Shown here: one piece after another, positions 1 to 64,000 of the stretch
Layout of the letters: each line of letters starts with the position of its first letter
How positions within the stretch are numbered: position 1 is the first letter of the stretch
NCBI RefSeq assembly: GCF_019602855.1
Contig: NZ_CP080766.1
Span: 186,001 to 250,000, forward strand
Length of the DNA: 64,000 nucleotides
Source: Cupriavidus pinatubonensis
GTDB taxonomy: Bacteria > Pseudomonadota > Gammaproteobacteria > Burkholderiales > Burkholderiaceae
Direction of reading: 5' to 3'
Program-made: the position numbers and the translations under genes
The notes under the pieces: generated by a model
What the model saw: the letters and a program-made list of their open reading frames with translations, nothing else
Databases searched by the model: none
Told to the model about the DNA's origin: nothing

Positions 1-1
1 G

Positions 2-1390
2 ATCGCCCAGCTTTCGTACGACACCGAAAGCGCCGGTTCCTTGCGCCATGCGCGCGCCTTGCGGGCACGCATGACCACGCTGATGCCGTTGCTGTCCGCG
101 CTGTCTGCGGTGCTGCAGGCGCTACGCATGCATCCGGCCGGCGTGCCGGCACCGCTCGCGCAGGCGTTGTCGGCGCTCTCGCAATGGCTGCGCGGTGGCC
201 TGGCTGGCTCGCCGCCGCATGCGGATCGCCATGCGCTCGCCAGCGCCGCCGCAGACAGCTGGCACGCGCAGTTGCTCACGGCGGCAAGCAGCCAGCTCAC
301 GCAACTGGCCGCGTTGTGCAGCGACAGCGCAGCGCTCCAGCATGGCATCGGCGACCGGCCCGACCAGCCGCTTCCGAAACTGAGCGATTCCCCCGCCGCC
401 GCAACCATGCCGGCAAGGGGTGCCCTGCATCACGACCACGGCATGCTGCTGTTCGGTGCCGCGTCCACCGGGCTGGCGGTGTTCTGCGCCGGACTGCTGT
501 GGATCTTCTCGGGCTGGACAGACGGCGCCGGGCCGGTGGCAGTGTCCTCCATCGCATGCTGCTTCTTCGCGACCATCGACGAGCCGCGGCCGGTCGCGCG
601 ATCTTTCCTGCGCTGGAGCGCGGTCTGCTTCGTCGTGGCCTCGTTCTACCTGTTCCTGGTGGTACCGCATGCGCAGAACTTCGAGGCGCTCGCTGGCATG
701 CTGGCCGTGCCCTACCTTGGCATCGGCATGCTGATCACACGGCCCGGCTTCAACCTGATTGCCATGCTGCTGTCGGTGAACACGGCATCGTTCGCCAATA
801 TCCAGAGCGTCTACGACGCCAATTTCCTTGGCACGTTCAACGGCAGCCTTGCCAATGCCGCGGCCATGCTGTTCGCACCGTTGTGGGCGCTGGCCACGCG
901 TCCGTTCGGCGCAAGCGTGGCCGCGCGCCGGCTGATCCGCGCTAGCTGGCAGGACCTGGCCGGCGCCGCCGCATGGCCGGGTGCGGACCATGACGCGAAG
1001 CTTGGCGCGCGCATGCTGGATCGCCTCGGCCAGTTGGTGCCACGGCTTGGCGCCGTGCGCGCCGGCCCGGATGGCTTCAGCGAACTGCATGTTGGATTCT
1101 GCGCACTGGCGCTGCGGCGCGCGCTGCCGTCGCTACCCACCGTCGCACGGCGGCCCGTCCGGCGTGTGCTGGCACTGGTGGCGCGCCACTACCGTGCACG
1201 CCTGCGCAGCGGCCATGCCGCAGCGCCGTCCCCCGAATTGCCCGCTTGCATCGACTTGGCTATCGCCCAGATCGCCGCGCTGCCGGGGCATCGGGACGAG
1301 GCGATTGCCGCGCTCGTCGTACTGCGTGTCACGCTGCACGAGCCACACGTCCCCGGCGTACCGGATACAGGAGCCGGCGTTGAACACTGA
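2..1390 (+). CDS. FUSC-family inner-membrane efflux protein, C-terminal part (5' end outside window)
   Basis: The reading frame is open to the window edge, so the gene starts upstream; about 463 codons remain of a family that usually has 650-700 residues. The visible part begins with an Arg/Ala-rich cytoplasmic helix (RHARALRARM), then a second membrane bundle (hydrophobic runs around codons 150-260), then a soluble C-terminal domain. This is the layout of FUSC / aromatic-acid exporter (AaeB-like) proteins. Its stop overlaps the DUF1656 start, and HlyD and NodT partners follow, so it is the inner-membrane component of a tripartite pump for aromatic or fusaric-acid-like compounds. The substrate is inferred from the family only. 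Confidence 0.88.
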   Translation: MAQLSYDTESAGSLRHARALRARMTTLMPLLSALSAVLQALRMHPAGVPAPLAQALSALSQWLRGGLAGSPPHADRHALASAAADSWHAQLLTAASSQLTQLAALCSDSAALQHGIGDRPDQPLPKLSDSPAAATMPARGALHHDHGMLLFGAASTGLAVFCAGLLWIFSGWTDGAGPVAVSSIACCFFATIDEPRPVARSFLRWSAVCFVVASFYLFLVVPHAQNFEALAGMLAVPYLGIGMLITRPGFNLIAMLLSVNTASFANIQSVYDANFLGTFNGSLANAAAMLFAPLWALATRPFGASVAARRLIRASWQDLAGAAAWPGADHDAKLGARMLDRLGQLVPRLGAVRAGPDGFSELHVGFCALALRRALPSLPTVARRPVRRVLALVARHYRARLRSGHAAAPSPELPACIDLAIAQIAALPGHRDEAIAALVVLRVTLHEPHVPGVPDTGAGVEH

Positions 1391-1589
1391 AATCGACCTT
1401 TACGGCGTGTTCGTGCCTGCTCTGCTGGTGCTGATGCTTGCAGCGTTCGCGGCCACCACATGCGTGCGCGTGCTGCTCGCGCGGCTCGGGTTCTACCGGC
1501 ACGTGTGGCATCGCTCCCTCTTCAATCTCTGCCTCTATGTGATCGTCCTGGGCGGCGTCGTCGCCCTCGGTCTGAGGCTGCCGACATGA
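1380..1589 (+). CDS. DUF1656 small membrane protein of the FUSC efflux operon
   Basis: A 69-residue protein with a TTG start that overlaps the end of the FUSC gene. An AGGAG-like Shine-Dalgarno lies about 8 bases upstream. It opens with E-I-D-L-Y-G-V-F, the typical DUF1656 opening, and has two hydrophobic segments (about residues 10-28 and 46-65). Such proteins (AaeX-like) sit between the FUSC and HlyD genes of aromatic-acid efflux operons; their exact role is unknown. The stop overlaps the ATG of the next gene, so the two are translationally coupled. Confidence 0.85.
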   Translation: MNTEIDLYGVFVPALLVLMLAAFAATTCVRVLLARLGFYRHVWHRSLFNLCLYVIVLGGVVALGLRLPT

Positions 1590-2470
1590 CGTTCAGATTC
1601 CGCCCCCTCTTTCGGCTGTTGCCCACGCTGCTGGCACTGCTCGCCGCTGTCCTGGTGCTGCGGCACCTGTGGGATTACTACACGGCCGCGCCGTGGACGC
1701 GCGACGGCCATGTGCGCGCCGATATCGTCCAGATCGCACCGGACGTCTCCGGCCTGGTGACGCGCGTGCTCGTGCACGACAACCAGCAAGTGCGGGGCGG
1801 CCAAGTGCTGTTCGAGATCGACCGCGACCGCTACGCGCTGGCCCTGCAGCAGGCGACAGCGAATGCCGCGGCATTGCGCGCGACACTGACGCAGGCAAGG
1901 CGCGAATCCGCGCGCAACCGCTCGCTCGACGGGCTGGTCGCTGGCGAAGTGGCCGAACAGAGCCGCGCCCGCGTCGAACAGGCCGAAGCCGCACTGGCAC
2001 AGGCCGACGCCACCGTACGCCTTGCGCGCCTGAACCTGGAGCGCACCAGCGTGCTCAGCCCCGCCGACGGCTATCTCAATGACCGCCTGCCGCGGCTGGG
2101 CGACTACGTTTCCACCGGACGGCCCGTGCTGTCCATGGTCGATTCCGCGTCGTTCCATGTGGAAGGCTATTTCGAGGAAACCAAGCTGCACCGCATCCAC
2201 ATCGGCAGCCCGGTCGACGTACATATCATGGGCGAGCCACACCATCTGCGCGGCCACGTGCAGAGCATCGCCGCCGGCATCGAGGACCGGGACCGCAGCG
2301 CCGGCTCCAACCTGCTGCCGAACGTAAACCCGACGTTCAACTGGGTGCGGTTGGCGCAGCGCGTGCCCGTGCGCATCACGTTTGATGCGGTCCCGCCTGA
2401 GGTGCGACTGGTTTCGGGACGCACGGCCACAGTGTCCGTGCAGCAGCCAGTCGCGGAGCGCAAGCCGTGA
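1586..2470 (+). CDS. HlyD-family periplasmic adaptor subunit (AaeA/EmrA-like)
   Basis: A 294-residue membrane fusion protein. It has one N-terminal membrane anchor (about residues 8-28) followed by the conserved Y-T-A-A-P-W-T-R-D-G-H-V-R-A motif typical of AaeA-like adaptors. Next come a biotinyl-lipoyl-like half, a coiled-coil hairpin rich in Ala/Arg/Glu (about 90-165), the second lipoyl half with L-S-P-A-D-G, and a beta-barrel end. It should bridge the FUSC inner-membrane protein and the outer-membrane channel encoded next. The start overlaps the DUF1656 stop and its own stop overlaps the GTG of the next gene. Confidence 0.92.
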   Translation: MTFRFRPLFRLLPTLLALLAAVLVLRHLWDYYTAAPWTRDGHVRADIVQIAPDVSGLVTRVLVHDNQQVRGGQVLFEIDRDRYALALQQATANAAALRATLTQARRESARNRSLDGLVAGEVAEQSRARVEQAEAALAQADATVRLARLNLERTSVLSPADGYLNDRLPRLGDYVSTGRPVLSMVDSASFHVEGYFEETKLHRIHIGSPVDVHIMGEPHHLRGHVQSIAAGIEDRDRSAGSNLLPNVNPTFNWVRLAQRVPVRITFDAVPPEVRLVSGRTATVSVQQPVAERKP

Positions 2471-4020
2471 GGATATGGCGATGGATATGGCTAATGCCAC
2501 TGGTGCCGGCCTTGTTCGCGTGCACCACAGTCGGACCGGATTACCACTTACCGGACACCGCCGCCGTACGCGCCCCGGAAGCCAACGGGAAGCTGCTGGG
2601 CAGTGCGAATCCCGCTGTATCGATCGGCCCGGTCCCCGATGCGTGGTGGCAACTCTACGACGATCCCCGGCTCGACCGCCTGGTCCGCGAGGCGCTCGCG
2701 GCCAACACGGATATCCGCGTGGCATCGGCCAACCTGCGCCGGGCCACGGCTGCGTTGCACGAGGTAGAGGCGGAGAATCTGCCGCAAGGCGGCATCAGCG
2801 CGAGCGTCTCCCGCGCCCAGTTGTCGGGCCAGAGCTACCTGCAGACGACCAAGCCGCCGGTGTTCAACCTCGGGGACTTCGGGCCCGGCGTGTCCTACCT
2901 GATCGACTTCTTCGGCAAGCTTGCGCGGGCCGATGAAGCGGCGCTGGCGAACATGCAGGCCAGCGAAGCAGCCCTCGACGCCGCCCGCGTTGGCGTGGCG
3001 GCCCAGACGGTGCGCGCCTACGTGCAAGGCTGCGCGGCCAGCCATGAACTGGAAGTGGCCCGGCACCAGATTGCGCTGCAGGAACGTGCGGTCGATGCCA
3101 CGCGCAGACTCGCATCTGCCGGCCGGGCCGAACCCACGGACACCGTGCGCGCCCAGGCGCGTGTGGAGGCCTTGCGCGCCGCGCTGCCCCCGCTGGCAGC
3201 CGCGCGCGAAGCCGCCGGGTTCCGACTGGCGCTGGTGCTCGGCAAGCCGCCGGCAGCCCTGCCAGCAGAGGACATCGAATGCCACGAGGAACCGCCGCTG
3301 ACACAACCGCTGCCGGTTGGCGACGGCGCCGCGCTACTCAAGCGCCGGCCCGACATCCGGCAAGCCGAACGCGAACTGGCCGCTGCCACCGCGAAGATCG
3401 GGGTGGCCACGGCCGACCTGTATCCAAGCATCCGGATCGGCGCGTCGGCCGGGCTGACCGGCTTGCTGAGCGAGCTGGGCAGTGGGCCTACGGTCCGCTG
3501 GAGCATTGGCCCGATGCTGAGCTGGAATTTCCCCACCAATGGCGTGCGCCCGCGCATTGCACGCATGGAAGCCGGTGCAGATGCCGCGCTCGCGCATTTT
3601 GATGGTGTGGTATTGCGAGCATTGCAGGAGACCGAAACCGCACTCAGCGCCTACGCGCGCGAGCTGGAGCGACAGCACGCGCTGCAGCTCGCGCGCGACC
3701 AGGCAGTGGAAGCCGCCCGGCAGGAACGGCGGCGTTACGAGGCTGGACGTACGCCATACCTGGCGCGGCTGGATGCAGAGCGAACGCTGGCCGATGCGGA
3801 AGCTGCGCTCGCGGAGTCGGACAGCCTTGTTGCCATGCGTCAGATCGACCTGTTTCTGGCGCTTGGCGGAGGGTGGCAGCAGCCTGAGGGGGCTCCGCGA
3901 GCGGAGGAACGCGGCCACGACGCCTCTCTTCCATTGCCAAAATCGGATACTCGCCCGGACGCCGTCGTGCTCCTGCACGGTGCAGCGCCACCCGCAAGGC
4001 CCTCTTCGCCCCCCGCCTGA
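2467..4020 (+). CDS. NodT-family outer-membrane efflux lipoprotein
   Basis: A 517-residue TolC-like channel with a GTG start overlapping the adaptor stop. The N-terminus is a lipoprotein signal with an A-L-F-A-C lipobox, then T-T-V-G-P-D-Y as in NodT/OprM proteins. Two outer-membrane-efflux repeats follow (about residues 70-260 and 280-460), with long Ala/Arg-rich helices and the R-R-P-D-I-R-Q-A-E-R-E-L-A motif in the second. It completes the tripartite pump with the three upstream genes. A Pro-rich tail of about 40 residues after the last helix is unusual. Confidence 0.92.
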   Translation: MRIWRWIWLMPLVPALFACTTVGPDYHLPDTAAVRAPEANGKLLGSANPAVSIGPVPDAWWQLYDDPRLDRLVREALAANTDIRVASANLRRATAALHEVEAENLPQGGISASVSRAQLSGQSYLQTTKPPVFNLGDFGPGVSYLIDFFGKLARADEAALANMQASEAALDAARVGVAAQTVRAYVQGCAASHELEVARHQIALQERAVDATRRLASAGRAEPTDTVRAQARVEALRAALPPLAAAREAAGFRLALVLGKPPAALPAEDIECHEEPPLTQPLPVGDGAALLKRRPDIRQAERELAAATAKIGVATADLYPSIRIGASAGLTGLLSELGSGPTVRWSIGPMLSWNFPTNGVRPRIARMEAGADAALAHFDGVVLRALQETETALSAYARELERQHALQLARDQAVEAARQERRRYEAGRTPYLARLDAERTLADAEAALAESDSLVAMRQIDLFLALGGGWQQPEGAPRAEERGHDASLPLPKSDTRPDAVVLLHGAAPPARPSSPPA

Positions 4021-4186
4021 GGCCAAATCTCGCGCCAATTCAGCGCTTTGGCACGGCTTATCCGCGTCCGCAACCTTGGTTCACCCTAGTAATTCCCCCG
4101 GTATGACCGTTGCCGATCCTGGCTAACGCCTGAGCGACCGCCTTTTCTAGACTAAGGCTCCATTCCAATACAGACAGGAGCCTGTC

Positions 4187-5392
4187 GTGAACAACGCCAG
4201 CAGCGCGCCCAGGCGTGCGCCGCGGGAAGCCGGACGCAGATCCCGGCGCCTGATCCCCCTCTTGCTTGCCGCAGTGCTCGGCGCGGGCGCGGGCGCGGCC
4301 GTGGCCGAAGACCTGCCGCCCGAGACACTGACGGTGGCGCCGCTGGCGCCCGCCGACGAGAACCGGCTGTATATCTCCGACGTGGCGTTCCGCCACATGG
4401 TCGACGGCCGGCTGCATATCGTGGACGGCAGGAAGATGAAGTACCTGGGCCTGCTGCCCACGGGTTTCGGCGGGCAGTCCGTGCTGTCGCCGGACAAGCG
4501 CTCGATCTATGTCGTTTCCACCTACTACCCGCGCCTGACCCGCGGCGAGCGCACGGATGTCGTCAGCATTTACGACGCCGATACGCTGGCCTACCGCAGC
4601 GAGATCGTGATCCCGCCGCGGCACGCGCAGTCGCTGAACTACCGCGGCATCATCGCGGTATCGGCGGATGGCCGATTCCTGTACGTGCAGAACGCCACAC
4701 CGGCAACATCGGTCAGCATCATCGACCTCCAGGCCGGCAAGTTCGTCGCGGAAACGCAGACGCCCGGCTGCTGGGGCATCTTCGCGACGGCGGCATCGAG
4801 CCAGCGCTTCCGTACGCTGTGCAGCGACGGCGCCATGCTGACCGTATCGCACGACGCTCAGGGCCAGCCCACCGGCCAGAAGCGCAGTACGCGAATGTTT
4901 GATCCCGACGCCGACCCGGTCTTCCTGCACTCGGAACGCATCGGCGACACGCTCTACTTCATGTCGTTCAACGGCAACGTGTACACGGCTGACCTGTCAG
5001 CCGACGCGCCGGCATTCGGCAAGCCGTGGCCCATCCTCTCCGCCGCCGATGCCAGGGGCGGCTGGAAGCCGGGCGGCTACCAGCTCTTCACGCTGCACGC
5101 GGCCACGCAGCGGCTCTACGTCGGCATGCATCCGCGCAGCCGCGAAGGCTCGCACAAAACCCCGGCCGCCGAGATCTGGACCGTCGACCTTGCCGAGCAC
5201 AAGCGCGTAGCACGTGCACCAGGGCAGAACGCGCTGGCGCTGACCATCACGCAAAGTAGCCAGCCGGTGCTGTATGCGCTCGATGCCGCCAAGTCGGGCG
5301 TGGTCGCGCTGGACCCCGCCCGAAACCTGAAGCAGGTCGCGCGCATGGACAACGTCAGCGAGAACTCCGTGCAAGTGGAGGCGCACCAGTGA
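4187..5392 (+). CDS. Amine dehydrogenase large subunit (MauB/AauB-like)
   Basis: A 401-residue exported beta-propeller protein and the large subunit of a TTQ amine dehydrogenase. The GTG start is chosen because CAGGAG lies just upstream and a twin-arginine-like N-region and hydrophobic signal (about residues 15-40) follow. Family signatures include L-Y-I-S-D-V-A-F-R-H-M, L-L-P-T-G-F-G-G, G-C-W-G-I-F and Q-L-F-T-L-H. The stop overlaps the mauE-like start. With the small subunit encoded at 6594 it would form the periplasmic heterotetramer that oxidises primary amines to aldehyde and ammonia. Aromatic specificity is inferred from the small subunit. Confidence 0.93.
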   Translation: MNNASSAPRRAPREAGRRSRRLIPLLLAAVLGAGAGAAVAEDLPPETLTVAPLAPADENRLYISDVAFRHMVDGRLHIVDGRKMKYLGLLPTGFGGQSVLSPDKRSIYVVSTYYPRLTRGERTDVVSIYDADTLAYRSEIVIPPRHAQSLNYRGIIAVSADGRFLYVQNATPATSVSIIDLQAGKFVAETQTPGCWGIFATAASSQRFRTLCSDGAMLTVSHDAQGQPTGQKRSTRMFDPDADPVFLHSERIGDTLYFMSFNGNVYTADLSADAPAFGKPWPILSAADARGGWKPGGYQLFTLHAATQRLYVGMHPRSREGSHKTPAAEIWTVDLAEHKRVARAPGQNALALTITQSSQPVLYALDAAKSGVVALDPARNLKQVARMDNVSENSVQVEAHQ

Positions 5393-5952
5393 CTGCCTAC
5401 GATCTGATCGGCGACCCGGTCGTCACGGCGGCATGTAGCGCAGCCGCAGCCCTGGTACTGCTGCTGTCGGTCGCACCGAAGCTGCGCGAACCGGCTCGCT
5501 TCCATGGCGCCGTCGATGCATACCGCCTCGTGCCGACTGCGTGGTCGCGCGTTGTGGCGATCGGCTTCATCGGCGCTGAGGCCCTTGCCGTGCTACTGCT
5601 CGCGCTGATGCCGCTGCAGGCGGCTTCGGCTCTCGCGGCGATGGGCGTAACTGGCCTGGCAACGGGCGCCGTGGCCATCAACCTGATCCGCGGCCGGCGC
5701 GATATCCGCTGCGGCTGCGGCGGCGCAGACGACAGCATGCCGCTGTCCGCTGGACTGTTGGGGCGCAATGCCGTGCTGCTCGCCGTGCTAAGCATCGCGG
5801 CAGCATCTGCCGCAGTCGGCAACGGCCGGGCCATGTCGGCGCTCGACTATGCCGCCGCAGGCTTTATCGCTCTCGCCCTGCTGCTCATGTGGCTCGGCGC
5901 CACGCAACTGCTCGTCAACGCCGGCCGTGTGCGTGGACCGGTACGAGCCTGA
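5389..5952 (+). CDS. MauE-like membrane protein for amine dehydrogenase maturation
   Basis: A 187-residue DoxX/MauE-type membrane protein with about four hydrophobic segments and a GTG start inside the end of the large-subunit gene. A C-G-C-G-G cluster follows R-R-D-I-R after the second or third helix. MauE and MauD are known to be needed for disulfide formation or stable small subunit in methylamine dehydrogenase systems, so this protein probably passes oxidising equivalents across the membrane to the MauD-like protein. The gene order B-E-D-A matches both mau and aau clusters. Confidence 0.85.
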   Translation: MTAYDLIGDPVVTAACSAAAALVLLLSVAPKLREPARFHGAVDAYRLVPTAWSRVVAIGFIGAEALAVLLLALMPLQAASALAAMGVTGLATGAVAINLIRGRRDIRCGCGGADDSMPLSAGLLGRNAVLLAVLSIAAASAAVGNGRAMSALDYAAAGFIALALLLMWLGATQLLVNAGRVRGPVRA

Positions 5953-5986
5953 ATCCCCTTTTCCTCTCTTTCTTCGTGAGACTGCC

Positions 5987-6574
5987 ATGACTGCACTTGT
6001 CATTGCCAATATCGTGCTGTGGATCGCCGTGCTGGCGCTGTTGTTCGGGCTCTACGCCCTTGCCCGCCAGGTCGGCATCCTGTATGAACGCGTCGCCCCG
6101 ATGGGCGCGCTGATGATCGACGCCGGCCCGCGCGTTGGCCAGCCGCTGGAGCCGTTCGCGCTGCAGGACGTGCGCGGCACCTCCGTCACCGTGGGCGGCC
6201 ATCAGGCGGCCAGCACGCTGCTGTTCTTCCTGTCGCCGACCTGCCCGGTCTGCAAGAAGCTGATTCCCGTCCTGAAGTCCATCCGCGCGAGCGAAGGCAA
6301 CTGGCTGCGCATCGTGCTCGCGTCCGACGGCGAGCAGCCCGAGCATCTGGCCTTCCTGCGCCAGGCCGGCCTGGGCGATTTCGACTACGTGCTGTCGCGC
6401 GAACTCGGCATGCATCTGCAGATCGGCAAGCTGCCTTACGCGGTGCTGCTGGACGAGCACGGAACGCTGCGCGCCAAGGGCCTGGTCAACTCCCGCGAAC
6501 AGCTCGAGAGCCTGTTCACGGCGATGGACCTGAACGTGGCGTCGGTGCAGCAGTTCCTGGAAACGCATGCCTGA
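5987..6574 (+). CDS. MauD-like membrane-anchored thioredoxin-fold protein
   Basis: A 195-residue protein with an N-terminal membrane anchor (about residues 5-28) and a periplasmic thioredoxin fold carrying the redox motif C-P-V-C within S-P-T-C-P-V-C-K-K. A cis-Pro region (K-L-P-Y-A-V-L-L-D) follows. MauD-type proteins are thought to form the many disulfides of the TTQ small subunit, here 14 cysteines. The ATG is chosen because it begins the hydrophobic anchor. The gene ends 19 bases before the small-subunit start. Confidence 0.9.
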   Translation: MTALVIANIVLWIAVLALLFGLYALARQVGILYERVAPMGALMIDAGPRVGQPLEPFALQDVRGTSVTVGGHQAASTLLFFLSPTCPVCKKLIPVLKSIRASEGNWLRIVLASDGEQPEHLAFLRQAGLGDFDYVLSRELGMHLQIGKLPYAVLLDEHGTLRAKGLVNSREQLESLFTAMDLNVASVQQFLETHA

Positions 6575-6593
6575 GCGGCAAGGAGACACGACG

Positions 6594-7109
6594 ATGTGGT
6601 TTGACAAGCTTTTCGAACGCCAGACCCGCCGTGCCGCCCAGCGCACCGGGCGACGCAGCATGCTGGCCACGCTGGGCAAGGCCATGGTGGGCACGGTGGC
6701 ACTGCCGGTGCTGCCGTTCGACCGCAGCGCGCATGCCGCGGCCGCACACGGCGCAAAGACCGGCAAGGCCGTGGACGAAACCTCGTGCGACTACTGGAAG
6801 TACTGCGCCGTCGACGGTTTCCTCTGTTCGTGCTGCGGCGGCAGCTCCACCACCTGCCCGCCGGGCACCGAGCCATCGCGCGTGTCGTGGGTCGGCACGT
6901 GCCGCAACCCGGCGGACGGCAAGGACTACATGGTCAGCTACAACGACTGCTGCGGCAAAACCACCTGCGGCCGGTGCGAGTGCAACACCAACGAACGCGA
7001 GCGTCCGGGCTACAAGCTCGGCGTGCACAACGACGTGAACTGGTGCATGAGCAACTCGAGCACGATGTTCCATTGCACCACCTCGATCATTCTCGGAGTT
7101 CAGGAATGA
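6594..7109 (+). CDS. aauA: Amine dehydrogenase small subunit with TTQ cofactor site (aromatic amine dehydrogenase type)
   Basis: A 171-residue catalytic subunit. The ATG at 6594 is preferred over one at 6567 because AAGGAG lies upstream and the earlier one lies inside the mauD-like gene. A twin-arginine-like leader (G-R-R-S-M-L-A-T-L-G) precedes the mature domain. The two tryptophans that become TTQ are W99 (S-W-V-G-T-C) and W150 (N-D-V-N-W-C-M), 51 residues apart as in known enzymes. The Asp residues used in cofactor synthesis and catalysis are D74 and D118 (N-D-C-C-G). It has 14 cysteines and the D-C-C-G-K-T-x-C-G-R-C pattern, which fits aromatic amine dehydrogenase rather than the 12-Cys methylamine enzyme. 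The gene symbol rests on this resemblance; the substrate is untested. Confidence 0.93.
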   Translation: MWFDKLFERQTRRAAQRTGRRSMLATLGKAMVGTVALPVLPFDRSAHAAAAHGAKTGKAVDETSCDYWKYCAVDGFLCSCCGGSSTTCPPGTEPSRVSWVGTCRNPADGKDYMVSYNDCCGKTTCGRCECNTNERERPGYKLGVHNDVNWCMSNSSTMFHCTTSIILGVQE

Positions 7110-7561
7110 AATTCCGCTCGCACCCAATGTGGCTGGCGCTCTTGCTCGCTGGCGCCGCAGCCACGGCCAGCGCGGCAGATCTCGTCGCACAAGGCAAGGA
7201 AGTGTTCGCCGCCAACTGCGCAGCCTGCCACAACAACGATGCCAGCGGCATTCCGGGCGTGGCGCCGCCGCTGGCCAATGCGCTGCGCGAACGCCTCGGC
7301 TCTGCCGCAGGCCGGACGTATCTGGCCAATGTGCTCGTGCACGGCATGGCCGGCCCGATCGAATCGCAGAGCCAGTCATTCAATGGCGTGATGCCGGCCT
7401 TCGGCACGCTGCCCGACGAATCGCTGGCCGCCGTGCTGGCGTGGCTCGGCACGCAGAACGGCCAGGCTACGGCCACCGTTGGCCCCGACGCGCTGGCCCA
7501 GGCACGCGCGCAGCGCAAGACGCCGGGCGCCGTGCGCAAGCTGCGCGACGCGGCGAACTGA
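7106..7561 (+). CDS. Exported monoheme cytochrome c, probable electron acceptor of the amine dehydrogenase
   Basis: A 151-residue class I cytochrome c. A signal peptide (cleavage near A-S-A-A-D) precedes one heme site C-A-A-C-H at about residue 39 and a probable distal Met in G-V-M-P-A-F. Its ATG overlaps the small-subunit stop (ATGA), so the genes are coupled. No azurin or amicyanin gene is present, so this cytochrome or its neighbour is the likely acceptor of electrons from TTQ. A single heme rules it out as a diheme MauG. Confidence 0.9.
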   Translation: MKFRSHPMWLALLLAGAAATASAADLVAQGKEVFAANCAACHNNDASGIPGVAPPLANALRERLGSAAGRTYLANVLVHGMAGPIESQSQSFNGVMPAFGTLPDESLAAVLAWLGTQNGQATATVGPDALAQARAQRKTPGAVRKLRDAAN

Positions 7562-7562
7562 C

Positions 7563-7982
7563 ATGCAGCGCGCCGCGATCCGTCTCGTCCTGGCATGGCT
7601 GGCCACTGCGGTGGTGGCCGGCGCCGCGCAAGCCGAAGGCCGGCTCGAGCGCGGCCACGCCAACTACGTGCTGCACTGTTCCGGCTGCCATCTGCCGGAC
7701 GGATCGGGCAAGCCGGCGGCAGGCATTCCGGACATGCGCGCCACCCTGCCGCAACTGCTGGCCACGGCCGCCGGGCGTGCGTTCCTGATCCAGGTGCCCG
7801 GCACCTCGGGCTCATCGCTGACGAATGCCGAGGTCGCCGAACTGATGAACTGGATGCTGCCCGCACTGACCGGCCGCCAGGACATCGCCCCGTTCACCAC
7901 CGAAGAAGTCACACGCTATCGCAATGACCGTCTGGACGACGTGGCCGCGCACCGCGCCGCCATTCTCGGCACCAGCCGCTGA
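7563..7982 (+). CDS. Second exported monoheme cytochrome c
   Basis: A 139-residue protein with a signal peptide ending near A-Q-A-E and one heme motif, C-S-G-C-H, followed by L-P-D-G-S-G. A Met in N-W-M or Q-V-P region could be the distal ligand but is not certain. It starts one base after the previous cytochrome gene stops. It may relay electrons from the amine dehydrogenase toward the terminal oxidase, or serve as a maturation oxidant. Its sequence is only distantly like the first cytochrome. Confidence 0.87.
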   Translation: MQRAAIRLVLAWLATAVVAGAAQAEGRLERGHANYVLHCSGCHLPDGSGKPAAGIPDMRATLPQLLATAAGRAFLIQVPGTSGSSLTNAEVAELMNWMLPALTGRQDIAPFTTEEVTRYRNDRLDDVAAHRAAILGTSR

Positions 7983-8016
7983 ACCGACACATCCATCAAG
8001 ACATCCGAGGAGACCC

Positions 8017-9516
8017 ATGGATACCCGTACCGAACTGCTTTCCGCCGCCACCCGCGCCTTCCTGCAGCGCCCGAAGCGCATGCTGATCGACGGCCAGTGG
8101 TGCGCCGCAACCGATGGCGCCGTGTTCACCACGGAAGACCCGGCCAGCGAGACCACGCTGGCTGAAGTACCCGCCGCCGGACCGGCCGACGTCGATGCAG
8201 CCGTGCAGGCAGCGCGCGCGGCCTTCGAACAAGGCCCGTGGAACGCCATGCGCCCGTCGGACCGCGAACGCCTGCTGCTGCGCCTGGCCGACCTGGTGGA
8301 AGCCAATGCCGAGGAACTCGCGCAGATCGAAGCGCTGGACAACGGCAAGCCCGCGACCATGGCTCGGGCGATCGATGTGGCCGGTGCCGCGGGCTTCCTG
8401 CGCTACATGGCAGGCTGGGCCACCAAGCTACACGGCGAAAGCCTCGACGTGTCGGTGCCGCTGGTGCGCGAGCGCGAGTTCGTCGCGTTTACGCGCCAGG
8501 AAGCCGTGGGCGTCGTAGGCGCCATCATCCCGTGGAATTTCCCGCTTCTGATGGCCGCGTGGAAGCTCGGTCCGGCACTGGCCTGTGGCTGCACCGTGGT
8601 GCTCAAGCCGGCCGAGGAAACGCCCCTGTCGGCACTGCGCCTGGGCGAGCTCGTGATGGAAGCTGGCTATCCCGCAGGTGTCGTCAATATCGTCACCGGA
8701 GACGGGGCACGCTGCGGCGCGGCGCTGGCCGGCCATCCGCAGGTCGACAAGATCGCGTTCACCGGGTCGACAGAAGTCGGCAAGCTCGTCGGCGGCGCAG
8801 CAATGGAGCGCTTGGCGCGCGTGACGCTGGAACTCGGCGGCAAGTCGCCCGTGATCATGCTCGACGACATGTCGCCGGAGGCCGCTGCCACAGGCGCCGC
8901 ACAGGCCATCTTCTTCAACCAGGGCCAGGTGTGCACCGCCGGCTCGCGGCTGTACCTGCCACGCTCGAAGTTCGATGCGACCGTGCAGGCACTGGCCGAT
9001 ATCGCCAACAGCCTGCGCCTGGGGCCGGGCCTGGAGCCGGACACCGGCATGGGTCCGCTGGTTTCGCGCCGACAGCACAAGCGCGTGGCGGGCTATGTGC
9101 AGGCCGGTGTGGATGCCGGAGCGCAACTGATCTGCGGCGGCAATGCCGACCTGCCGCGCGGCCACTTCTTCAAGCCCACGGTGCTGGCGCGTGCACCGGA
9201 GACGTCATCGGTCGTGCAGGAGGAAATCTTCGGGCCCGTGGTCGTGGCACTACCCTACGATGACATCGACGAAGTGGTCGGCCGCGCCAATGGCACGCCG
9301 TTCGGATTGGCGGCGTCGGTCTGGTCCAATGATCTTTCGCGCGTGCATCGACTGGTGCCGCGGATCAAGGCCGGCACCGTCTGGGTCAATTGCCATAACC
9401 TGCTCGACAACGCGATGCCGTTCGGCGGCTTCAAGCAGTCCGGGCTCGGCCGCGAAATGGGCCGCGCCGTGTTCGACCACTATACCGAGACCAAATCGGT
9501 CATGATCGCCGTGTAA
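8017..9516 (+). CDS. NAD-dependent aldehyde dehydrogenase (phenylacetaldehyde dehydrogenase-like)
   Basis: A 499-residue ALDH-superfamily enzyme. Conserved elements are I-I-P-W-N-F-P-L, F-T-G-S-T-E-V-G, the general base Glu in L-E-L-G-G-K-S-P, the catalytic Cys in N-Q-G-Q-V-C-T-A-G-S and E-I-F-G-P-V. The ATG at 8017 has GAGGAG upstream; the longer frame upstream overlaps the cytochrome gene. No signal peptide is visible, so it is cytoplasmic. In this operon it would oxidise the aldehyde released by the periplasmic amine dehydrogenase to the acid, as FeaB does in phenylethylamine breakdown. The exact substrate is inferred. Confidence 0.9.
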   Translation: MDTRTELLSAATRAFLQRPKRMLIDGQWCAATDGAVFTTEDPASETTLAEVPAAGPADVDAAVQAARAAFEQGPWNAMRPSDRERLLLRLADLVEANAEELAQIEALDNGKPATMARAIDVAGAAGFLRYMAGWATKLHGESLDVSVPLVREREFVAFTRQEAVGVVGAIIPWNFPLLMAAWKLGPALACGCTVVLKPAEETPLSALRLGELVMEAGYPAGVVNIVTGDGARCGAALAGHPQVDKIAFTGSTEVGKLVGGAAMERLARVTLELGGKSPVIMLDDMSPEAAATGAAQAIFFNQGQVCTAGSRLYLPRSKFDATVQALADIANSLRLGPGLEPDTGMGPLVSRRQHKRVAGYVQAGVDAGAQLICGGNADLPRGHFFKPTVLARAPETSSVVQEEIFGPVVVALPYDDIDEVVGRANGTPFGLAASVWSNDLSRVHRLVPRIKAGTVWVNCHNLLDNAMPFGGFKQSGLGREMGRAVFDHYTETKSVMIAV

Positions 9517-9546
9517 TTGCCGCCGGCTGCCGACGGGTTTCCCACC

Positions 9547-11217
9547 ATGACAAGACAGACCATGAACGATACTGCCCCCTCATCGTCCACTCCGCAGCCC
9601 ACCCCGCAGCCCGGCCGGCGACAGTGGCTGAGCCACCTGGCCGGCGCCGCCGTGACCACGGTTGCCGCCGCGGCCATGACCAGCCGGACCGCCAGCGCCG
9701 CCCCTGCGGGCACGGCACCTGCCGCGTCCGGCCCCGGCACCGCCGGCGGTGGGACGCCAGACCCGATCGTGCTGATGCCGGCGTGGCAGCTTTCACGCGA
9801 GATCCGCGGCGGCCGCCTGTCCTGCCGCCAGGTCATGAATGCCTACCTGGCGCATATCGACCGCGTCAATCCGGTGACCAACGCCATCGTCGCGCTGCGG
9901 GATCGCGATGCCCTGATGCAGGAAGCCGCCGCTGCCGACGAGGCGTTCGCCGCGCGCAAAGTGGCGGGATGGATGCAGGGCGTGCCGCAGGCGCCGAAGG
10001 ATCTGGCCCTCACGCGCGGCATTCGTACCACGTTCGGCTCGCCGATCTTCAAGGACAACGTGCCGACGTCCGACGCAATCATCGTAGAACGCGTGCGCAA
10101 ATCCGGCGCGATCCTGCTCGGCAAGACCAATACGCCCGAGTTCGGCCTGGGCTCGCAGACCTTCAACCCGGTGTATGGCCCCACGCGCAATCCGTACGAC
10201 AGCACGCGCACCGCGGGCGGCAGCAGCGGCGGCGCCGCGGCGGCACTGGCCATGCGTCTGCTGCCTGTGGCGGACGGCAGCGATTTCGGCGGTTCGCTGC
10301 GCAACCCGGCCGGGTTCTGCAATGTTTATGGCTTCCGTCCTTCGGCGGGACGCGTGCCCTATGGGCCCACGCCGGAAGTCTTTATCCAGCAGCTCGGCTA
10401 TGAGGGCCCGATGGGCCGCACGGTCGCTGACGTGGCCTTGCTACTCGCCACCCAGGCCGGCCCCGACCCGCGCACGCCGCAGGCGCTCGCGCCAGACCCA
10501 GTGCTCGCCACGCTGACGCCGGACAACGTCATGGCCGCGCTGTCGACGAACCTGAAGGGCAAGCGCGTGGCATGGCTCGGCGACTGGGACGGCTATCTGC
10601 CGATGGAAGACGGCATCCTTCAGCTGTGCGAGCAAGCCCTGCAGGCCTTCCCGGCCTTTGGCGTCGGTGTCGACAAGATCAAGCCGCCTTTCTCACCCGA
10701 GCGCCTGTGGAAGACCTGGCTCGTGCACCGGCACTTCCTGGTCGGCAACGGCATGCTGCCGTTCTACCGCGACGAAGCCAAGCGCGCGCTGCTCAAGCCC
10801 GAAGCGATCTGGGAAATCGAAGGTGCGCTCAAGCTTAGCGGCGCGGACATCTATGCGGCCAGCGCCGACCGCAGCGCGTGGTATCAGGCTGTGGAAGGCG
10901 TCTTTGCCAAATTCGACTACATCGCCGTGCCGACCGCACAGGTCTTTCCGTTCGATGTGCGTCAACCGTGGCCCAAGGAAATCGCTGGCCGGCAAATGGA
11001 TACCTACCACCGCTGGATGGAAGTCGTATTCCCGTGGACGTTGTCGGGCTGCCCGGCAATCAGCGTGCCGGTCGGCTTCGGCAAGAACGGGCTGCCGATG
11101 GGCATGCAACTCATTGGCCGTCCGCGCGATGACCTGAGCGTCTTGCGCCTGGCTCGGGCATACGAGCAGGAACGCGACTGGGTGGGCCGCCACCTGCCGC
11201 GCGCGGTGATGGCCTGA
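9547..11217 (+). CDS. Exported amidase-signature hydrolase
   Basis: About 556 residues of the amidase signature family (Ser-cisSer-Lys). The catalytic Lys lies in the early A-P-K-D-L region or in I-F-K-D-N-V-P, the cis-Ser in A-G-G-S-S-G-G, and the nucleophile in D-F-G-G-S-L-R. An N-terminal stretch with G-R-R-Q-W-L-S and a long Ala-rich hydrophobic run looks like a Tat signal, so the enzyme is probably periplasmic. The start could also be the ATG at 9562. It follows the aldehyde dehydrogenase by 30 bases. It may release an amine or acid from an N-acyl amine for the pathway; this is inference. Confidence 0.87.
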   Translation: MTRQTMNDTAPSSSTPQPTPQPGRRQWLSHLAGAAVTTVAAAAMTSRTASAAPAGTAPAASGPGTAGGGTPDPIVLMPAWQLSREIRGGRLSCRQVMNAYLAHIDRVNPVTNAIVALRDRDALMQEAAAADEAFAARKVAGWMQGVPQAPKDLALTRGIRTTFGSPIFKDNVPTSDAIIVERVRKSGAILLGKTNTPEFGLGSQTFNPVYGPTRNPYDSTRTAGGSSGGAAAALAMRLLPVADGSDFGGSLRNPAGFCNVYGFRPSAGRVPYGPTPEVFIQQLGYEGPMGRTVADVALLLATQAGPDPRTPQALAPDPVLATLTPDNVMAALSTNLKGKRVAWLGDWDGYLPMEDGILQLCEQALQAFPAFGVGVDKIKPPFSPERLWKTWLVHRHFLVGNGMLPFYRDEAKRALLKPEAIWEIEGALKLSGADIYAASADRSAWYQAVEGVFAKFDYIAVPTAQVFPFDVRQPWPKEIAGRQMDTYHRWMEVVFPWTLSGCPAISVPVGFGKNGLPMGMQLIGRPRDDLSVLRLARAYEQERDWVGRHLPRAVMA

Positions 11218-11232
11218 CGACGGAAAGACCGG

Positions 11233-12225
11233 TCAGCGGCGCGCGAGCGTCGCTGACGGCAGTTCGCCGAAGAACGCGCGGTACTGCGCTGCAAATCGCG
11301 GCAGATGCTGGAAGCCGAAGCTTGCTGCAGCCCCGCCGACGGACTCCGCCGCGCCGGTGCGAAGCGCCTGGCGTACGCCGTTCATGCGTACGGCGCGCAC
11401 GAAATCGAGCGGCGACAGCCCGGTCACCTCATTGAAGCTGTACTGCAGCGTGCGCCTCGACACGCCCAGCCGTTCGCACAGCGACAGGATGCTCCACGGC
11501 TGGTCGGGGGCGCTGCGGATCATCTGGTAGGCGTCCGCCACCAGCCGGCGCCGCGCGGGGATGGTCGGCAGTGGTTCGTTGCCGTCAATGCCTTCGCCGA
11601 CCAAGGCGGTCGCGGCCGCCAGTAGCAAGGCGTCGCGCATCGCGCTTTCGACAAAGCGGTTGCTGAATACCTCGGCATCGATGGCGGCAGTGGCCAGTAC
11701 CGACAGCAGTACGGCCCGGAATTCGCGGCTGGCGCCTTTCGTCACCTGCCGTACGGGCGCCATCCGTTCCAGCCGGAGCGTCTCCCCGCCAGCCAGCGCC
11801 ATGGCGCGCTGAAGCGCCGGCATCGGCACGGTCAGCCCGGCGAGATCGAGTTGCAGTGGCGTGCGCATCGCCAATGCGCGGCCGTTGCCGGCACACAGCA
11901 GTGTCTGGCCGTCCATCGCGTAACCGGAGAACCAGCCACCCTGGCACTGCACGTCGGGCAAGGCCAGCGAGACATAGCCGCGCGCCGCTTCGCCCTCCTC
12001 AAGCAGGCTCTGCGACGTCAGTTCGCGGAAGACATGGACATCACCGTATGTCACCTGGGATACCTCGGCGCGAAAGACGCCGGGCGTGAGTTGCTGGTAA
12101 CGCTGTTGCCAGCCGTCCAGTTCCGCGGCGGCCGCCTGCGCTTCATCGGCGACGATGTGCCGCAGCGTGCGCGCGGCCGCCGGTTCCTGCGGGGACGGTG
12201 AAGATGGCGTCGGGGCTTGATTCAT
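11233..12225 (-). CDS. AraC-family transcriptional regulator (EutR-like)
   Basis: A 330-residue regulator with a poorly conserved N-terminal sensor half and a C-terminal pair of helix-turn-helix motifs (about residues 225-325): S-I-L-S-L-C-E-R-L-G-V-S-R-R-T-L-Q for the first, and F-G-F-Q-H-L-P-R-F-A-A-Q-Y-R for the second. The ending F-F-G-E-L-P-S-A-T-L resembles EutR. It converges on the amidase gene with a 16-base gap, so it is probably the amine-responsive activator of the operon, though its promoter is 8 kb from the operon start. No clear Shine-Dalgarno precedes the ATG. Confidence 0.88.
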   Translation of the reverse strand: MNQAPTPSSPSPQEPAAARTLRHIVADEAQAAAAELDGWQQRYQQLTPGVFRAEVSQVTYGDVHVFRELTSQSLLEEGEAARGYVSLALPDVQCQGGWFSGYAMDGQTLLCAGNGRALAMRTPLQLDLAGLTVPMPALQRAMALAGGETLRLERMAPVRQVTKGASREFRAVLLSVLATAAIDAEVFSNRFVESAMRDALLLAAATALVGEGIDGNEPLPTIPARRRLVADAYQMIRSAPDQPWSILSLCERLGVSRRTLQYSFNEVTGLSPLDFVRAVRMNGVRQALRTGAAESVGGAAASFGFQHLPRFAAQYRAFFGELPSATLARR

Positions 12226-12578
12226 GGGGGCGCGACGTGAAACGCTCTACCCGCGCGCGGCGGTTCGGGCCAGCCTTGTTCCGCGCGGGTGCAGCGGTTC
12301 AGTGTAGCGAATGCCGCTACCGGCAATGGAGCGGGTCAACCCTGATTCGCAAGGCATGCAAACGCTTCACGATGAAAAAACCGACTGGAAGACCGCCATT
12401 TAAATCATCAACGGAATAACGTTGCGTGACTACACTTGCTTCCGTGCCGCACAACAAACACTACGGCACCGCTCGCAAGGCGACCCGGACGGCATGTGGC
12501 GCGGCAGATCCGCCACGCCGCGCCCCCATGATTCCCAAGGGGAATGCCGCCTCCAATCAGTCAGAAGAAGCAGCAGAC
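12226..12578. other. Divergent intergenic region, no gene seen
   Basis: About 350 bases between the AraC regulator start and the repeat-protein start. Short open frames here have no recognisable protein character. A patch at 12360-12430 is noticeably more A/T-rich than its surroundings (runs of A and ATTTAAAT) and is the best place for promoters. No clear hairpin or operator was identified. Confidence 0.5.
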
Positions 12579-12911
12579 ATGCACAACAAGATCCTCAAAG
12601 CCCTCCTCCTTACCGTCGCTACCGTTGGTGCCAGCGCCATGGCCGGCCACGCCGCCGCCCAAGGCATGCAGGACCGCGGCATCTCCGGCGACCGCTACGG
12701 CTACATCATGCGCCAGGGCAACCCGGACCCGTACACCGACGGCGGCAATGTTCTCGGCAAGCGCGACCCGTACACCGACGGTGGCAATGCCCTCGGCAAG
12801 CGTGACCCGTTCACCGATGGCGCCAACCACCCGGCGACCACGTTGAACATCGCCGGCATGGACCAGCGCGGCGTGTCGGCCTCGCCCGCACACACAGGCG
12901 CCAACGCGTAA
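12579..12911 (+). CDS. Small exported protein with three 13-residue Y-T-D-G repeats
   Basis: 110 residues. A clear signal peptide (about residues 1-28, ending H-A-A-A-Q) is followed by three tandem 13-residue units at 12717-12833: G-N-P-D-P-Y-T-D-G-G-N-V-L, then two near-copies starting G-K-R-D-P. The ATG at 12579 is chosen over an earlier in-frame start because the signal peptide begins there. No known domain is recognised. The same core (G-K-x-D-P-Y-T-D-G) recurs in a separate protein at 52650-53021. Function unknown; it is probably periplasmic or secreted. Confidence 0.75.
   Translation: MHNKILKALLLTVATVGASAMAGHAAAQGMQDRGISGDRYGYIMRQGNPDPYTDGGNVLGKRDPYTDGGNALGKRDPFTDGANHPATTLNIAGMDQRGVSASPAHTGANA
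12717..12833 (+). repeat. Three 39-bp coding tandem repeats (Y-T-D-G units)
   Basis: Units run 12717-12755, 12756-12794 and 12795-12833. Each encodes a variant of G-K-R-D-P-Y-T-D-G-G-N-A-L. The units differ mainly at third codon positions, which suggests selection on the protein rather than a recent DNA duplication. Confidence 0.85.
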
Positions 12912-12973
12912 GCGCTCCCGCAGGCTCCGTCCTCCACGGCGCCTGCGCAAACTTCCCTCCTCCAGAGATTGCA

Positions 12974-13168
12974 ATGAAGAACATCCTGCTGGCGCTGCTC
13001 GGCGCCGCGGCTGTCACGGCGGCATGGCCAGCCATGGCCGGCCCAGACTGGGCCGTCATCGAGCGTGGCCGCGCTGCTGCGCGCGCGGCGCACCCGTGTG
13101 CGGAAAGCCATCAAACTTCGGCCAAATCGACCTCCGCAAGCGCGCCGGGCGCTCCTCACCACGGCTGA
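12974..13168 (+). CDS. Small exported hypothetical protein
   Basis: 64 residues: a good signal peptide (M-K-N-I-L-L-A-L-L-G, cleavage near A-M-A-G) and a short polar mature part with one Cys and a Ser/Ala-rich tail. It starts 62 bases after the repeat-protein gene and probably shares its transcript. CCAGAG upstream is a weak ribosome binding site. No family is recognised. The signal peptide and spacing support it as real, but the short length leaves doubt. Confidence 0.55.
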   Translation: MKNILLALLGAAAVTAAWPAMAGPDWAVIERGRAAARAAHPCAESHQTSAKSTSASAPGAPHHG

Positions 13169-13261
13169 TCACGACGGCGGCCGCGATGCGACGCTGCCGC
13201 CGCCATGCCGAACCCGGCTATTCTGTGGGGCACCTTTGCCCGCATACAGAAGGAATGCCGC

Positions 13262-13642
13262 ATGCCCCAGCCAACCGATCTGCGCGCCTACGCCTACGTC
13301 CTCGCAGTACCGGATCTTCCCCGCAGCGCTGCGTATTTCGAGAACGCGCTGGGCTTTTCCACCGACTGGCAGGACGGCGACAACTGGCGCGCGCTCAGCC
13401 GTGGCAGCGTGCGCGTCATGCTCGGGCATTGCCCCGATGCTCTCCCGCCATCGCAGACTGGCGACCACAGCTACTTCGCGTACTTCCACGTGGACGATAT
13501 CGACGCACTGCATGCCGAACTCGCATCGCGCGGCGCCATCATCGCGCAGCCGCCCGCCGACAAGCCATGGGGCATGCGTGAAATGGCGCTCGCTACGCCG
13601 GACGGACATCGGATGATGGTGGGACAGGAACTGGTCCGTTGA
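13262..13642 (+). CDS. VOC (glyoxalase/bleomycin-resistance fold) family protein
   Basis: 126 residues with the vicinal-oxygen-chelate fold. It opens with Y-A-Y-V-L-A-V-P-D-L-P-R-S-A-A-Y-F-E-N-A-L-G-F, the first beta-alpha-beta module. A second module follows with Y-F-A-Y-F-H-V-D-D-I-D-A-L and ends F/M-A-L-A-T-P-D-G-H-R. The start has AAGGAA seven bases upstream. Substrate cannot be predicted: family members include glyoxalases, antibiotic-binding proteins and dioxygenases. Confidence 0.82.
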   Translation: MPQPTDLRAYAYVLAVPDLPRSAAYFENALGFSTDWQDGDNWRALSRGSVRVMLGHCPDALPPSQTGDHSYFAYFHVDDIDALHAELASRGAIIAQPPADKPWGMREMALATPDGHRMMVGQELVR

Positions 13643-13719
13643 GCGAACGCTAGAAGTTCTCCATTTCCGGCACTACCCGAGCCGGCTCTGTCTATGCCCC
13701 GGAGCCTGCGTGGCCAGGC

Positions 13720-16700
13720 TTAACCGGCGCTATCCGCCAGCACCTCCACTGCACTCTCGTAGTCATAGTTCTCTACCGCCTCGCACAGGCGGCGGAAACG
13801 GTCCCCTGCGAGCATGTCGGCCAGTCGCTGGCGATTCGCCGCAAACGTCAGGCTGGCTTCGCTGGCGCCGTCCGCAAGCTGGCGACGCAACCGGTCGAGC
13901 ACGTCCGTCATGCTGGTCACCTGCGTGGCAACCGGCGCGGCGGGTTCGGGTGTTTCCGCCGGCAGGTGCTGGCGCAGCGCCATGCACAGGCTCGCGTGCG
14001 CCTGTTCCAGACCATTCAGCAGCGCAGATGCATCGTCCGCTGCCATGCCCATCAGCGTGCATTCCAGCGACGCGGCGGCGCCCGCCACCTGCCTGGCGCC
14101 GAGATTGCCGGCCAGCCCGGCGAGCGCATGCGCAAGACGCGCGGCCTCGACACGCTCGCCGGCCTGCAGCAAAGCGCCGATCTGCTGCGGCGTCTGGGCG
14201 TAGCCGGACAGCAGGCGTCCCAGCAACTGGCGGAACGTGTCGATCCGCCCGCCGACACGGGCAACCGCGCCGTCGACGTCGAGCAGGCCCGTGCCCGCCA
14301 GTGCCCGCATCCAGTCCGGGGCAGCCTCTTCCTCTTCCGCTTCCGGCTCGACCACTTCAATGATCTCGGCCACCGGATTCGCCACGTTCTCGTGCCAGGC
14401 CGCATCGTGCAAGTTGCCCCCTGTCCTGGCCGGCGCGCCAGTCAGCCAACGGTGCAGCGTCGTGAAGAATGTGGCGGGGCTGATGGGCTTGGCGATGTGG
14501 TCGTCCATGCCGGCGGCCAGGCAACGGTTGCGGTCTTCGGGCAAGGCATTCGCCGTCATCGCCACCACGGGCATCGACGCCAGCCGCGGATTGGCACGGA
14601 TGTGGCGTGTAGCCTCGAAGCCGTCCATGACCGGCATCTGCATGTCCATGAGCACGAGGTCGTAGTCCTGCACGGCCAGCAGTTCGAGCGCGATCGCACC
14701 GTTCTCGGCCGTATCGGGCGTGATGCCGGCCTGCTGGAGCAGGTGCGTGGCCACCTCGCGGTTGATCTCGTTGTCTTCGACGAGCAGCACGCGTGCGTGC
14801 GGCAACGTCCAGCTCGGCCCGGTTACAGAACGCGGCGCGCCCTTGTCGGCCATGCGTCCCGGCTCCGAGGCCAGCACGCGCATGGTGGCGTCGAACAGCA
14901 CCGAGGGACTGACCGGCTTGTGCAGCGTGGTCTCGAAGCCATTGCGCTCGCCTTCGCGCACGACTTCCTCGCGCCCGTTGGCAGTAATCATCAGCGGGCG
15001 CGGGCGCTGGCTCTGCAGCGACATGGCCGCCAGCTTGCGCACGGTCTGGATGCCGTCCAGGCCCGGCATGCGCCAGTCGATGAACACGGCGTGGTAGGGA
15101 TCAGCGATGGCATCCGCATGCTGGATCGCGGACAGCGCTTTCTCGCCCGATTCGACTTCGTCCGCGCGAAACCCGAACCCGCGCAGCATAGATCCGATCA
15201 CCTGGCGCGCATAGCCATGGTCGTCCACCACCAGCAGCCGGCGTCCGGCGAGTTCCGGCTGCACCAGCAGCGCCGGCGCGCGCCGGGTGCCTGGCAGCAA
15301 CGATAGTTCGAACCAGAACGTGCTGCCCTTGCCGAGCTCGCTCTGCACGCCGATCGTGCCGCCCATCAGCGTCACCAGCCGATGGCTGATAGCCAGACCG
15401 AGCCCGCTTCCGCCATAGCGCCGCGTGGTGGAACTGTCGGCCTGCTCGAAGCTGCGGAACAGGCGAGGAATGGCATCGGCGTCGATGCCGATACCCGTGT
15501 CGCGCACCTCGAAATGCAACCGGACACGCGATTCGGCGTGCTCGCCGGCGCAGCGCGCCACGCGGATGACGATCTCGCCGCGCTCGGTGAACTTGACTGC
15601 GTTGGTGGTGAAGTTGATCAGTACCTGGCGGATGCGCAGCGGGTCGCCGCGCAGGGAATCCGGCACATCGGGCTGCACGTCGACCACAAGCTCGAGCTGC
15701 TTGGCGGCAGCGCGCTCGCTGACCAGGTCGCCCACCGTGCGCAGCAGGCGCTCCAGCGAGAAATCGATCTGCTCGATCTCCAGCTTGCCAGCCTCTATCT
15801 TCGACAGATCGAGGATGTCGTTCAGGATGCCGAGCAGGTGCTGGCCCGAACGCTGGATCTTCTCGACGTAGTCGCGCTGCTGCAGATCAAGTTGCGTGCT
15901 GAGCGCCAAATGCGCCATGCCGATCACCGCATTCATCGGCGTGCGGATTTCATGGCTCATGTTGGCGAGGAAGCTCGCCTTGGCCTGCGCGGCCGATTCG
16001 GCCTCGTGCTTGGCCTTGGCAAGTTCCGCGTTGGCGACGGCAAGCTCGCGCGTGCGCTCCCACACCTTGTGCTCGAGCGTCTGCGACATCTCCTTCAGCT
16101 CCCGGTTGGCGCGTTCCTGGTCCGTGATGTCGATGCCCACCGCGCCCACGCCAACCACGGCATTGCTGGTCGGATCGTGTACGGGGAACCGTATGACTCG
16201 CAGCTGGCGCGAGCCCTCGGGGGCTTCCATGGCGTAGATCTGCTCTTCCGCGCGGCCGGTGGCCATCACGCGCGCTTCGATCTCCCAGCGCTCCCGGGTG
16301 CCGTCTGGCATGACCGCGAGCTCGCGGTCGGTCTTGCCCAGTACCTGATCACGCGTGAGGCCGAGCAACTTTTCCATCGAGGGATTGAGCTGCAGGAACG
16401 CGTGGTTGCGGTCCTTCAGGTGCATGATCGCGGGCGAGTGGTCCAGCAAGGCGCGCAGCCTTTCCTCGCTCTGCGCCAGGCGGTGCTGGCTTTTGCGCAG
16501 CGCCCAAGCTGCCACGCCAATCAGCAGCATGATCGCCGCCGCCATGCTCGCCACCACGGTACGCGTGGACAGGTAGGAACTGAGCGCTTCCTCCATGTCC
16601 TGCTCCAGGATCAGGGCGCTGCCCAGCGCCGGTATCCAGAGCCCGGCACCGGCCACGCGCTTGCCGCGGTAGTCGTGGTAGCCGAACGACACCTGCAGGG

Positions 16701-17574
16701 TTTCCGAATGCAGCACCTGCTGCGCCATGCGCGTGAGCGGTGCGTCGTCGTCGACACGCCACCGGCCGTCGCCGAGGTCGTGCGGCACGCGTACGCGCAG
16801 GTTGAACATGGACGCATCGCCCGGAGACAGCAAGCCTTGTCCGACCAGGCTCTCGTCGAAGCGGCTCGGAGAATTGAGCCGGCCGTCGCGGTCGATCACA
16901 TAGAGTTCGCCGGTGTTGCCGAAGCGCGCGGCCTTCAGTATCTGCAGCATCACCGCATACGGGTCGATGCGCAGGCACAGCGCGCCCACGACACGGTCGT
17001 TGTCCCACAGGCGCGAGCACACGATCTGGAACGGGCTGCGGCCCACCGGGCCAACCGGCCCATCCGCCAGGACCGGGCCCGGGTATGGCGCCGACAGCGA
17101 CGCGCCGTTCTCGCGCGCCCGTAGGGCTGCTGCCGCGGCTTCGGGCTGCAGCGGCTGTCCGTTGCGCTCGACCAGATCCGAGACGATGATGCGGTTGTCC
17201 ATCGAGATCAGACCGTAGCCGATGTAGCCGTTGGAGCGGTACAGCGGCGTAATCCAGTTGACGAACTCCTGGACGCGCTCGGGACTGGGATCGGCACCAT
17301 TGGCCAGCAAAGGCCGGGCAAGGCGGACCGTATCGTCGAGCGTGCTCATCGACACTGCGCGGCGGCGCTGCTCGCTGGCCCAGGTTTCGAGCTGGCGCGC
17401 GGTGGTGTTGACGGTCGCGCCCAGCCGTGCGCCAACGCTCACCTGCTCGTTCTGGCGCACCATCGACATGGCGGCAAACGCCACGAGCCAGACCGCGAGG
17501 ATCAGCAAGGCGCCGTAGGCAAGCAGGGAGCTGCGCAGCCAGAAGCCTGCGGGTGGATTGGGCTTGGAAATCAT
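13720..17574 (-). CDS. Hybrid sensor histidine kinase with two receivers and HPt domain
   Basis: 1284 residues. In order: membrane helix (about 15-37), periplasmic dCache-like sensor (about 40-330), second helix (about 335-357), PAS domain (about 370-485), coiled coil, HisKA with phosphorylatable His in F-L-A-N-M-S-H-E-I-R-T-P (about 550), HATPase_c with G-S-G-L-G-L-A-I, receiver 1 with acceptor D in F-I-D-W-R-M-P-G, receiver 2 with D in L-M-D-M-Q-M-P-V, and a C-terminal HPt with L-A-H-A-L-A-G-L-A-G-N-L-G-A. It is thus a complete phosphorelay in one chain. Its ATG follows directly on the stop of the upstream HD-GYP regulator gene (TGAATG), so the pair is one operon. Confidence 0.95.
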   Translation of the reverse strand: MISKPNPPAGFWLRSSLLAYGALLILAVWLVAFAAMSMVRQNEQVSVGARLGATVNTTARQLETWASEQRRRAVSMSTLDDTVRLARPLLANGADPSPERVQEFVNWITPLYRSNGYIGYGLISMDNRIIVSDLVERNGQPLQPEAAAAALRARENGASLSAPYPGPVLADGPVGPVGRSPFQIVCSRLWDNDRVVGALCLRIDPYAVMLQILKAARFGNTGELYVIDRDGRLNSPSRFDESLVGQGLLSPGDASMFNLRVRVPHDLGDGRWRVDDDAPLTRMAQQVLHSETLQVSFGYHDYRGKRVAGAGLWIPALGSALILEQDMEEALSSYLSTRTVVASMAAAIMLLIGVAAWALRKSQHRLAQSEERLRALLDHSPAIMHLKDRNHAFLQLNPSMEKLLGLTRDQVLGKTDRELAVMPDGTRERWEIEARVMATGRAEEQIYAMEAPEGSRQLRVIRFPVHDPTSNAVVGVGAVGIDITDQERANRELKEMSQTLEHKVWERTRELAVANAELAKAKHEAESAAQAKASFLANMSHEIRTPMNAVIGMAHLALSTQLDLQQRDYVEKIQRSGQHLLGILNDILDLSKIEAGKLEIEQIDFSLERLLRTVGDLVSERAAAKQLELVVDVQPDVPDSLRGDPLRIRQVLINFTTNAVKFTERGEIVIRVARCAGEHAESRVRLHFEVRDTGIGIDADAIPRLFRSFEQADSSTTRRYGGSGLGLAISHRLVTLMGGTIGVQSELGKGSTFWFELSLLPGTRRAPALLVQPELAGRRLLVVDDHGYARQVIGSMLRGFGFRADEVESGEKALSAIQHADAIADPYHAVFIDWRMPGLDGIQTVRKLAAMSLQSQRPRPLMITANGREEVVREGERNGFETTLHKPVSPSVLFDATMRVLASEPGRMADKGAPRSVTGPSWTLPHARVLLVEDNEINREVATHLLQQAGITPDTAENGAIALELLAVQDYDLVLMDMQMPVMDGFEATRHIRANPRLASMPVVAMTANALPEDRNRCLAAGMDDHIAKPISPATFFTTLHRWLTGAPARTGGNLHDAAWHENVANPVAEIIEVVEPEAEEEEAAPDWMRALAGTGLLDVDGAVARVGGRIDTFRQLLGRLLSGYAQTPQQIGALLQAGERVEAARLAHALAGLAGNLGARQVAGAAASLECTLMGMAADDASALLNGLEQAHASLCMALRQHLPAETPEPAAPVATQVTSMTDVLDRLRRQLADGASEASLTFAANRQRLADMLAGDRFRRLCEAVENYDYESAVEVLADSAG

Positions 17575-18708
17575 TCAGATGGCGGGCAACAAGTCGCGCT
17601 GCGGCTCGTGTTCAGGATCGGCAAAGCGCAGGGCAATGGCGTGGAATTCGTCGGCGATGCTGTGGAAGGCGTCGACCATGCCGGGATCGAAATGCCGGCC
17701 GCGGCCTTCCATGATGATGCGCACGGACTCCTCATGCGAAAAGGCCGGCTTGTAGACGCGACGGGAAATCAGCGCGTCATAGACATCGGCAAGCGCCATC
17801 AGGCGCGCCGCTACGGGGATGTCATCGCCGGCAAGTCCTTCCGGATAGCCGGTGCCATCCCACTTTTCATGGTGATAGTGTGCGATCTCCCGCGCGTAGC
17901 GCAGGAAGGAGTTGCGCGTCCCGCACTGGGCTTCGGCGTCGGCAATGGCGTCGCGCCCCAGCATAGTGTGCGACTTCATGATTTCGAACTCTTCCGCGGT
18001 CAGCTTGCCGGGCTTGAGCAGGATGCGGTCCGGAATGCCGACTTTGCCAATATCGTGCAGCGGCGCCGACTTGAACAGCAGGTCGATTGTCCTGTCGTCG
18101 AGTTGCGCGCTGAAGCGCGGGTCATCGCGCAACGCGCGCGCCAGGGCCCTCACGTAATGCTGGGTCCGGCGGATATGGTTGCCGGTCTCGTTGTCGCGGG
18201 TTTCGGCCAGTGCCGCCAGCGCAATGATGGTGGCATCCTCGATCTGGGTAATCTCGCGCGTGCGCCGCTGCACCTCCGCTTCGAGATAAGCCGAGCGGTC
18301 ACGCAAGAAATCGTGCGCCTGCTTGAGCGCGAGCTGGCTGGCAATGCGTGCGCGCGCCACCGGCGGGCTCACCGGCTTCATGATGTAGTCCACGGCACCG
18401 ACCTCGAAGCCGCGCGCTTCGTCGAGTTCATCCGTGCGTGCGGTCAGGAAGATGACCGGCACATGGGCCGTAGCGGGATTGGCCTTCAGATGGCGGCACG
18501 TTTCATAGCCGTCCATCTCGGGCATCGAAACGTCCAGCAGGATCAGGTCCGGCGCCGACGACGCGGCTAGTTGCAGCGCCTTGGCGCCGCGCGTGGCTAC
18601 GCGCACACGGTATTGGTCCTGCAGCATTGCCACCATGGCGGCAATGTTTTCCGGAATGTCGTCGACGACGAGTACGGTTGGTCGCTGCTCTGGGCTGTCG
18701 GCGCTCAT
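17575..18708 (-). CDS. Response regulator with HD-GYP phosphodiesterase output (RpfG-like)
   Basis: 377 residues: an N-terminal receiver (about 10-125) with V-L-V-V-D-D, acceptor D in I-L-L-D-V-S-M-P and K in I-M-K-P-V-S; then a linker and an HD-GYP domain with A-P-L-H-D-I-G-K-V-G-I-P-D and H-H-E-K-W-D-G-T-G-Y-P. All expected metal and GYP residues are visible, so it is likely an active c-di-GMP phosphodiesterase. It is probably phosphorylated by the hybrid kinase encoded immediately downstream. The ATG at 18708 is chosen; a TTG lies six bases upstream. Confidence 0.94.
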   Translation of the reverse strand: MSADSPEQRPTVLVVDDIPENIAAMVAMLQDQYRVRVATRGAKALQLAASSAPDLILLDVSMPEMDGYETCRHLKANPATAHVPVIFLTARTDELDEARGFEVGAVDYIMKPVSPPVARARIASQLALKQAHDFLRDRSAYLEAEVQRRTREITQIEDATIIALAALAETRDNETGNHIRRTQHYVRALARALRDDPRFSAQLDDRTIDLLFKSAPLHDIGKVGIPDRILLKPGKLTAEEFEIMKSHTMLGRDAIADAEAQCGTRNSFLRYAREIAHYHHEKWDGTGYPEGLAGDDIPVAARLMALADVYDALISRRVYKPAFSHEESVRIIMEGRGRHFDPGMVDAFHSIADEFHAIALRFADPEHEPQRDLLPAI

Positions 18709-18919
18709 TTTCAATGCTTAAGGTTGGCTGGCCGCCCGCTGGCATGCGAAGCGGACCGGCACCGGATTCAGGAACCAGGCGCCCATGGGTGCGCTGCCAC
18801 ACCGCAGGTATCGCCCTTCGGAGAATCGGCCCGAATGAGCAAAACTTGTTCCCTCCTGAAGCGGGGATTGCCAGCACGCTTATGATCGCGGCGGACTTTG
18901 CAAGGTGTTCGCGGTGCGC

Positions 18920-19243
18920 TCAGGCGATAGCCGCCATGGCCTCCAGGATGGGCGCGGCATCGCTGGGTCTGACCAGGCGCGACACCTCCCGCCCATCGCG
19001 CAGGAACACCAGCGTGGGCCACAGCTTGACGCGAAACGAGCGGCCCAGCGGGCGGCCGCTGCCGTCTTCCACCTTGATATGCCGCACGCCAGGATAAGAG
19101 GCAAAGGCCTGCGCCAGTGCAGGCTGGGCGCGCTGGCAATAGCCACACCAGTCTGTGCCGAACTCCAGCAGCGCGGGACCTTGCAGAGTGTCGATTTCCT
19201 CGCGCGGGGGCGCGTCGGAAAGATAATGATCCTTCGTAGGCAT
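18920..19243 (-). CDS. Thioredoxin-family protein
   Basis: 107 residues with a thioredoxin fold: active site W-C-G-Y-C-Q followed by an Ala-rich helix, and the cis-Pro in L-W-P-T-L-V-F-L. The start at 19243 has GGGAGGAG upstream; a GTG 18 bases further up is less well placed. No signal peptide is seen, so it is cytoplasmic. C-G-Y-C is not the usual C-G-P-C of housekeeping thioredoxin, so a specialised disulfide reductase is likely. It stands alone. Confidence 0.88.
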   Translation of the reverse strand: MPTKDHYLSDAPPREEIDTLQGPALLEFGTDWCGYCQRAQPALAQAFASYPGVRHIKVEDGSGRPLGRSFRVKLWPTLVFLRDGREVSRLVRPSDAAPILEAMAAIA

Positions 19244-19583
19244 CGCAGCGTCTCCTCCCACAATGGGGGTAATGTCTTATTGATGTCGTTCTGTTTATGC
19301 GGCCGGTTGCCCTGCTGCCAAGCAACAACCATACCGGCCGCGGAGTTTGCCATGCCGTCAGGGTTCAGGCCAGCGTCCCTGCCCTCACGCGCCCCAAAGG
19401 CGCCGGTCCGATGCGCATATCCAACACGGGTCTCGCATAGCCCGCCCCGCACGTGCAGCTTCCTGCATAAGGAAAGAGCAAATCGTTATTTCACGCCCGT
19501 GTAATGAGCGCCTTATAGTTGACGGTTCATTCGAAAACAAGACGACCTGCCGGCATCCTGCCACGGCCCCGCGGAGTGCAACA
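19244..19583. other. Divergent intergenic region
   Basis: 340 bases between the thioredoxin gene and the broken acyl-CoA synthetase gene. It contains A/T-richer patches near 19265-19300 and 19480-19540 suited to promoters on each strand. No coding sequence, clear operator or hairpin is supported. Confidence 0.45.
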
Positions 19584-20999
19584 TTGACTGACGGCCTTAC
19601 CCTTGGCGACACCCTGTCCTGGCCCGCCCGCTACCTGCCGCGCAAGACCGCGCTGGTGACCGGCACGGGCACTGCGCGGCGCGCGTGGACTTATGCCGAA
19701 CTGGATACGGAGGTCAACCAGCATGCCAACGCCCTGCTCTCGGTCGGGATCGGCAAGGGCGATGTCGTGGCGGCCTTTCTCTACAACACGCCGGCCTTTG
19801 TCTTCACGCTGCTCGCTTGTGCACGCATCGGCGCCGTGTTCAACCCGGTCAACTACCGGCTGGCCGCGCAGGAACTCGCCTACATTCTGAACGACGGCAA
19901 TGCCCGCGCGCTGGTGTTCGAGAAGGAAGTCGCATCGGTCACCGAGAAAGCCGCGGCCCATGCGGCCGGCACCCGCTGCTGATCTACGCCGACGATGGCG
20001 AGGCGCCGTCGTTTGCCACGCACGATCTCGCTGTGCTGGCCGCCGTCCAGCCCGCCACGGCGCCAGATGTCATCGTGCATGAAGACGATCCCTGCATCCT
20101 CATGTACACCAGCGGCACTACGGGGCGACCCAAAGGCGTCGTGCATACGCACCGCAGCAAGCTGTTCCACAACGCGATGATGCATCAGGCGATGGGGCTG
20201 ACACGTGAGGACGTGGGCCTGTCGGTGGCGCCGCTCAACCACACCGCCGAGTTGCACACCAGCTTCCTGCCACGGCTTCAGGTCGGTGCCACGCAGGTGC
20301 TGCAGCGGCGCTTCGACGCCGGCGAGGCATGGGATCTCGTTGAGACCGAGCGTGTCACGCATTTCTTCGCCGCGCCGACCATGGTCGGCATGCTGCTGAA
20401 CCATCCCGATACGGAGCGGCGCGACCTGTCGTCGCTACGACTGGTGGAATATGGCGGCGCATCCATGGCGCCGCACCTGATCCGCGAATGGGACCGCAAG
20501 ATCGGCGCCGGCCTGGTACAGGTCTACGGCACCACCGAGATGGGTCCTTGCATGTCGGTGCTCTACCCGCAGGAGCAACTGAGCCACGCCGGTTCGGCAG
20601 GCCTGCCGTCACTGGGCCACGATCTTGTGGTGGCGCGCCTGCGCGATGACGGCGAGCCGACCGACCCGTCGCAGCCGTGCGAGCCCGGTGAAGTCGGCGA
20701 AGTGCTGGTGCGCGGGCCTTGCATGATGCGCGGCTACCTGAACCGCCCCGACGCCAATGCCCACGCGCTGGCCCATGGCTGGTACCACACCGGCGACCTG
20801 GGCAGCCTCGACGAGGACGGCTACCTCTGGATCCGCGACCGCATCGACTACATGATCAACTCGGGCGCCGAGACGCCTGGAAGTCCGTGTCGACAAGATC
20901 GACGCCCGCCTCGAAGCGATGGATGCCAAGATCGATGCCCGCTTCGAAGCCATGGACAGCAAGATCAATCGCATACTCGAATCGGTCAGACGCCGCTGA
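19584..20999 (+). pseudogene. Broken AMP-dependent acyl-CoA synthetase joined to a coiled-coil tail
   Basis: A TTG start (GCGGAG upstream) opens an acyl-adenylate-forming enzyme that reads well to about 19970. It then hits a stop at 19980-19982 while the homology continues in another frame (L-L-I-Y-A-D-D-G). From there the core motifs Y-T-S-G-T-T-G-R-P-K-G, Y-G-T-T-E-M and H-T-G-D-L-G are intact up to N-S-G-A-E at about 20870. At that point the C-terminal domain, including the catalytic Lys region (about 110 residues), is missing. The DNA instead encodes, in a third frame (20877-20999), a heptad-rich tail such as R-L-E-A-M-D-A-K-I-D-A-R-F-E-A-M-D ending in a stop. One frameshift plus a deletion junction make this a pseudogene. 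Confidence 0.85.
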
Positions 21000-21146
21000 T
21001 CGCTAGATCATACCGTCATAGTATTCGCCGTCGTGCCGGACGGCCCTCCAGGCTTGACGTATGACACAACGCAACTCATCCCACGTCCATCACTAGCTTC
21101 TGACAGAAAAACCCACGCTCTGCGAGGGGTCATGCAGGCTTCGTAC

Positions 21147-21170
21147 GTATATCGTATAGTGGCGATATAC
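21147..21170. promoter_or_regulatory. Inverted repeat operator candidate upstream of arsR-like gene
   Basis: A perfect 8-base inverted repeat GTATATCG, 8-base spacer, CGATATAC lies 20 bases before the ArsR-family start. A further half-like CGATATAT follows at about 21185. The position overlaps the likely promoter, as expected for an autoregulating ArsR/SmtB repressor. Confidence 0.6.
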
Positions 21171-21190
21171 ATTTTGATGCCTCCCGATAT

Positions 21191-21544
21191 ATGGTTCGTG
21201 AATCACCGAAACAACGTGCACCGGACTCCGCCTCCGCGAAGCCGGAACTCGACGTCGATGCGATCCACAAGGCCCTGGCCAATCCCATGCGACGGAAGAT
21301 ACTGGCCTGGCTGCGAACGCCAGAAGCGTATTTCTCCGCGCAGGAACACCCGCTCGACATGGGTGTTTGCGCCGGGCTGATCGACACGCATTGCGGTCTG
21401 TCGCAATCGACAGTCTCGGCGCACCTTGCCACGCTGCAGCGTGCCGGGCTGATCCGCGCGCGGCGCATCGGGCAATGGGTCTTCTTCAAGCGCGACGAAG
21501 AGACCATTCAGGCGTTCCTCGACCATATTCACCAGGACCTTTGA
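21191..21544 (+). CDS. ArsR/SmtB-family transcriptional regulator
   Basis: 117 residues with a winged helix-turn-helix: A-L-A-N-P-M-R-R-K-I-L-A-W-L opens the domain, and L-S-Q-S-T-V-S-A-H-L-A-T-L-Q-R-A-G-L is the recognition region. Two cysteines (in M-G-V-C-A-G and D-T-H-C-G) lie in a loop before the recognition helix and could sense a thiol-reactive compound or metal. The Old Yellow Enzyme gene follows by 88 bases in the same direction, so that enzyme is the likely target. A strong inverted repeat just upstream suggests autoregulation. Confidence 0.87.
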   Translation: MVRESPKQRAPDSASAKPELDVDAIHKALANPMRRKILAWLRTPEAYFSAQEHPLDMGVCAGLIDTHCGLSQSTVSAHLATLQRAGLIRARRIGQWVFFKRDEETIQAFLDHIHQDL

Positions 21545-21631
21545 GTTCGTACCGGCATGGCGCTTGCCGTCGTGCCAAAGCACTGCTGTGCGCTTCTCCC
21601 ACCCATACGAAAATACGCAAGGCCAGACCTC

Positions 21632-22687
21632 ATGCCTACCCTCTTCGACCCCATCCGCATCGGCGACCTCGACCTGCCCAACCGCGTCATCATGGCGCCG
21701 CTGACCCGCTCGCGCGCCGTCGGCGGCAAGCGTGTGCCGAACGCACTGATGGCCGAGTATTACGTGCAACGCGCGTCCGCCGGCCTCATCATCTCGGAAG
21801 CCACGGCGGTGACGCCGCAGGGCGTCGGCTATGCCGACACGCCGGGCATCTGGACCGACGAGCAAGTCGCGGGCTGGAAACACGTGACCGACGCAGTCCA
21901 TGCCGCTGGCGGCCGCATCTTCATGCAGCTCTGGCACGTCGGCCGGATCTCGGACCCGATCTTCCTCGACGGCGAACTGCCTGTGGCGCCGAGCGCGATC
22001 GCGGCGCAAGGCCACGTGAGCCTGGTGCGCCCGAAGCGTGCCTACGTCACGCCCCGTGCGCTGGAAACCGAGGAAATCGCTGGCGTGATCGCGGCCTACC
22101 GGCACGGTGCCGAAAATGCCAAAAAGGCCGGCTTCGACGGCGTTGAAATCCACGGTGCCAACGGCTACCTGCTCGACCAGTTCCTGCAGGATTCGACCAA
22201 CCAGCGCACGGATGCCTATGGTGGCCCCATCGAAAACCGCGCGCGGCTGCTGCTCGAAATTACCGACGCATGCATCGACGTGTGGGGTGCCGACCGCGTC
22301 GGCGTGCACCTGTCGCCGCGCGGTGACGTGCACTCGATGGGCGACTCCGATCTGGCGGCGACGTTCGGCTACGTGGCGCGCGAACTGGGCAAGCGCCGCA
22401 TTGCCTTCATCTGCGCGCGCGAGGCAATCGGCGACAATCGCCTGGGTCCGGCCCTGAAGGCAGCTTTCGGCGGCGTCTATATCGCCAACGAGAAAATGAC
22501 CAAGCAGACCGCCGAACACGTGCTGGCCGCCGGCGAAGCCGACGCCGTCGCATTCGGGCAGCTCTTCATCGCCAACCCGGACTTGCCGCGCCGCCTTGCG
22601 CTCGACGCATCGCTCAACGAGCCCCGGCCGGAGACGTTCTACCATCCGGGTGCCGAGGGATATACCGACTATCCGGCACTGGTGTGA
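21632..22687 (+). CDS. Old Yellow Enzyme family alkene reductase (NemA-like)
   Basis: 351 residues, an FMN-binding TIM barrel. Typical elements are L-F-D-P-I-R-I-G-D-L near the start, R-V-I-M-A-P-L-T-R-S-R, Q-L-W-H-V-G-R-I-S, and E-I-H-G-A-N-G-Y-L-L-D-Q-F carrying active-site residues; F-I-A-N-P-D-L lies near the end. The ATG at 21632 begins the conserved N-terminus; longer frames add no homology. Such enzymes reduce activated alkenes, nitro compounds or quinones with NAD(P)H. Pairing with a Cys-containing ArsR regulator suggests induction by an electrophile. Confidence 0.93.
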   Translation: MPTLFDPIRIGDLDLPNRVIMAPLTRSRAVGGKRVPNALMAEYYVQRASAGLIISEATAVTPQGVGYADTPGIWTDEQVAGWKHVTDAVHAAGGRIFMQLWHVGRISDPIFLDGELPVAPSAIAAQGHVSLVRPKRAYVTPRALETEEIAGVIAAYRHGAENAKKAGFDGVEIHGANGYLLDQFLQDSTNQRTDAYGGPIENRARLLLEITDACIDVWGADRVGVHLSPRGDVHSMGDSDLAATFGYVARELGKRRIAFICAREAIGDNRLGPALKAAFGGVYIANEKMTKQTAEHVLAAGEADAVAFGQLFIANPDLPRRLALDASLNEPRPETFYHPGAEGYTDYPALV

Positions 22688-22722
22688 CGAGCGGCAAGAA
22701 CGGCCGTTAGACCCGGTTCGCA

Positions 22723-22752
22723 CGGGCAAGGGCTACCGCTCTTGCCCGGTTT
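22723..22752 (+). terminator. Probable transcription terminator after the OYE gene
   Basis: Stem CGGGCAAG / CTTGCCCG with a 10-base loop, followed by a short T-containing tail (GGTTTCC). It lies between convergent genes. The U-tract is weak. Confidence 0.45.
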
Positions 22753-22779
22753 CCGTAGACCCCATCGCCGGGGTAGGCC

Positions 22780-23793
22780 CTAGAATTCGCTTTCTTCGAT
22801 TTCCTGCGCCTGGGTATTGCCGTTGCGCACCGGATAAAGCGTCAGCGACATCCGGCTGTATCGCGTGGCATTGCCTTCCGCTATCTCTTCAAGTTCAAAC
22901 GGGTTCGACTTGGCAATTTTTCCCGTATCCAGGTCCATGTAGCGAACGTCGAAGCTGCCGTGCTCGATATTGGAAAACTCGAATGACGTGCCAGCCTTGA
23001 TCAGCGCGAAACGCACCGGGATGGTATCGCCACCACCAAGGGAAAACACTTTCAGAAAGACATCCGAAGAATTACGGGAATTGTCCACAGTCAATGACGA
23101 CAATCCTCCGGTCTTGCGGATAGGGTAGCCTGGAATATAGCTGGTCCACGCGGGCCAGGCCTGGCCGTTCGGCGCGGTGGGCTGGCGCACGTACTGGGGT
23201 AGCGGCGCAGGCGACTTCGTCGGCGTCGCGGCCGCGTCGCGCGGCTCCCCAGTCATGGCGGCAATGGTCGAGACCGAAGGTGTCCAGCCCTCTGCCTGCC
23301 GGGAGCCATCCGCCGATTGGTGCGACGTCGGGATGATCAGATAAATCGCAGCCCCTGCCACCACCAGCACAAATAACGCCTTGGAGGCAGTGCTGGCGCC
23401 TGCCGGATTCACTGCGCTCCCACTGTCCGCGTTCTTGCGCGATGTCCTGGAATCCGCAGGAGGGGCCTGTCGCGCACCGCTACCGCTTCGGGACGCCGGA
23501 TCCGCAGAAGTCCCCGACGCTGTCGAAGCCGGTCTCGCCCGCTGGCCGGCGTTTGCAGTCGCGCCCGCTTTCGCCTTTTCCTGCGACAGAATCCACGCAT
23601 CATGCTGGGCACGCTTTGCCGGATTCATCAAAACCTCGTAAGCGGTGTTGATAATAGTCATGACCCGGTGAGATTCGGGCGAGTCATGGTTACGATCCGG
23701 ATGATGCTTTTGACTTAATGCCTTGTATGCCGCACGAATGACCTCCGGGGGGGCGTCACGAGAAATCTTCAGATTATCGTAATGGGTATGCAT
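22780..23793 (-). CDS. Membrane-anchored J-domain protein of unknown function
   Basis: 337 residues. The N-terminal J-domain (about 3-68) has the H-P-D triad in K-H-H-P-D-R-N. A low-complexity Ala/Ser/Gly linker (about 75-140) leads to one membrane helix (about 142-160: A-L-F-V-L-V-V-A-G-A-A-I-Y-L). The C-terminal half carries P-x-P repeats and a beta-rich domain (about 225-320) with no recognised family. It should recruit DnaK to the membrane or to a client via the unknown C-terminal domain. This domain order differs from DnaJ, CbpA and DjlA. Confidence 0.85.
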   Translation of the reverse strand: MHTHYDNLKISRDAPPEVIRAAYKALSQKHHPDRNHDSPESHRVMTIINTAYEVLMNPAKRAQHDAWILSQEKAKAGATANAGQRARPASTASGTSADPASRSGSGARQAPPADSRTSRKNADSGSAVNPAGASTASKALFVLVVAGAAIYLIIPTSHQSADGSRQAEGWTPSVSTIAAMTGEPRDAAATPTKSPAPLPQYVRQPTAPNGQAWPAWTSYIPGYPIRKTGGLSSLTVDNSRNSSDVFLKVFSLGGGDTIPVRFALIKAGTSFEFSNIEHGSFDVRYMDLDTGKIAKSNPFELEEIAEGNATRYSRMSLTLYPVRNGNTQAQEIEESEF

Positions 23794-23916
23794 TCTCGTG
23801 CCGGCGCTAAAAGGTCGGCACAGATTTTACCGTCCGGGTCGCGACAAGTGAATCTCCGTTGGTTGGGAAACCCTCACCAAATTGTGATAGCTGCCGAGGC
23901 GTACCTCGAACGGTAA

Positions 23917-24693
23917 CTAGACCAATGCTTCAAAGTGCAACGGGGTGGCGACAACCTTGGTGACCAAGCGGGCCGCGGACCGAAAATCGGTACGTGACAG
24001 CCCGTAGAACCCTGCAATCACTGCCGTGTCGTTGCCGAGAGACAGCAACTCGTTCGCCGTGGCACGAGCACTGAGCAGATCCGGAAAACCTTCCTGGAAG
24101 ACCTCCACCACTTCCGGATCAAAATGCGAGCCGCTACCTGACGCAATAATGGCCCGCGCTTCCTCGTCGGCCATGCGGGGCCGATAGCAGCGCGTTTCGG
24201 TCATGGCGTCGAATGCATCGACAACGGCCACGATACGCGCGGCCAACGGGATGCGCCGAGCGGCCAGGCGGTCCGGGTAGCCGCTGCCATCAAAGCGCTC
24301 GTGATGGTGCCTGGCAATTCCGGCAGCAAACTGATGCAGCGGGTCGGCACTGGTTGACAGCAGGTCCGCGCCCATCCCGGAATGCCGCTCCATGATGCTT
24401 CGTTCGGCTGGCGTCAGCTTGCCCGGCTTCAGCAGCACGCGGTCTGGAATGAGAAGCTTGCCAAGATCATGGACCGGAGTAGACAGGCGGATATGGTCTT
24501 GCGTCAGGCGATCCATTTCCATCAGGCCAGCCAGACGATCGGCAATGAAGGCGGTCCGGATGAAGTGGCCGGATGCGTCCGGATAACGCGAGCAACCGGC
24601 AAGCGCAAGGCTTGCGAGCGTAATAATCGATCGGTAATTCATTCTGGCTGCGATTTCGCCAGCCATTTCGGCCCGCGAAATTTCGAAACTCAA
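23917..24693 (-). CDS. Stand-alone HD-GYP domain protein
   Basis: 258 residues, almost entirely an HD-GYP domain: D-A-S-G-H-F-I-R-T, P-V-H-D-L-G-K-L-L-I-P-D and H-H-H-E-R-F-D-G-S-G-Y-P-D are all present, so c-di-GMP phosphodiesterase activity is plausible. There is no receiver domain. The first start is TTG at 24693 and an ATG lies at 24666. The frame stays open upstream through an Ala/Lys-rich linker-like stretch to a stop near 24760, as though an N-terminal domain were lost. A 50-residue C-terminal extension has no recognised domain. Confidence 0.8.
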   Translation of the reverse strand: MSFEISRAEMAGEIAARMNYRSIITLASLALAGCSRYPDASGHFIRTAFIADRLAGLMEMDRLTQDHIRLSTPVHDLGKLLIPDRVLLKPGKLTPAERSIMERHSGMGADLLSTSADPLHQFAAGIARHHHERFDGSGYPDRLAARRIPLAARIVAVVDAFDAMTETRCYRPRMADEEARAIIASGSGSHFDPEVVEVFQEGFPDLLSARATANELLSLGNDTAVIAGFYGLSRTDFRSAARLVTKVVATPLHFEALV

Positions 24694-25474
24694 TTTCTTG
24701 TTTTTTTGGCCATCGGCCGGGGCTGCAGCGCGTGACGCCGCTTGCTTCAGATTTGGCGATGCATTCTTCGATCACCGCCTATCCCGACTGCATTTTGAGG
24801 ACTTCCGAGTGTATCAACCGAGTGGATATCTCGACACACGCGCAATGAAAAATCCCTGAATCGCAGCCCATGAAGCTGGCGTTTGTTGATGTGTATCAAG
24901 TAATTTCGACACGCCGTTGGCGGCTGGGTAACGTTGCCGATCAATGTTTTATTACGTATTACGTAAACTCTCTACTTATCGATCATATTGTTTAGACATA
25001 ATTATGCTTATGTCTTGAGATTGTCACTCCTGCCACTTTCGTTCGAAAGTACGGCAATTTGCGGCTCCAAGAGACGCGCCAAGCGGGCGTGATCGTGCTT
25101 CATGAGAACCGGCGGGCACGGGTTCGCCCGACGAGCAGCGGCAGGTGTTTCCGGAGAAGATCATCGACGAGCTTTGCAACCTCTTCCGTTGCCGCGCGAC
25201 CGAGGTGCAACGGGGGAGCGTCACGCGCCGCTCATGACCTCGTAAGGCATCCGTATATCGTTGGCGCGAGGCTAACGGGCGCAAGGCCATGCATGCCCAG
25301 CAATACGGGTATATCGCTAGCGCGGCGCGCTGGCCGCCCTGCCTATACTGGCAGGCGCACCGGGCACTGACAGGGAACGGCCCGCTTGCGCCCTGAATTT
25401 TCGGCAGGCACCGCCGCTCCGTTCGTGGACGCATTTGGGCTGCCTGCTCGCGGGCCATGAACATGGAGAAGGGC
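24694..25474. other. 780-base gene-free stretch, partly low in GC
   Basis: No convincing gene on either strand; the one long minus-strand frame (25024-25482) has no protein character. Bases about 24750-25020 are clearly more A/T-rich than the rest of the window. They hold the palindrome at 24952-24966 and two look-alike segments beginning GTGTATCAA and ending TCGACAC (24809-24837 and 24891-24912). Further right, GTATATCG occurs at 25252 and 25308. This may be a promoter region or the scar of a lost insertion. Confidence 0.5.
24952..24966. promoter_or_regulatory. Palindrome TTACGTA-T-TACGTAA
   Basis: A perfect 7-base inverted repeat around a single base, in the A/T-rich gap between two genes. 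This is typical in size for a dimeric repressor site. The cognate regulator and target gene are unknown. Confidence 0.45.
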
Positions 25475-25894
25475 ATGCCCAACGAACAATTTCTAGCGAC
25501 GCAGGAAACGCGCCGCTCGGGCCTTCAGGCCCTGCGCGCAGCGTTGCTGCAGGTTCACAAGGAAGTTATCGGCTATGACCGCGGCCAGTACGAACGCCTG
25601 AACGGTCCCATCCCAGCAGGGTTGTTCGTGCAGTTGGTGACGGAAGACGATTTTTTCCGCTGGATGGACCCGTTGTCCCGGCTCATCATCGAAATCGACG
25701 AGGAACTCGAGTCGCCGGAATACCATGATGAAACGTGCCGCGCAGTAGCACGGGCCACCGAACGGCTGTTCAGCGACAAGGGCGATGGCGCGTTCCGCAA
25801 GCGCTACCAGGAAGCGCTGCAGGACGAGTCCGGCGTCATCGTTGCGCACGGACGGCTGATGTCCGTGATCGGGCAACTGCGCCAGTTGCCCTAG
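25475..25894 (+). CDS. Conserved-looking hypothetical protein
   Basis: 139 residues, acidic and helical with no signal peptide or membrane helix. Segments such as L-R-A-A-L-L-Q-V-H-K-E-V-I and D-D-F-F-R-W-M-D-P-L-S-R-L-I-I-E-I-D-E look like a compact four-helix protein. The ATG at 25475 is chosen because GGAGAAGG sits at the right distance; the ATG 18 bases earlier has none. No known family is recognised with confidence. Confidence 0.75.
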   Translation: MPNEQFLATQETRRSGLQALRAALLQVHKEVIGYDRGQYERLNGPIPAGLFVQLVTEDDFFRWMDPLSRLIIEIDEELESPEYHDETCRAVARATERLFSDKGDGAFRKRYQEALQDESGVIVAHGRLMSVIGQLRQLP

Positions 25895-25910
25895 TCTGCC
25901 ATCCGTTCTG

Positions 25911-26524
<614 letters not shown>

Positions 26525-26710
26525 GATCCACCCATCACTTGTCAAGGGCGAAATGCCCGGTTGACATCCCGTTAGACCGTCTGGCCATCCAGCCGATCCC
26601 CTGAATCGAATATGTGCCGGCAACGAGACTCTGTGCCCGAAGACACATTTTGGGAACAAATTTAGGACTTATCCGATTTTCTTATGAGACTTAACCGAAT
26701 AGATTTGCCC

Positions 26711-26805
26711 GTGCACCCATCCCGCGGGTGCCCCGACGAGCCAGGGGACCCCATCCTGGTTCCTTACGCTGCCACGATGGTCCCCGCCATCGTGGCATTT
26801 TTTTT
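26711..26805 (+). ncRNA. Candidate small RNA ending in an orphan intrinsic terminator
   Basis: Three consecutive hairpins lie on the plus strand in the gap before the TetR gene. They are GCACCC/GGGTGC (26713-26731), CCAGG/CCTGG (26741-26759) and a perfect 11-pair stem (26770-26780 with 26787-26797) followed at once by eight Ts. No plus-strand gene lies upstream: the nearest gene there runs on the minus strand. So the terminator has no coding gene to serve. The 5' end is set arbitrarily before the first hairpin and no convincing promoter was found. Confidence 0.5.
26770..26805 (+). terminator. Strong intrinsic terminator with no upstream plus-strand gene
   Basis: Stem TGCCACGATGG / CCATCGTGGCA with a 6-base loop and a tract of eight Ts. 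It is only oriented for plus-strand transcription; reading minus, no U-tract follows the stem. Confidence 0.8.
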
Positions 26806-26808
26806 GAA

Positions 26809-27465
26809 TCAGGTTGCTGACTGAAGTCCTCGCTCCACCATGTCCAGCAAACGCTGGCCAAGCGCCGCAGCCTCTCCGGGCTCCCTCCCACGCAGCGGGC
26901 CGTCCAGCACCAGCATGGCAAGGCCGTGCACAGCCGACCACGCCAGGTACTCGGCGCCCTGCCGATGCGCAGCCGGCAGGATTCCCGCTTCGACCATTCT
27001 GTCCAGTGCGGCCGACAACAATTGGAAAGGATTCAGCCCACTGTGGCCGGCCTTTGCCGGATCCGCATCATCTTCCACCTGGTCCGGAACGGAAAAGGCC
27101 GTACGGAACAGACCAGGCTCGGACAGAGCAAAACGCAGGTAACCCGTCCCGACGGCGCGCAGGCTCGCGCGCGCCAGCGTCGCCGCACTACTAGCCGGGC
27201 GCAGGCCACCGAGTTCGGCTTCCATGGCAATCGCGAGCGCGGACAATGCTGCCGCGCGCACGGCCCGCAGCAAGTCTTGCCGGCTGGAAAAGTGCCGATA
27301 CGCGGCGTTGGGCACCACGCCCGCCCGTCGCGTGGCTTCACGAAGCACGATGGCATCGGGCCCGCCTTCACGCGCCAGGTCAATGCCAGCTTCCAGCAGC
27401 GCTCGGCGCAGGTCGCCGTGACGATACGTCGTGCGGGCCGGCATCGTTGAGGCAGTCCGGCTCAT
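26809..27465 (-). CDS. TetR-family transcriptional regulator
   Basis: 218 residues. The N-terminal helix-turn-helix has L-R-E-A-T-R-R-A-G-V-V-P-N-A-A-Y-R-H-F, the hallmark of TetR_N, and a C-terminal all-helical ligand domain follows. The second of two adjacent ATGs (27465) is chosen for its spacing from GGGGGG. An inverted repeat lies in the 5' region (27477-27522), suggesting autorepression. The phospholipase D-type gene lies upstream in the same direction, so the target is unclear. Confidence 0.87.
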   Translation of the reverse strand: MSRTASTMPARTTYRHGDLRRALLEAGIDLAREGGPDAIVLREATRRAGVVPNAAYRHFSSRQDLLRAVRAAALSALAIAMEAELGGLRPASSAATLARASLRAVGTGYLRFALSEPGLFRTAFSVPDQVEDDADPAKAGHSGLNPFQLLSAALDRMVEAGILPAAHRQGAEYLAWSAVHGLAMLVLDGPLRGREPGEAAALGQRLLDMVERGLQSAT

Positions 27466-27476
27466 CATTTCCCCCC

Positions 27477-27522
27477 TGTACATACTGTTCTTATCTTGCC
27501 AACCAATAGTGAACAGTGTACA
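27477..27522. promoter_or_regulatory. Inverted-repeat operator candidate upstream of the TetR gene
   Basis: TGTACATACTGTTC (27477-27490) faces GAACAGTGTACA (27511-27522). The arms match as TGTACA and CTGTTC, with two extra bases in the left arm. It covers the region where the TetR promoter should lie. Confidence 0.45.
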
Positions 27523-27556
27523 CAATAGGGCGCGGCGTTGCTTCCCGACACCTCGC

Positions 27557-28990
27557 TTACAGGATCGGCGCAAACAGCTTTGCCACGTGCATCGCCACAC
27601 GCAATGGCGCAGGCGCCCGCAGGAATTCGTCTACGCCGATGCGCCGCGCCTGCGCAAAATCGGCCTCCAGCATGTCAGCGACCTGGCTGGCGAACTCGCG
27701 GTCCGCCGTCATCACCATCAACTCGAAGTTCAGCCGGAACGAGCGGTTGTCGAGGTTCGCCGTACCGACTGCCGCCGCGTCGTCGTCGACCAGGATGACC
27801 TTCTGGTGGAGAAAGCCCGGCTGGTAGCGATACAGCTTGATCCCCGCGGCCACGGCCTGATGCGCGTAAAGCGTGGAAGCGGCGAACACGACGAGATGGT
27901 CTGGCCTGGCGGGAATCAGGATACGCACATCTACCCCGCGCAGTACCGCCAGGCGCAGCACGGCAAAGACTGCTTCGTCCGGCACGAAGTATGGCGACGT
28001 GATCCACACCCGGTGCCGCGCAGCCTGGATGGCTTCGACGAAGAACAGCGAGCAGGTCTCCTGCGCGTCGGCCGGGCCCGTCGGCACGACCTGGCAGGTC
28101 ATGCGCCCGCCCACGTCAGGAGGCGGCATCAGCAGGTATGGCACTTCGCGCGCGGCCCAGTACCAATCCTCGGCAAACGCCATCTGCAGATCCAGCACAG
28201 CGCTGCCGCGCACGCTGATATGGGTGTCGCGCCACGGCGCTAGCGGGGGCCGCTCGCCGAGATATTCAACGCCGACGTTATGCCCCCCCACGAAGGCCTG
28301 CGACCCGTCCACGACCACGAGCTTCCGATGGTTGCGGAAGTTGAGCTGGAAGCGGTTGACGAAGCCGCGGTGCGTCGAGAACGCGCGCGCCTCGACGCCG
28401 GCCGCCATCAAGGTCTTCACATAGCCACGCGGCAACGCGTGGCAACCGATGCTGTCGTAGAGAAAATAGACCTTGACGCCAGCCTGCGCGCGCTCACACA
28501 GCAATGCCTGCAGGCGCCGGCCGAGTACATCGTCATGGACGATGAAGAACTGCACGATCACCACCTGCCTGGCTGCGGCCACGGCTGCGAAGATGGCCTC
28601 GAACGTGGTCGTGCCGTTGACCAGCAGGCGCACATCGTTGTTGGCCAGGCAAGGCATGCCGGTCAGCCGCGGAAGCGCGCGCATGCAGGCTGGCTCCGGT
28701 GCGTGCACCACGCAGGCGCTGCGGGCGTCGCGGTCTTCAGGGGTCATGCCATGGCGGATCTCGCGCAGCCTGTCGTCATTGAAGCGGCGCGCATTGACAT
28801 AGCCGGCGAAACGGCTCCTGCCGAAGATCAGGTAAGGCACCAGTGTGAGGTACGGCATCATCACCAGCGATCCCGCCCAGGCAATGGCCCCGGGCGCCGT
28901 GCGCACGGTCATGACGGCGTGCAATGCGGCCAGCACGCCAATGACGTGAAAAATCAGGATGACCGTCGCGACAACGCTCGGGCTTAGCAT
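27557..28990 (-). CDS. Cardiolipin synthase (phospholipase D family)
   Basis: 477 residues. Two N-terminal membrane helices (about 5-60), then two HKD phosphodiesterase motifs: H-R-K-L-V-V-V-D-G (about residue 220) and H-Q-K-V-I-L-V-D-D (about 400), each followed by G-x-x-N. This matches the ClsA layout and length. It condenses two phosphatidylglycerols to cardiolipin at the inner membrane. The ATG at 28990 begins the first helix; earlier codons of the frame add no homology. Confidence 0.92.
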   Translation of the reverse strand: MLSPSVVATVILIFHVIGVLAALHAVMTVRTAPGAIAWAGSLVMMPYLTLVPYLIFGRSRFAGYVNARRFNDDRLREIRHGMTPEDRDARSACVVHAPEPACMRALPRLTGMPCLANNDVRLLVNGTTTFEAIFAAVAAARQVVIVQFFIVHDDVLGRRLQALLCERAQAGVKVYFLYDSIGCHALPRGYVKTLMAAGVEARAFSTHRGFVNRFQLNFRNHRKLVVVDGSQAFVGGHNVGVEYLGERPPLAPWRDTHISVRGSAVLDLQMAFAEDWYWAAREVPYLLMPPPDVGGRMTCQVVPTGPADAQETCSLFFVEAIQAARHRVWITSPYFVPDEAVFAVLRLAVLRGVDVRILIPARPDHLVVFAASTLYAHQAVAAGIKLYRYQPGFLHQKVILVDDDAAAVGTANLDNRSFRLNFELMVMTADREFASQVADMLEADFAQARRIGVDEFLRAPAPLRVAMHVAKLFAPIL

Positions 28991-29262
28991 GTGCAGGCTT
29001 CCCAGGTGTCCGCCACGCGGAACCGGATCACGATGGTTCTTATTTTGGCACAGCGATATGCGTGGCGCGGCGCCCGGCCGCTGCTGCGTCGCGACAAACG
29101 CCTTCTGCGGCATTGCCTCGATCGAACAGTTCGCACATCTGAGCTAGCGCAATTTTCTGGCCGGAATCGGATTTGTCCGATTGTTCCGCCGCGTTTGCCT
29201 TTATACGCTCTCGACTCAGCACCTTCCGGCAAACCGACTTTTCTCATTTCCGCCGCCACTGT

Positions 29263-30090
29263 ATGCCTGACCCCATGAATATCGCACTGCTGAGCGGTCA
29301 GTCCGCGCATCTGAAAGCCGTTCCCGAATTGCTGGCGCGCGCCGGCTTCCGATGCAACGTGTTTGCTTCCACTCGTGCGCTCATCCAGGGCGTCAGCCTT
29401 GCCTCGTACGATATGCTGCTGATCCATGACGAACTGCCCGACACAGCGGCGATTGACGTCATCCGCACTGTACGGTGCGCGCGCTCGCGCGATCTGCCGA
29501 TCATGATGCTGGGCGGCAACGGTAGCGAGGAGGCCCTCGTCGAAGCGCTCGACGCGGGCGCCGACGACTACCTGAGCGGTCCGCAGAGTACGCGGGTCCT
29601 TCTGGCGCGAATGGCCGCACTGCGCCGCCGCGCCACAGGGGACCGTCAACGTCAGGGGCTGTTGGCGCGCGCGGGCCCGTACCAGCTCAACAGCGTCGGC
29701 CGCTTCGCAACGCTGCACGGCGAGCGCATAACACTGACCCCAAAGGAGTTCGATCTGGCCATGCTGCTGTTCACCAATGCCGGCCGGGTACTCGCTAACC
29801 GCCGCATCGAACAGGCCATCTGGCACCATGAACTGCCGCCCTTGTCGCGTGCGCTGGCCGGGTTGATGTCGCGCCTGCGCAAGACCTTGCGACTCAGTCC
29901 CGAGAATGGCATTTCGATCACGGTGGTCTATGCCCATGGCTATCGCCTCGACATCCATGAGGACAGCCCGACCCACCCACGGAAACACGGCAATCCGGCG
30001 TTAGCTCAACAGCAGCCTGATCTTCACACTGGCCTGCTGGCCGACGATCGGGCCCACGGAGTGCGCCCCGTAACGGATTCGGCGTGCTAG
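29263..30090 (+). CDS. OmpR-type regulator with a degenerate (pseudo-) receiver
   Basis: 275 residues: receiver-like fold (about 5-120) plus an OmpR/PhoB winged helix (about 140-230: L-T-P-K-E-F-D-L-A-M-L-L and Y-A-H-G-Y-R-L-D). The receiver lacks the phosphorylation residues: the acidic pair is replaced by S11-G12, the acceptor Asp position holds H55 (in I-H-D-E-L-P), the Thr/Ser is G84 and the Lys is G106 (D-Y-L-S-G-P). It probably acts without phosphorylation. There is no kinase partner nearby. The start has no strong Shine-Dalgarno; ATG at 29275 is an alternative. Confidence 0.82.
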   Translation: MPDPMNIALLSGQSAHLKAVPELLARAGFRCNVFASTRALIQGVSLASYDMLLIHDELPDTAAIDVIRTVRCARSRDLPIMMLGGNGSEEALVEALDAGADDYLSGPQSTRVLLARMAALRRRATGDRQRQGLLARAGPYQLNSVGRFATLHGERITLTPKEFDLAMLLFTNAGRVLANRRIEQAIWHHELPPLSRALAGLMSRLRKTLRLSPENGISITVVYAHGYRLDIHEDSPTHPRKHGNPALAQQQPDLHTGLLADDRAHGVRPVTDSAC

Positions 30091-30299
30091 GTGGCGCTTG
30101 TGCGCTGCTGCCGACGGATAAAGTGGCAGTACAGATGTGTCTGCCGGAAACATTTGACATTGAGAGGTAACCGGCATTTACGAGTTCAGCGAGGAAGTTA
30201 CAGATATGTTTCACTTGCGGCTGGCGCCGTTACGCGCAGCCATCAGGTTGCCGAGTAATCTTTGCTCACACCAACCCGATGTGTAACCCCAAGGAAATC

Positions 30300-30893
30300 A
30301 TGTCTGAACGACTCATCATGCTGGACGTACCTGGCGTACTGTATTCCGACCGGTCTCAGGCCCGGCTCGGCGGGGTTCCCGATTCGGGTACTTTGCGCGA
30401 TGTCCGCTTCTTCGACCCCATTGCGCTTGGCTATATTCGCCGGCTCTTCGGACTGGCGGGCGCACGGGTGGTGGTGTCGGACGCGTGGCGGCGCGGCACG
30501 CCTGCCGCCATCTTCCAGCAACTGGACCTGCAGGTGGAAGGCATGACACCTGCCGTGGCAGGCGGCCACGGCGCGGAGATTGCCGCTTACTTTGCGGGCC
30601 GTGCCATGCCGTCCACCTATGTGATCTTGTCCTGCGCGCCGGCGGACTCCATGAGTGACGCCCAGCGCGAACACCTCGTGAGCGTCGATCCGGCGCAGGG
30701 CCTCACCGTCGAGAACTTCCGGCGAGCGCTGGACATCCTCGGCGTGGCCTGTCCGTCCACGCTGATGCCGCCGCCGCGCCTCGATGCGGGGTTGCGTGCC
30801 AAACTGGCGCAATTGCAACGGCTTGCGCGCGAAGAACCCGCCCGTTTCACCGCGCCTGCGGAGTCCACCGCTGCTGCGGCACTGCACGCCTGA
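30300..30893 (+). CDS. HAD-like domain protein of unknown function
   Basis: 197 residues. It opens with L-I-M-L-D-V-P-G-V-L, a D-x-x-G-V-L motif like the nucleophile loop of HAD-fold proteins, and continues with A-R-V-V-V-S-D-A-W-R-R, which resembles the S/T motif region of HAD domains found in RNA-repair-type proteins. The second catalytic Asp of classical HAD phosphatases is replaced by Pro, so activity is doubtful. AAGGAAATC precedes the ATG. A strong terminator follows the gene. Confidence 0.7.
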   Translation: MSERLIMLDVPGVLYSDRSQARLGGVPDSGTLRDVRFFDPIALGYIRRLFGLAGARVVVSDAWRRGTPAAIFQQLDLQVEGMTPAVAGGHGAEIAAYFAGRAMPSTYVILSCAPADSMSDAQREHLVSVDPAQGLTVENFRRALDILGVACPSTLMPPPRLDAGLRAKLAQLQRLAREEPARFTAPAESTAAAALHA

Positions 30894-30913
30894 GCGAGTC
30901 ATTTCCGATGCAC

Positions 30914-30945
30914 AAGGGGCGCCACCATGGCGCCCCTTAGTTTTT
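30914..30945 (+). terminator. Intrinsic terminator of the HAD-like gene
   Basis: Perfect 10-pair stem AAGGGGCGCC / GGCGCCCCTT with a 5-base loop, followed by AGTTTTT. Confidence 0.8.
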
Positions 30946-30961
30946 GGCGTGCGAGCGCCCG

Positions 30962-31876
30962 TCAGCGCGCCCGCAGTAGCGTGGACTTGCCAAACAGGCT
31001 TTCCAGGAAATCGACCACCAGCCGTGCTGTCTCATTACGCACATCGCAGGCAGGGTTGAGCTCCATTACGTCCAGCGAAGACAATCGTCCCGTATCAGCG
31101 ATCATTTCCATGCAGAGTTGTGTCTCGCGATACGTGGGTCCGCCCAGCACCGTCGTACCGACGCCGGGCGCGATGGCCGAATCGATGAAATCGACGTCGA
31201 AGCTCACGTGCAGGTGCGTGTCGTCATCAACGCCGGCGAGCGCCTGCTCCATGGTCTGGCGCATGCCGTACTCGTCGATATAGCGCATATCGAACACCTT
31301 GAGGCCCAGCGCATGCAGCCGCAGCTTTTCCTGCGCATCGACGCTGCGGATGCCAACTTGCCGGATTTCCTCGGGACGTACCGCCGGCGGCTGGCCGCCG
31401 AGCGTGGTCAGTGGCGTGGGGCCGTCGCCGCACAGGCAGGCCACTGGCATGCCATGCATATTGCCGGTCGGCGTACTGGTCCCGATATTGGCATCGGCAT
31501 GGGCATCGAGCCAGAGTACGACGAGCTTCCGGCCTGCCTCCCGGCAATGACGGGCGACTGCACTGACCGATCCGACCGCCAGGCAGTGGTCACCGCCAAG
31601 CAGGACCGGCATCCGGCCCGCCTGGAGAATGCGCGTACTGGCCTCGAACACGCCGCGATTCCACGCCACCACCTCATCGAGATGGCGCAGGCCCTGTACC
31701 GGCGGCGCGAGCGGATTCACCGGACCAGCAATATTGCCGGCGTCGCTGACATCGAGCCCCATCCGCGCAAGCGCCGGGACGATGTCGGCAATGCGCAGCG
31801 CTTCGGGGCCCATCGTGCAGCCTCTGGTGCTTGCGCCGACATCCGTCGGCGCGCCAAACAGGGTAATCGGCTTCAT
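30962..31876 (-). CDS. rocF: Arginase
   Basis: 304 residues, within the arginase size range. Manganese-binding motifs are all present: G-G-D-H (about 100), D-A-H-A-D (about 128) and S-F-D-V-D-F-I-D (about 230); S-L-D-V-M-E-L-N-P closes the family pattern. It hydrolyses arginine to ornithine and urea. The start at 31876 has AGGAGG upstream; the longer frame is not needed. It is monocistronic. Confidence 0.94.
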   Translation of the reverse strand: MKPITLFGAPTDVGASTRGCTMGPEALRIADIVPALARMGLDVSDAGNIAGPVNPLAPPVQGLRHLDEVVAWNRGVFEASTRILQAGRMPVLLGGDHCLAVGSVSAVARHCREAGRKLVVLWLDAHADANIGTSTPTGNMHGMPVACLCGDGPTPLTTLGGQPPAVRPEEIRQVGIRSVDAQEKLRLHALGLKVFDMRYIDEYGMRQTMEQALAGVDDDTHLHVSFDVDFIDSAIAPGVGTTVLGGPTYRETQLCMEMIADTGRLSSLDVMELNPACDVRNETARLVVDFLESLFGKSTLLRAR

Positions 31877-32011
31877 GGCGCGACCTCCTGAGCATGTTTG
31901 GTGACGGCTGTACCGGCGCGAACGCCGGAATGTCGCTACCTTTCTCGTGTGTGGCACCGGGTAACGCCGCAAGGTTCCCGATCCGCCTGTCCAGAATGCT
32001 TCCTGGGCGCT

Positions 32012-32533
32012 TCAGGGCCAGACGTCGTCGTCGGGTTCATTGCCCTTCGCCTGCTTCCCCGCCTCGCCGTTGTCGCGATGGTTGTGCTTGTCACCATTGA
32101 TCGGATCGAGCACACGATGCAACCGCATTTCAAGGCGCCCGCCCATCCACAGCAGCAACATGCCGAGCACAAGCGCCAGGCCGCCGACCGCGTAGTAGCC
32201 TGCCCCCGCCGCCGCACCGAGGATCGCCGACAGCCAGATTGCCGCCGCGGTGGTCAGCCCCTGCGGGCGCTGGTGCGAGCCATGTCGCGCGATCACGCCC
32301 ACACCCAGAAACCCGATGCCGGTCAGCAACCCCTGCAGCACGCGCGAGACTGCGTCCATCTGAGGTCCATACTGCGTCACCAGGCAGACGGCTGTTGCCG
32401 CGCCGAGCGATACCAGCCCCAGCGTGCGCATGCCGGCGGCCTTGCCGCGCAGGTTGCGGTCGAGGCCAATCGCGGCACCCGCGACCAGGCCGCAGAACAG
32501 GCGCAGGAAAATTTCGAAGCTGATGGTTTCCAT
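32012..32533 (-). CDS. MgtC/SapB-family membrane protein
   Basis: 173 residues with about four membrane helices. The family signature is near the start: F-L-R-L-F-C-G-L-V-A-G-A-A-I-G-L-D-R, then R-G-K-A-A-G-M-R-T-L. A second conserved stretch is G-I-G-F-L-G-V-G-V-I. The tail is short, hydrophilic and His/Asp-rich, without the C-terminal ACT-like domain of long MgtC proteins. Linked in other bacteria to magnesium limitation and intracellular survival. Confidence 0.88.
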   Translation of the reverse strand: METISFEIFLRLFCGLVAGAAIGLDRNLRGKAAGMRTLGLVSLGAATAVCLVTQYGPQMDAVSRVLQGLLTGIGFLGVGVIARHGSHQRPQGLTTAAAIWLSAILGAAAGAGYYAVGGLALVLGMLLLWMGGRLEMRLHRVLDPINGDKHNHRDNGEAGKQAKGNEPDDDVWP

Positions 32534-32694
32534 GTGTGCTGTTGTGATGAATCCAACGCCGCAGTCTTCGACGCAAGCTAGCTTAACTCAGGGGCGGGGC
32601 CGGGCGGGAGTAACGCTGCGGAATGCACGTATCATGACGATTCGCCCCGGCTCTCCACAGCGTCCGGCTCGTACTGTTTCCACCCCGATCTGCC

Positions 32695-33066
32695 ATGCCC
32701 CACCTCGTGATCGAAATCACAGAAAACACGCGTCTCAACTGTTCGCCCGAAGAACTGCTCGATGAGGCCAATGCCGCGCTGCTTGCATCCGGCGAATTCG
32801 GCGAAGCCGACATTAAATCGCGTTGCATCATGCTGTCCACGTTTCGGCAGGGGGTAGAGGCTGCAGAGCGCGCGTTCGTCCATGCTCGCCTGTCCATCCT
32901 CGATGGCCGCGAACTGGCCGTGCGGCGCGCGCTTGGGCAGGCCGTGTGCGATGTCATTGCCGAGGCGGTCCGCCCAGCCACTGCGGAAGGTCAGAGCGTG
33001 CAAATCAGCGTCGAAGTGCGCGAAATGGAGCGCGCAAGCTACGCCAAGCAGATTGTCGGCGGCTGA
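32695..33066 (+). CDS. 5-carboxymethyl-2-hydroxymuconate isomerase-like protein
   Basis: 123 residues of the CHMI (HpaF-like) tautomerase superfamily. It opens M-P-H-L-V-I-E-I-T-E, giving the catalytic N-terminal Pro after Met removal, and contains the typical A-F-V-H-A-R-L-S-I-L-D-G-R. No other homoprotocatechuate genes are nearby, so the true substrate is unknown. It is divergent from the MgtC-like gene. Confidence 0.88.
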   Translation: MPHLVIEITENTRLNCSPEELLDEANAALLASGEFGEADIKSRCIMLSTFRQGVEAAERAFVHARLSILDGRELAVRRALGQAVCDVIAEAVRPATAEGQSVQISVEVREMERASYAKQIVGG

Positions 33067-33305
33067 CGCGCGGCCAGTGCGAATCGGCGCGCCAAAAAGA
33101 AAGCCCGCGGCCATTGCTGGCAGCGGGCGGGGCTTCCGGGAAGACGCCGGGAGCCGGTGCCATGGGGAGCGCCCCCGCACCCATGGCGATGTGAATTCTA
33201 GGCGCATGCCCAAGGGCGCAATTTGACCATGGTTAAGTCGTAGCCAGTTCCCGAACGCGTGTCGGCGGAAACTCACCCATCGTCGCGCAGCCCGACATCG
33301 GGCAT

Positions 33306-33335
33306 GAAAAAAGGAGCCGACCAGCGGCTCCTTTT
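33306..33335. terminator. Bidirectional intrinsic terminator after the H1-HU gene
   Basis: Stem AAGGAGCCG / CGGCTCCTT with a 5-base loop, six As to the left and a T-rich stretch to the right. It gives a U-tract to the minus-strand H1-HU transcript and a weaker one to plus-strand transcripts. Confidence 0.8.
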
Positions 33336-33356
33336 CTTTGCGGATCAACTGGCCGA

Positions 33357-33821
33357 TCAAGCGGCAGCAGCGTCCTTCAGCTTCTTCAGCGGGCGAACCT
33401 TCACCTTGACGCTGGCCGGCTTGGCCGGGAACCAACGCTCTTCACCGGTGAACGGGTCCTTGCCGAAGCGCTTCTTCTTCGCCGGCACTTGCTGCGCGGT
33501 CACCTTCAGCAGGCCCGGCAGCGTGAATTCGCCAGCGCCCTTCTTGTTCAGCGCGCCGACGATGGTGTTTTCCAGATGGGCCAGCACCGTCTTCACGGCC
33601 TTGGGCTCCATCTGGGTCTGGGCTACCAGGTGAGCGACCAGGCTCGACTTGTTGAAGGTGTCCTTCAGCGGGCGCGGGGTCACCGCGGCAGCCGGAGCAG
33701 CCTTCTTGGCCGGCGCGGCCTTCTTGGCGGCAGCCTTCACAGGTGCCTTCGTTGCCGCGGCCTTCTTGGCAGCGGGCTTGGTTGCAGTCGTCTTCGCGGT
33801 CGGTTTCGCTTTGGTCGCCAT
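33357..33821 (-). CDS. HU-fold DNA-binding protein with a histone-H1-like Lys/Ala tail
   Basis: 154 residues. The first 48 are almost all Ala, Lys, Thr and Pro in A-K-K-A/P-A-K-K repeats like histone H1. The rest is an HU/IHF-type domain: D-T-F-N-K-S-S-L-V-A-H-L, then F-T-L-P-G-L-L-K-V and a basic arm region with P-F-T-G-E-E. It is expected to bind and compact DNA, the tail acting on the phosphate backbone. A separate, ordinary HU gene is at 42872. Confidence 0.9.
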   Translation of the reverse strand: MATKAKPTAKTTATKPAAKKAAATKAPVKAAAKKAAPAKKAAPAAAVTPRPLKDTFNKSSLVAHLVAQTQMEPKAVKTVLAHLENTIVGALNKKGAGEFTLPGLLKVTAQQVPAKKKRFGKDPFTGEERWFPAKPASVKVKVRPLKKLKDAAAA

Positions 33822-34120
33822 ATCGATATACGAGAGTTGAACAGATCAGAGCCGGCTGTTCGAAGGCTTCGCATTGCGTTGCACATACCCCTTGCCGGCG
33901 CCACTGAATCATAGCGGAAACGACCGTGTGTCAAAGGGTTTTCATACATGCAAACGCTAAAACCCCGTGAAAACCCCGTGTTTTGTCGCAGCAATACCTC
34001 AGCAGAAGCGCGTAGAGGCACCACGTCCCCCCACTTTCGCAGTCTCAGGCGTCTTCTCGCGGAAGAGAAATCGGGGCTGCGCGCGCCGCGTCAGATGCGA
34101 CAGGACTCTATTTTCAAGGC

Positions 34121-34378
34121 CTATTCGCCGAGCCACGCGGCAATCAGCGAGCCCACGGCCATGGTGCCCAGCGCAATCAACGGCAGGTTGGCATCGGCGC
34201 GCGACCACTCGCGTAGCAGAGCGATCAGGTCGACATGGATCCAGAACACGCTAGACACGCAGAGCACGGAAAACAGCGCGCCAGCCGCCAGGAAAGCTGC
34301 GCGCCGGTCCGGCGAGCGATGCTGCGGGGACGGTGAAACGGACTGTGACAGGGATGCGGTAGACGGATGGTGCGACAT
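34121..34378 (-). CDS. Small two-helix membrane protein
   Basis: 85 residues. A polar Ser/Pro/His-rich N-terminus of about 28 residues is followed by two membrane helices (about 32-52 and 62-82). The start is set at 34378 by CAGGAG eight bases upstream. No family is recognised. It is divergent from the decayed PepSY/two-component locus and could be related to it in function, but nothing shows this. Confidence 0.65.
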   Translation of the reverse strand: MSHHPSTASLSQSVSPSPQHRSPDRRAAFLAAGALFSVLCVSSVFWIHVDLIALLREWSRADANLPLIALGTMAVGSLIAAWLGE

Positions 34379-34486
34379 GGCTGGACTCCTGATACGGTTG
34401 GCAAGCATTGTCGTGAACGGCACCTGAACGCTGGCTGAGGCATCCGTTCAGCCTGCGTTCAGGCGTTTTGACGCAAACTTCAGGCC

Positions 34487-35163
34487 ATGAAGACATTTCA
34501 CGTCCGCCGCCCTGCCCGGCTTCGCCACGCAAGCCGCCCTGCTTTCGCGCTCGCGCTGGCCGGTGCTGCGCTCGCGCTTGCGCTTGGCATCGCCGCGCCG
34601 GCACATGCCGACAAGGACGCCGATCGCGCCCGCGCGGCGGTGCAGTCCGGGGAAATCCTGCCGCTGTCCCGCATTCTCGAAGCGGTTTCGCAGCGCACGT
34701 CAACGTTCCCGTGCTGATTCTCGCGGCGCGAGACAGCTGGACAGAGAAGGTTGAAGGCATCGACGCGGGCGCCGACGACTACCTGGCCAAGCCGTTCCTC
34801 ATGGAAGAATTGCAGGCGCGCATCCGCGCGTTGATTCGCCGCGCGCACGGCATGCCGGCCCCCGAACTGAGCTGCGGCTCCGTCCAGCTGAATCCGCGCG
34901 CCGGCACCGTGACCGTGGATGGCGCCGCCGTGGTGCTGACGGCGCACGAATTCAAGGTGCTCGACTACCTGATGCACCATCCGGGCGCCATCGTCAGCAA
35001 GTCCACGCTGACCGAACATATCTATGCGCAGGACTTTGACCGCGACAGCAACACGATCGAAGTCTTCGTCGGCCGGCTGCGCCGCAAGCTCGGCGTGGAC
35101 GTGATCGAGACCGTGCGCGGCCAGGGCTACCGGCTGCGACCGCCCCCCGCGACCGGGAATTAA
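34487..35163 (+). pseudogene. Deletion fusion of a PepSY-type gene and a response regulator gene
   Basis: The left part (34487 to about 34700) encodes an exported protein with a signal peptide (A-H-A-D) and the D-R-A-R-A-A-V-Q-S-G-E-I-L-P-L start of a PepSY-like domain; it then runs into a stop at 34715-34717. The right part (from about 34700) in another frame is the C-terminal two thirds of an OmpR-type regulator: V-P-V-L-I-L-A-A-R-D-S-W, D-D-Y-L-A-K-P-F, then a full winged helix ending G-Q-G-Y-R-L. The receiver start, including the acceptor Asp (about 75 residues), and the PepSY end are gone. A single internal deletion explains this. Confidence 0.85.
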
Positions 35164-35171
35164 GGCACCGC

Positions 35172-36501
35172 ATGCGCAACTCTCTCGCGCTGCGCCTGTG
35201 GCCGCCATTTGGCTCGCCGCGGCGCTCGGCGCAAGCTGGTGGCTCCTTTCCACGCTGTTCGAGCGGCACGTCAACGATACCTACGTGCGCCAGCTGGAAC
35301 ACCAGTTCACCAGCCTGACCGCCGCGCTCGACTGGAGCCCCGACGGCTGGCTGCTGCTGACGCGCGCACCGGCGGACCCACGCTATGAACTCCCCTATTC
35401 CGGCGCCTACTGGCAAGCCCGAGCCCCCGGCGCGCTGCTGCGTTCGCGCTCGTTGTGGGACACAGAAATGCCGGAAAAGGCTGCGCACAAGGTAGCGGGA
35501 ACGCCTGCCGAAGTTCGTCAGGGACCCAACCAGCAGTCGCTGCTGGTGGTGTCGCGCAGCATCGTGCTGGCTTCGTCCGACACGCCAGTGAGCGTTTCCG
35601 TGGCGCTGGATCGCACCGAACTGCGCGCCGCACGGCGCGCGTTCAACACCATGCTGGGCTGGTCGCTCGGAGCGCTTGGCATGGGCCTGATGCTGGCCGT
35701 GGCCGCTCAGGTGCGCTTCGGGCTGGCGCCACTCAAGCGCCTGCGGCAAGCGCTGGGCGCGATGCAGGCACGGCGCGAGAGTCGCTTGGGCGGCAATTGG
35801 CCTACTGAAGTCGAGCCATTGATCAGCGAAATCAACACGCTGCTGGACCACAACGCGCAGGCGCTCGAGCGGTCGCGGCAACAGGCGGCGGACCTGGCGC
35901 ACGCGGTAAAGACACCGCTCGCCGTGCTCGCCAATGAGGCGTCCAGCTTGCCGAGCCCGGCTGCCGATGCCGTGTCCCGCCAGGTCGACGCCATGCGCCG
36001 GCAGGTCGACCGCCACCTGGCCCCCGCGCGCGCGCAGCAGGCGCCGCGGCGGCACGTGGCCAGCGCATCGAGGCCGGCCCCGCGGTACGCGAGCTGACGC
36101 GCGCCCTGACGCGCCTTCATGGCGCGCGGCAGCTCGACATCGGCGTGGAAGGCGAAGGACACTTCGCCGGCGACCGTCAGGATCTGGTGGAGATGCTCGG
36201 CAATCTGCTCGACAACGCCTGCCAGTGGGCACGCTCGCAGGTGCGCATCCACTTGCGCGAAGACACTGCCGCAGCGTTGCTGGAGGTGCTCGTGGAAGAT
36301 GACGGCCCGGGCATGCCGCCCGAGGCGCGCGAACTGGCCACCACCCGGTTCGGGCGGCTCGACGAAGCCGCCGCCGGCAGCGGTCTCGGCCTGGCCATCG
36401 TCACAGAGATTGCGGCGATGTATGAGGGATCACTGGAGCTGGGTAACAGCGCGCTCGGCGGCCTGGCAGCGCACCTGCGGCTGCCGGCCGGCATGGCCTG
36501 A
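35172..36501 (+). pseudogene. Sensor histidine kinase broken by two frameshifts
   Basis: The ATG at 35172 encodes M-R-N-S-L-A-L-R-L, then the frame must change near 35199 to continue as V-A-A-I-W-L-A-A-A-L-G. That frame carries the sensor part and the H-box (A-D-L-A-H-A-V-K-T-P-L). It is lost near 36030 in a GC-repeat tract. A third frame gives R-E-L-T-R-A-L, the ATPase N-box (N-L-L-D-N-A) and G-S-G-L-G-L-A-I. The protein would be about 440 residues if repaired. It belongs with the broken regulator just upstream, so the whole two-component system looks decayed. Confidence 0.82.
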
Positions 36502-36512
36502 TCGCTGCCGCA

Positions 36513-37010
36513 TCAGGACACGCGCGCCATCATTGCATCGCGGGTGCCGGCTGCCAGACCGCAGGCAAAGGCGGTCTCCGCCACGAGGAACAGCGGGCCG
36601 ATCAGCAGTCCGACCAGATCATCGACGAACGCGGGCTTTCGGCCTTCATAGTAATGGCCGACAAACTGGATGACCCAGCCCGCCACGAACAGGCCGATAC
36701 CGGCAGCCAGCCAGCCGCCCGTCGGCAGCGCGGCAAGGTGAGCTCCGGCGTACAGGAACAGCGCCAGCACGATCGCCATCGCCACGCCGAATCCCGCCGA
36801 CAGGCGCAGATAGAAGAGGCACGACAACGCGTACACCACCATGGCCGGCGTGAGGTACGCATCACCGTCGCCCAGCGGCATCACGGGCCGGCCGAGCAGC
36901 GTGGTGACGGCGAGCACGATCATCGGGATGCCGATGAAATGCGTGGCGACATTGCGGGGATTGCGGTGATAGGCGGCGTAGTTGGCCAGATGCTCGACCA
37001 GGGTGTTCAC
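36513..37010 (-). CDS. Mpo1-like (DUF962) membrane protein
   Basis: 165 residues. The GTG start has AAGGAG upstream. N-T-L-V-E-H-L-A-N-Y-A-A-Y-H-R-N-P-R-N and H-F-I-G-I-P are the family opening with conserved His residues. Four membrane helices follow, and a second His pair region is F-V-G-H-Y-Y-E-G-R-K-P-A-F. Yeast Mpo1 is an iron-dependent dioxygenase of 2-hydroxy fatty acids; bacterial roles are little known. Confidence 0.88.
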   Translation of the reverse strand: MNTLVEHLANYAAYHRNPRNVATHFIGIPMIVLAVTTLLGRPVMPLGDGDAYLTPAMVVYALSCLFYLRLSAGFGVAMAIVLALFLYAGAHLAALPTGGWLAAGIGLFVAGWVIQFVGHYYEGRKPAFVDDLVGLLIGPLFLVAETAFACGLAAGTRDAMMARVS

Positions 37011-37121
37011 GGGGCGTCTCCTTGGATGCGGGCCGATGGCTGCAGCAGTGCAGCAGTGCCACAAGCCCGGCTGTCTTGTCGATTCTTGTAGATTTATAGT
37101 ATTGATCGCGTCCCGCGGCGT

Positions 37122-37139
37122 CTGTCTGATTTTTGACAG
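37122..37139. promoter_or_regulatory. Weak inverted repeat upstream of the Crp/Fnr gene
   Basis: CTGTC, 8 bases, GACAG lies 50 bases before the Crp/Fnr-family start in an A/T-richer promoter region. It could be an autoregulatory site. The arms are short, so support is low. Confidence 0.3.
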
Positions 37140-37188
37140 TCGGACGTGCTACGCCGTACGTATCAACCCGAACACGACAGGAGACGAC

Positions 37189-37971
37189 ATGGGCATGGCT
37201 CAGCCCCCGGGCAGCGGGGCACGTGGCCCGTCAGGCATCCCGCGCGGCACACCGGGCGGCAACGCCGCACCGTCGCGCGCGGAGGCGGCCGCCACGCTGC
37301 AGGCGAGTGCCTGGTTTTCCCAGTTGCCGGGCCCACTGCGCGAGGCACTGCTGGACGATGGCACGTGGCGCCACCTCGCCGCCGGCGAGGCGCTGTTCGC
37401 GCGCGGCGATGCGTTTGACGGGCTTTATTGCGTTGCCAGCGGCACCATGCAGGTCGATGCCGCCGGCGAGTCCGGCAAGGCGGCGTTGCTCGGCCTGCTC
37501 GAAGCCGGCGCCTGGTTCGGCGAGATCTGCCTGTTCGATGGCCTGCCACGCACTCACGACGCACGCGCGGTGCACGCCGCGCGGCTGTGGCACGTCCCAC
37601 GCGCGAGCCTCGAACGCCGGCTCGCTCAGCATCCCGCATGGTGGCGCGAGTTCGGCCTTCTGCTTGCGGCCAAGACGCGGCTGGTCTTTGACTATGTCGA
37701 GGAAATGCAGCTGCTGCCGCCGGCCGCGCGCACGGCTCGTCGGCTGGCAGCCATCGCGCGCGGCTATGGCAACCCGGCCCACGGCACGGACGATGCAACG
37801 CCTGCCGTTCAGGCCGTAAGGATTCCGCAGGAACAGCTCGCGCAGATCCTCGGCCTGTCGCGGCAGACCGTCAATCAGGCGCTGCGCGAACTCGAATCGC
37901 GAGGGCTGCTGCGGTTGCGGTATGGCAGCATCGAACTGCTCGATCTGACCGCACTCGAAATGCTCAACTGA
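37189..37971 (+). CDS. Crp/Fnr-family transcriptional regulator
   Basis: 260 residues. A Gly/Pro-rich N-terminal extension (about 40 residues) precedes a cyclic-nucleotide-binding-like beta-barrel (about 60-150; E-A-G-A-W-F-G-E-I-C-L-F-D-G). The C-terminal winged helix has I-P-Q-E-Q-L-A-Q-I-L-G-L-S-R-Q-T-V-N. It lacks the cysteine set of oxygen-sensing FNR, so the ligand is unknown. CAGGAG is upstream of the ATG. The arylamine acetyltransferase gene follows after 14 bases and is probably cotranscribed. Confidence 0.9.
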   Translation: MGMAQPPGSGARGPSGIPRGTPGGNAAPSRAEAAATLQASAWFSQLPGPLREALLDDGTWRHLAAGEALFARGDAFDGLYCVASGTMQVDAAGESGKAALLGLLEAGAWFGEICLFDGLPRTHDARAVHAARLWHVPRASLERRLAQHPAWWREFGLLLAAKTRLVFDYVEEMQLLPPAARTARRLAAIARGYGNPAHGTDDATPAVQAVRIPQEQLAQILGLSRQTVNQALRELESRGLLRLRYGSIELLDLTALEMLN

Positions 37972-37985
37972 ACTCGGTACGCGAC

Positions 37986-38831
37986 ATGATCACGCTTGAC
38001 GCTCCCCGCCTGGACGCCTACCTCGCACGCCTTGGCCTCGACGCACCACCGTCCCCCACGCTGGAATCCCTTGATGCGCTCATCGCGGCGCAGCTCGCAC
38101 GCATCCCCTTCGAGAACATCGACCCGCTGCTGGGCCGCCCTGTACGGATCGACATCGATGCCGTGTTCGACAAGCTGGTCACGCGCGGACGCGGCGGGTA
38201 TTGCTTCGAACTCAACACGCTGCTGGCCGCAGCGCTGACGGCGCTGGGCTACACCGTAACGCCGCTGGCCGCGCGTGTACGCTGGGGGGTGGCCAATGAC
38301 GTGCAGACCATGGCTTCGCACATGCTGCTGCGCGTAGAAGTCGCGCATCGCAGCTATCTTGCCGATGTTGGCTTTGGCGGCCCCTCGCCGTTCAGGTCGC
38401 TGCCATTGTCGGCGCCGGCCGCGTCAGCATTCCCCTATCGGCTGGTCCCGGCTCCGGACGACACCACTGCCAGCACGTTCCATGGCCAGGATCTCGAAGT
38501 GCGCGGAGACGAGGGCTGGCTCAAGGTCTACCGCTTCGACCTGACACCGCAGCCGTGGATCGATTTCATCGCGCGCAACTGGTACATCTGCACGCATCCG
38601 GACAGCCCTTTCACGCAGCGGCTGATGGTGGCCCGTACCGATGGCGATCTGCGACTGACCCTGGCCAACGGCGAACTGGCCGAGCGCGCTGCGGACGGCA
38701 CCGTGCACCGGCAGCCGTTGTCCACCGCGGGCGATGTCATCGACGTGCTGGCCGACCGCTTTCACGTGGCACTGGATGCCGACAGCCGCGCCGGGCTCGA
38801 GCGTGTGCTGCCTGCGCTGCTGGGCGCCTGA
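37986..38831 (+). CDS. Arylamine N-acetyltransferase
   Basis: 281 residues. The catalytic triad is complete: C73 in R-G-G-Y-C-F-E-L-N, H112 in M-A-S-H-M-L-L and D127 in Y-L-A-D-V-G-F-G. The opening I-P-F-E-N-I-D is also typical. It transfers acetyl from acetyl-CoA to arylamines or hydrazines. Pairing with a Crp/Fnr-type regulator is notable. Confidence 0.94.
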   Translation: MITLDAPRLDAYLARLGLDAPPSPTLESLDALIAAQLARIPFENIDPLLGRPVRIDIDAVFDKLVTRGRGGYCFELNTLLAAALTALGYTVTPLAARVRWGVANDVQTMASHMLLRVEVAHRSYLADVGFGGPSPFRSLPLSAPAASAFPYRLVPAPDDTTASTFHGQDLEVRGDEGWLKVYRFDLTPQPWIDFIARNWYICTHPDSPFTQRLMVARTDGDLRLTLANGELAERAADGTVHRQPLSTAGDVIDVLADRFHVALDADSRAGLERVLPALLGA

Positions 38832-39046
38832 ATATCGTTGCCATATCCCTGCCGCAAGACCGCCCCACCGGTCCCATGCACGCCGCGCATTGCCCGCAGA
38901 AAGAATACTGATATGGGCCCGCAGGCAGGGGCTTGCCTGTGGACTGGGCCGGATGCCCCACCCATAATGTCCCGGCAGGCCCGCAACGGGCGCTGTCCAA
39001 CAGAACACAGGCGGGCCCTGCACGGGCCCCGATATCAGGAGACTCC

Positions 39047-39811
39047 ATGTCATTGTTCGATTTGTCGGGCAAGGTCGCGATCGTGACTGGCTCATCGCGC
39101 GGCATTGGCCGCGCCATTGCGGAGCAGATGGCGGTTCAGGGCGCCAAAGTGGTGATTTCGTCGCGCAAGCTCGAGGCATGCCAGGAAGTCGTGGACGCCA
39201 TCAATGCACGCCACGGCGCCGGCACCGCTATTGCCGTCCCGGCCAATATCTCGTCGCGCGATGACCTGCAGCGGCTTGTCGATGAAACCAATCGCACCTT
39301 CGGCAAGGTGGACGTCCTGGTCTGCAATGCCGCATCGAACCCGTACTATGGTCCGATGAGCGGCGTGTCGGACGATCAGTTCCGCAAGGTGCTCGACAAC
39401 AACGTGATCTCGAACCACTGGCTGATCCAGATGGTCGCGCCGCAGATGATCGAACGCAAGGAAGGTTCGATCATCATCGTCTCCTCCATCGGCGGCCTGC
39501 GCGGTTCGCCGACCATCGGCGTGTACAACATTTCGAAGGCCGCTGACTTCCAGCTCGCGCGCAACCTCGCCGTGGAGTTCGGTCCGCACAATGTGCGCGT
39601 GAACTGCATCGCGCCCGGACTGATCAAGACCGACTTCGCGCGTGCGCTGTGGGAAGACCCCGAGCGCTACAAGCAATCCACCCAGGGCGCACCGCTGCGC
39701 CGCATCGGCGAGCCGATCGAGATCGCCGGCGCGGCTGTCTATCTGGCGTCCGCCGCAAGCAGCTTCATGACGGGCCAGGCCATGGTGGTCGACGGCGGCG
39801 TCACGATCTGA
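39047..39811 (+). CDS. Short-chain dehydrogenase/reductase
   Basis: 254 residues of classical SDR type: cofactor motif T-G-S-S-R-G-I-G, N-A-A-S-N within the N-A-A-G-like motif, the Ser of I-I-I-V-S-S-I, and the catalytic Y-x-x-x-K in Y-N-I-S-K. It ends V-V-D-G-G-V. CAGGAG precedes the ATG. An acyl-CoA synthetase gene follows in the same direction after a terminator, suggesting fatty- or aromatic-acid metabolism. Substrate unknown. Confidence 0.93.
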   Translation: MSLFDLSGKVAIVTGSSRGIGRAIAEQMAVQGAKVVISSRKLEACQEVVDAINARHGAGTAIAVPANISSRDDLQRLVDETNRTFGKVDVLVCNAASNPYYGPMSGVSDDQFRKVLDNNVISNHWLIQMVAPQMIERKEGSIIIVSSIGGLRGSPTIGVYNISKAADFQLARNLAVEFGPHNVRVNCIAPGLIKTDFARALWEDPERYKQSTQGAPLRRIGEPIEIAGAAVYLASAASSFMTGQAMVVDGGVTI

Positions 39812-39826
39812 CGTCGTGAGGTCCTG

Positions 39827-39853
39827 ACGCAAGGCGGCACGGCCGCCTTGCGT
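39827..39853 (+). terminator. Hairpin terminator between SDR and acyl-CoA synthetase genes
   Basis: Perfect 12-pair stem ACGCAAGGCGGC / GCCGCCTTGCGT with a 3-base loop. The tail GCTTTCTC is only weakly U-rich, so it may be leaky or Rho-assisted. Confidence 0.55.
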
Positions 39854-39945
39854 GCTTTCTCGCGGTTCCCTGCATGTCCCCGCATGTCGTTCAGGGGTGG
39901 CGCGTTGCGCCATCCTCCACCTGCATTGCAGTCCGGGAGGCAGTC

Positions 39946-41694
39946 ATGTCGAGCAATTTCCAGCCGGCCAGCAACTGGCCTGCCCTGTCACTGGCCGAGG
40001 CGCACGCCCGGCTCACCGCACCAGGCGCCCCGTTCGAGACGGAAACGCGCATGATTCGCGGCATCCCCACCACGGTCTGGAAGAACGCGCCACCGACGCT
40101 GCGCGACCTGTTCCAGGCAACCCAGGCCTTCGGCGAACGGACCTTCGTGGTCTACGAGGACGAGCGCGTGACCTATGCCGCGTTCCGGCGTGCGGCGTTG
40201 CATGTCGCGCACGCACTCGTGCGCGATGGCATCCGCCCCGGCGACCGCGTCGCGCTGGCCATGCGCAACCTGCCTGAATGGCCGGTCGCGTTCTACGGCG
40301 CGCTGCTGGCCGGCGCCATTGTCACGCCGCTCAATGCCTGGTGGACCGGCGCTGAACTCGAGTACGGACTGAACGACTCGGGGAGCCGCGTGGCGATCGT
40401 CGATGCGGAACGGCTGGACCGTCTCGCTTCGCATCTGGCCGCGTGTCCTGCGCTGGAACGCGTTTATGTCTCGCGCGCGGGCGCCGTCGACGGCGAGGCG
40501 AAGGTCGTATCGCTGGAAAGCGTGACCGGCGCCTCTCCGGCATGGGCAACACTCCCGGACCTGGCGCTTCCCGACGTAGCGATCGATCCCGAAGACGACG
40601 CGACGATCTTCTATACCTCTGGCACCACGGGCAAGCCCAAGGGTGCGCTCGGCACGCACCGCAATGCCACGACTGTCGCCGTCGCCAGCCTGTTCGGCCC
40701 GCTGCGCAACCTGCTGCGCCGCGGCGAGCCGATTCCCGCGCCCGATCCCGCCGCACCGCAGAAAGCCGCGCTGCTGTCCGTGCCATTCTTCCACGTGACG
40801 GGCTGCATGGCGGTACTGAACAGCGCGCTCGCCAACGGCGGCAAGATCGTGCTGATGCATCGCTGGGATGCGTTGCGAGCGCTGGAACTGATTGAGCGCG
40901 AACGCTGCACCACCGCAGGCGGTGTGCCCACCATCGCGTGGCAGCTTCTCGAACATCCCGAGCGCGACCGCTTCGATCTCTCTTCGCTGGAAAGCATGAG
41001 CTACGGCGGCGCGCCAGCGTCGCCGGAACTCGTGCGGCGCATCGGTGAAACCATTCCGCAGTCGGCGCCGGGCATCGGCTGGGGCATGACCGAAACATCC
41101 GCCACGTTCACGAGCCACAGCGCGGAAGAGTATGTGCTGCGGCCGGACAGCAGCGGGCCGGCCCTGCCCATCGGTGAAATGAAGATCGTCGATGGCCGCG
41201 GCCAGTCGTTGCCCGTTGGCGAAACGGGCGAGCTGATGGTGCGCGGCGCGAACGTGGTGCGCGGCTACTGGAACAAGCCCGAAGCCACCTCGCAGACCTT
41301 TGCCGATGGCTGGCTGCGCACCGGCGACATTGGCAGGCTTGATGACGAGGGCCACCTCTATATCGTCGACCGCATGAAGGACATGCTGATCCGCGGCGGC
41401 GAGAACATCTACTGCATCGAGGTGGAAAGCACGCTCTACGAACACCCGGCGGTCATGGATGCAGCACTGGTCGGCATCCCGCACAAGACGCTCGGCGAGG
41501 AACCGGGCGCCGTGGTAAGCCTGAAGCCCGGCATGCAGGCTACGGAGGATGAATTGCGTGGATTTGTCGCGGAGCGGTTGGCTGCGTTCAAGGTGCCGGT
41601 GCGGATCGTCGTGCTGCCCGACCTGCTGCCGCGCAATGCGAACGGCAAGATTCTGAAGTCCAACCTGCGAAAGCTGTTCGAGCCGGCCGCGTGA
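39946..41694 (+). CDS. AMP-dependent acyl-CoA synthetase/ligase
   Basis: 582 residues. The adenylation motifs are intact: Y-T-S-G-T-T-G-K-P-K-G, G-W-G-M-T-E-T, L-R-T-G-D-I-G, and the C-terminal catalytic Lys in P-R-N-A-N-G-K-I-L-K. It is full length, unlike the broken family member at 19584. It activates a carboxylic acid to its CoA thioester; the chain type cannot be told. GGGAGG lies upstream of the ATG. Confidence 0.93.
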   Translation: MSSNFQPASNWPALSLAEAHARLTAPGAPFETETRMIRGIPTTVWKNAPPTLRDLFQATQAFGERTFVVYEDERVTYAAFRRAALHVAHALVRDGIRPGDRVALAMRNLPEWPVAFYGALLAGAIVTPLNAWWTGAELEYGLNDSGSRVAIVDAERLDRLASHLAACPALERVYVSRAGAVDGEAKVVSLESVTGASPAWATLPDLALPDVAIDPEDDATIFYTSGTTGKPKGALGTHRNATTVAVASLFGPLRNLLRRGEPIPAPDPAAPQKAALLSVPFFHVTGCMAVLNSALANGGKIVLMHRWDALRALELIERERCTTAGGVPTIAWQLLEHPERDRFDLSSLESMSYGGAPASPELVRRIGETIPQSAPGIGWGMTETSATFTSHSAEEYVLRPDSSGPALPIGEMKIVDGRGQSLPVGETGELMVRGANVVRGYWNKPEATSQTFADGWLRTGDIGRLDDEGHLYIVDRMKDMLIRGGENIYCIEVESTLYEHPAVMDAALVGIPHKTLGEEPGAVVSLKPGMQATEDELRGFVAERLAAFKVPVRIVVLPDLLPRNANGKILKSNLRKLFEPAA

Positions 41695-41724
41695 TACGAG
41701 CCGGCTCGTTGGTCTGCCGGGCGG

Positions 41725-42198
41725 TTATTTGACCGGAATGGTCGTGCCCCCCGGCACCGGCACCGCCGTCACGCTGTTCTGCGGGCTGCCGCTCACGATC
41801 CGGTCGGAGTAAGTCAGGTAGACCAGTGTATTGCGCTTGCGGTCGATCGCACGGATAACGTGCAGGGTCTTGAACATGATCGACATGCGCTCCGAGAACA
41901 CGTCTTCTTGCTGACGCAACGGACCTTTGAACGAGATCGGCCCGACCTGCCGGCAGGCGATGGACGCCTCGGGCGGATCCTCGGCCATGCCCAGCGTCCC
42001 CTTGATGCCGCCCGTGCGGGCACGGGACACATAGCACGTCACGCCCTGCACCATCGGGTCGTCATACGCTTCAATGACGACCTTGTCCGAGCCGGTCATG
42101 CGGAAGTTCGTATTGACGCTGCCGATTTCCTCGGCCAGCGCATGCGTACCCGCCACCGCGAGGCAGGCGCCGGCAAGCAGGGAAAGGAAGCGTGCCAT
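41725..42198 (-). CDS. creA: CreA-family exported protein
   Basis: 157 residues: a signal peptide (cleavage near A-L-A-E-E) and the CreA domain with I-G-S-V-N-T-N-F and D-P-M-V-Q-G-V-T-C-Y-V-S, then E-D-P-P-E-A-S-I-A-C-R-Q-V-G. The length matches CreA. The function of CreA is poorly known. It lies 7 bases downstream of the thioesterase gene and is probably cotranscribed with it. Confidence 0.88.
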   Translation of the reverse strand: MARFLSLLAGACLAVAGTHALAEEIGSVNTNFRMTGSDKVVIEAYDDPMVQGVTCYVSRARTGGIKGTLGMAEDPPEASIACRQVGPISFKGPLRQQEDVFSERMSIMFKTLHVIRAIDRKRNTLVYLTYSDRIVSGSPQNSVTAVPVPGGTTIPVK

Positions 42199-42205
42199 GG
42201 CCGCA

Positions 42206-42691
42206 TCAGTTCCCGGACGACTTGATGGCGTCGTGCCGCTTTTCCATTTCCTGGCGCAGTGCGCGGCGCTGCTGGGCCGAGGCGAAGCGCTGGCGCTCGA
42301 CTTCGTCGCGCGGTTCCAGCGGTGGCACCTCTGCCGGTGCGCCATTGTCATCGACGGCGACCATCGTGAAATAACAGCTGTTGGTATGGCGCACCAGCTT
42401 GCTGCGGATGTTCTCGGTCACCACCTTGATGCCGATTTCCATGGAGCTGCGGCCGGTGTAGTTCACGGCCGCGAGGAAGGTCACCAGCTCGCCGACGTGG
42501 ATCGGCTGTCGGAACACTACCTGGTCCACCGAGAGGGTGACCACGTAACGGCCTGCGTAACGGCTTGCGCACGCATACGCGACCATATCCAGGTACTTCA
42601 GGATGGTGCCGCCGTGCACGTTGCCGGAGAAGTTGGCCATGTCCGGCGTCATCAGCACGGTCATGGAAAGCTGGTGGGACTGGTCGTTCAT
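42206..42691 (-). CDS. Acyl-CoA thioesterase, hotdog fold (YciA/BACH-like)
   Basis: 161 residues. The hotdog signature is N-F-S-G-N-V-H-G-G-T-I-L-K-Y-L-D, with the conserved Asn and His-Gly-Gly. V-V-T-L-S-V-D-Q-V-V-F and F-T-M-V-A-V-D complete the sheet. The charged C-terminal helix is longer than in YciA. It hydrolyses acyl-CoAs. The ATG at 42691 starts the homologous region. Confidence 0.91.
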   Translation of the reverse strand: MNDQSHQLSMTVLMTPDMANFSGNVHGGTILKYLDMVAYACASRYAGRYVVTLSVDQVVFRQPIHVGELVTFLAAVNYTGRSSMEIGIKVVTENIRSKLVRHTNSCYFTMVAVDDNGAPAEVPPLEPRDEVERQRFASAQQRRALRQEMEKRHDAIKSSGN

Positions 42692-42821
42692 GGTGGTGAT
42701 GCAGGTAGCGGGGGCCGAGGCGCGGCAGTGTAACCCGTAAACCGGCGCTCGGGGGCACCAGGGCAGGTCATGCGAAATGGCAGGAGCGCCACACAGTCGG
42801 TACCGGATAACCGCCGCCAAT

Positions 42822-42845
42822 AAAAAAGCGGCCCGACAGGCCGCT
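42822..42845 (-). terminator. Intrinsic terminator of the HU gene
   Basis: Read on the minus strand: stem AGCGGCC / GGCCGCT with a 5-base loop, then six Us. It lies 27 bases after the HU stop. Confidence 0.85.
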
Positions 42846-42871
42846 CTCTCGCTAGTCCGGACGCAGACAGC

Positions 42872-43153
42872 TTACTTCTTCTTGTTCACGGCGTCCTTGA
42901 AACCTTGTCCAGCAGAAAACTTCACGGTCTTCGCGGCCGGAATCTTGATCGTTTCGCCGGTGCGCGGGTTGCGGCCCGTGCGTGCGGCGCGCTTGCCCGA
43001 GCTGAAGCTGCCAAAACCCACCAGCGTTACCGAATCACCCTTGGCCACTGCCTTCTTGATACTGTCCAGCGCTGCATTGAGCGCACGCTCGGCTGCGGCG
43101 TTGCTCAGTTCTGCTTCCGCGGCGATGGCCGATACCAGTTCACCTTTATTCAT
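42872..43153 (-). CDS. HU-type nucleoid DNA-binding protein
   Basis: 93 residues, the standard HU length. [11 protein letters not shown] opens the protein; G-F-G-S-F and the DNA-binding arm [12 protein letters not shown] are intact, ending in K-K-K. It is the ordinary HU next to the H1-tailed version at 33357. The start at 43153 is fixed by family comparison. Confidence 0.94.
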
Positions 43154-43441
43154 GGCTGATTTCCCTTGTTGGTCGACGTCACCGATGTATCTGCCAGAAG
43201 GCAATGCATCGATCGGCGCAGTCTAATCTGCCCTTCGCGCCTTGGGCAATCCCCAGTGGCACCAATGCAACGAAAAAACCCGGAAATCCTTGTTTGAGGC
43301 CGGTTAGCGGGGAATTTCGCCCTCTGTTCCGGTCGTTTTCGCGGCGTCTTTTCTGCCTGACGGCGCAGCGCCGGCCCAAGTCCGCCCACCGTCAGGCCGC
43401 AGCTTGCCCGGCCGCGCCCAGCATTCCCCGATATAGTGCAA

Positions 43442-43458
43442 TGCACCACTAAGGTTCA
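43442..43458. promoter_or_regulatory. NtrC-like binding site
   Basis: TGCACC, 5 bases, GGTTCA differs at one position from the NtrC dyad TGCACC-N5-GGTGCA. It lies about 170 bases upstream of the sigma-54 promoter, a usual distance for an enhancer-type site. Confidence 0.5.
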
Positions 43459-43624
43459 TCCTGGCGCTATCCGTCTGCATCATTCTGGCGCGCAGAGGCA
43501 TGCGGGGCGTGAACCAACGAACGCGGCGTGCACCACATCGCGGTCAAAAATCCGACCCGTGCGGCCGCAATACGGTGCGAACTCCACCATGAAGGTGCAA
43601 CTGGCACCAGGATGCAGCCGCTTC

Positions 43625-43640
43625 TGGAACGCTTTTTGCA
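43625..43640 (+). promoter_or_regulatory. Sigma-54 (-24/-12) promoter of the ammonium transporter
   Basis: TGGAACGCTTTTTGCA matches the -24 TGG-x-A-C and -12 TTGCA elements with exact spacing (GG to GC 10 bases apart). The expected start of transcription, near 43652, leaves about 20 bases to the ATG, with GAGGGA as ribosome site. Confidence 0.7.
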
Positions 43641-43673
43641 TACCCATGCTCCCATTTTGAGCATGAGGGACCT

Positions 43674-44876
43674 ATGGACAATTGGAAGACTGGCACCGAC
43701 GCCATGTTCATCCTGCTTGGCGCAATCATGGTGCTGGCCATGCATGCGGGTTTCGCCTTCCTGGAGCTAGGGACGGTACGCAAGAAAAACCAGGTCAATG
43801 CCCTGGTAAAGATTCTGGTGGACTTCGCGGTTTCCACCATCGCGTACTTCTTCATCGGTTATACCGTCGCCTACGGCGTGCAATTCATGTCCGGTGCTGA
43901 CACGCTGGCACAAAAGAGCGGCTACGAACTGGTGAAGTTCTTTTTCCTGGCAACGTTTGCCGCCGCCATTCCGGCGATTATCTCGGGTGGCATTGCGGAG
44001 CGGTCCCGTTTCAACCCGCAATTGTGTGCCACCTTCGTGCTGGTCGGCTTTGTCTATCCGTTTTTCGAAGGGATTGCATGGAACCAGCGTTTTGGCATCC
44101 AGGACTGGATCACGCATCTGACTGGCGCGCCGTTCCATGACTTTGCCGGCTCCGTGGTCGTCCATGCGGTGGGCGGCTGGATTGCTCTGCCCGCAGTACT
44201 GCTGCTCGGCGCTCGCCGGGGTCGCTACCAGAAGGACGGCCGCATCAGCGCGCATCCGCCGTCGAACATCCCGTTCCTGGCATTGGGCGCCTGGGTGCTG
44301 GCGGTGGGTTGGTTCGGCTTCAATGTCATGAGCGCCCAGACCGTCGACAAGATCAGCGGCCTGGTCGCCATCAATTCGCTGATGGCCATGGCTGGCGGCA
44401 CGCTGGCGGCCTGGTGGGCGGGTCGTAACGACCCGGGATTTGCCTACAACGGTCCGCTGGCAGGCCTGGTCGCCGTCTGCGCCGGCTCGGACCTGATGCA
44501 CCCGGTGGGCGCGCTGGTGACCGGCGCCGTTGCGGGCGTGCTGTTCGTGCATTTGTTTACGCTGGCGCAGAACAAATGGCATATCGATGATGTCCTCGGC
44601 GTCTGGCCGCTGCACGGCCTGTGCGGCGCCTGGGGCGGCATTGCGGCGGGCATCTTCGGCAGCCATGCGCTGGGTGGGATCGGCGGGGTTTCGCTTGGCG
44701 CGCAGCTGATCGGTACGCTGCTCGGCATCGTGATTGCCGTGGCGGGTGGCACCATTGTCTACGGCACGCTCAAGAAGCTGGTCGGCATTCGCCTGGATGC
44801 CGAAGCCGAATTCAATGGCGCCGACCTGACGCTGCATCGCATCTCGGCTACGCCCGAGCGCGAAACCAACTGGTAA
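43674..44876 (+). CDS. Ammonium transporter, Amt family
   Basis: 400 residues with about 11 membrane helices. Hallmarks are F-A-F-L-E-L-G, the two pore His regions in V-V-V-H-A-V-G-G-W and W-P-L-H-G-L-C-G-A-W-G-G, and the D-W region F-H-D-F-A-G-S. There is no cleavable signal peptide and no glnK gene before it, unlike typical amtB operons. A sigma-54 promoter and NtrC-like site point to induction under nitrogen limitation. Confidence 0.94.
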   Translation: MDNWKTGTDAMFILLGAIMVLAMHAGFAFLELGTVRKKNQVNALVKILVDFAVSTIAYFFIGYTVAYGVQFMSGADTLAQKSGYELVKFFFLATFAAAIPAIISGGIAERSRFNPQLCATFVLVGFVYPFFEGIAWNQRFGIQDWITHLTGAPFHDFAGSVVVHAVGGWIALPAVLLLGARRGRYQKDGRISAHPPSNIPFLALGAWVLAVGWFGFNVMSAQTVDKISGLVAINSLMAMAGGTLAAWWAGRNDPGFAYNGPLAGLVAVCAGSDLMHPVGALVTGAVAGVLFVHLFTLAQNKWHIDDVLGVWPLHGLCGAWGGIAAGIFGSHALGGIGGVSLGAQLIGTLLGIVIAVAGGTIVYGTLKKLVGIRLDAEAEFNGADLTLHRISATPERETNW

Positions 44877-45066
44877 GTCCCGGCGGAAACAGGCTCTCGT
44901 GGGCCTGTTCCTGACAATTCTTTGCTTGAACTTCCCCTGACGGCATGGCAATAATTGCCGTGCCCGAAGTCTTGCGCCACTAACGCGCGCAAGATTTACC
45001 AGACAATCTTCGCAGTTCTTCGTTTTCCGGCCGGCATTTGCCGGCCAACAAACCAGGGGAATGCCG

Positions 45067-45894
45067 ATGGATGCGTCAACGCTGGAGAAGTTGCAGGTTG
45101 TGGTGATTGCCTACGCCACGGAGTTCGGAGTCAAGATCCTGGCCGCCCTGGCCTTCTGGATCATCGGCCGCTGGCTGATCCATGTCGTGGTGCGGATGGT
45201 CCAGAATGCGCTGGGCCGGCAGCAGGTGGATCCGACCCTGCTGCGCTACGTCGGCTCGATCGTGACCGTGGCGCTGAACGTTGTGCTGGTGATTGGCATC
45301 CTTGGCTACTTCGGCATCCAGACCACCACGTTCGCGGCACTGATCGCCGCAGCGGGTGTGGCAATCGGCATGGCCTGGTCAGGGCTGATGGCCAACTTCG
45401 CGGCCGGCGCATTCCTGGTGGTACTGCGGCCGTTCAAGGTCGGGGAATTCGTCACCATCGGCGGTATCACCGGCACTGTGCGCGAGATCGGGCTGTTCGC
45501 GACAACGCTCGACACCCCGGACAATGTACTGACGGTGATCGGTAACAACAAGATTTTCTCGGACACGATCCAGAACTTCAGCGCCAACCCGTTCCGCCGC
45601 GTCGACCTGAAGGCCCAGCTCGCCGGAAGCACCGATGCCTCCGCCGCCGTGACGCTGCTCAAGGAGCGTATCGCGGCGATTCCCAATGTCCTGGCCGATC
45701 CGCCGGTCGACGTCGAGATCCTGGAATTCACGCTGGTCGGGCCCGTGTTGGCCGTCCGCCCGTACTGCCACAACGACCATTACTGGCAGGTGTATTTCGA
45801 CACCAACCGCATCATCCGCGAAAGCTTTGGCCAGGCCGGCTATGCCGCGCCCATGCCCGCGCAGATGGTGGTGGTAAAGAACGCGGCAGCCTGA
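45067..45894 (+). CDS. Small-conductance mechanosensitive channel (MscS-like)
   Basis: 275 residues, close to MscS. Three membrane helices (about 15-40, 60-82, 90-118) end in the pore helix rich in Ala/Gly (A-A-A-G-V-A-I-G-M-A-W). The beta domain begins F-L-V-V-L-R-P-F-K-V-G-E-F-V and carries I-G-N-N-K-I. The second ATG (45067) is chosen for spacing from AGGGGA; the first at 45061 is too close. It opens on osmotic downshock. Confidence 0.92.
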   Translation: MDASTLEKLQVVVIAYATEFGVKILAALAFWIIGRWLIHVVVRMVQNALGRQQVDPTLLRYVGSIVTVALNVVLVIGILGYFGIQTTTFAALIAAAGVAIGMAWSGLMANFAAGAFLVVLRPFKVGEFVTIGGITGTVREIGLFATTLDTPDNVLTVIGNNKIFSDTIQNFSANPFRRVDLKAQLAGSTDASAAVTLLKERIAAIPNVLADPPVDVEILEFTLVGPVLAVRPYCHNDHYWQVYFDTNRIIRESFGQAGYAAPMPAQMVVVKNAAA

Positions 45895-45898
45895 GGGC

Positions 45899-47119
45899 TC
45901 AGGCCGCTGCACGCGCCGACGATCCGGCGCAAGCCCACGCGCGCAACGCCACCGCGCCCATGCCGCACGCGGCCATCACGACCGCGAGCGGCAGGGCCGT
46001 GCCATCGTGCCACAAGCTGACGGCGGCGCCGGCCACCGTACCAAGCGAAAACTGCAGCGTGCCCATCAGTGCCGATGCGGTCCCGGCACGATGCCCCTGA
46101 TGCGTCAGCGCCAGTGCAGACGCATTCGGTGTGATACAGCCCAGCGAGCCGATAAAGACAAAGAATCCGGCCAGCAGCACCGGCAGCACAAGCACGCCTG
46201 CCAGCGCCGCAGCGGCCAGTATCAGGCCTGCGGCGCATGGCGCGAGCACCGCGCGTCGGAGCACGCTATCCAGCGTGCGGCCGTGGACCAGGCGCGCATT
46301 GAGTTGCGACATGCCGATCAGCCCGAGCGCATTGGCTCCGAACACAAAGCCATAGTGCGAGGGATCGATGCCGTTGAGTTCGATCAGCACGAACGGCGAA
46401 CCCGAGATATACGCGAACATGCCGGCCTGCCCGAAGCCGGCTGACAGCGAATAGCCAAGGAATTCACGGTCCCGCAGCAATCCTGTGTAGCTTGCCACGA
46501 TGGCGCCGGGATGCAGCGGTGCGGCACGTTCGCGCGGCAGGGATTCTTCCATCCGGAAGTGGACCAGCGCCAGGATCAGCAGCCCCGCCAACGTCAACAA
46601 CCAGAAGATCGCGCGCCAGCCCGATGCACTGAGAATGGCGCCGCCGATGATCGGCGCCAGGATCGGGGCCAGGCCCATCACCAGCATCATCGACGAGAAT
46701 GCCCGGGCCGACTCATGGGCGTCGAGCCGGTCGCGGATGACGGCGCGGGCCATGACCATGCCTGCGCAGCCCCCCAGCGCCTGAAGAAATCGCCAGAGCA
46801 TCAGGGACTCGGCGCTGCGCGCCATGGCGCAGCCGGCCGCAGCCAGTGCGTACAGGCCAAGGCCAACGTACAGCGGGCGCTTGCGTCCGAAACGGTCGCT
46901 GATCGGGCCGTAGAAGGCCTGCCCCAGGGCCAGGCCGACCAGAAAGGTGCCCAGCGTCAACTGAATCTGGCCGATATCGACGCGCATATCCGCGGCCAAC
47001 GCGGGAAAGCTGGGCAGGTACATGTCGATCGACAGCGGCGCAATGGCCGTCAGCGAGGCGCAGATCAGCAGCCAGGCGGGGAAGCGCGCAGCCTTCTGGC
47101 TGCGTGAGGATTGGGGCAT
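45899..47119 (-). CDS. Bcr/CflA-family drug-resistance MFS transporter
   Basis: 406 residues with 12 predicted membrane helices. The Bcr/CflA pattern is clear: A-P-L-S-I-D-M-Y-L-P-S-F-P in helix 1 and G-P-I-S-D-R-F-G-R-K-R-P-L in the 2-3 loop, then the helix-4/5 stretch G-G-C-A-G-M-V-M-A-R-A-V-I-R-D. A proton-driven exporter of drugs or small metabolites. It converges on the mscS-like gene, 4 bases apart. Confidence 0.92.
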   Translation of the reverse strand: MPQSSRSQKAARFPAWLLICASLTAIAPLSIDMYLPSFPALAADMRVDIGQIQLTLGTFLVGLALGQAFYGPISDRFGRKRPLYVGLGLYALAAAGCAMARSAESLMLWRFLQALGGCAGMVMARAVIRDRLDAHESARAFSSMMLVMGLAPILAPIIGGAILSASGWRAIFWLLTLAGLLILALVHFRMEESLPRERAAPLHPGAIVASYTGLLRDREFLGYSLSAGFGQAGMFAYISGSPFVLIELNGIDPSHYGFVFGANALGLIGMSQLNARLVHGRTLDSVLRRAVLAPCAAGLILAAAALAGVLVLPVLLAGFFVFIGSLGCITPNASALALTHQGHRAGTASALMGTLQFSLGTVAGAAVSLWHDGTALPLAVVMAACGMGAVALRAWACAGSSARAAA

Positions 47120-47502
47120 CAGTGTCAGTCCGGGAGTCCGTACCGGCGCCAGCTGCGTTCGTCAGCCATCCGCCAGACCGCGAATTGTTGCACAGCATGA
47201 CAAAACTGGCTGGTAAGGCCAAGGTTCGATGTCTGCGACATTTGCCGACGGCGTTGTCCAGTATCGCCACGCCCCGCCAACGTCGGGTTCGGCAAATATC
47301 CTAATCTTGGCAGTATTGGATTGCGTGACAGATTGCGTGGTTGCGTGGAAGTCATGGCGGTCGCCCGCCGAATACCGTGTGGCGCTGCTTTCACGCGAAT
47401 GGGGGTGGAGGGTACAATGCGAGCCTGACGGCTCTGTCTATGCGGCAGACCGATGGCCGCGCAGAGATGGGCGACAGGTTTGCCCCGGCAACGTTATCCT
47501 GC
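47120..47502. other. Divergent promoter region with TTGCGTG direct repeats
   Basis: About 380 bases between the exporter start and the next plus-strand gene. Three copies of TTGCGTG occur at 47321, 47333 and 47341. Nearby A/T-rich words (TTGGCAGTATTGG) could be promoter elements. No gene is supported. Confidence 0.45.
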
Positions 47503-48084
47503 ATGAGAATACGACACACGCCGCTCACCGCTTCGCTTGGCTCAGCCGCTCTCGCGGCTGCACTGCTGCTGCCATGGCCAGTGCAAAGCGCCCCGGCACC
47601 CATGCGCCCGCCACCCGCCTCGGCGCCTGCGCCCGTATTCGACGAAGCCGATGCAATGTCCCGCATGCTCAAGGGCGCGGCGACAGGCCAGAATACCGGC
47701 GCGGCAGGGGTGCCAGAACTGCTGCGCAGTACCAACCGGCCTGACGGCGTGCTGGCGCGCGCCTGCCGGCTGCTCAACGACGCACTGCCGATCGAGATCG
47801 ATGGGGAAACGCGCTTGCGGCGCTGCCAGTCGACGCCTGGCAAACACGTGTTGTTTCAGCTCGAGCTGACCAACTACCGCGGACCGATGCTGGACCTTGC
47901 CAGCTTCGAGGTGAACTACGCCGCGCCGCTGCAGCGCAATATCTGCGCCAATCGCGACGTGGAAATCCTGACCAAGCTGGGCGTGAGCATGATGTTCCGC
48001 TACATGACGCGCAACGACCGCGGCGAACGCCGCGTCGGCGACGTCTACATCAACGCGCCGATCTGTACCTCCGCTTTGCGCTGA
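47503..48084 (+). CDS. Exported hypothetical protein
   Basis: 193 residues. A signal peptide (about 1-29, ending V-Q-S-A) leads to a Pro/Ala-rich linker and a soluble domain with four cysteines (R-A-C-R-L-L, R-R-C-Q-S, N-I-C-A-N, P-I-C-T), so it is likely disulfide-bonded in the periplasm. F-R-Y-M-T-R-N-D-R-G-E-R is a notable conserved-looking run. ATG at 47503 is chosen for the signal peptide; another in-frame ATG is at 47467. No family is recognised. Confidence 0.75.
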   Translation: MRIRHTPLTASLGSAALAAALLLPWPVQSAPAPMRPPPASAPAPVFDEADAMSRMLKGAATGQNTGAAGVPELLRSTNRPDGVLARACRLLNDALPIEIDGETRLRRCQSTPGKHVLFQLELTNYRGPMLDLASFEVNYAAPLQRNICANRDVEILTKLGVSMMFRYMTRNDRGERRVGDVYINAPICTSALR

Positions 48085-48134
48085 CTGACGTTGCGGAATC
48101 CGCCCGAGGGGCGCGGCAGCGCCGCGCTCCTCTG

Positions 48135-50720
48135 TCAGGCGACGCGCGGGCGCAGCGGCAAGACGTTGGGCGCGCGCCGCACCAGCAGGCGGATATTCTT
48201 CCATCCCGCGTCAGCAAGCGGCGATCCCCACACAAGCTCATGCAGCTTTGACAGCGCGAACGGATCTCCCAGCAGGATATGGCGCTGCGAGGCCGTCAGC
48301 GCGCGCGGGCCGCCGGTCAACGCGTGCTGCACCAGCGCGGCGTGGCGCTCCTTAGCCGATGCCGGCTGTACGACACGCGCCGAAGCCGTGGCGCACATCA
48401 GGGCATTGGTGACCGGGTCGACTACGGCGTCGACAAAATTCGGCGTCTCGGTGGCCTGCTCCACGTGCTGCTGGGTTTCGACAATTTCCCGCGGCGGCAG
48501 AGCTTCCTCGGGAATCATGAACAGACCTGCTTCACGCGAAGCGCGGCCGAACGATACCCGCGACAACATGACCGACAGCGGAATCGACAAAGCCAGCGAG
48601 CCGACGATCGGCAGCAGCCACAATACAAAGGACGGATTCAGCCAGTACACCAGCGCGCCCCATGCCAGGCCCAGCAGCGTGTGGGAACCATGCCGGCGCA
48701 CAGCTTCGCCCCAGGTCGTTTCCGCGTCCTCGCGCGGCGGCGATTTCCACGAAATCCCCCATCCGCTGTAAGCCGCGATCACGAACTTGGTGTGGAACAG
48801 CATGCGGGTCGGCGCCAGCAACGCGGACAGCACGACTTCGATCAGCATGCTCATTACGAGCCTGGGCAAGCCGCCATACTGGCGCGCCTGGCGCACCAGC
48901 AGCAGTATGCTGGCCACCTTGGGCAGGAACAGCAGCGTCGCCGTCGCGGAGAACAGCGCAAGCGCCTTCTCGGGATGCCATTCGGGCCAGGTCGGGAACA
49001 ACTGGTACGGCTGCGTGAAATACTCGGGCGGCACCAGCGCATGCCGGGCCAGCATGGCCGTCGACAACAGCAGGAACAAGAACCAGAGCGGCGCCGACAG
49101 ATAGGCCATGATCCCCGTCAGGAACACCGCGCGGTGCACCATGTGGAAGCCCTGCTTCAGCCACAGCCGGAAATTCATCAAGTTGCCCTGGCACCAGCGG
49201 CGGTCGCGCTTGACCTCGTCGAGCAGGTTCGGCGGCAGTTCCTCGTACGAACCGTGCAGGTCATACGCGATCCACACGCCCCAACCGGCACGGCGCATCA
49301 GCGCGGCTTCGACAAAATCGTGCGACAGGATCTCGCCTGACAACGGCCCGCGGCCCGGCAACGGTGCCAGCGCGCAGTGTTCCATGAACGGCTTGACGCG
49401 GATGATTGCGTTATGGCCCCAGTAGTGCGATTCGCCGAGCTGCCAGTAATGCAGGCCTGCCGTGAACAGCGGGCCGTACACGCGCGTGGCGAACTGCTGG
49501 ACGCGCGCATAGAGCGTTTCGCGCCCCACGGCCAGCGGCGAGGTCTGGATGATGCCCGCGCCCGGGTTGGCCTCCATGAGCCGCACCAGCGTAGCCAGGC
49601 AATCGCCGCTCATCACGCTGTCGGCGTCGAGCACCACCATGTAGCGGTACTTGCTGCCCCAACGGCGGCAGAAGTCGGCTACGTTACCGGTCTTGCGCTT
49701 GACCCGGTGGCGGCGCCAGCGGTAGAAAATCCGGCCGAAACCGCCTACCGCGCGGCACACTTCCATCCACGCATCGACCTCCGCGGTGCGCAGGTCCGGG
49801 TTGCCACTGTCGGACAGGACAATGAAATCGAAGTTGGCAAGATGACCGGTTCGCCCAAGCGATTCGTAGGTCGCGCGCAGGCCGGCGAAGACGCGAGTCA
49901 CGTCCTCATTGCAGATCGGCATGATGACCGCTGTGCGCGCATCGGGCGCCAAGGGCGCATCCGGTGCGGCCGAGCGCGAAATCAGATGCCGGTCGCCGCC
50001 CTTTGCCAGCACCAGGAAGCCCATCATGGCCGTCCAGAAGCCGGCGGATACCCACGAAAACAGCACCGCGAACAGGACCAGGATCGCGATCTCGAGCAGG
50101 TCGGCGCCGTGGTACGGCAACACCTTGGTCATGAAGTAGGTGGCCAGCGTGGTCTGCGCCACCACCAGCCCCAGCAGAAACCAGCGCCGGTGCGAACCAG
50201 CGGGATGCCATTTGCCTTCGGCATCCGGGCCATCATGCAGCGTGTCCCAGGTTTCGGGCACGGGCGGGCGCCCCAGCATGCGGCGCCAGGTGTTGCGCAC
50301 CCAGCCGGTGACGATATGCGGCGGCCACTGGCGCGGCACCATGGAACTGCGCTGCGGTTCCGGCCCGGTGTCGACATGCACGGTGCCGTCGGGCCGGCGC
50401 TTCAGCAACGGTTCCCCGGCAACTTGCGGATTGCCGTAGGCCAGCGAGAACCGCCGTCCCACCGAACCGTAGGTCGAGCCACCGGGCTCGGGGGTTTCGC
50501 CTTTTGCCGGCTCGCGTGCCGACAGCCTGGACTGCAACTGCTCGATGGCCGCTTGGGCATCGCGGGGGTCGATCGAGATCCCCGCAGAAGCGGGCATGGA
50601 CGGATCGGCCAGCAGTTCGCTGCGCAGTTCAGACGATACGGGCAGGCGGTCGACATAGCGCTCGCATGCCGCCGCCTGGGCCGGTCGCTGCTTTAGCCTG
50701 GGGGTAAGATGTAGCTCCAC
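48135..50720 (-). CDS. opgH: Glucan biosynthesis glucosyltransferase OpgH
   Basis: 861 residues, the normal OpgH size. A long N-terminal cytoplasmic part precedes two membrane helices (about 185-250). The family-2 glycosyltransferase domain has I-M-P-I-C-N-E-D, L-D-A-D-S-V (the D-x-D), L-S-H-D-F-V-E-A and R-D-R-R-W-C-Q-G-N; a further set of membrane helices follows. It polymerises glucose from UDP-glucose into osmoregulated periplasmic glucan and moves it across the inner membrane. The GTG start lies 28 bases inside the end of opgG. Confidence 0.96.
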   Translation of the reverse strand: MELHLTPRLKQRPAQAAACERYVDRLPVSSELRSELLADPSMPASAGISIDPRDAQAAIEQLQSRLSAREPAKGETPEPGGSTYGSVGRRFSLAYGNPQVAGEPLLKRRPDGTVHVDTGPEPQRSSMVPRQWPPHIVTGWVRNTWRRMLGRPPVPETWDTLHDGPDAEGKWHPAGSHRRWFLLGLVVAQTTLATYFMTKVLPYHGADLLEIAILVLFAVLFSWVSAGFWTAMMGFLVLAKGGDRHLISRSAAPDAPLAPDARTAVIMPICNEDVTRVFAGLRATYESLGRTGHLANFDFIVLSDSGNPDLRTAEVDAWMEVCRAVGGFGRIFYRWRRHRVKRKTGNVADFCRRWGSKYRYMVVLDADSVMSGDCLATLVRLMEANPGAGIIQTSPLAVGRETLYARVQQFATRVYGPLFTAGLHYWQLGESHYWGHNAIIRVKPFMEHCALAPLPGRGPLSGEILSHDFVEAALMRRAGWGVWIAYDLHGSYEELPPNLLDEVKRDRRWCQGNLMNFRLWLKQGFHMVHRAVFLTGIMAYLSAPLWFLFLLLSTAMLARHALVPPEYFTQPYQLFPTWPEWHPEKALALFSATATLLFLPKVASILLLVRQARQYGGLPRLVMSMLIEVVLSALLAPTRMLFHTKFVIAAYSGWGISWKSPPREDAETTWGEAVRRHGSHTLLGLAWGALVYWLNPSFVLWLLPIVGSLALSIPLSVMLSRVSFGRASREAGLFMIPEEALPPREIVETQQHVEQATETPNFVDAVVDPVTNALMCATASARVVQPASAKERHAALVQHALTGGPRALTASQRHILLGDPFALSKLHELVWGSPLADAGWKNIRLLVRRAPNVLPLRPRVA

Positions 50721-52294
50721 GTCTCGGATAAGGTTGTATTGCCGTTGCGAAGATAGCCGCGCAACTCAACCGGCTTGTTGGCATCCTTGCGGCGCATCAC
50801 CATGGTCATGCGCCAGCCGCCAGTGGCGTCGTTACGCTGCACTGACGTTTTCAGAAGTTCGGCATTGGCGTCGGCCGACACCACCGGATCGATGCGCACA
50901 TCGGCCGGCAACTTGCGGAACGCCGGGCCTTCGAAATCCACCACCAGCGAGAAGCTGGTGTCTTCCTTGTTGCGCGTGACGCCCTGCCCCATGCGCGTCT
51001 GCGTGACCCACGACAGCGGCGGCATCTGTTCGCCATCCTTCTGCCACATCAGCCGGTACTCGTAGTCGAACGGCTGCTTGGGCTTGGGCGGGTTGTCGGG
51101 CACCCAGTACGCGACGATGTTGTCGTTGGTTTCGTCAGGGGTCGGGATCTGGACCAGTTCCACGCGGCCGGAACCCCAGTTTCCGCGCGGCTCTACCCAG
51201 CCGCTCGGCCGACGCTCATACCATGCGCCGATTTCCTGGTAGTTGTTAAAGCTGCGGTCACGCTGCATCAGCCCGAAGCCCTGCGGATTGGTCGCGGCAA
51301 ACGACGTCACCAGCAGCCGCTTCGGGTTGACGAGCGGACGCCATACCCATTCCCCCGTGCCCAGATGGATGGAGAGTCCGTCAGAGTCGTGCACTTCCGG
51401 CCTGAAATCGGCATCGGTCGACGGCTGGTTCTCGCCGAACAGGTACATGCTGGTCAGCGGCGCCAGGCCGAGCTTTGTCACGTTTTCGCGCAGGAACAGG
51501 CGCGACTTGACCTCCATCGACGTCTCTTCGCCGGGCTTGATGACGAAGCGATAGGCGCCGCTCACGCGGCGCGAATCCATCAGCGCATAGATCGTCAACT
51601 GCTTGTCCGATGCGGAAGGCCGCTCGATCCAGTATTCGACGAAACGCGGAAATTCCTCGCCGGAATTGAGCGCGGTATCGACGGCGAGTCCGCGCGCCGA
51701 CAACCCGTACCACTGGTCCTTGCCCAATGCGCGGAAGTAGCTCGCACCAAGGAAGGAGGCCAGTTCATCCTTGCGCTTGCCCTGGTTGAGCGGGTACAGC
51801 ACGCGGAAGCCGGCAAAGCCGAGGTTCTTCAGCCGCGCAGCATCGACCTTGTGCGGTCCGTAGTTGAATGCCGCCGGGTCGAACCGAAACTCGCGCACGT
51901 TGCCGCTGACCACCTCGTGGATGCGCACAGGCTGGTCGAACACCATGCCTTCGTGGAAGAACGACAGCTCGAACGGCAGGCGCGCGTTGCGCCACGCAAA
52001 GCGCTCAGGCTTGTATTCGATCTCGCGGTACTGCTCGAACGACAGCTCGCGCAATTCGCGCGGCAGATTCTGCGCCGGCGCCTTGTACGGAGAGGCCGCC
52101 AGCTGCCGTGCCCGTGCGGCCACGGTATCGAAATCGAATGCGTGTGCCGCCATGGCAAGCACGGCAAGCGCACCGCCACCCAGCCATCGGGCCATCCGTA
52201 CACGCGCCGTGCCCGACACCCCTTGGCTGCGGACACGGACAAATGACCGTGCGGGCGATGGTTCGGACAGGCGTGGCGAGGTGTTTGATGACAT
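50693..52294 (-). CDS. opgG: Glucan biosynthesis protein OpgG
   Basis: 533 residues. An exported protein: a long basic N-region with R-V-R-M-A-R-W and a hydrophobic run ending A-A-H-A-F. The MdoG domain follows: F-D-F-D-T-V-A-A-R-A-R-Q-L-A, Y-R-E-I-E-Y, V-Y/R-I-H-E-V and G-L-S-I-H-L-G-T-G-E-W-V-W-R-P-L are all typical. It works in the periplasm on the backbone of the glucan made by OpgH. The start at 52294 could instead be 52195, which gives a shorter signal. Confidence 0.95.
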   Translation of the reverse strand: MSSNTSPRLSEPSPARSFVRVRSQGVSGTARVRMARWLGGGALAVLAMAAHAFDFDTVAARARQLAASPYKAPAQNLPRELRELSFEQYREIEYKPERFAWRNARLPFELSFFHEGMVFDQPVRIHEVVSGNVREFRFDPAAFNYGPHKVDAARLKNLGFAGFRVLYPLNQGKRKDELASFLGASYFRALGKDQWYGLSARGLAVDTALNSGEEFPRFVEYWIERPSASDKQLTIYALMDSRRVSGAYRFVIKPGEETSMEVKSRLFLRENVTKLGLAPLTSMYLFGENQPSTDADFRPEVHDSDGLSIHLGTGEWVWRPLVNPKRLLVTSFAATNPQGFGLMQRDRSFNNYQEIGAWYERRPSGWVEPRGNWGSGRVELVQIPTPDETNDNIVAYWVPDNPPKPKQPFDYEYRLMWQKDGEQMPPLSWVTQTRMGQGVTRNKEDTSFSLVVDFEGPAFRKLPADVRIDPVVSADANAELLKTSVQRNDATGGWRMTMVMRRKDANKPVELRGYLRNGNTTLSETWSYILPPG

Positions 52295-52649
52295 GAATGC
52301 CCAGATTGGAAGCGTGGACGGTGCGACCGGCGCTCGCGGCCGGCACGACGGACGACTTGGGGGACAGCGCAGCGGCCCAACAAGCAAGAGACGGACCTGG
52401 CGAGGCCATGTCGGGCCCGAGGCGCGAAAAAACCGAGCCTGCTGGCCCGGTGTCGCTGGATTGCGATATGCGACAAACCTTAACAATTCGAGACCGCGAA
52501 GTCACGTTTCGATCACGCAAGGTTTGAAACAAAATGAAACCCACGCCGCCGCAAAGGCGCTTTATACCTTTGCAGCGGACGCCTGTGTCGACGCGCGGCC
52601 ACGTCACGACACAGTTCGCGCGCCTAGGGTCCCGGCTGGCGACGAAACG
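52295..52649. other. opgG leader region, no gene seen
   Basis: 355 bases between the end of the repeat-protein gene and the opgG start, both on the minus strand. It should hold the opgG promoter; the A/T-richer part is near 52470-52530. No clear terminator for the repeat-protein gene was found here. Confidence 0.45.
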
Positions 52650-53021
52650 CTATTGCTTCGCCCCGTCGGTATAGGTGTCGAATTTGCCTTGCTTCGCCCC
52701 GTCGGTATAGGTATCGAATTTGCCGGCCTTCGCACCATCCGTGTACGGATCAGACTTGCCGACGCGCTGAGCACCCTGGATCGGCTCAAGCTGATCGGTG
52801 CGCGCACCCGGGGCCAACGACGTCATATTGTCGGACTTGGCGCCTTCGGTATAGGGATCAAATTTGCCTGTCTTGGCACCGTCGGTATAGGTGTCGAACT
52901 TGCCGGCCTTCGCACCATCCGTATAGGGATCGAACTTGCCGCCCTTGGCGGGCGACTGGGCGTGCACGACGCCGAATGCGGCGGCGAGCGCCAGGCCGAG
53001 GGTAAGGTGGCGCAGCTTCAT
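52650..53021 (-). CDS. Small exported protein with six 12-residue Y-T-D-G repeats
   Basis: 123 residues. A signal peptide (residues 1-21/22, ending V-H-A-Q) is followed by six 12-residue units of the type G-K-F-D-P-Y-T-D-G-A-K-A. Three units (28-63) and three more (88-123) flank a 24-residue spacer. Essentially the whole mature protein is repeat. GAGAGGAG precedes the ATG. The core matches the repeats of the unlinked protein at 12579. No known domain. The D-x-Y-T-D-G pattern might bind a cation or polymer, which is speculative. Confidence 0.8.
   Translation of the reverse strand: MKLRHLTLGLALAAAFGVVHAQSPAKGGKFDPYTDGAKAGKFDTYTDGAKTGKFDPYTEGAKSDNMTSLAPGARTDQLEPIQGAQRVGKSDPYTDGAKAGKFDTYTDGAKQGKFDTYTDGAKQ
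52653..52760 (-). repeat. Second block of three 36-bp coding repeats
   Basis: Encodes residues 88-123, three units ending A-K-A, A-K-Q and A-K-Q. The last two units are almost identical in DNA, so this block looks recently duplicated. Confidence 0.85.
52833..52940 (-). repeat. First block of three 36-bp coding repeats
   Basis: Encodes residues 28-63. The units vary at Pro/Thr (D-P-Y or D-T-Y) and once Asp to Glu (Y-T-E-G). Separated from the other block by 72 bases of non-repeat coding sequence. Confidence 0.85.
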
Positions 53022-53303
53022 GGGGACTCCTCTCGCGGTGATTTCGCGTTGTGCCCCGCTGCCTGTCGATGCGGATGGCGTTGCGGCAAGCATCAGTGGC
53101 CAATCAACGCTAGGCCAGTGCAAATCGCCTGTCAACCGCACCATGACGCATGCGACGCGAAAGGCGCCGTCCGTGGCCAGTCGCACCAGGGTGGAGTCCG
53201 GAAACCCCTCCCCTTCCTCTTTGTGAATCGGGTTCTTACAATGCACTTGCCTGCGGCGGCTGACCGCCGCTTTCAAAGTACCACGTACCGAAAAGGATTC
53301 ATC

Positions 53304-53714
53304 ATGCTGTCTCGGCAAGCCCGACGCCTCTCTACCGTTGCCCTGGCCAGCGCATTGAGTGCCACGCTGATGTTCGCCGTGACCACTCCCGCCCGGGCAT
53401 ATTTCGACAGTTACCTGTCCGGCACCATCATTGGCAAGATGAGCAAGGATGAAGCCGCGTCTTTCGCAAAGTCCGTCCGCAAGGCGCTGAACGATACCGC
53501 GGACGGTCAATCGGTTTCGTGGGAGTTTCCGGCCACCGGCAAGCGCCTGCCGGTGGGTGGCACGCTGACGCCGGTCACCACCAAGACCGACCAGGGACAG
53601 TCGTGCCGCCGCCTCAAGACCGACCTCAAGCGCGGCAGCGCCGAGGAGCACTGGAGCGGCTGGTTCTGCAAGCAGAAGGACGGCCAGTGGAAATCACGGC
53701 AAGTCGCTGATTGA
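53304..53714 (+). CDS. 17-kDa surface-antigen-like (RT0821/Lpp0805-type) exported protein
   Basis: 136 residues. A signal peptide (about 1-32, ending A-R-A-Y) precedes a domain with A-L-N-D-T-A-D-G-Q-S-V-S-W, a G-T-L-T-P-V strand, G-Q-S-C-R-R, and W-F-C-K-Q-K-D-G-Q-W-K at the end. The two cysteines probably pair. The A-L-N-x-x-x-D-G-Q-x-V-x-W pattern is that of the rickettsial 17-kDa-antigen-like family. It is divergent from the repeat-protein gene. AAGGAT precedes the ATG. Confidence 0.8.
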   Translation: MLSRQARRLSTVALASALSATLMFAVTTPARAYFDSYLSGTIIGKMSKDEAASFAKSVRKALNDTADGQSVSWEFPATGKRLPVGGTLTPVTTKTDQGQSCRRLKTDLKRGSAEEHWSGWFCKQKDGQWKSRQVAD

Positions 53715-53729
53715 CGGTCTGCTGCCGCC

Positions 53730-54290
53730 TCAGCGGCACAGCCTCCGGAGTAGCTCGGCGGCCACCGAGCCGCTGGCCGCCGGGTGGAAGCGCGACAACT
53801 GCGGCGAGCGGATGGTGTAAAGCGCCTCGCCCTTTCCGAAGCGCTTCGTGTAGAGCGTCTGCTCGACCACGGCGACCATCGACGAGGCGCAGTTGAGCAC
53901 CATGCGCTTCAGCGATGACCGGATCGGTTCACCGCTCGTGGTACGGATCACGCCCGACGGCGCATTGCGCATGACGACCACACCGACTTCGGGTCCCGCA
54001 CGCTTGACGGCGACCTGATCGAAATACGAAATCACGCCGTTGGCACCCATAAGCGGAAGCCAACGCTGCGGGTCCGGCGCCGCGGGATCGGGCGCGGCAA
54101 GCACCGCGCACCCTTCGCGCGGCGTGGAGCGGAAAACGGTAGTACCCGACGGTTGCTGGCACTCGTACAGCCCTGCGGCAGCGGCAGCGGCAGGCCGATT
54201 GTCGAAGCCAGCTACGGGTTCGGCGTGAGCGGCCACGCTAATGGCGCAGCCGTAGAGTACAGCGGCGCATCGAAATATGCGGAAAAGCAT
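53730..54290 (-). CDS. Exported protein, surface-adhesin-E-like
   Basis: 186 residues. A signal peptide ends near A-A-H-A-E. A short Cys-containing segment (L-Y-E-C-Q-Q-P-S-G-T-T-V-F) comes next, followed by a domain with V-I-S-Y-F-D-Q-V-A-V-K-R, K-R-M-V-L-N-C-A-S-S and an E-Q-T-L-Y strand. This second part resembles the surface-adhesin protein E family of beta-rich periplasmic or surface proteins. It converges on the 17-kDa-like gene. Confidence 0.7.
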   Translation of the reverse strand: MLFRIFRCAAVLYGCAISVAAHAEPVAGFDNRPAAAAAAGLYECQQPSGTTVFRSTPREGCAVLAAPDPAAPDPQRWLPLMGANGVISYFDQVAVKRAGPEVGVVVMRNAPSGVIRTTSGEPIRSSLKRMVLNCASSMVAVVEQTLYTKRFGKGEALYTIRSPQLSRFHPAASGSVAAELLRRLCR

Positions 54291-54371
54291 TGAATCGCCC
54301 TCGAATTGACGGGAAAAAGCGAGCCGCATTGTCGCATAGGCAGCCGCACTTGCCGACCCGAGCAGCACAAT

Positions 54372-55043
54372 TCAGCCGTGGATTTCGCGCCACGCCACGA
54401 GATCGGCGATGGTCAGGATCGGCAGACGGTACATCTCGGCAAACGACAACGCTTCCGGACGGCGCGCCATGGTGCCGTCGGGATTCATCAGCTCGCAAAG
54501 CACCGCGGCCGGCGACAGTCCGGCCATCCGCGCGAGTTCGACCGAACCTTCGGTGTGCCCCCGGCGCACCAGCACCCCGCCGTCGACCGCGACCAGCGGG
54601 AACACATGCCCGGGGCTGACGACAGCATCGGTGCCCGCATCCTTCGCAATCGCCGCACGGATTGTGGTGATGCGGTCCACCGCGCTCACGCCAGTGGTCA
54701 CACCCTCGCGCGCTTCGATCGATACGGTGAACGCCGTTCCATACTGGCTGCGGTTGTTTTCCACCATGGGACGCAGGCCGAGCTGGCGCACCTTGTCGGT
54801 CGTCAGGCACAGGCACACGATGCCGCTGCATTCGCGGATCATCATCGCCATGTTGGATGGCGTCAGGCATTCCGCGGCCAGGATAAGGTCGGCTTCGTTT
54901 TCGCGGTCGTCATCGTCGAGCAGCACGACGGGACGCCCTTCACGCATGGCATCGAGTGCTTGCGCGATACGCAGGGCTAACGGGCGCTCGTCGGCATCGG
55001 CTGCGAGCGTGATGGAATCGGATTCGTGGGAAAGGCTTGGCAT
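54372..55043 (-). CDS. ribB: 3,4-dihydroxy-2-butanone-4-phosphate synthase
   Basis: 223 residues, the stand-alone RibB length. Active-site and metal regions are intact: [13 protein letters not shown] near residue 45, T-T-G-V-S-A-V-D-R, and S-P-G-H-V-F-P-L with R-R-G-H-T-E-G-S. It makes the four-carbon riboflavin precursor from ribulose-5-phosphate. AAGGAG precedes the ATG, and an FMN riboswitch lies in the leader. A separate riboflavin operon presumably exists elsewhere. Confidence 0.96.
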
Positions 55044-55623
55044 GAAACGCTCCTTGCTAGCTGATCAGTGGGCGTTTCAGGGGAGGATCAACGAAAGCGC
55101 GCAGGCAACCGCACGAGCGCATTGCATGAAGGCGCAACACCGTACGCCGGACGTCGATGTCCGACCGCGGCGAGCGGCATCCATGCCCTGCAACCGAGGT
55201 TGCCAGGCAAGCTTCCGCCCATCTTCTTTCATCCGGACTATGACCGTCGGCCCTGGCATCGCACCAGGTCTGCTGACCCTGCACGGCATGTGCAGGCGCT
55301 CGCGGGCTCGCTGCATCGTACGGAAACGCACGCTGCGGCATACCGCCGGTGGGGAGTTTCACCCCGCCCTGAAGACGTAACGGTGCCGGCAACTCGCGCA
55401 AATCCCTCGACGGGCCACGTGCGAAAAGTGCCGGCCGGCGGATCTTAGCACGCGTGTTCGATTTTCTTAGCGCGCAAGGTGGCCCGTCGTGTACTACAAC
55501 TAGTTCAGGTGTGATGAAAAAGGGACTGAGCACGCCCCCGGAGCCCGCCCTCCTAAAACAACGAGCCAACCTGCTATGCGACCGATGCCCGAAGACCGGC
55601 CTGGCTGTTCCGCCCAACGAACC
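55044..55623. other. ribB leader and pagL upstream region
   Basis: 580 bases without a gene. On the minus strand, 55222-55376 is the FMN riboswitch and 55044-55220 the expression platform leading to ribB. The stretch 55440-55510 is A/T-richer and should hold the divergent promoters of ribB and the plus-strand pagL-like gene. Confidence 0.6.
55222..55376 (-). promoter_or_regulatory. FMN riboswitch (RFN element) controlling ribB
   Basis: Read on the minus strand, the aptamer begins with CTTCAGGGCGGGGTG, continues A-A-A-C-T-CCCCACCGGCGGTA, and ends GCCGACGGTCATAGTCCGGA then TGAAAGAAGA. These are the conserved strands of the FMN aptamer in the correct order. It should repress ribB when FMN is plentiful. 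The distance to ribB, about 180 bases, leaves room for a switching hairpin. Confidence 0.93.
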
Positions 55624-56202
55624 ATGCGCCGCAAGCGATGCCGGGGCATGGGCATCCGGCAGGCTGCACTGGCCACGGTGCTGTCTGCCGCGACCTTCGG
55701 ACCCAGCCTGGCTCAGGCGGCCCCGCCGATTCCCGCCGTCCAGATTGGCTATGGCATCGACACCAGCCACGATATTCAGAAAGTGGACGTGGCATTCCTG
55801 TGGGACTCGGGCTATGCCTGGGGCAACCCGGAAGGCTGGTTGCTCGACCTGCAATGGGAGGTAAATGTTGCGCGCTGGCACAGCACCAGCAGCAACAACC
55901 CCCGCAATCCGTGGGAGTTTGGCGCCTCTCCGGTGGTAAGGCTGGCCTGGAGGCGCTACAGCTGGGTGCCTTTCCTGGAATTGTCCGTGGGCGTGCGGCT
56001 GATCAGCGAAACCCGAACCTCCGACGACCACAACTATTCGACCGCCTTCCAGTTCTCGGACATGGCAGGCCTGGGCGTGGCGTTTGGCAAGGCACAGCAA
56101 TTCACCGTGGGCTATCGCTACCAGCACATCTCGAATGCCGGCATCAAGCAACCTAACCCGGGCACGGCCTTCAGTACCGTGTACGTGCGTTACCGCTTCT
56201 GA
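55624..56202 (+). CDS. pagL: Lipid A 3-O-deacylase (PagL-like outer-membrane protein)
   Basis: 192 residues: a signal peptide (about 1-32, ending A-Q-A-A) and a mature part of alternating beta strands ending in an aromatic residue (R-Y-R-F), as in an 8-strand barrel. The PagL catalytic His-x-Ser is seen in Y-R-Y-Q-H-I-S-N-A-G, with N-P-G following. It removes the 3-O acyl chain of lipid A. Start choice among ATGs at 55576, 55624 and 55648 is uncertain; 55624 gives a good basic N-region. Confidence 0.85.
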   Translation: MRRKRCRGMGIRQAALATVLSAATFGPSLAQAAPPIPAVQIGYGIDTSHDIQKVDVAFLWDSGYAWGNPEGWLLDLQWEVNVARWHSTSSNNPRNPWEFGASPVVRLAWRRYSWVPFLELSVGVRLISETRTSDDHNYSTAFQFSDMAGLGVAFGKAQQFTVGYRYQHISNAGIKQPNPGTAFSTVYVRYRF

Positions 56203-57074
56203 GGAGCCGGAGAAGGATCGTGCGCCAGCGCCTCGAAGACCTCGCGCGTGGCATCGTCGGCCGGGAAGAAGCACTCGATGCGCATTTCCTGCAGGGTAAC
56301 GTCCTGTGGAATGCCGAGTGTGGTGATGGTGGAAAACAGCGAGGCGCGGAACGCACCGGCGCGCAGCGTGACCGGCAGCACCGGCGGCGGCGGACCGTCC
56401 GTCGCCTCGTCATCGGGCAACAGCACGCCGCCGGCCCCCACCATGTCGGGATGCCAGACTGCAATCCGCGCGAAGATCTCCCGCGCGATCTCATCGTTCG
56501 CCTGAACCTGGAGTTCCTGCCAGACACGCCTCAGCAGGTAGCGGCCGACCTGCCGCGCGTTCTCGATCACAGGCCACAAGCCATTAGGATCAAACACCGT
56601 CAGCATCAGGTTGATGCGACCGCCGCCGTCTCCAAGTGCGACGGGCACGCGGCCATCATCAAGCAGCACTTCGAGCATGCGGCGGTAGGCGGCGTTGGCG
56701 TCGACAAGATTCCAGAAACGGTCGAGCACCACCGCCGGGAACGGCTCCTGCTTGGCAAGGATCAGCGAAATGGCCTGCTGCACCATCTGCAAAGGCGGAG
56801 ACACCAGCTTGTACTCGCTGTAAGCCGGCGCAAAGCCACCCGCCAGCAGCATGCGGTTGCGCTGGCGCAGCGGTACGCCGAGCCGTTCGGCCAGCGCCAG
56901 CACCATCTCGCGGCTTGGCCGGGAACGGCCGGACTCGAGAAAGCTGATGTGCCGCTGCGACACGCCCGCCGCCAGCGACAGCGCGAGCTGGCTGTAGCCG
57001 CGCCTGCCGCGCCAGTAGCGCAGCAGGTCGGGAAAATCGAGAGCGGTCTCGGAGCCGGGCGTCAGGGTTTCCAT
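56190..57074 (-). CDS. XRE-type regulator with MmyB-like ligand domain
   Basis: 294 residues. The N-terminal helix-turn-helix (about 15-75) has G-Y-S-Q-L-A-L-S-L-A-A-G-V-S-Q-R-H-I-S-F-L-E-S-G-R-S-R-P-S, the typical opening of this family. The C-terminal PAS-like MmyB domain (about 100-270) has P-A-V-V-L-D-R-F-W-N-L-V-D-A-N. Members often control a neighbouring oxidoreductase, but here none is adjacent. Its end overlaps the convergent pagL-like gene by 13 bases. Confidence 0.9.
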   Translation of the reverse strand: METLTPGSETALDFPDLLRYWRGRRGYSQLALSLAAGVSQRHISFLESGRSRPSREMVLALAERLGVPLRQRNRMLLAGGFAPAYSEYKLVSPPLQMVQQAISLILAKQEPFPAVVLDRFWNLVDANAAYRRMLEVLLDDGRVPVALGDGGGRINLMLTVFDPNGLWPVIENARQVGRYLLRRVWQELQVQANDEIAREIFARIAVWHPDMVGAGGVLLPDDEATDGPPPPVLPVTLRAGAFRASLFSTITTLGIPQDVTLQEMRIECFFPADDATREVFEALAHDPSPAPQKR

Positions 57075-57241
57075 GTGACGTATTACAGCATGTGCCGCGC
57101 AGGCGTGCGACTACCTGAGAGGTAATGACGCGCATTCACGTTACCTCAGTTTGCGCCCTATTCTGCACACCACGACAAGGTGTAACAGGCGAATGGTATG
57201 CTTGATCTTTTAACCCCCGCGCGCAAAGGGCGCGCACCCTG

Positions 57242-58555
57242 ATGGAAATTGCCATACTGCTGGCGCTGATTCTGCTCAACGGTCTGTTCGCCATGTCCGA
57301 GATCGCGCTGGTCACCGCACGCCGGGCCCGGCTGCAGCGCCAGGTGGAAGAAGGCGACCGCGGAGCCATTGAAGCCATCAAGCTTGGCGAAGACCCGACG
57401 CGGTTCCTGTCGACCGTTCAGATCGGGATCACCTCGATCGGCGTGCTCAACGGCGTAGTGGGCGAATCGACCCTGGCACAACCGCTGGGCGTGTGGCTTC
57501 AGGGGCTTGGGCTGCCGCAGACCACGGCCGGCTATGTGGCAACAGCCATCGTAGTGGCCGGCCTGACCTATTTCTCGATCGTGCTGGGCGAACTGGTGCC
57601 CAAGCGCCTGGGCCAGATGGCGCCGGAGACCATCGCCCGGCTGGCGGCGCGCCCGATCTCCTGGCTCGCCGTGGCCAGCACGCCGTTCGTCAAGTTGCTG
57701 TCGGGATCCACGCGTCTGGTGCTGCGCCTACTCGGCGTCAACACAAACCGCGGCCCCGGCGTGACCGAAGAAGAAATTCACGCGCTGCTGGTCGAGGGCT
57801 CCGAGGCCGGCATCATCGAGCAGCACGAGCACACCATGGTGCGCAACGTGTTCCGCCTCGATGACCGGCAACTCGCTTCGCTGATGGTGCCGCGCGGAGA
57901 CGTGGTGTATCTCGACGTGGAAGTGCCGCTGGATGAGAACCTCAAGCGTATCGAGGAATCGGATCATTCCCGCTTTCCGGTCGTGCGTGGCGGCATGCAT
58001 GACATCGTCGGCGTGGTGAGCGCGCGCCAGTTGCTGGCCCGCCGCCTGCGCGGCGAAGAAGCCGACCTGATGGCCGCGGTGCAGCCGGCGGTGTTCGTGC
58101 CGGAGAGCGTCACGGGCATGGAGCTGCTGGAAAACTTCCGCGGCTCGGGCGGCCAGATCGCCTTCGTCATCGACGAGTACGGCGAAGTGCTGGGCCTGGT
58201 CACGCTGCAGGACCTGATCGAAGCCATCACCGGCGAGTTCAAGCCGGACAGCGCGGACGAGGAATGGGCCATCCAGCGCGAAGACGGCTCCTGGCTGCTC
58301 GACGGCCTGATCCCGATTCCCGAACTGAAGGATCGCATCGGCCTGCGCCAGGTCCCCGAGGAAGAGAAAGAGCGCTATCACACGCTCTCCGGCATGCTCC
58401 TGCTGCTGCTTGGCCGGTTGCCCCAGACCGCGGACAGTGTCCAGTGGGGAGACTGGCGCTTCGAGATCCTTGATATGGACGGCAAGCGCATCGATAAGGT
58501 CCTGGCCTCGCGGGTAGCGGCATCGGAAGGACCAGAAGACGAAACCACGGGCTGA
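57242..58555 (+). CDS. CNNM/DUF21-CBS-CorC_HlyC transporter-associated protein
   Basis: 437 residues. The DUF21 membrane domain (about 1-190) starts N-G-L-F-A-M-S-E-I-A and includes G-E-L-V-P-K-R-L; two CBS domains follow (about 210-330; L-M-V-P-R-G-D-V-V-Y-L, V-I-D-E-Y-G-E-V-L-G-L-V-T-L-Q-D) and then a CorC_HlyC domain. Proteins of this layout are linked to magnesium or other cation efflux; the old name hemolysin is misleading. No good Shine-Dalgarno is seen. Confidence 0.92.
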   Translation: MEIAILLALILLNGLFAMSEIALVTARRARLQRQVEEGDRGAIEAIKLGEDPTRFLSTVQIGITSIGVLNGVVGESTLAQPLGVWLQGLGLPQTTAGYVATAIVVAGLTYFSIVLGELVPKRLGQMAPETIARLAARPISWLAVASTPFVKLLSGSTRLVLRLLGVNTNRGPGVTEEEIHALLVEGSEAGIIEQHEHTMVRNVFRLDDRQLASLMVPRGDVVYLDVEVPLDENLKRIEESDHSRFPVVRGGMHDIVGVVSARQLLARRLRGEEADLMAAVQPAVFVPESVTGMELLENFRGSGGQIAFVIDEYGEVLGLVTLQDLIEAITGEFKPDSADEEWAIQREDGSWLLDGLIPIPELKDRIGLRQVPEEEKERYHTLSGMLLLLLGRLPQTADSVQWGDWRFEILDMDGKRIDKVLASRVAASEGPEDETTG

Positions 58556-58820
58556 TTCCGGCACCGCCCTTCGTCGTCTTTCCCGCGCATCGGCAATTCG
58601 GGCGGCTGTCAAGGCCGGCGTACCGCGCACCGGCTCGATGCCGACGGCGCTCTCCTGCCGCCCTGCCTGCCGTATGATCGTAGTTGCGCCACATCGGACA
58701 CCGCGATACTGCCTGCACGGCAACGTGCAATCGCAGTGGCAAAATACGATCACAACGACAGAACGGGGAAGTGTGGACAGTAGCCGGCATCTTGCCGGCC
58801 TTGCCTGCAAGAGAGATTGC

Positions 58821-60143
58821 ATGCACCAAGACGACGCCGACGACAGCGCCGGTCAACGTGCCGGAAACGCATATGACATGGTCCAGCCGGCCGCCTTCGT
58901 GGCCGCGCTGGGGAATTGCCGCGCCACTTTCGCTGGCGCACCGTTGGTCATCCTCGTCATTCGACTGGACCGCTTTGCCAGCGCGTGCGAATCCGCGGGC
59001 CCCCGGCGGGCTGCGCATCTGCGCCAACTCGTCCAGGCGCGGCTCGCGCGATTGCTGCTGCCGGAAGCGCGCATGTACTGGCTCGGGCCCGCGGACCTGG
59101 CGGTGGTGACGCCATTGCCGGCGGCGACGCAAGACCCGGCACGGCTCGGACAACGCATGGCCGACGAGCTGGGCCGACCCTTCACGCTGGACGGCTTCGA
59201 GCTGTTCCTGTCCTGCAGCATCGGCATGTCGCTCGACCATCCCGACGTGGCCGCCGAACGCAGCCTGCAGCACGCGTTTGACGCCATGCTGCGGATCTGC
59301 CGCCAAGGCGGCGACGGGTTGGCCAGCGCCATGCGTGCCGGCACGCCCGCCGCGGACCAGATGCTCGCCGCGCTGCCCCAGGCGCTTGAGCGCGGCGAAC
59401 TGAGCTTGCACCTCCAGCCGCGCGCCGATTTCGCCGGCGCCCGCATCAGCGGCTATTCGGTCCGCCTGCGCTGGCGCCATCCCGCGCTCGGGCGGGTTGC
59501 GCCGCAGGACTTCCTGCCCGCGCTCGAAGGCTTGGGCCTGATGGGCCCGGTCGGCAACTGGCTGCTCGGCAGCCTGGCGCCGCTGGCACGCGCAGCCGAA
59601 GATGTCGGGCCGCTGCAGTTCACCCTGCTGGCATCGAGTGCGCAGCTGCATCAGCTTGAAATGGTCGATGCGCTTGCGCGAACGCTTGATGCTGGTGCCG
59701 TCGCGCCGGAGCGGCTCTGCATCGAAGTGCCCTCCACCAACCTGCCGGACGACCCGGAACTGATCGGAAGTTTCGAAGCCTTGCGCCAGCGCGGCCTGCA
59801 ACTGTCGCTCAGCGACTTCGACGGCCGGCCGGAAAGCCTGGAGACCTTTGCCTGGTTGCGTCCCGACCGGGTCACGCTGGACGTGCGCAGCCTCGGGCAT
59901 GCCGACCAGCCCGCCAACGCCGCGGCAGAGCTGCGCGACGCGTGCACGGTGGCGCGCAAGGCGGGCGTCATGGTTTGTGCGAAGGGCGTGGAAACGCGCA
60001 AGCAGCTGGAACAGGTGCATGCCTGGGGGTGCCACAGCATCCAGGGCTACCTGCTGGCGCAGCCATTCCCGGCCAACTGGCTCGCGCAGACGCACTGGGC
60101 CATCCAGCAGCGCGCGCGGGAACTGCTCGGGCCGGCGGGATGA
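58821..60143 (+). CDS. Degenerate GGDEF-EAL protein, probably catalytically inactive
   Basis: 440 residues. The N-terminal half is GGDEF-like, but the motif position reads L-G-P-A-D-L (about 88-93). The C-terminal half is EAL-like (about 185-420) with E-A-L replaced by S213-V214-R215 (G-Y-S-V-R-L-R-W), the D-D-F-G position by S331-D-F-D, and the catalytic Lys by Thr (V-T-L-D). Only the end, K-G-V-E-T and G-Y-L-L-A-Q-P-F, is canonical. It probably acts as a sensor, c-di-GMP receptor or protein-protein adaptor. GAGAG precedes the ATG. Confidence 0.85.
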   Translation: MHQDDADDSAGQRAGNAYDMVQPAAFVAALGNCRATFAGAPLVILVIRLDRFASACESAGPRRAAHLRQLVQARLARLLLPEARMYWLGPADLAVVTPLPAATQDPARLGQRMADELGRPFTLDGFELFLSCSIGMSLDHPDVAAERSLQHAFDAMLRICRQGGDGLASAMRAGTPAADQMLAALPQALERGELSLHLQPRADFAGARISGYSVRLRWRHPALGRVAPQDFLPALEGLGLMGPVGNWLLGSLAPLARAAEDVGPLQFTLLASSAQLHQLEMVDALARTLDAGAVAPERLCIEVPSTNLPDDPELIGSFEALRQRGLQLSLSDFDGRPESLETFAWLRPDRVTLDVRSLGHADQPANAAAELRDACTVARKAGVMVCAKGVETRKQLEQVHAWGCHSIQGYLLAQPFPANWLAQTHWAIQQRARELLGPAG

Positions 60144-60273
60144 CGCCAGCGGCGAGCGTCCATGCGCCTCCCAGCCCAGTACGATTTACAAATTGCGACA
60201 CATCACACGTGATGCGCACGGCCACTGGCGGTAAAATCTGCCGCGAAATGACCATGACTGAAAGGAGCCCGGC

Positions 60274-60405
60274 GTGAAGAAAGGTTGGATCTGGTGCGTA
60301 CTGTTCGCGACCTTGCTGGCTGGCTGCAATACCATGGCCGGACTCGGCCAGGATATCCAGCGCGGCGGCCAGAAACTGGAAGGTGCGGCGGATCGCCACA
60401 AGTAA
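60274..60405 (+). CDS. Entericidin-like small lipoprotein
   Basis: 43 residues with a GTG start and AAAGGAG upstream. Signal K-K-G-W-I-W-C-V-L-F-A-T and lipobox L-L-A-G-C are followed by N-T-M-A-G-L-G-Q-D-I-Q-R-G-G, the entericidin A/B pattern. The gene is under the usual length cut-off for gene finders. Such lipoproteins are involved in envelope stress or programmed lysis in enterobacteria; the role here is not known. Confidence 0.88.
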   Translation: MKKGWIWCVLFATLLAGCNTMAGLGQDIQRGGQKLEGAADRHK

Positions 60406-60444
60406 GCGGTACGCCCCGGCATCCGGGGCACAGCGCATCCCTGG

Positions 60445-60473
60445 CAAAACGGCACGCATGGCGTGCCGTTTTG
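60445..60473. terminator. Bidirectional terminator between entericidin and eda
   Basis: Perfect 13-pair stem CAAAACGGCACGC / GCGTGCCGTTTTG with a 3-base loop; the A and T runs sit within the stem. It lies between convergent genes and can serve both. Confidence 0.75.
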
Positions 60474-60494
60474 CATTCCGGGCTATGCGGAGGC

Positions 60495-61136
60495 TCAGCC
60501 CCGGCGCAATGCCGCAGCGTCTTCCGCGAGCTTGCGGATGCGGCCCCAGTCGCCGGCAGCAACGGCGTCCTTCGGCACCACCCATGAACCGCCCACGCAC
60601 ACCACATTGGGCAAGGCGAGATAGCTCGGTGCCAGCGCTGCATCAATACCTCCGGTGGGGCAGAAACGCAGTTGCGCCAGCGGCCCGTACAGCGACTTGA
60701 GCATCGGCACGCCGCCGGCGGCCTGGGCCGGGAAGAACTTCAGGAAGGTGAAACCGGACTCCAGGGCGGCCATGGCCTCGCTGGCCGTGGCCACGCCCGG
60801 CAGCAGCGAGATGCCTGCATCCTGCGCACCAGCGGCCAGCGTCGGTGTCAGGCCCGGAGATACGGCGAACTGCGCGCCGGCATCGCGCACGGCGTGGAGC
60901 TGTTCCACGGTCAGCACCGTACCGGCGCCCACGCAGGCGCCCGGAATCTTGGCGGCCACGGCGCGCATGGCATCCATGGCGACCGGCGTGCGCAGCGTGA
61001 TTTCGAGCAGCGGCAGGCCGCCGGCCACCAGCGCTTCGCTGACATGCAGCGCTTCGTCGACGGAACCGAATTCCAGCACAGGAATGACTGGCACATTGGC
61101 CAGCCGCGCGAGCAGCGGGGAAGGTTGAAGTTGCAT
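60495..61136 (-). CDS. eda: KDPG / KHG aldolase
   Basis: 213 residues. The Schiff-base Lys is K133 in F-L-K-F-F-P-A and the base is E45 in [13 protein letters not shown] is the phosphate site. It splits 2-keto-3-deoxy-6-phosphogluconate to pyruvate and glyceraldehyde-3-phosphate. The ATG at 61136 gives the usual N-terminus; a TTG at 61184 overlapping the kinase gene is an alternative. Third gene of the deaminase-kinase-aldolase operon. Confidence 0.94.
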
Positions 61137-61176
61137 GGCAGTCAGGTTCGTTGCGGACAAGGAAGTGTGGATCTGA

Positions 61177-62112
61177 TCAGGCAATCACGGACACCGACTG
61201 CGCCAGCCTGGCGAGCACGGTCTCCGCGGAAGGAATCGGCGCCACCGCACCGTAGCCGGTGGTAGACAGCGCCGCGGCCACGTTGGCATAGCGTGCCGCC
61301 TCGAACGGATCGGCACCCGCAGCCAGCCGCGCGATGAAGCTGCCGCCGAAGCAGTCGCCGGCACCCGTGGCATCCACCGGCTTGACGGCAAACGGCTGCA
61401 CCAGCGTGCGCGACTCCGGCGTGGCGACGTAGGCGCCCTCCTCGCCAAGCTTCAGCGCGACCAGGCCAATGCCACAGCCGAGCAGATAATCGACGATGGC
61501 ATCGCGGTCGTCGAGTCCCGTCAGCACAGTAATGTCATCCCAGCTCGGCAGGCACACGTCGGTCAGCGAAAACGCCTCGCGCATGATGCCGCGCGCGCGC
61601 GCCAGCGACCACAGCCGCAGCCGCAGGTTGGTATCGAGCGACACCTTGGTGCCAGCCTTGCGCGCATGCTCCATCGCGGCCAGGCCCGCATCGCAGGCAC
61701 TCGTGCTGATGGCCAGGCTGATGCCCGACAGATGCAGGAAGCTCGCCTGCGCAATAGCGCCCAGCGGCAGGTGTTCGTGTTGGTAGCGGCTCGCGGCAGA
61801 ACCTTCGCGCAGGTAATCGAAGCGGTGGCCATGGTTGTCATGGCTCACGAAATACACGCCGGTCGGCGCCACCGGATCGACGCGCACGTGGCGCGTGTCC
61901 ACACGCTCGCGCGTCCATAGCGCCATCAGGCGTTCGCCGAAGCTATCGGCGCCCACCGCGCTGATGTAGCCAGTGGTAGCGCTCTGCCGTGCCGCGGCAA
62001 TGCAGAAGTTCGAGGTGTCGCCGCCAAAGCCCTGCAGGTAGCGGGTCGGGTCGTCGGGCTGCTGGTTGAATTCCACCAGCGGCTCGCCGTAGGCCAGGAT
62101 GTCGATGCTCAT
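61177..62112 (-). CDS. kdgK: 2-keto-3-deoxygluconate kinase (PfkB family)
   Basis: 311 residues of the ribokinase/PfkB fold: G-G-D-T-S-N-F near residue 30 and the signature [13 protein letters not shown] with the catalytic Asp near residue 250. Neighbouring eda makes KDG the natural substrate, giving KDPG. It lies 12 bases downstream of the deaminase gene and just upstream of eda. Confidence 0.92.
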
Positions 62113-62124
62113 GGCGGGCTCTTC

Positions 62125-63393
62125 TCAGAAGAAGGTCTGGACAATGTCGATGACGCGCATGTCGCCGTCGAGCACGGGAATATGCCGCCACTTGTCGAAC
62201 GTCAGGCACGGGTGCGAGATGTCGAACGCGATCATGTCGCCGACCCGGATATCGTCGCCCGCGCGGATCTGCAGGTACGCGTGCTGGTCCATCATGCCGG
62301 TGACCTCCCAGTGCGCGGGCACGGCGAGCGGGGCATCGCTGCCTGGACGGTAGATTGCCGCGGGAGTCGGCATGCCTGCGTCGAACGCCGCGTCGCGCTT
62401 GCCCATGCCGATGATCGCGCGCTCAGGCTCCGGCACGGACTGCACGTACGCCCACAGCTGCAACGCCGGCAGCAGGCCTTCGCGCATCTTCTGTGCTACC
62501 GGGTTGCTCGCGAGGATGCGCTCCTGCGCGGCCTTGTAGATGCCAACGTCATGGGTCAGGTAGCAGCCAGGACGCAGCACGATCTCGATCGGCGTGCCAA
62601 TCTCGGTGCGCGCAAACTCTTCGGCCACCACGTCGTACCACGCCGAACCGGCGCCCGACATGACCACCGGACTGCGGCCAAAACGGCCCTCTTGCGCGAT
62701 CTCGCGCGTCACGGCAACCGTGCGCTGCAGGAATCGCCGGATATCGGCCTCTTCCTTCAGCACGCCTTCATAGATCTCCACGCCGGCCAGCGACAACGCG
62801 TCGGGCCAGCGCGCCAGTGCCGCCAGCACGTCCGCCTGCTGCGCGGCATCGCGCACGCCGGTGCGGCCGCCCTCCACGCCTAGTTCCAGCAGCACTTGCA
62901 GCTTCTGGCCACGCTCGCGAAAGTACGCGCCAAGCTGGTCCACGAGGTCCGCGGAGTCCACCAGGCTGAAGAATTCGAAGCCGGGATCGCGCAGCAGGTC
63001 CGCAATGATTTCCATATTACGGCGGCCCACGAGCTGGTTGGCCATCAGCACGCGGCGCACGCCGTGCGCGTAGGCCGCTGCCGTCTGGTGCGCCGTCGCG
63101 AGCGTAATGCCCCACGCACCCGCGCCAAGCTGGCGCGCAAACAACTTGGGCGCCATGGTCGTCTTGCCATGCGGCGCAAGCTGCACACCGTACTCGCCCA
63201 TAAAGCGGTTCATCCATTCCAGGTTATGCGCCAGACGGTCTTCATAAAGCACTGCGGCCGGCAAGCTGAGTTCTTCGCGCAGCAGGTTCCAGCCCGTCTG
63301 GCCAGCATTTTCGGGGGCAATCGGCGCCTCCAGTCGGCCCAGCGCCTTGTTGAGCGGATCGATCGTGCCGGCTTGGTACTTTATTTCACGCAT
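62125..63393 (-). CDS. PLP-dependent deaminase of the D-serine dehydratase / D-threonine aldolase family
   Basis: 422 residues with an alanine-racemase-like barrel. The PLP Lys is in L-A-P-H-G-K-T-T-M-A-P, and a C-terminal DSD-type domain carries the metal-site residues, including H-P-C in D-I-S-H-P-C-L. Family members act on D-serine, D-threonine or related hydroxy amino acids. With kdgK and eda immediately downstream, a D-glucosaminate dehydratase role (giving 2-keto-3-deoxygluconate plus ammonia) fits best; this is inference. The start could be ATG 63402 or GTG 63405. Confidence 0.85.
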   Translation of the reverse strand: MREIKYQAGTIDPLNKALGRLEAPIAPENAGQTGWNLLREELSLPAAVLYEDRLAHNLEWMNRFMGEYGVQLAPHGKTTMAPKLFARQLGAGAWGITLATAHQTAAAYAHGVRRVLMANQLVGRRNMEIIADLLRDPGFEFFSLVDSADLVDQLGAYFRERGQKLQVLLELGVEGGRTGVRDAAQQADVLAALARWPDALSLAGVEIYEGVLKEEADIRRFLQRTVAVTREIAQEGRFGRSPVVMSGAGSAWYDVVAEEFARTEIGTPIEIVLRPGCYLTHDVGIYKAAQERILASNPVAQKMREGLLPALQLWAYVQSVPEPERAIIGMGKRDAAFDAGMPTPAAIYRPGSDAPLAVPAHWEVTGMMDQHAYLQIRAGDDIRVGDMIAFDISHPCLTFDKWRHIPVLDGDMRVIDIVQTFF

Positions 63394-63424
63394 GCCTGTC
63401 ATCACCCTGAAAAAATCTGATTGA

Positions 63425-63456
63425 CGTAATGATATCCCTGAAATTACGATATTTCA
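63425..63456. promoter_or_regulatory. Overlapping inverted repeats in the deaminase / RpiR intergenic region
   Basis: TGAAAT, 6 bases, ATTTCA (63439-63456) overlaps CGTAAT, 12 bases, ATTACG (63425-63448). They lie just upstream of the deaminase operon and within 170 bases of the divergent RpiR-type gene, in the A/T-richest part of the gap. This is a good place for the regulator to bind both promoters. Confidence 0.55.
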
Positions 63457-63588
63457 TCCTTTGTTATAAAGTAACACGCCGATCCACCGAGCGACAACCG
63501 GATGCGATCAGCGCCCCGCTGCGGCAACGCGACAGGGCCGGCATTACCAGTTATAGCCCTTCGCCAGCCCACGGACCCTCCCTCAGCC

Positions 63589-64000
63589 ATGACCGCGCCT
63601 TTCGATATCCTGACCCGCATCGCCGAGCGCGGCCCCGCGTTGCGCCTGGCCGAGCAGAAAGTGGCGCAGGTGGTACTGGAAGACCTGGCCGGCGCAGCAG
63701 CAGCCAGCATCAATGAACTGGCGCGCAAGGCCGGCGTGAGCGAAGCGAGCGTGACGCGCTTTGCCAAGGCCATCGGCTGCCGCGACGTGCGCGACCTCAA
63801 GCTGCGGTTAGCGCAAGCGACTGCGGTTGGCATGCGCTTCCTTGACCCCGATGGCGTGCCGGCACCCGCCGATGCCCCCGCCACCGTGGCGGACCGCATC
63901 CATGCCGACGTGCTCACCGCGCTCGAGGTCAATCGCAAGCTCATCGACACCGACCGCATGGAACAGGCTGCGCGCCTGTTGCTCGGCGCACGCATGGTCT
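63589..64000 (+). CDS. RpiR/HexR-family regulator, N-terminal part (runs off window)
   Basis: The first 137 codons of a gene continuing past the window end. The RpiR-type helix-turn-helix is clear: K-V-A-Q-V-V-L-E-D-L, S-I-N-E-L-A-R-K-A-G-V-S-E-A-S-V-T-R-F-A-K-A-I-G-C, then F/D-L-K-L-R-L-A. The sugar-isomerase (SIS) effector domain would follow beyond the window. It is divergent from the deaminase-kdgK-eda operon and probably represses it, responding to a sugar-acid phosphate such as KDPG. Confidence 0.9.
   Translation, partial: MTAPFDILTRIAERGPALRLAEQKVAQVVLEDLAGAAAASINELARKAGVSEASVTRFAKAIGCRDVRDLKLRLAQATAVGMRFLDPDGVPAPADAPATVADRIHADVLTALEVNRKLIDTDRMEQAARLLLGARMV

Follow-up and report, generated by a model that had tools for sequence, protein, structure and literature searches.

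A loop-deleted monoheme cytochrome as a candidate for completing TTQ in aromatic amine dehydrogenase operons without MauG

Which protein completes TTQ, the cofactor that aromatic amine dehydrogenases (AADH) form from two tryptophans of their own chain? To our knowledge, no enzyme has been shown to do so. The aau cluster of Alcaligenes faecalis, in an account of 2001 attributed to Chistoserdov, reportedly lacks mauG, and its genes follow the order BEDA. The same question is raised by a 64,000-nucleotide stretch of the Cupriavidus pinatubonensis genome (contig NZ_CP080766.1, positions 186,001 to 250,000; “the window”), which contains an AADH operon consisting of aauBEDA, the monoheme cytochrome genes cytA and cytB, and genes for an aldehyde dehydrogenase and an amidase (Table 1). 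Open reading frame positions and Pfam/NCBIfam matches confirmed the originally predicted gene set and order. The only heme proteins are two monoheme cytochromes, as also predicted: a single CXXCH motif occurs in each of cytA and cytB and in no other of the eight operon proteins. The start of cytA overlaps the stop of aauA. The convergent AraC-family gene is the probable regulator of the operon. A second AADH operon of this Cupriavidus (L151) carries a cytB gene of its own.

Table 1. Genes of the AADH operon and its convergent neighbor, in window positions
Gene or product	Positions	Strand	Basis
aauB, AADH large subunit	4187..5392	+	PF06433 154 bits; GTG start
aauE, MauE-like membrane redox protein	5389..5952	+	PF07291 82 bits
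aauD, MauD thioredoxin-like accessory protein	5987..6574	+	TIGR02661 199.6 bits, above the cut-off of 188.6
aauA, light chain (small subunit), TTQ-bearing	6594..7109	+	PF02975 178 bits; 201.6 bits to 2agl_D
cytA, c552-like monoheme cytochrome, Met ligand (GVMP)	7106..7561	+	77 bits to Thermus c552
cytB, monoheme cytochrome with a deleted loop and no Met ligand; candidate for TTQ maturation	7563..7982	+	Anatomy, AADH specificity
Aldehyde dehydrogenase, phenylacetaldehyde dehydrogenase-like	8017..9516	+	NF045735 (StyD) 727 bits (cut-off 850)
Amidase	9547..11217	+	PF01425 313 bits; NF005686 841 bits
AraC-family regulator, convergent to operon	11233..12225	-	PF12833 74.6 bits; EutR-like 113 bits, under cut-off

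The operon is confirmed as encoding a TTQ-dependent aromatic amine dehydrogenase, formed TTQ and enzyme activity being predicted properties. The light chain shares the Trp, Asp, and Cys pattern of A. faecalis AADH (2agl), to whose light chain it scores 201.6 bits, versus 117 to 147 bits to six methylamine dehydrogenases (MADH) and 99 bits to a seventh. This score and the alignment bear out the aromatic type first read from W99, W150, the Asp residues, and 14 cysteines. The conserved Asp residues are D74, D108, and D118. The two Trp columns, D108, and D118 show no variation across the 63 AADH and 5 MADH rows, and D74 is conserved in 62/63 and 5/5, respectively. In a light-chain tree of 68 rows, MADH and AADH form separate clades (split support, 100), with the window's chain on the AADH side. 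The A. faecalis light chain is closest to that of an Achromobacter operon with cytB (78%), and the monohaem cytochrome encoded by orf-2 of the A. faecalis aau cluster may be cytB. The mau operon of Paracoccus denitrificans has light and heavy chain families, MauE, MauD, and the TTQ residues in common with the AADH operon but differs in the presence of MauF, MauJ, MauG, two NapG/NapH-type ferredoxin proteins, and amicyanin and in the absence of cytB.

A PF03150 (CCP_MauG) profile search of the whole genome found no MauG diheme in or near the operon, in agreement with the prediction of a MauG-less cluster. The genome-wide search for a diheme MauG homologue, proposed at that time, gave one match, the unlinked protein L001 (G000:C1:2529302), located 2.3 Mb from the window; searches with TIGR03791 and the MauG protein also returned only L001. 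An unlinked MauG-like diheme, L001 in this genome, could conceivably complete TTQ, as L001 retains the MauG residues H35, W93, Q103, P107, E113, H205, and Y294, and at least one CCP_MauG match was found in 46 of 50 AADH genomes and in 14 of the 18 genomes with both AADH and cytB. Nevertheless, this explanation is very unlikely. The best model for L001 is MbnH-family (126.5 bits), with MauG at 125.3 bits, both far under cut-off, and no aau or mau genes were seen in the surrounding 3.5 kb. In addition, A. denitrificans and an Azonexus metagenome-assembled genome (MAG) each encode a single PF03150 protein, and in both proteins Met takes the place of Tyr294. Four of the 18 AADH genomes with cytB (G465, G591, G006, and G659) gave no PF03150 match, none of the four has a credible MauG-superfamily match, and the PF03150, TIGR03791, and MauG-protein searches were all empty for the single-contig genomes G465 and G591. 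A detectable MauG-superfamily enzyme is therefore not generally required.

Cupriavidus neocaledonicus (G375) was withdrawn as a MauG-free genome, as TIGR03791 found a distant diheme of 463 aa there, with Tyr at the Tyr294 position as read from the sequence. PF03150 by itself thus misses distant dihemes, and G377 likewise carries one. G388 gave no matches, but it is a MAG whose AADH contig stops 1.7 kb downstream, and the absence therefore carries little weight. The TIGR03791 cut-off was dropped as a test of MauG identity because even the MauG of P. denitrificans, at 97 bits, falls short of the 444-bit threshold.

Thermus cytochrome c552 is the nearest solved sequence to both cytochromes of the operon, but the two are not equivalent in sequence, the Met ligand being missing only from cytB. 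Judged by its residues, cytA is a typical carrier of the c552 type, and AADH operons may lack it: the Met ligand (MP) is invariant in 52/52 relatives, and cytA lies within 1.2 kb in 55 of 89 cytB operons and is lacking within that distance in 34. It is the probable electron acceptor of AADH. On the same two grounds, cytA as the maturase and a split MauG formed by cytA and cytB were both ruled out.

The cytB protein (139 aa, one CXXCH) is homologous to c552, its profile matching 2fwl with 78 bits (E = 5.3e-21). This profile skips residues 52 to 68 of chain 2fwl_A, and the Met that follows, which we take to be the heme ligand, is missing in 64 of 71 members; the aligned column holds Met in the other 7 and Ser in the cytB of the window. 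In this c552 relative, the Met-ligand loop is shortened by ~18 residues, and the distance from the GR motif to the aromatic residue of the C-terminal helix is 24 residues in cytB (71/71) versus 42 to 44 in cytA (52/52). Downstream of CXXCH, conserved His, Met, Lys, and Cys residues are all absent (best columns, M 33, H 30, K 16, and C 0; n = 71). Because of the shortened loop, an open heme is predicted, which would be five-coordinate with an open distal face. No NCBIfam model and only generic Pfam cytochrome models matched cytB, and with one CXXCH and no PF03150 match it falls outside CCP_MauG. The type of reaction proposed here for cytB is that of the MauG, MbnH, and bacterial CCP dihemes, whereas cytB itself is a monoheme protein.

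The distribution of cytB follows that of AADH. In 369 genomes, 11 cytB matches scored ≥143.9 bits, every one within ~1.2 kb of a light-chain gene, and the next match scored 58. Among 106 untruncated AADH loci, 103 have cytB or a divergent form (adjacent cytB in 89 and divergent cytB in 14, of which 11 are in the locus and 3 on another contig), compared with none of five testable MADH loci. No diheme was found beside cytB in the stretch examined at any of the 89 adjacent-cytB loci, while 14 of the other 17 bear MauG-like dihemes and divergent cytB. In class 2 loci, divergent cytB directly precedes two MauG-like dihemes. Adjacent cytB has been swapped for divergent cytB plus two MauG-like dihemes on at least two AADH branches. 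A strict exclusion of the form “cytB or dihemes” is weakened by the divergent cytB just before the dihemes; the mutually exclusive states are adjacent cytB and the diheme-containing trio. The stretches examined at three untruncated AADH loci (L043, L144, and L153) hold neither cytB nor dihemes; the L043 contig comes from a MAG and extends 1.7 kb downstream, and the genome of L144 and L153 has another operon with cytB.

Several lines of evidence favor cytB as the protein that finishes TTQ without MauG: the loss of the Met ligand, the loop deletion, the AADH-restricted and near-universal distribution, the dispensability of MauG indicated by the four genomes without PF03150, the complementarity with dihemes, and the BLAST-linked neighbor families, the commonest of which was found in only 18 of 40 cytB loci. 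The probability of this maturation role is put at about one half. The original prediction had offered three options for TTQ completion, namely, an unlinked enzyme, one of the cytochromes, or another route; the second is now favored, with cytB singled out, and a MauG-like enzyme is not generally needed. Other observations weigh against the role. Met occupies the aligned ligand column in some cytB proteins, the three loci above have neither cytB nor dihemes, and most AADH genomes do contain some CCP_MauG protein. In the 32 operons with both cytochromes, the aauA-cytB distance correlation (r = 0.70) is no higher than that of aauA-cytA (0.75). Furthermore, one heme would have to manage the multielectron oxidation that MauG performs with two, and the divergent cytB alongside class 2 dihemes suggests that cytB may serve something other than MauG chemistry.

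The co-occurrence of cytB with AADH would also fit an electron acceptor or assembly factor. As such a dedicated acceptor, or as an assembly or structural partner, cytB would leave TTQ to be made otherwise; it is small and belongs to an electron carrier family, its gene almost always neighbors that of the light chain, with which it covaries (distance correlation r = 0.61 in 51 operons; Mantel, 0/1000), and cytA is lacking within 1.2 kb in 34 of the 89 cytB operons. This alternative is nevertheless rather unlikely: a carrier would not be expected to lose its Met ligand, the normal carrier cytA is also present in 55 of the 89 operons, azurin is the electron acceptor used by A. faecalis AADH, and AADH genomes without a detectable MauG homologue would be left without a known maturase.

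TTQ might also form autocatalytically or through generic periplasmic oxidants, aided only by AauE and AauD. The first Trp hydroxylation in MADH is believed to proceed autocatalytically (PMC7876137), and aauB, aauE, and aauD likewise occur at almost all AADH loci; however, MADH, with the same two Trp residues and Asp residues, requires MauG for the later steps (PMC7876137). Such a route would leave a near-universal AADH-specific heme protein unexplained and is considered very unlikely.

If cytB is the maturase, AauE and AauD would guide export, folding, and disulfide formation of the light chain, and one Trp would gain its first hydroxyl by analogy with MADH. cytB would then dock on the pre-enzyme and be activated by H2O2 or O2 at its five-coordinate heme, withdrawing electrons from W99/W150 to drive cross-linking, the second oxygenation, and oxidation to the quinone. 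Where present, cytA would take electrons off the mature enzyme, in the slot held by amicyanin in P. denitrificans mau. More tentatively, mature cytB, a monoheme protein of ~110 residues that would have arisen from an electron carrier through loss of the ligand loop, could perform or complete Trp cross-linking and oxygenation. This would have been the original means of TTQ completion in AADH, displaced on at least two occasions by divergent cytB and a complementary-degenerate pair of MauG-like dihemes.

Among the open-licence papers searched, there was no report of the cytB family or of the cytB/diheme swap, and none of the titles and abstract openings listed dealt with AADH maturation. The presence of cytB in nearly all AADH operons compared narrows TTQ completion in these enzymes to a one-gene question. 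Should the maturase prove to be cytB, one open c-type heme would be enough for a modification credited so far to a diheme bis-Fe(IV) enzyme, there would be a simple evolutionary path from a carrier to a protein-modifying enzyme, and the finding would guide heterologous AADH production.

The window spans C1:186001-250000 in a genome of 7.5 Mb on four contigs (G000). The cluster runs aauB, aauE, aauD, aauA, cytA, cytB, aldehyde dehydrogenase and amidase, with a convergent AraC-type regulator. The aldehyde dehydrogenase is near phenylacetaldehyde dehydrogenases, cytA overlaps aauA, and a single base separates cytA from cytB. The light chain (aauA) groups with aromatic amine dehydrogenase (AADH), both by score and by tree, and shares 98 to 99% identity with its counterparts in Cupriavidus numazuensis and C. 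yeoncheonensis. As in the original prediction, it is an AADH-type small subunit with both TTQ tryptophans (W99 and W150), the Asp residues (here D74, D108 and D118) and 14 cysteines. W99, W150, D108 and D118 are invariant in the 63 AADH and five methylamine dehydrogenase (MADH) rows examined, and D74 is kept in 62/63 and 5/5, respectively. The predicted lack of MauG in the cluster was also confirmed. The CXXCH motif occurs only in cytA and cytB. The aau cluster of Alcaligenes faecalis without mauG is reportedly already in print. By eye, the genes upstream of the operon resemble an efflux set of membrane-fusion and outer-membrane type. Contig 3 carries a further AADH operon with its own cytA and cytB, and its light chain belongs to a different AADH branch.

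The full-genome search for a diheme MauG homologue proposed in the original prediction returned a single PF03150 (CCP_MauG) match, L001, 2.3 Mb from the operon. Its best model is the MbnH family, with MauG nearly equal and both scores far under the cut-offs. L001 keeps the MauG positions H35, W93, Q103, P107, E113, H205 and Y294 and is therefore, judged by sequence, a possible TTQ finisher in this strain. A small lipoprotein-like open reading frame beside the diheme, noted by eye, might be its substrate.

Coordinates of the unlinked diheme and of other features noted (G000, genome of the window; L, loci; C, contigs)
Feature	Coordinates	Strand	Remark
L001 diheme, MbnH-like	L001:943-2316, G000:C1:2529302-2529817	-	MauG residues checked
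Lipoprotein-like frame beside diheme	L001:2223-2753	-	
Second AADH operon (L016/L151)	G000:C3:113500-133499		
Light chain of second operon (L151)	C3:123437-123763		
Efflux-like genes upstream of operon	window 41-4020		
MauG-type gene of genome G314	L261:225-1235		
Apparently fused tandem dihemes	L094:1531-4128		

A detectable MauG relative is not generally needed, as none was found in some genomes with AADH. PF03150 was absent from 4 of 21 genomes of evenly drawn samples (G465, G591, G659 and G006), a set that held 18 AADH genomes; all four possess AADH and cytB. G465 and G591 are single contigs listed as 100% complete, and G659 and G006 are listed at 100% and 96%. The MauG model TIGR03791 had no match in G465, G591 or G006 and one in G659 (20.8 bits, in a 182-residue frame), and the MauG protein as a query matched nothing in any of the four. 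PF03150 was likewise absent from 4 of 50 further AADH genomes (G410, G387, G388 and G375), a count to be read with the knowledge that this family search can overlook distant dihemes, as in G375, which has one and was withdrawn as a MauG-free genome. The draft Rhodopseudomonas genome G410 also had no match to TIGR03791 or the MauG protein, and the metagenome-assembled genomes (MAGs) G387 and G388 were negative for TIGR03791. The sole PF03150 protein of Achromobacter denitrificans, and likewise that of an Azonexus MAG, carries the Met ligand typical of ordinary cytochrome c peroxidases. Against MauG being generally dispensable, most AADH genomes contain some CCP_MauG protein (46/50 in one set and 14/18 in the other). 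G314, a genome with AADH and cytB, encodes a MauG-type protein that resembles those of Methylobacterium and scores 342.6 bits with TIGR03791; a small cytochrome gene follows it, and a contig end is nearby.

The monoheme cytochrome cytB is nearly constant at AADH loci, and cytA is optional. A cytB profile of 32 sequences was searched against 369 genomes of the class, with at most 11 candidates scored per genome. It gave 11 matches of at least 143.9 bits in 10 genomes, each beside a light-chain gene, and the next-best match scored 58 bits. Since all 11 are profile members, their detection is not independent of the model, unlike the lack of strong matches elsewhere. A phylum sample served as an independent check: cytB was adjacent in 11/11 AADH loci (L156 to L166; at least 112 bits, none in the model), leaving out two weak partial matches to the light-chain family PF02975 (G664 and G694). 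Across two evenly drawn genome samples, adjacent cytB was found in 21 of 23 AADH loci (L141 to L166 minus the MADH-like L152, L154 and L155). The exceptions, L144 and L153, are two-gene aauB-aauA loci of genome G120 with no aauE, aauD or cytB nearby; the third AADH operon of that genome (L145) is complete and has cytB.

A larger census of 118 rows represents 116 distinct loci, as L172 duplicates L028 and L167 extends L044. The sample is nonrandom: 80 of the 116 are the best 80 of 328 by similarity to the window light chain, and nine are from public plasmids. At 89/116 loci cytB follows the light-chain gene at a distance of no more than 1.1 kb; this includes L212, with aauE, aauD and aauA only in pieces. 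A divergent cytB with dihemes occurs within the locus at 11/116, MADH with a MauG-type diheme at 4/116, and neither cytB nor diheme in the stretch examined at 12/116. Three of these 12 (L040, L047 and L049) have divergent cytB and dihemes on another contig of their own genome, five (L060, L063, L071, L074 and L155) break off no more than 174 bases from the light-chain gene, and four (L043, L144, L153 and L154) are left. Thus, cytB or its divergent form is present at 103 of 106 AADH loci, a total that excludes six MADH-type loci (L152, L154, L155 and L209 to L211; L155 assigned by eye, outside the tree) and four truncated AADH loci; at L038 cytB is cut by the contig end. When the neighbors at 40 cytB loci were clustered by BLAST, every other family was limited to 18 loci or fewer. 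At L147 in genome G006, cytB is tied more tightly to the light chain than the large subunit is, because aauA adjoins cytB and the sole aauB match is on another contig. The plasmid locus L212, from Sphaerotilus sulfidivorans, is a decayed operon with its aau fragments beside cytA and cytB.

Seventeen untruncated AADH loci lack adjacent cytB, and 14 of them are accompanied by a divergent cytB and MauG-like dihemes, in 11 cases no more than 14 kb from the light-chain gene and in three on another contig. All such loci identified are, by record title, from MAGs, and at L030, L032 and L067 the second diheme is represented solely by another PF03150 match, about 1.1 kb further on. They fall on two separate branches of the light-chain tree, which was built quickly from the 68 rows left once near-copies were thinned, with some long branches and without L155, L212 and truncated rows. 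No diheme was found in the stretch examined at the 89 loci with adjacent cytB, of which 71 have 5 kb or more of sequence in each direction. At an E-value threshold of 1e-8, the divergent-cytB profile matched three places in the 369 genomes searched above (37 to 46 bits), each a cytB gene in an AADH operon; it recovered 3 of the 11 cytB genes without picking up another cytochrome, and the two forms are therefore tied together. Comparison with MauG shows Gln103 retained in 10/10 and Glu113 in 8/10 of diheme B, with Phe at the Tyr294 position in 9/10, whereas diheme A has Tyr or His at that position and has lost Gln103, Pro107 and Glu113 in 11/11; the pocket columns are alignment-dependent. This complementary degeneracy of the tandem dihemes, one retaining part of the peroxidatic pocket and the other not, was observed at L167, L168, L169, L172, L073, L069, L068 and L094; at L094 a single open frame of 866 amino acids holds both and has four CXXCH motifs, apparently as a fusion. 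The swap shows linkage of these heme proteins with AADH and not functional equality of cytB and MauG, because the loci with dihemes retain a divergent cytB.

Both cytA and cytB originate from the c552 family. The match of cytA to Thermus c552 spans 113 residues, and the Met ligand is kept in 52/52 cytA; cytB resembles c552 in its N-terminal and C-terminal parts and skips the ligand loop. When the cytB profile is aligned to 2fwl, profile position 52 advances to 54 while the chain goes from 51 to 69, and the distance from the GR motif to the last-helix aromatic is 24 residues in 71/71 cytB versus 42 to 44 in 52/52 cytA. The cytB column aligned with the Met ligand is mostly Ala or Ser (Met in 7/71), and no conserved His, Met, Lys or Cys follows CXXCH in the 71 sequences. 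Fixed in all 71 are CxGCH, a Gly, a Pro, GR, the V and G of VPG and two Arg; an NW pair has N in 70 and W in 67, and the C-terminal extension contains Tyr in 59 and Phe in the remaining 12. The natural reading is that the heme of cytB is predicted to be open. Among the open-licence papers searched, no report was found of the cytB family, its ligand loss or the cytB/diheme swap.

MauG oxidizes two tryptophans of MADH with the help of two hemes, one five-coordinate and the other with Tyr-His ligation (PMC6405878), and the first hydroxylation in MADH precedes the MauG step and is thought to be autocatalytic (PMC7876137). The main alternative gives cytB the role of an acceptor or assembly partner of AADH. 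In the preferred reading, cytB would supply the five-coordinate heme function in AADH, and cytA, where present, would be the electron acceptor; in the Paracoccus denitrificans mau cluster, amicyanin occupies the place given to cytA in the AADH operon. The question of TTQ maturation, left open in the original prediction, is thereby narrowed to one gene, with cytB as the candidate whose chemistry may complete the cofactor.
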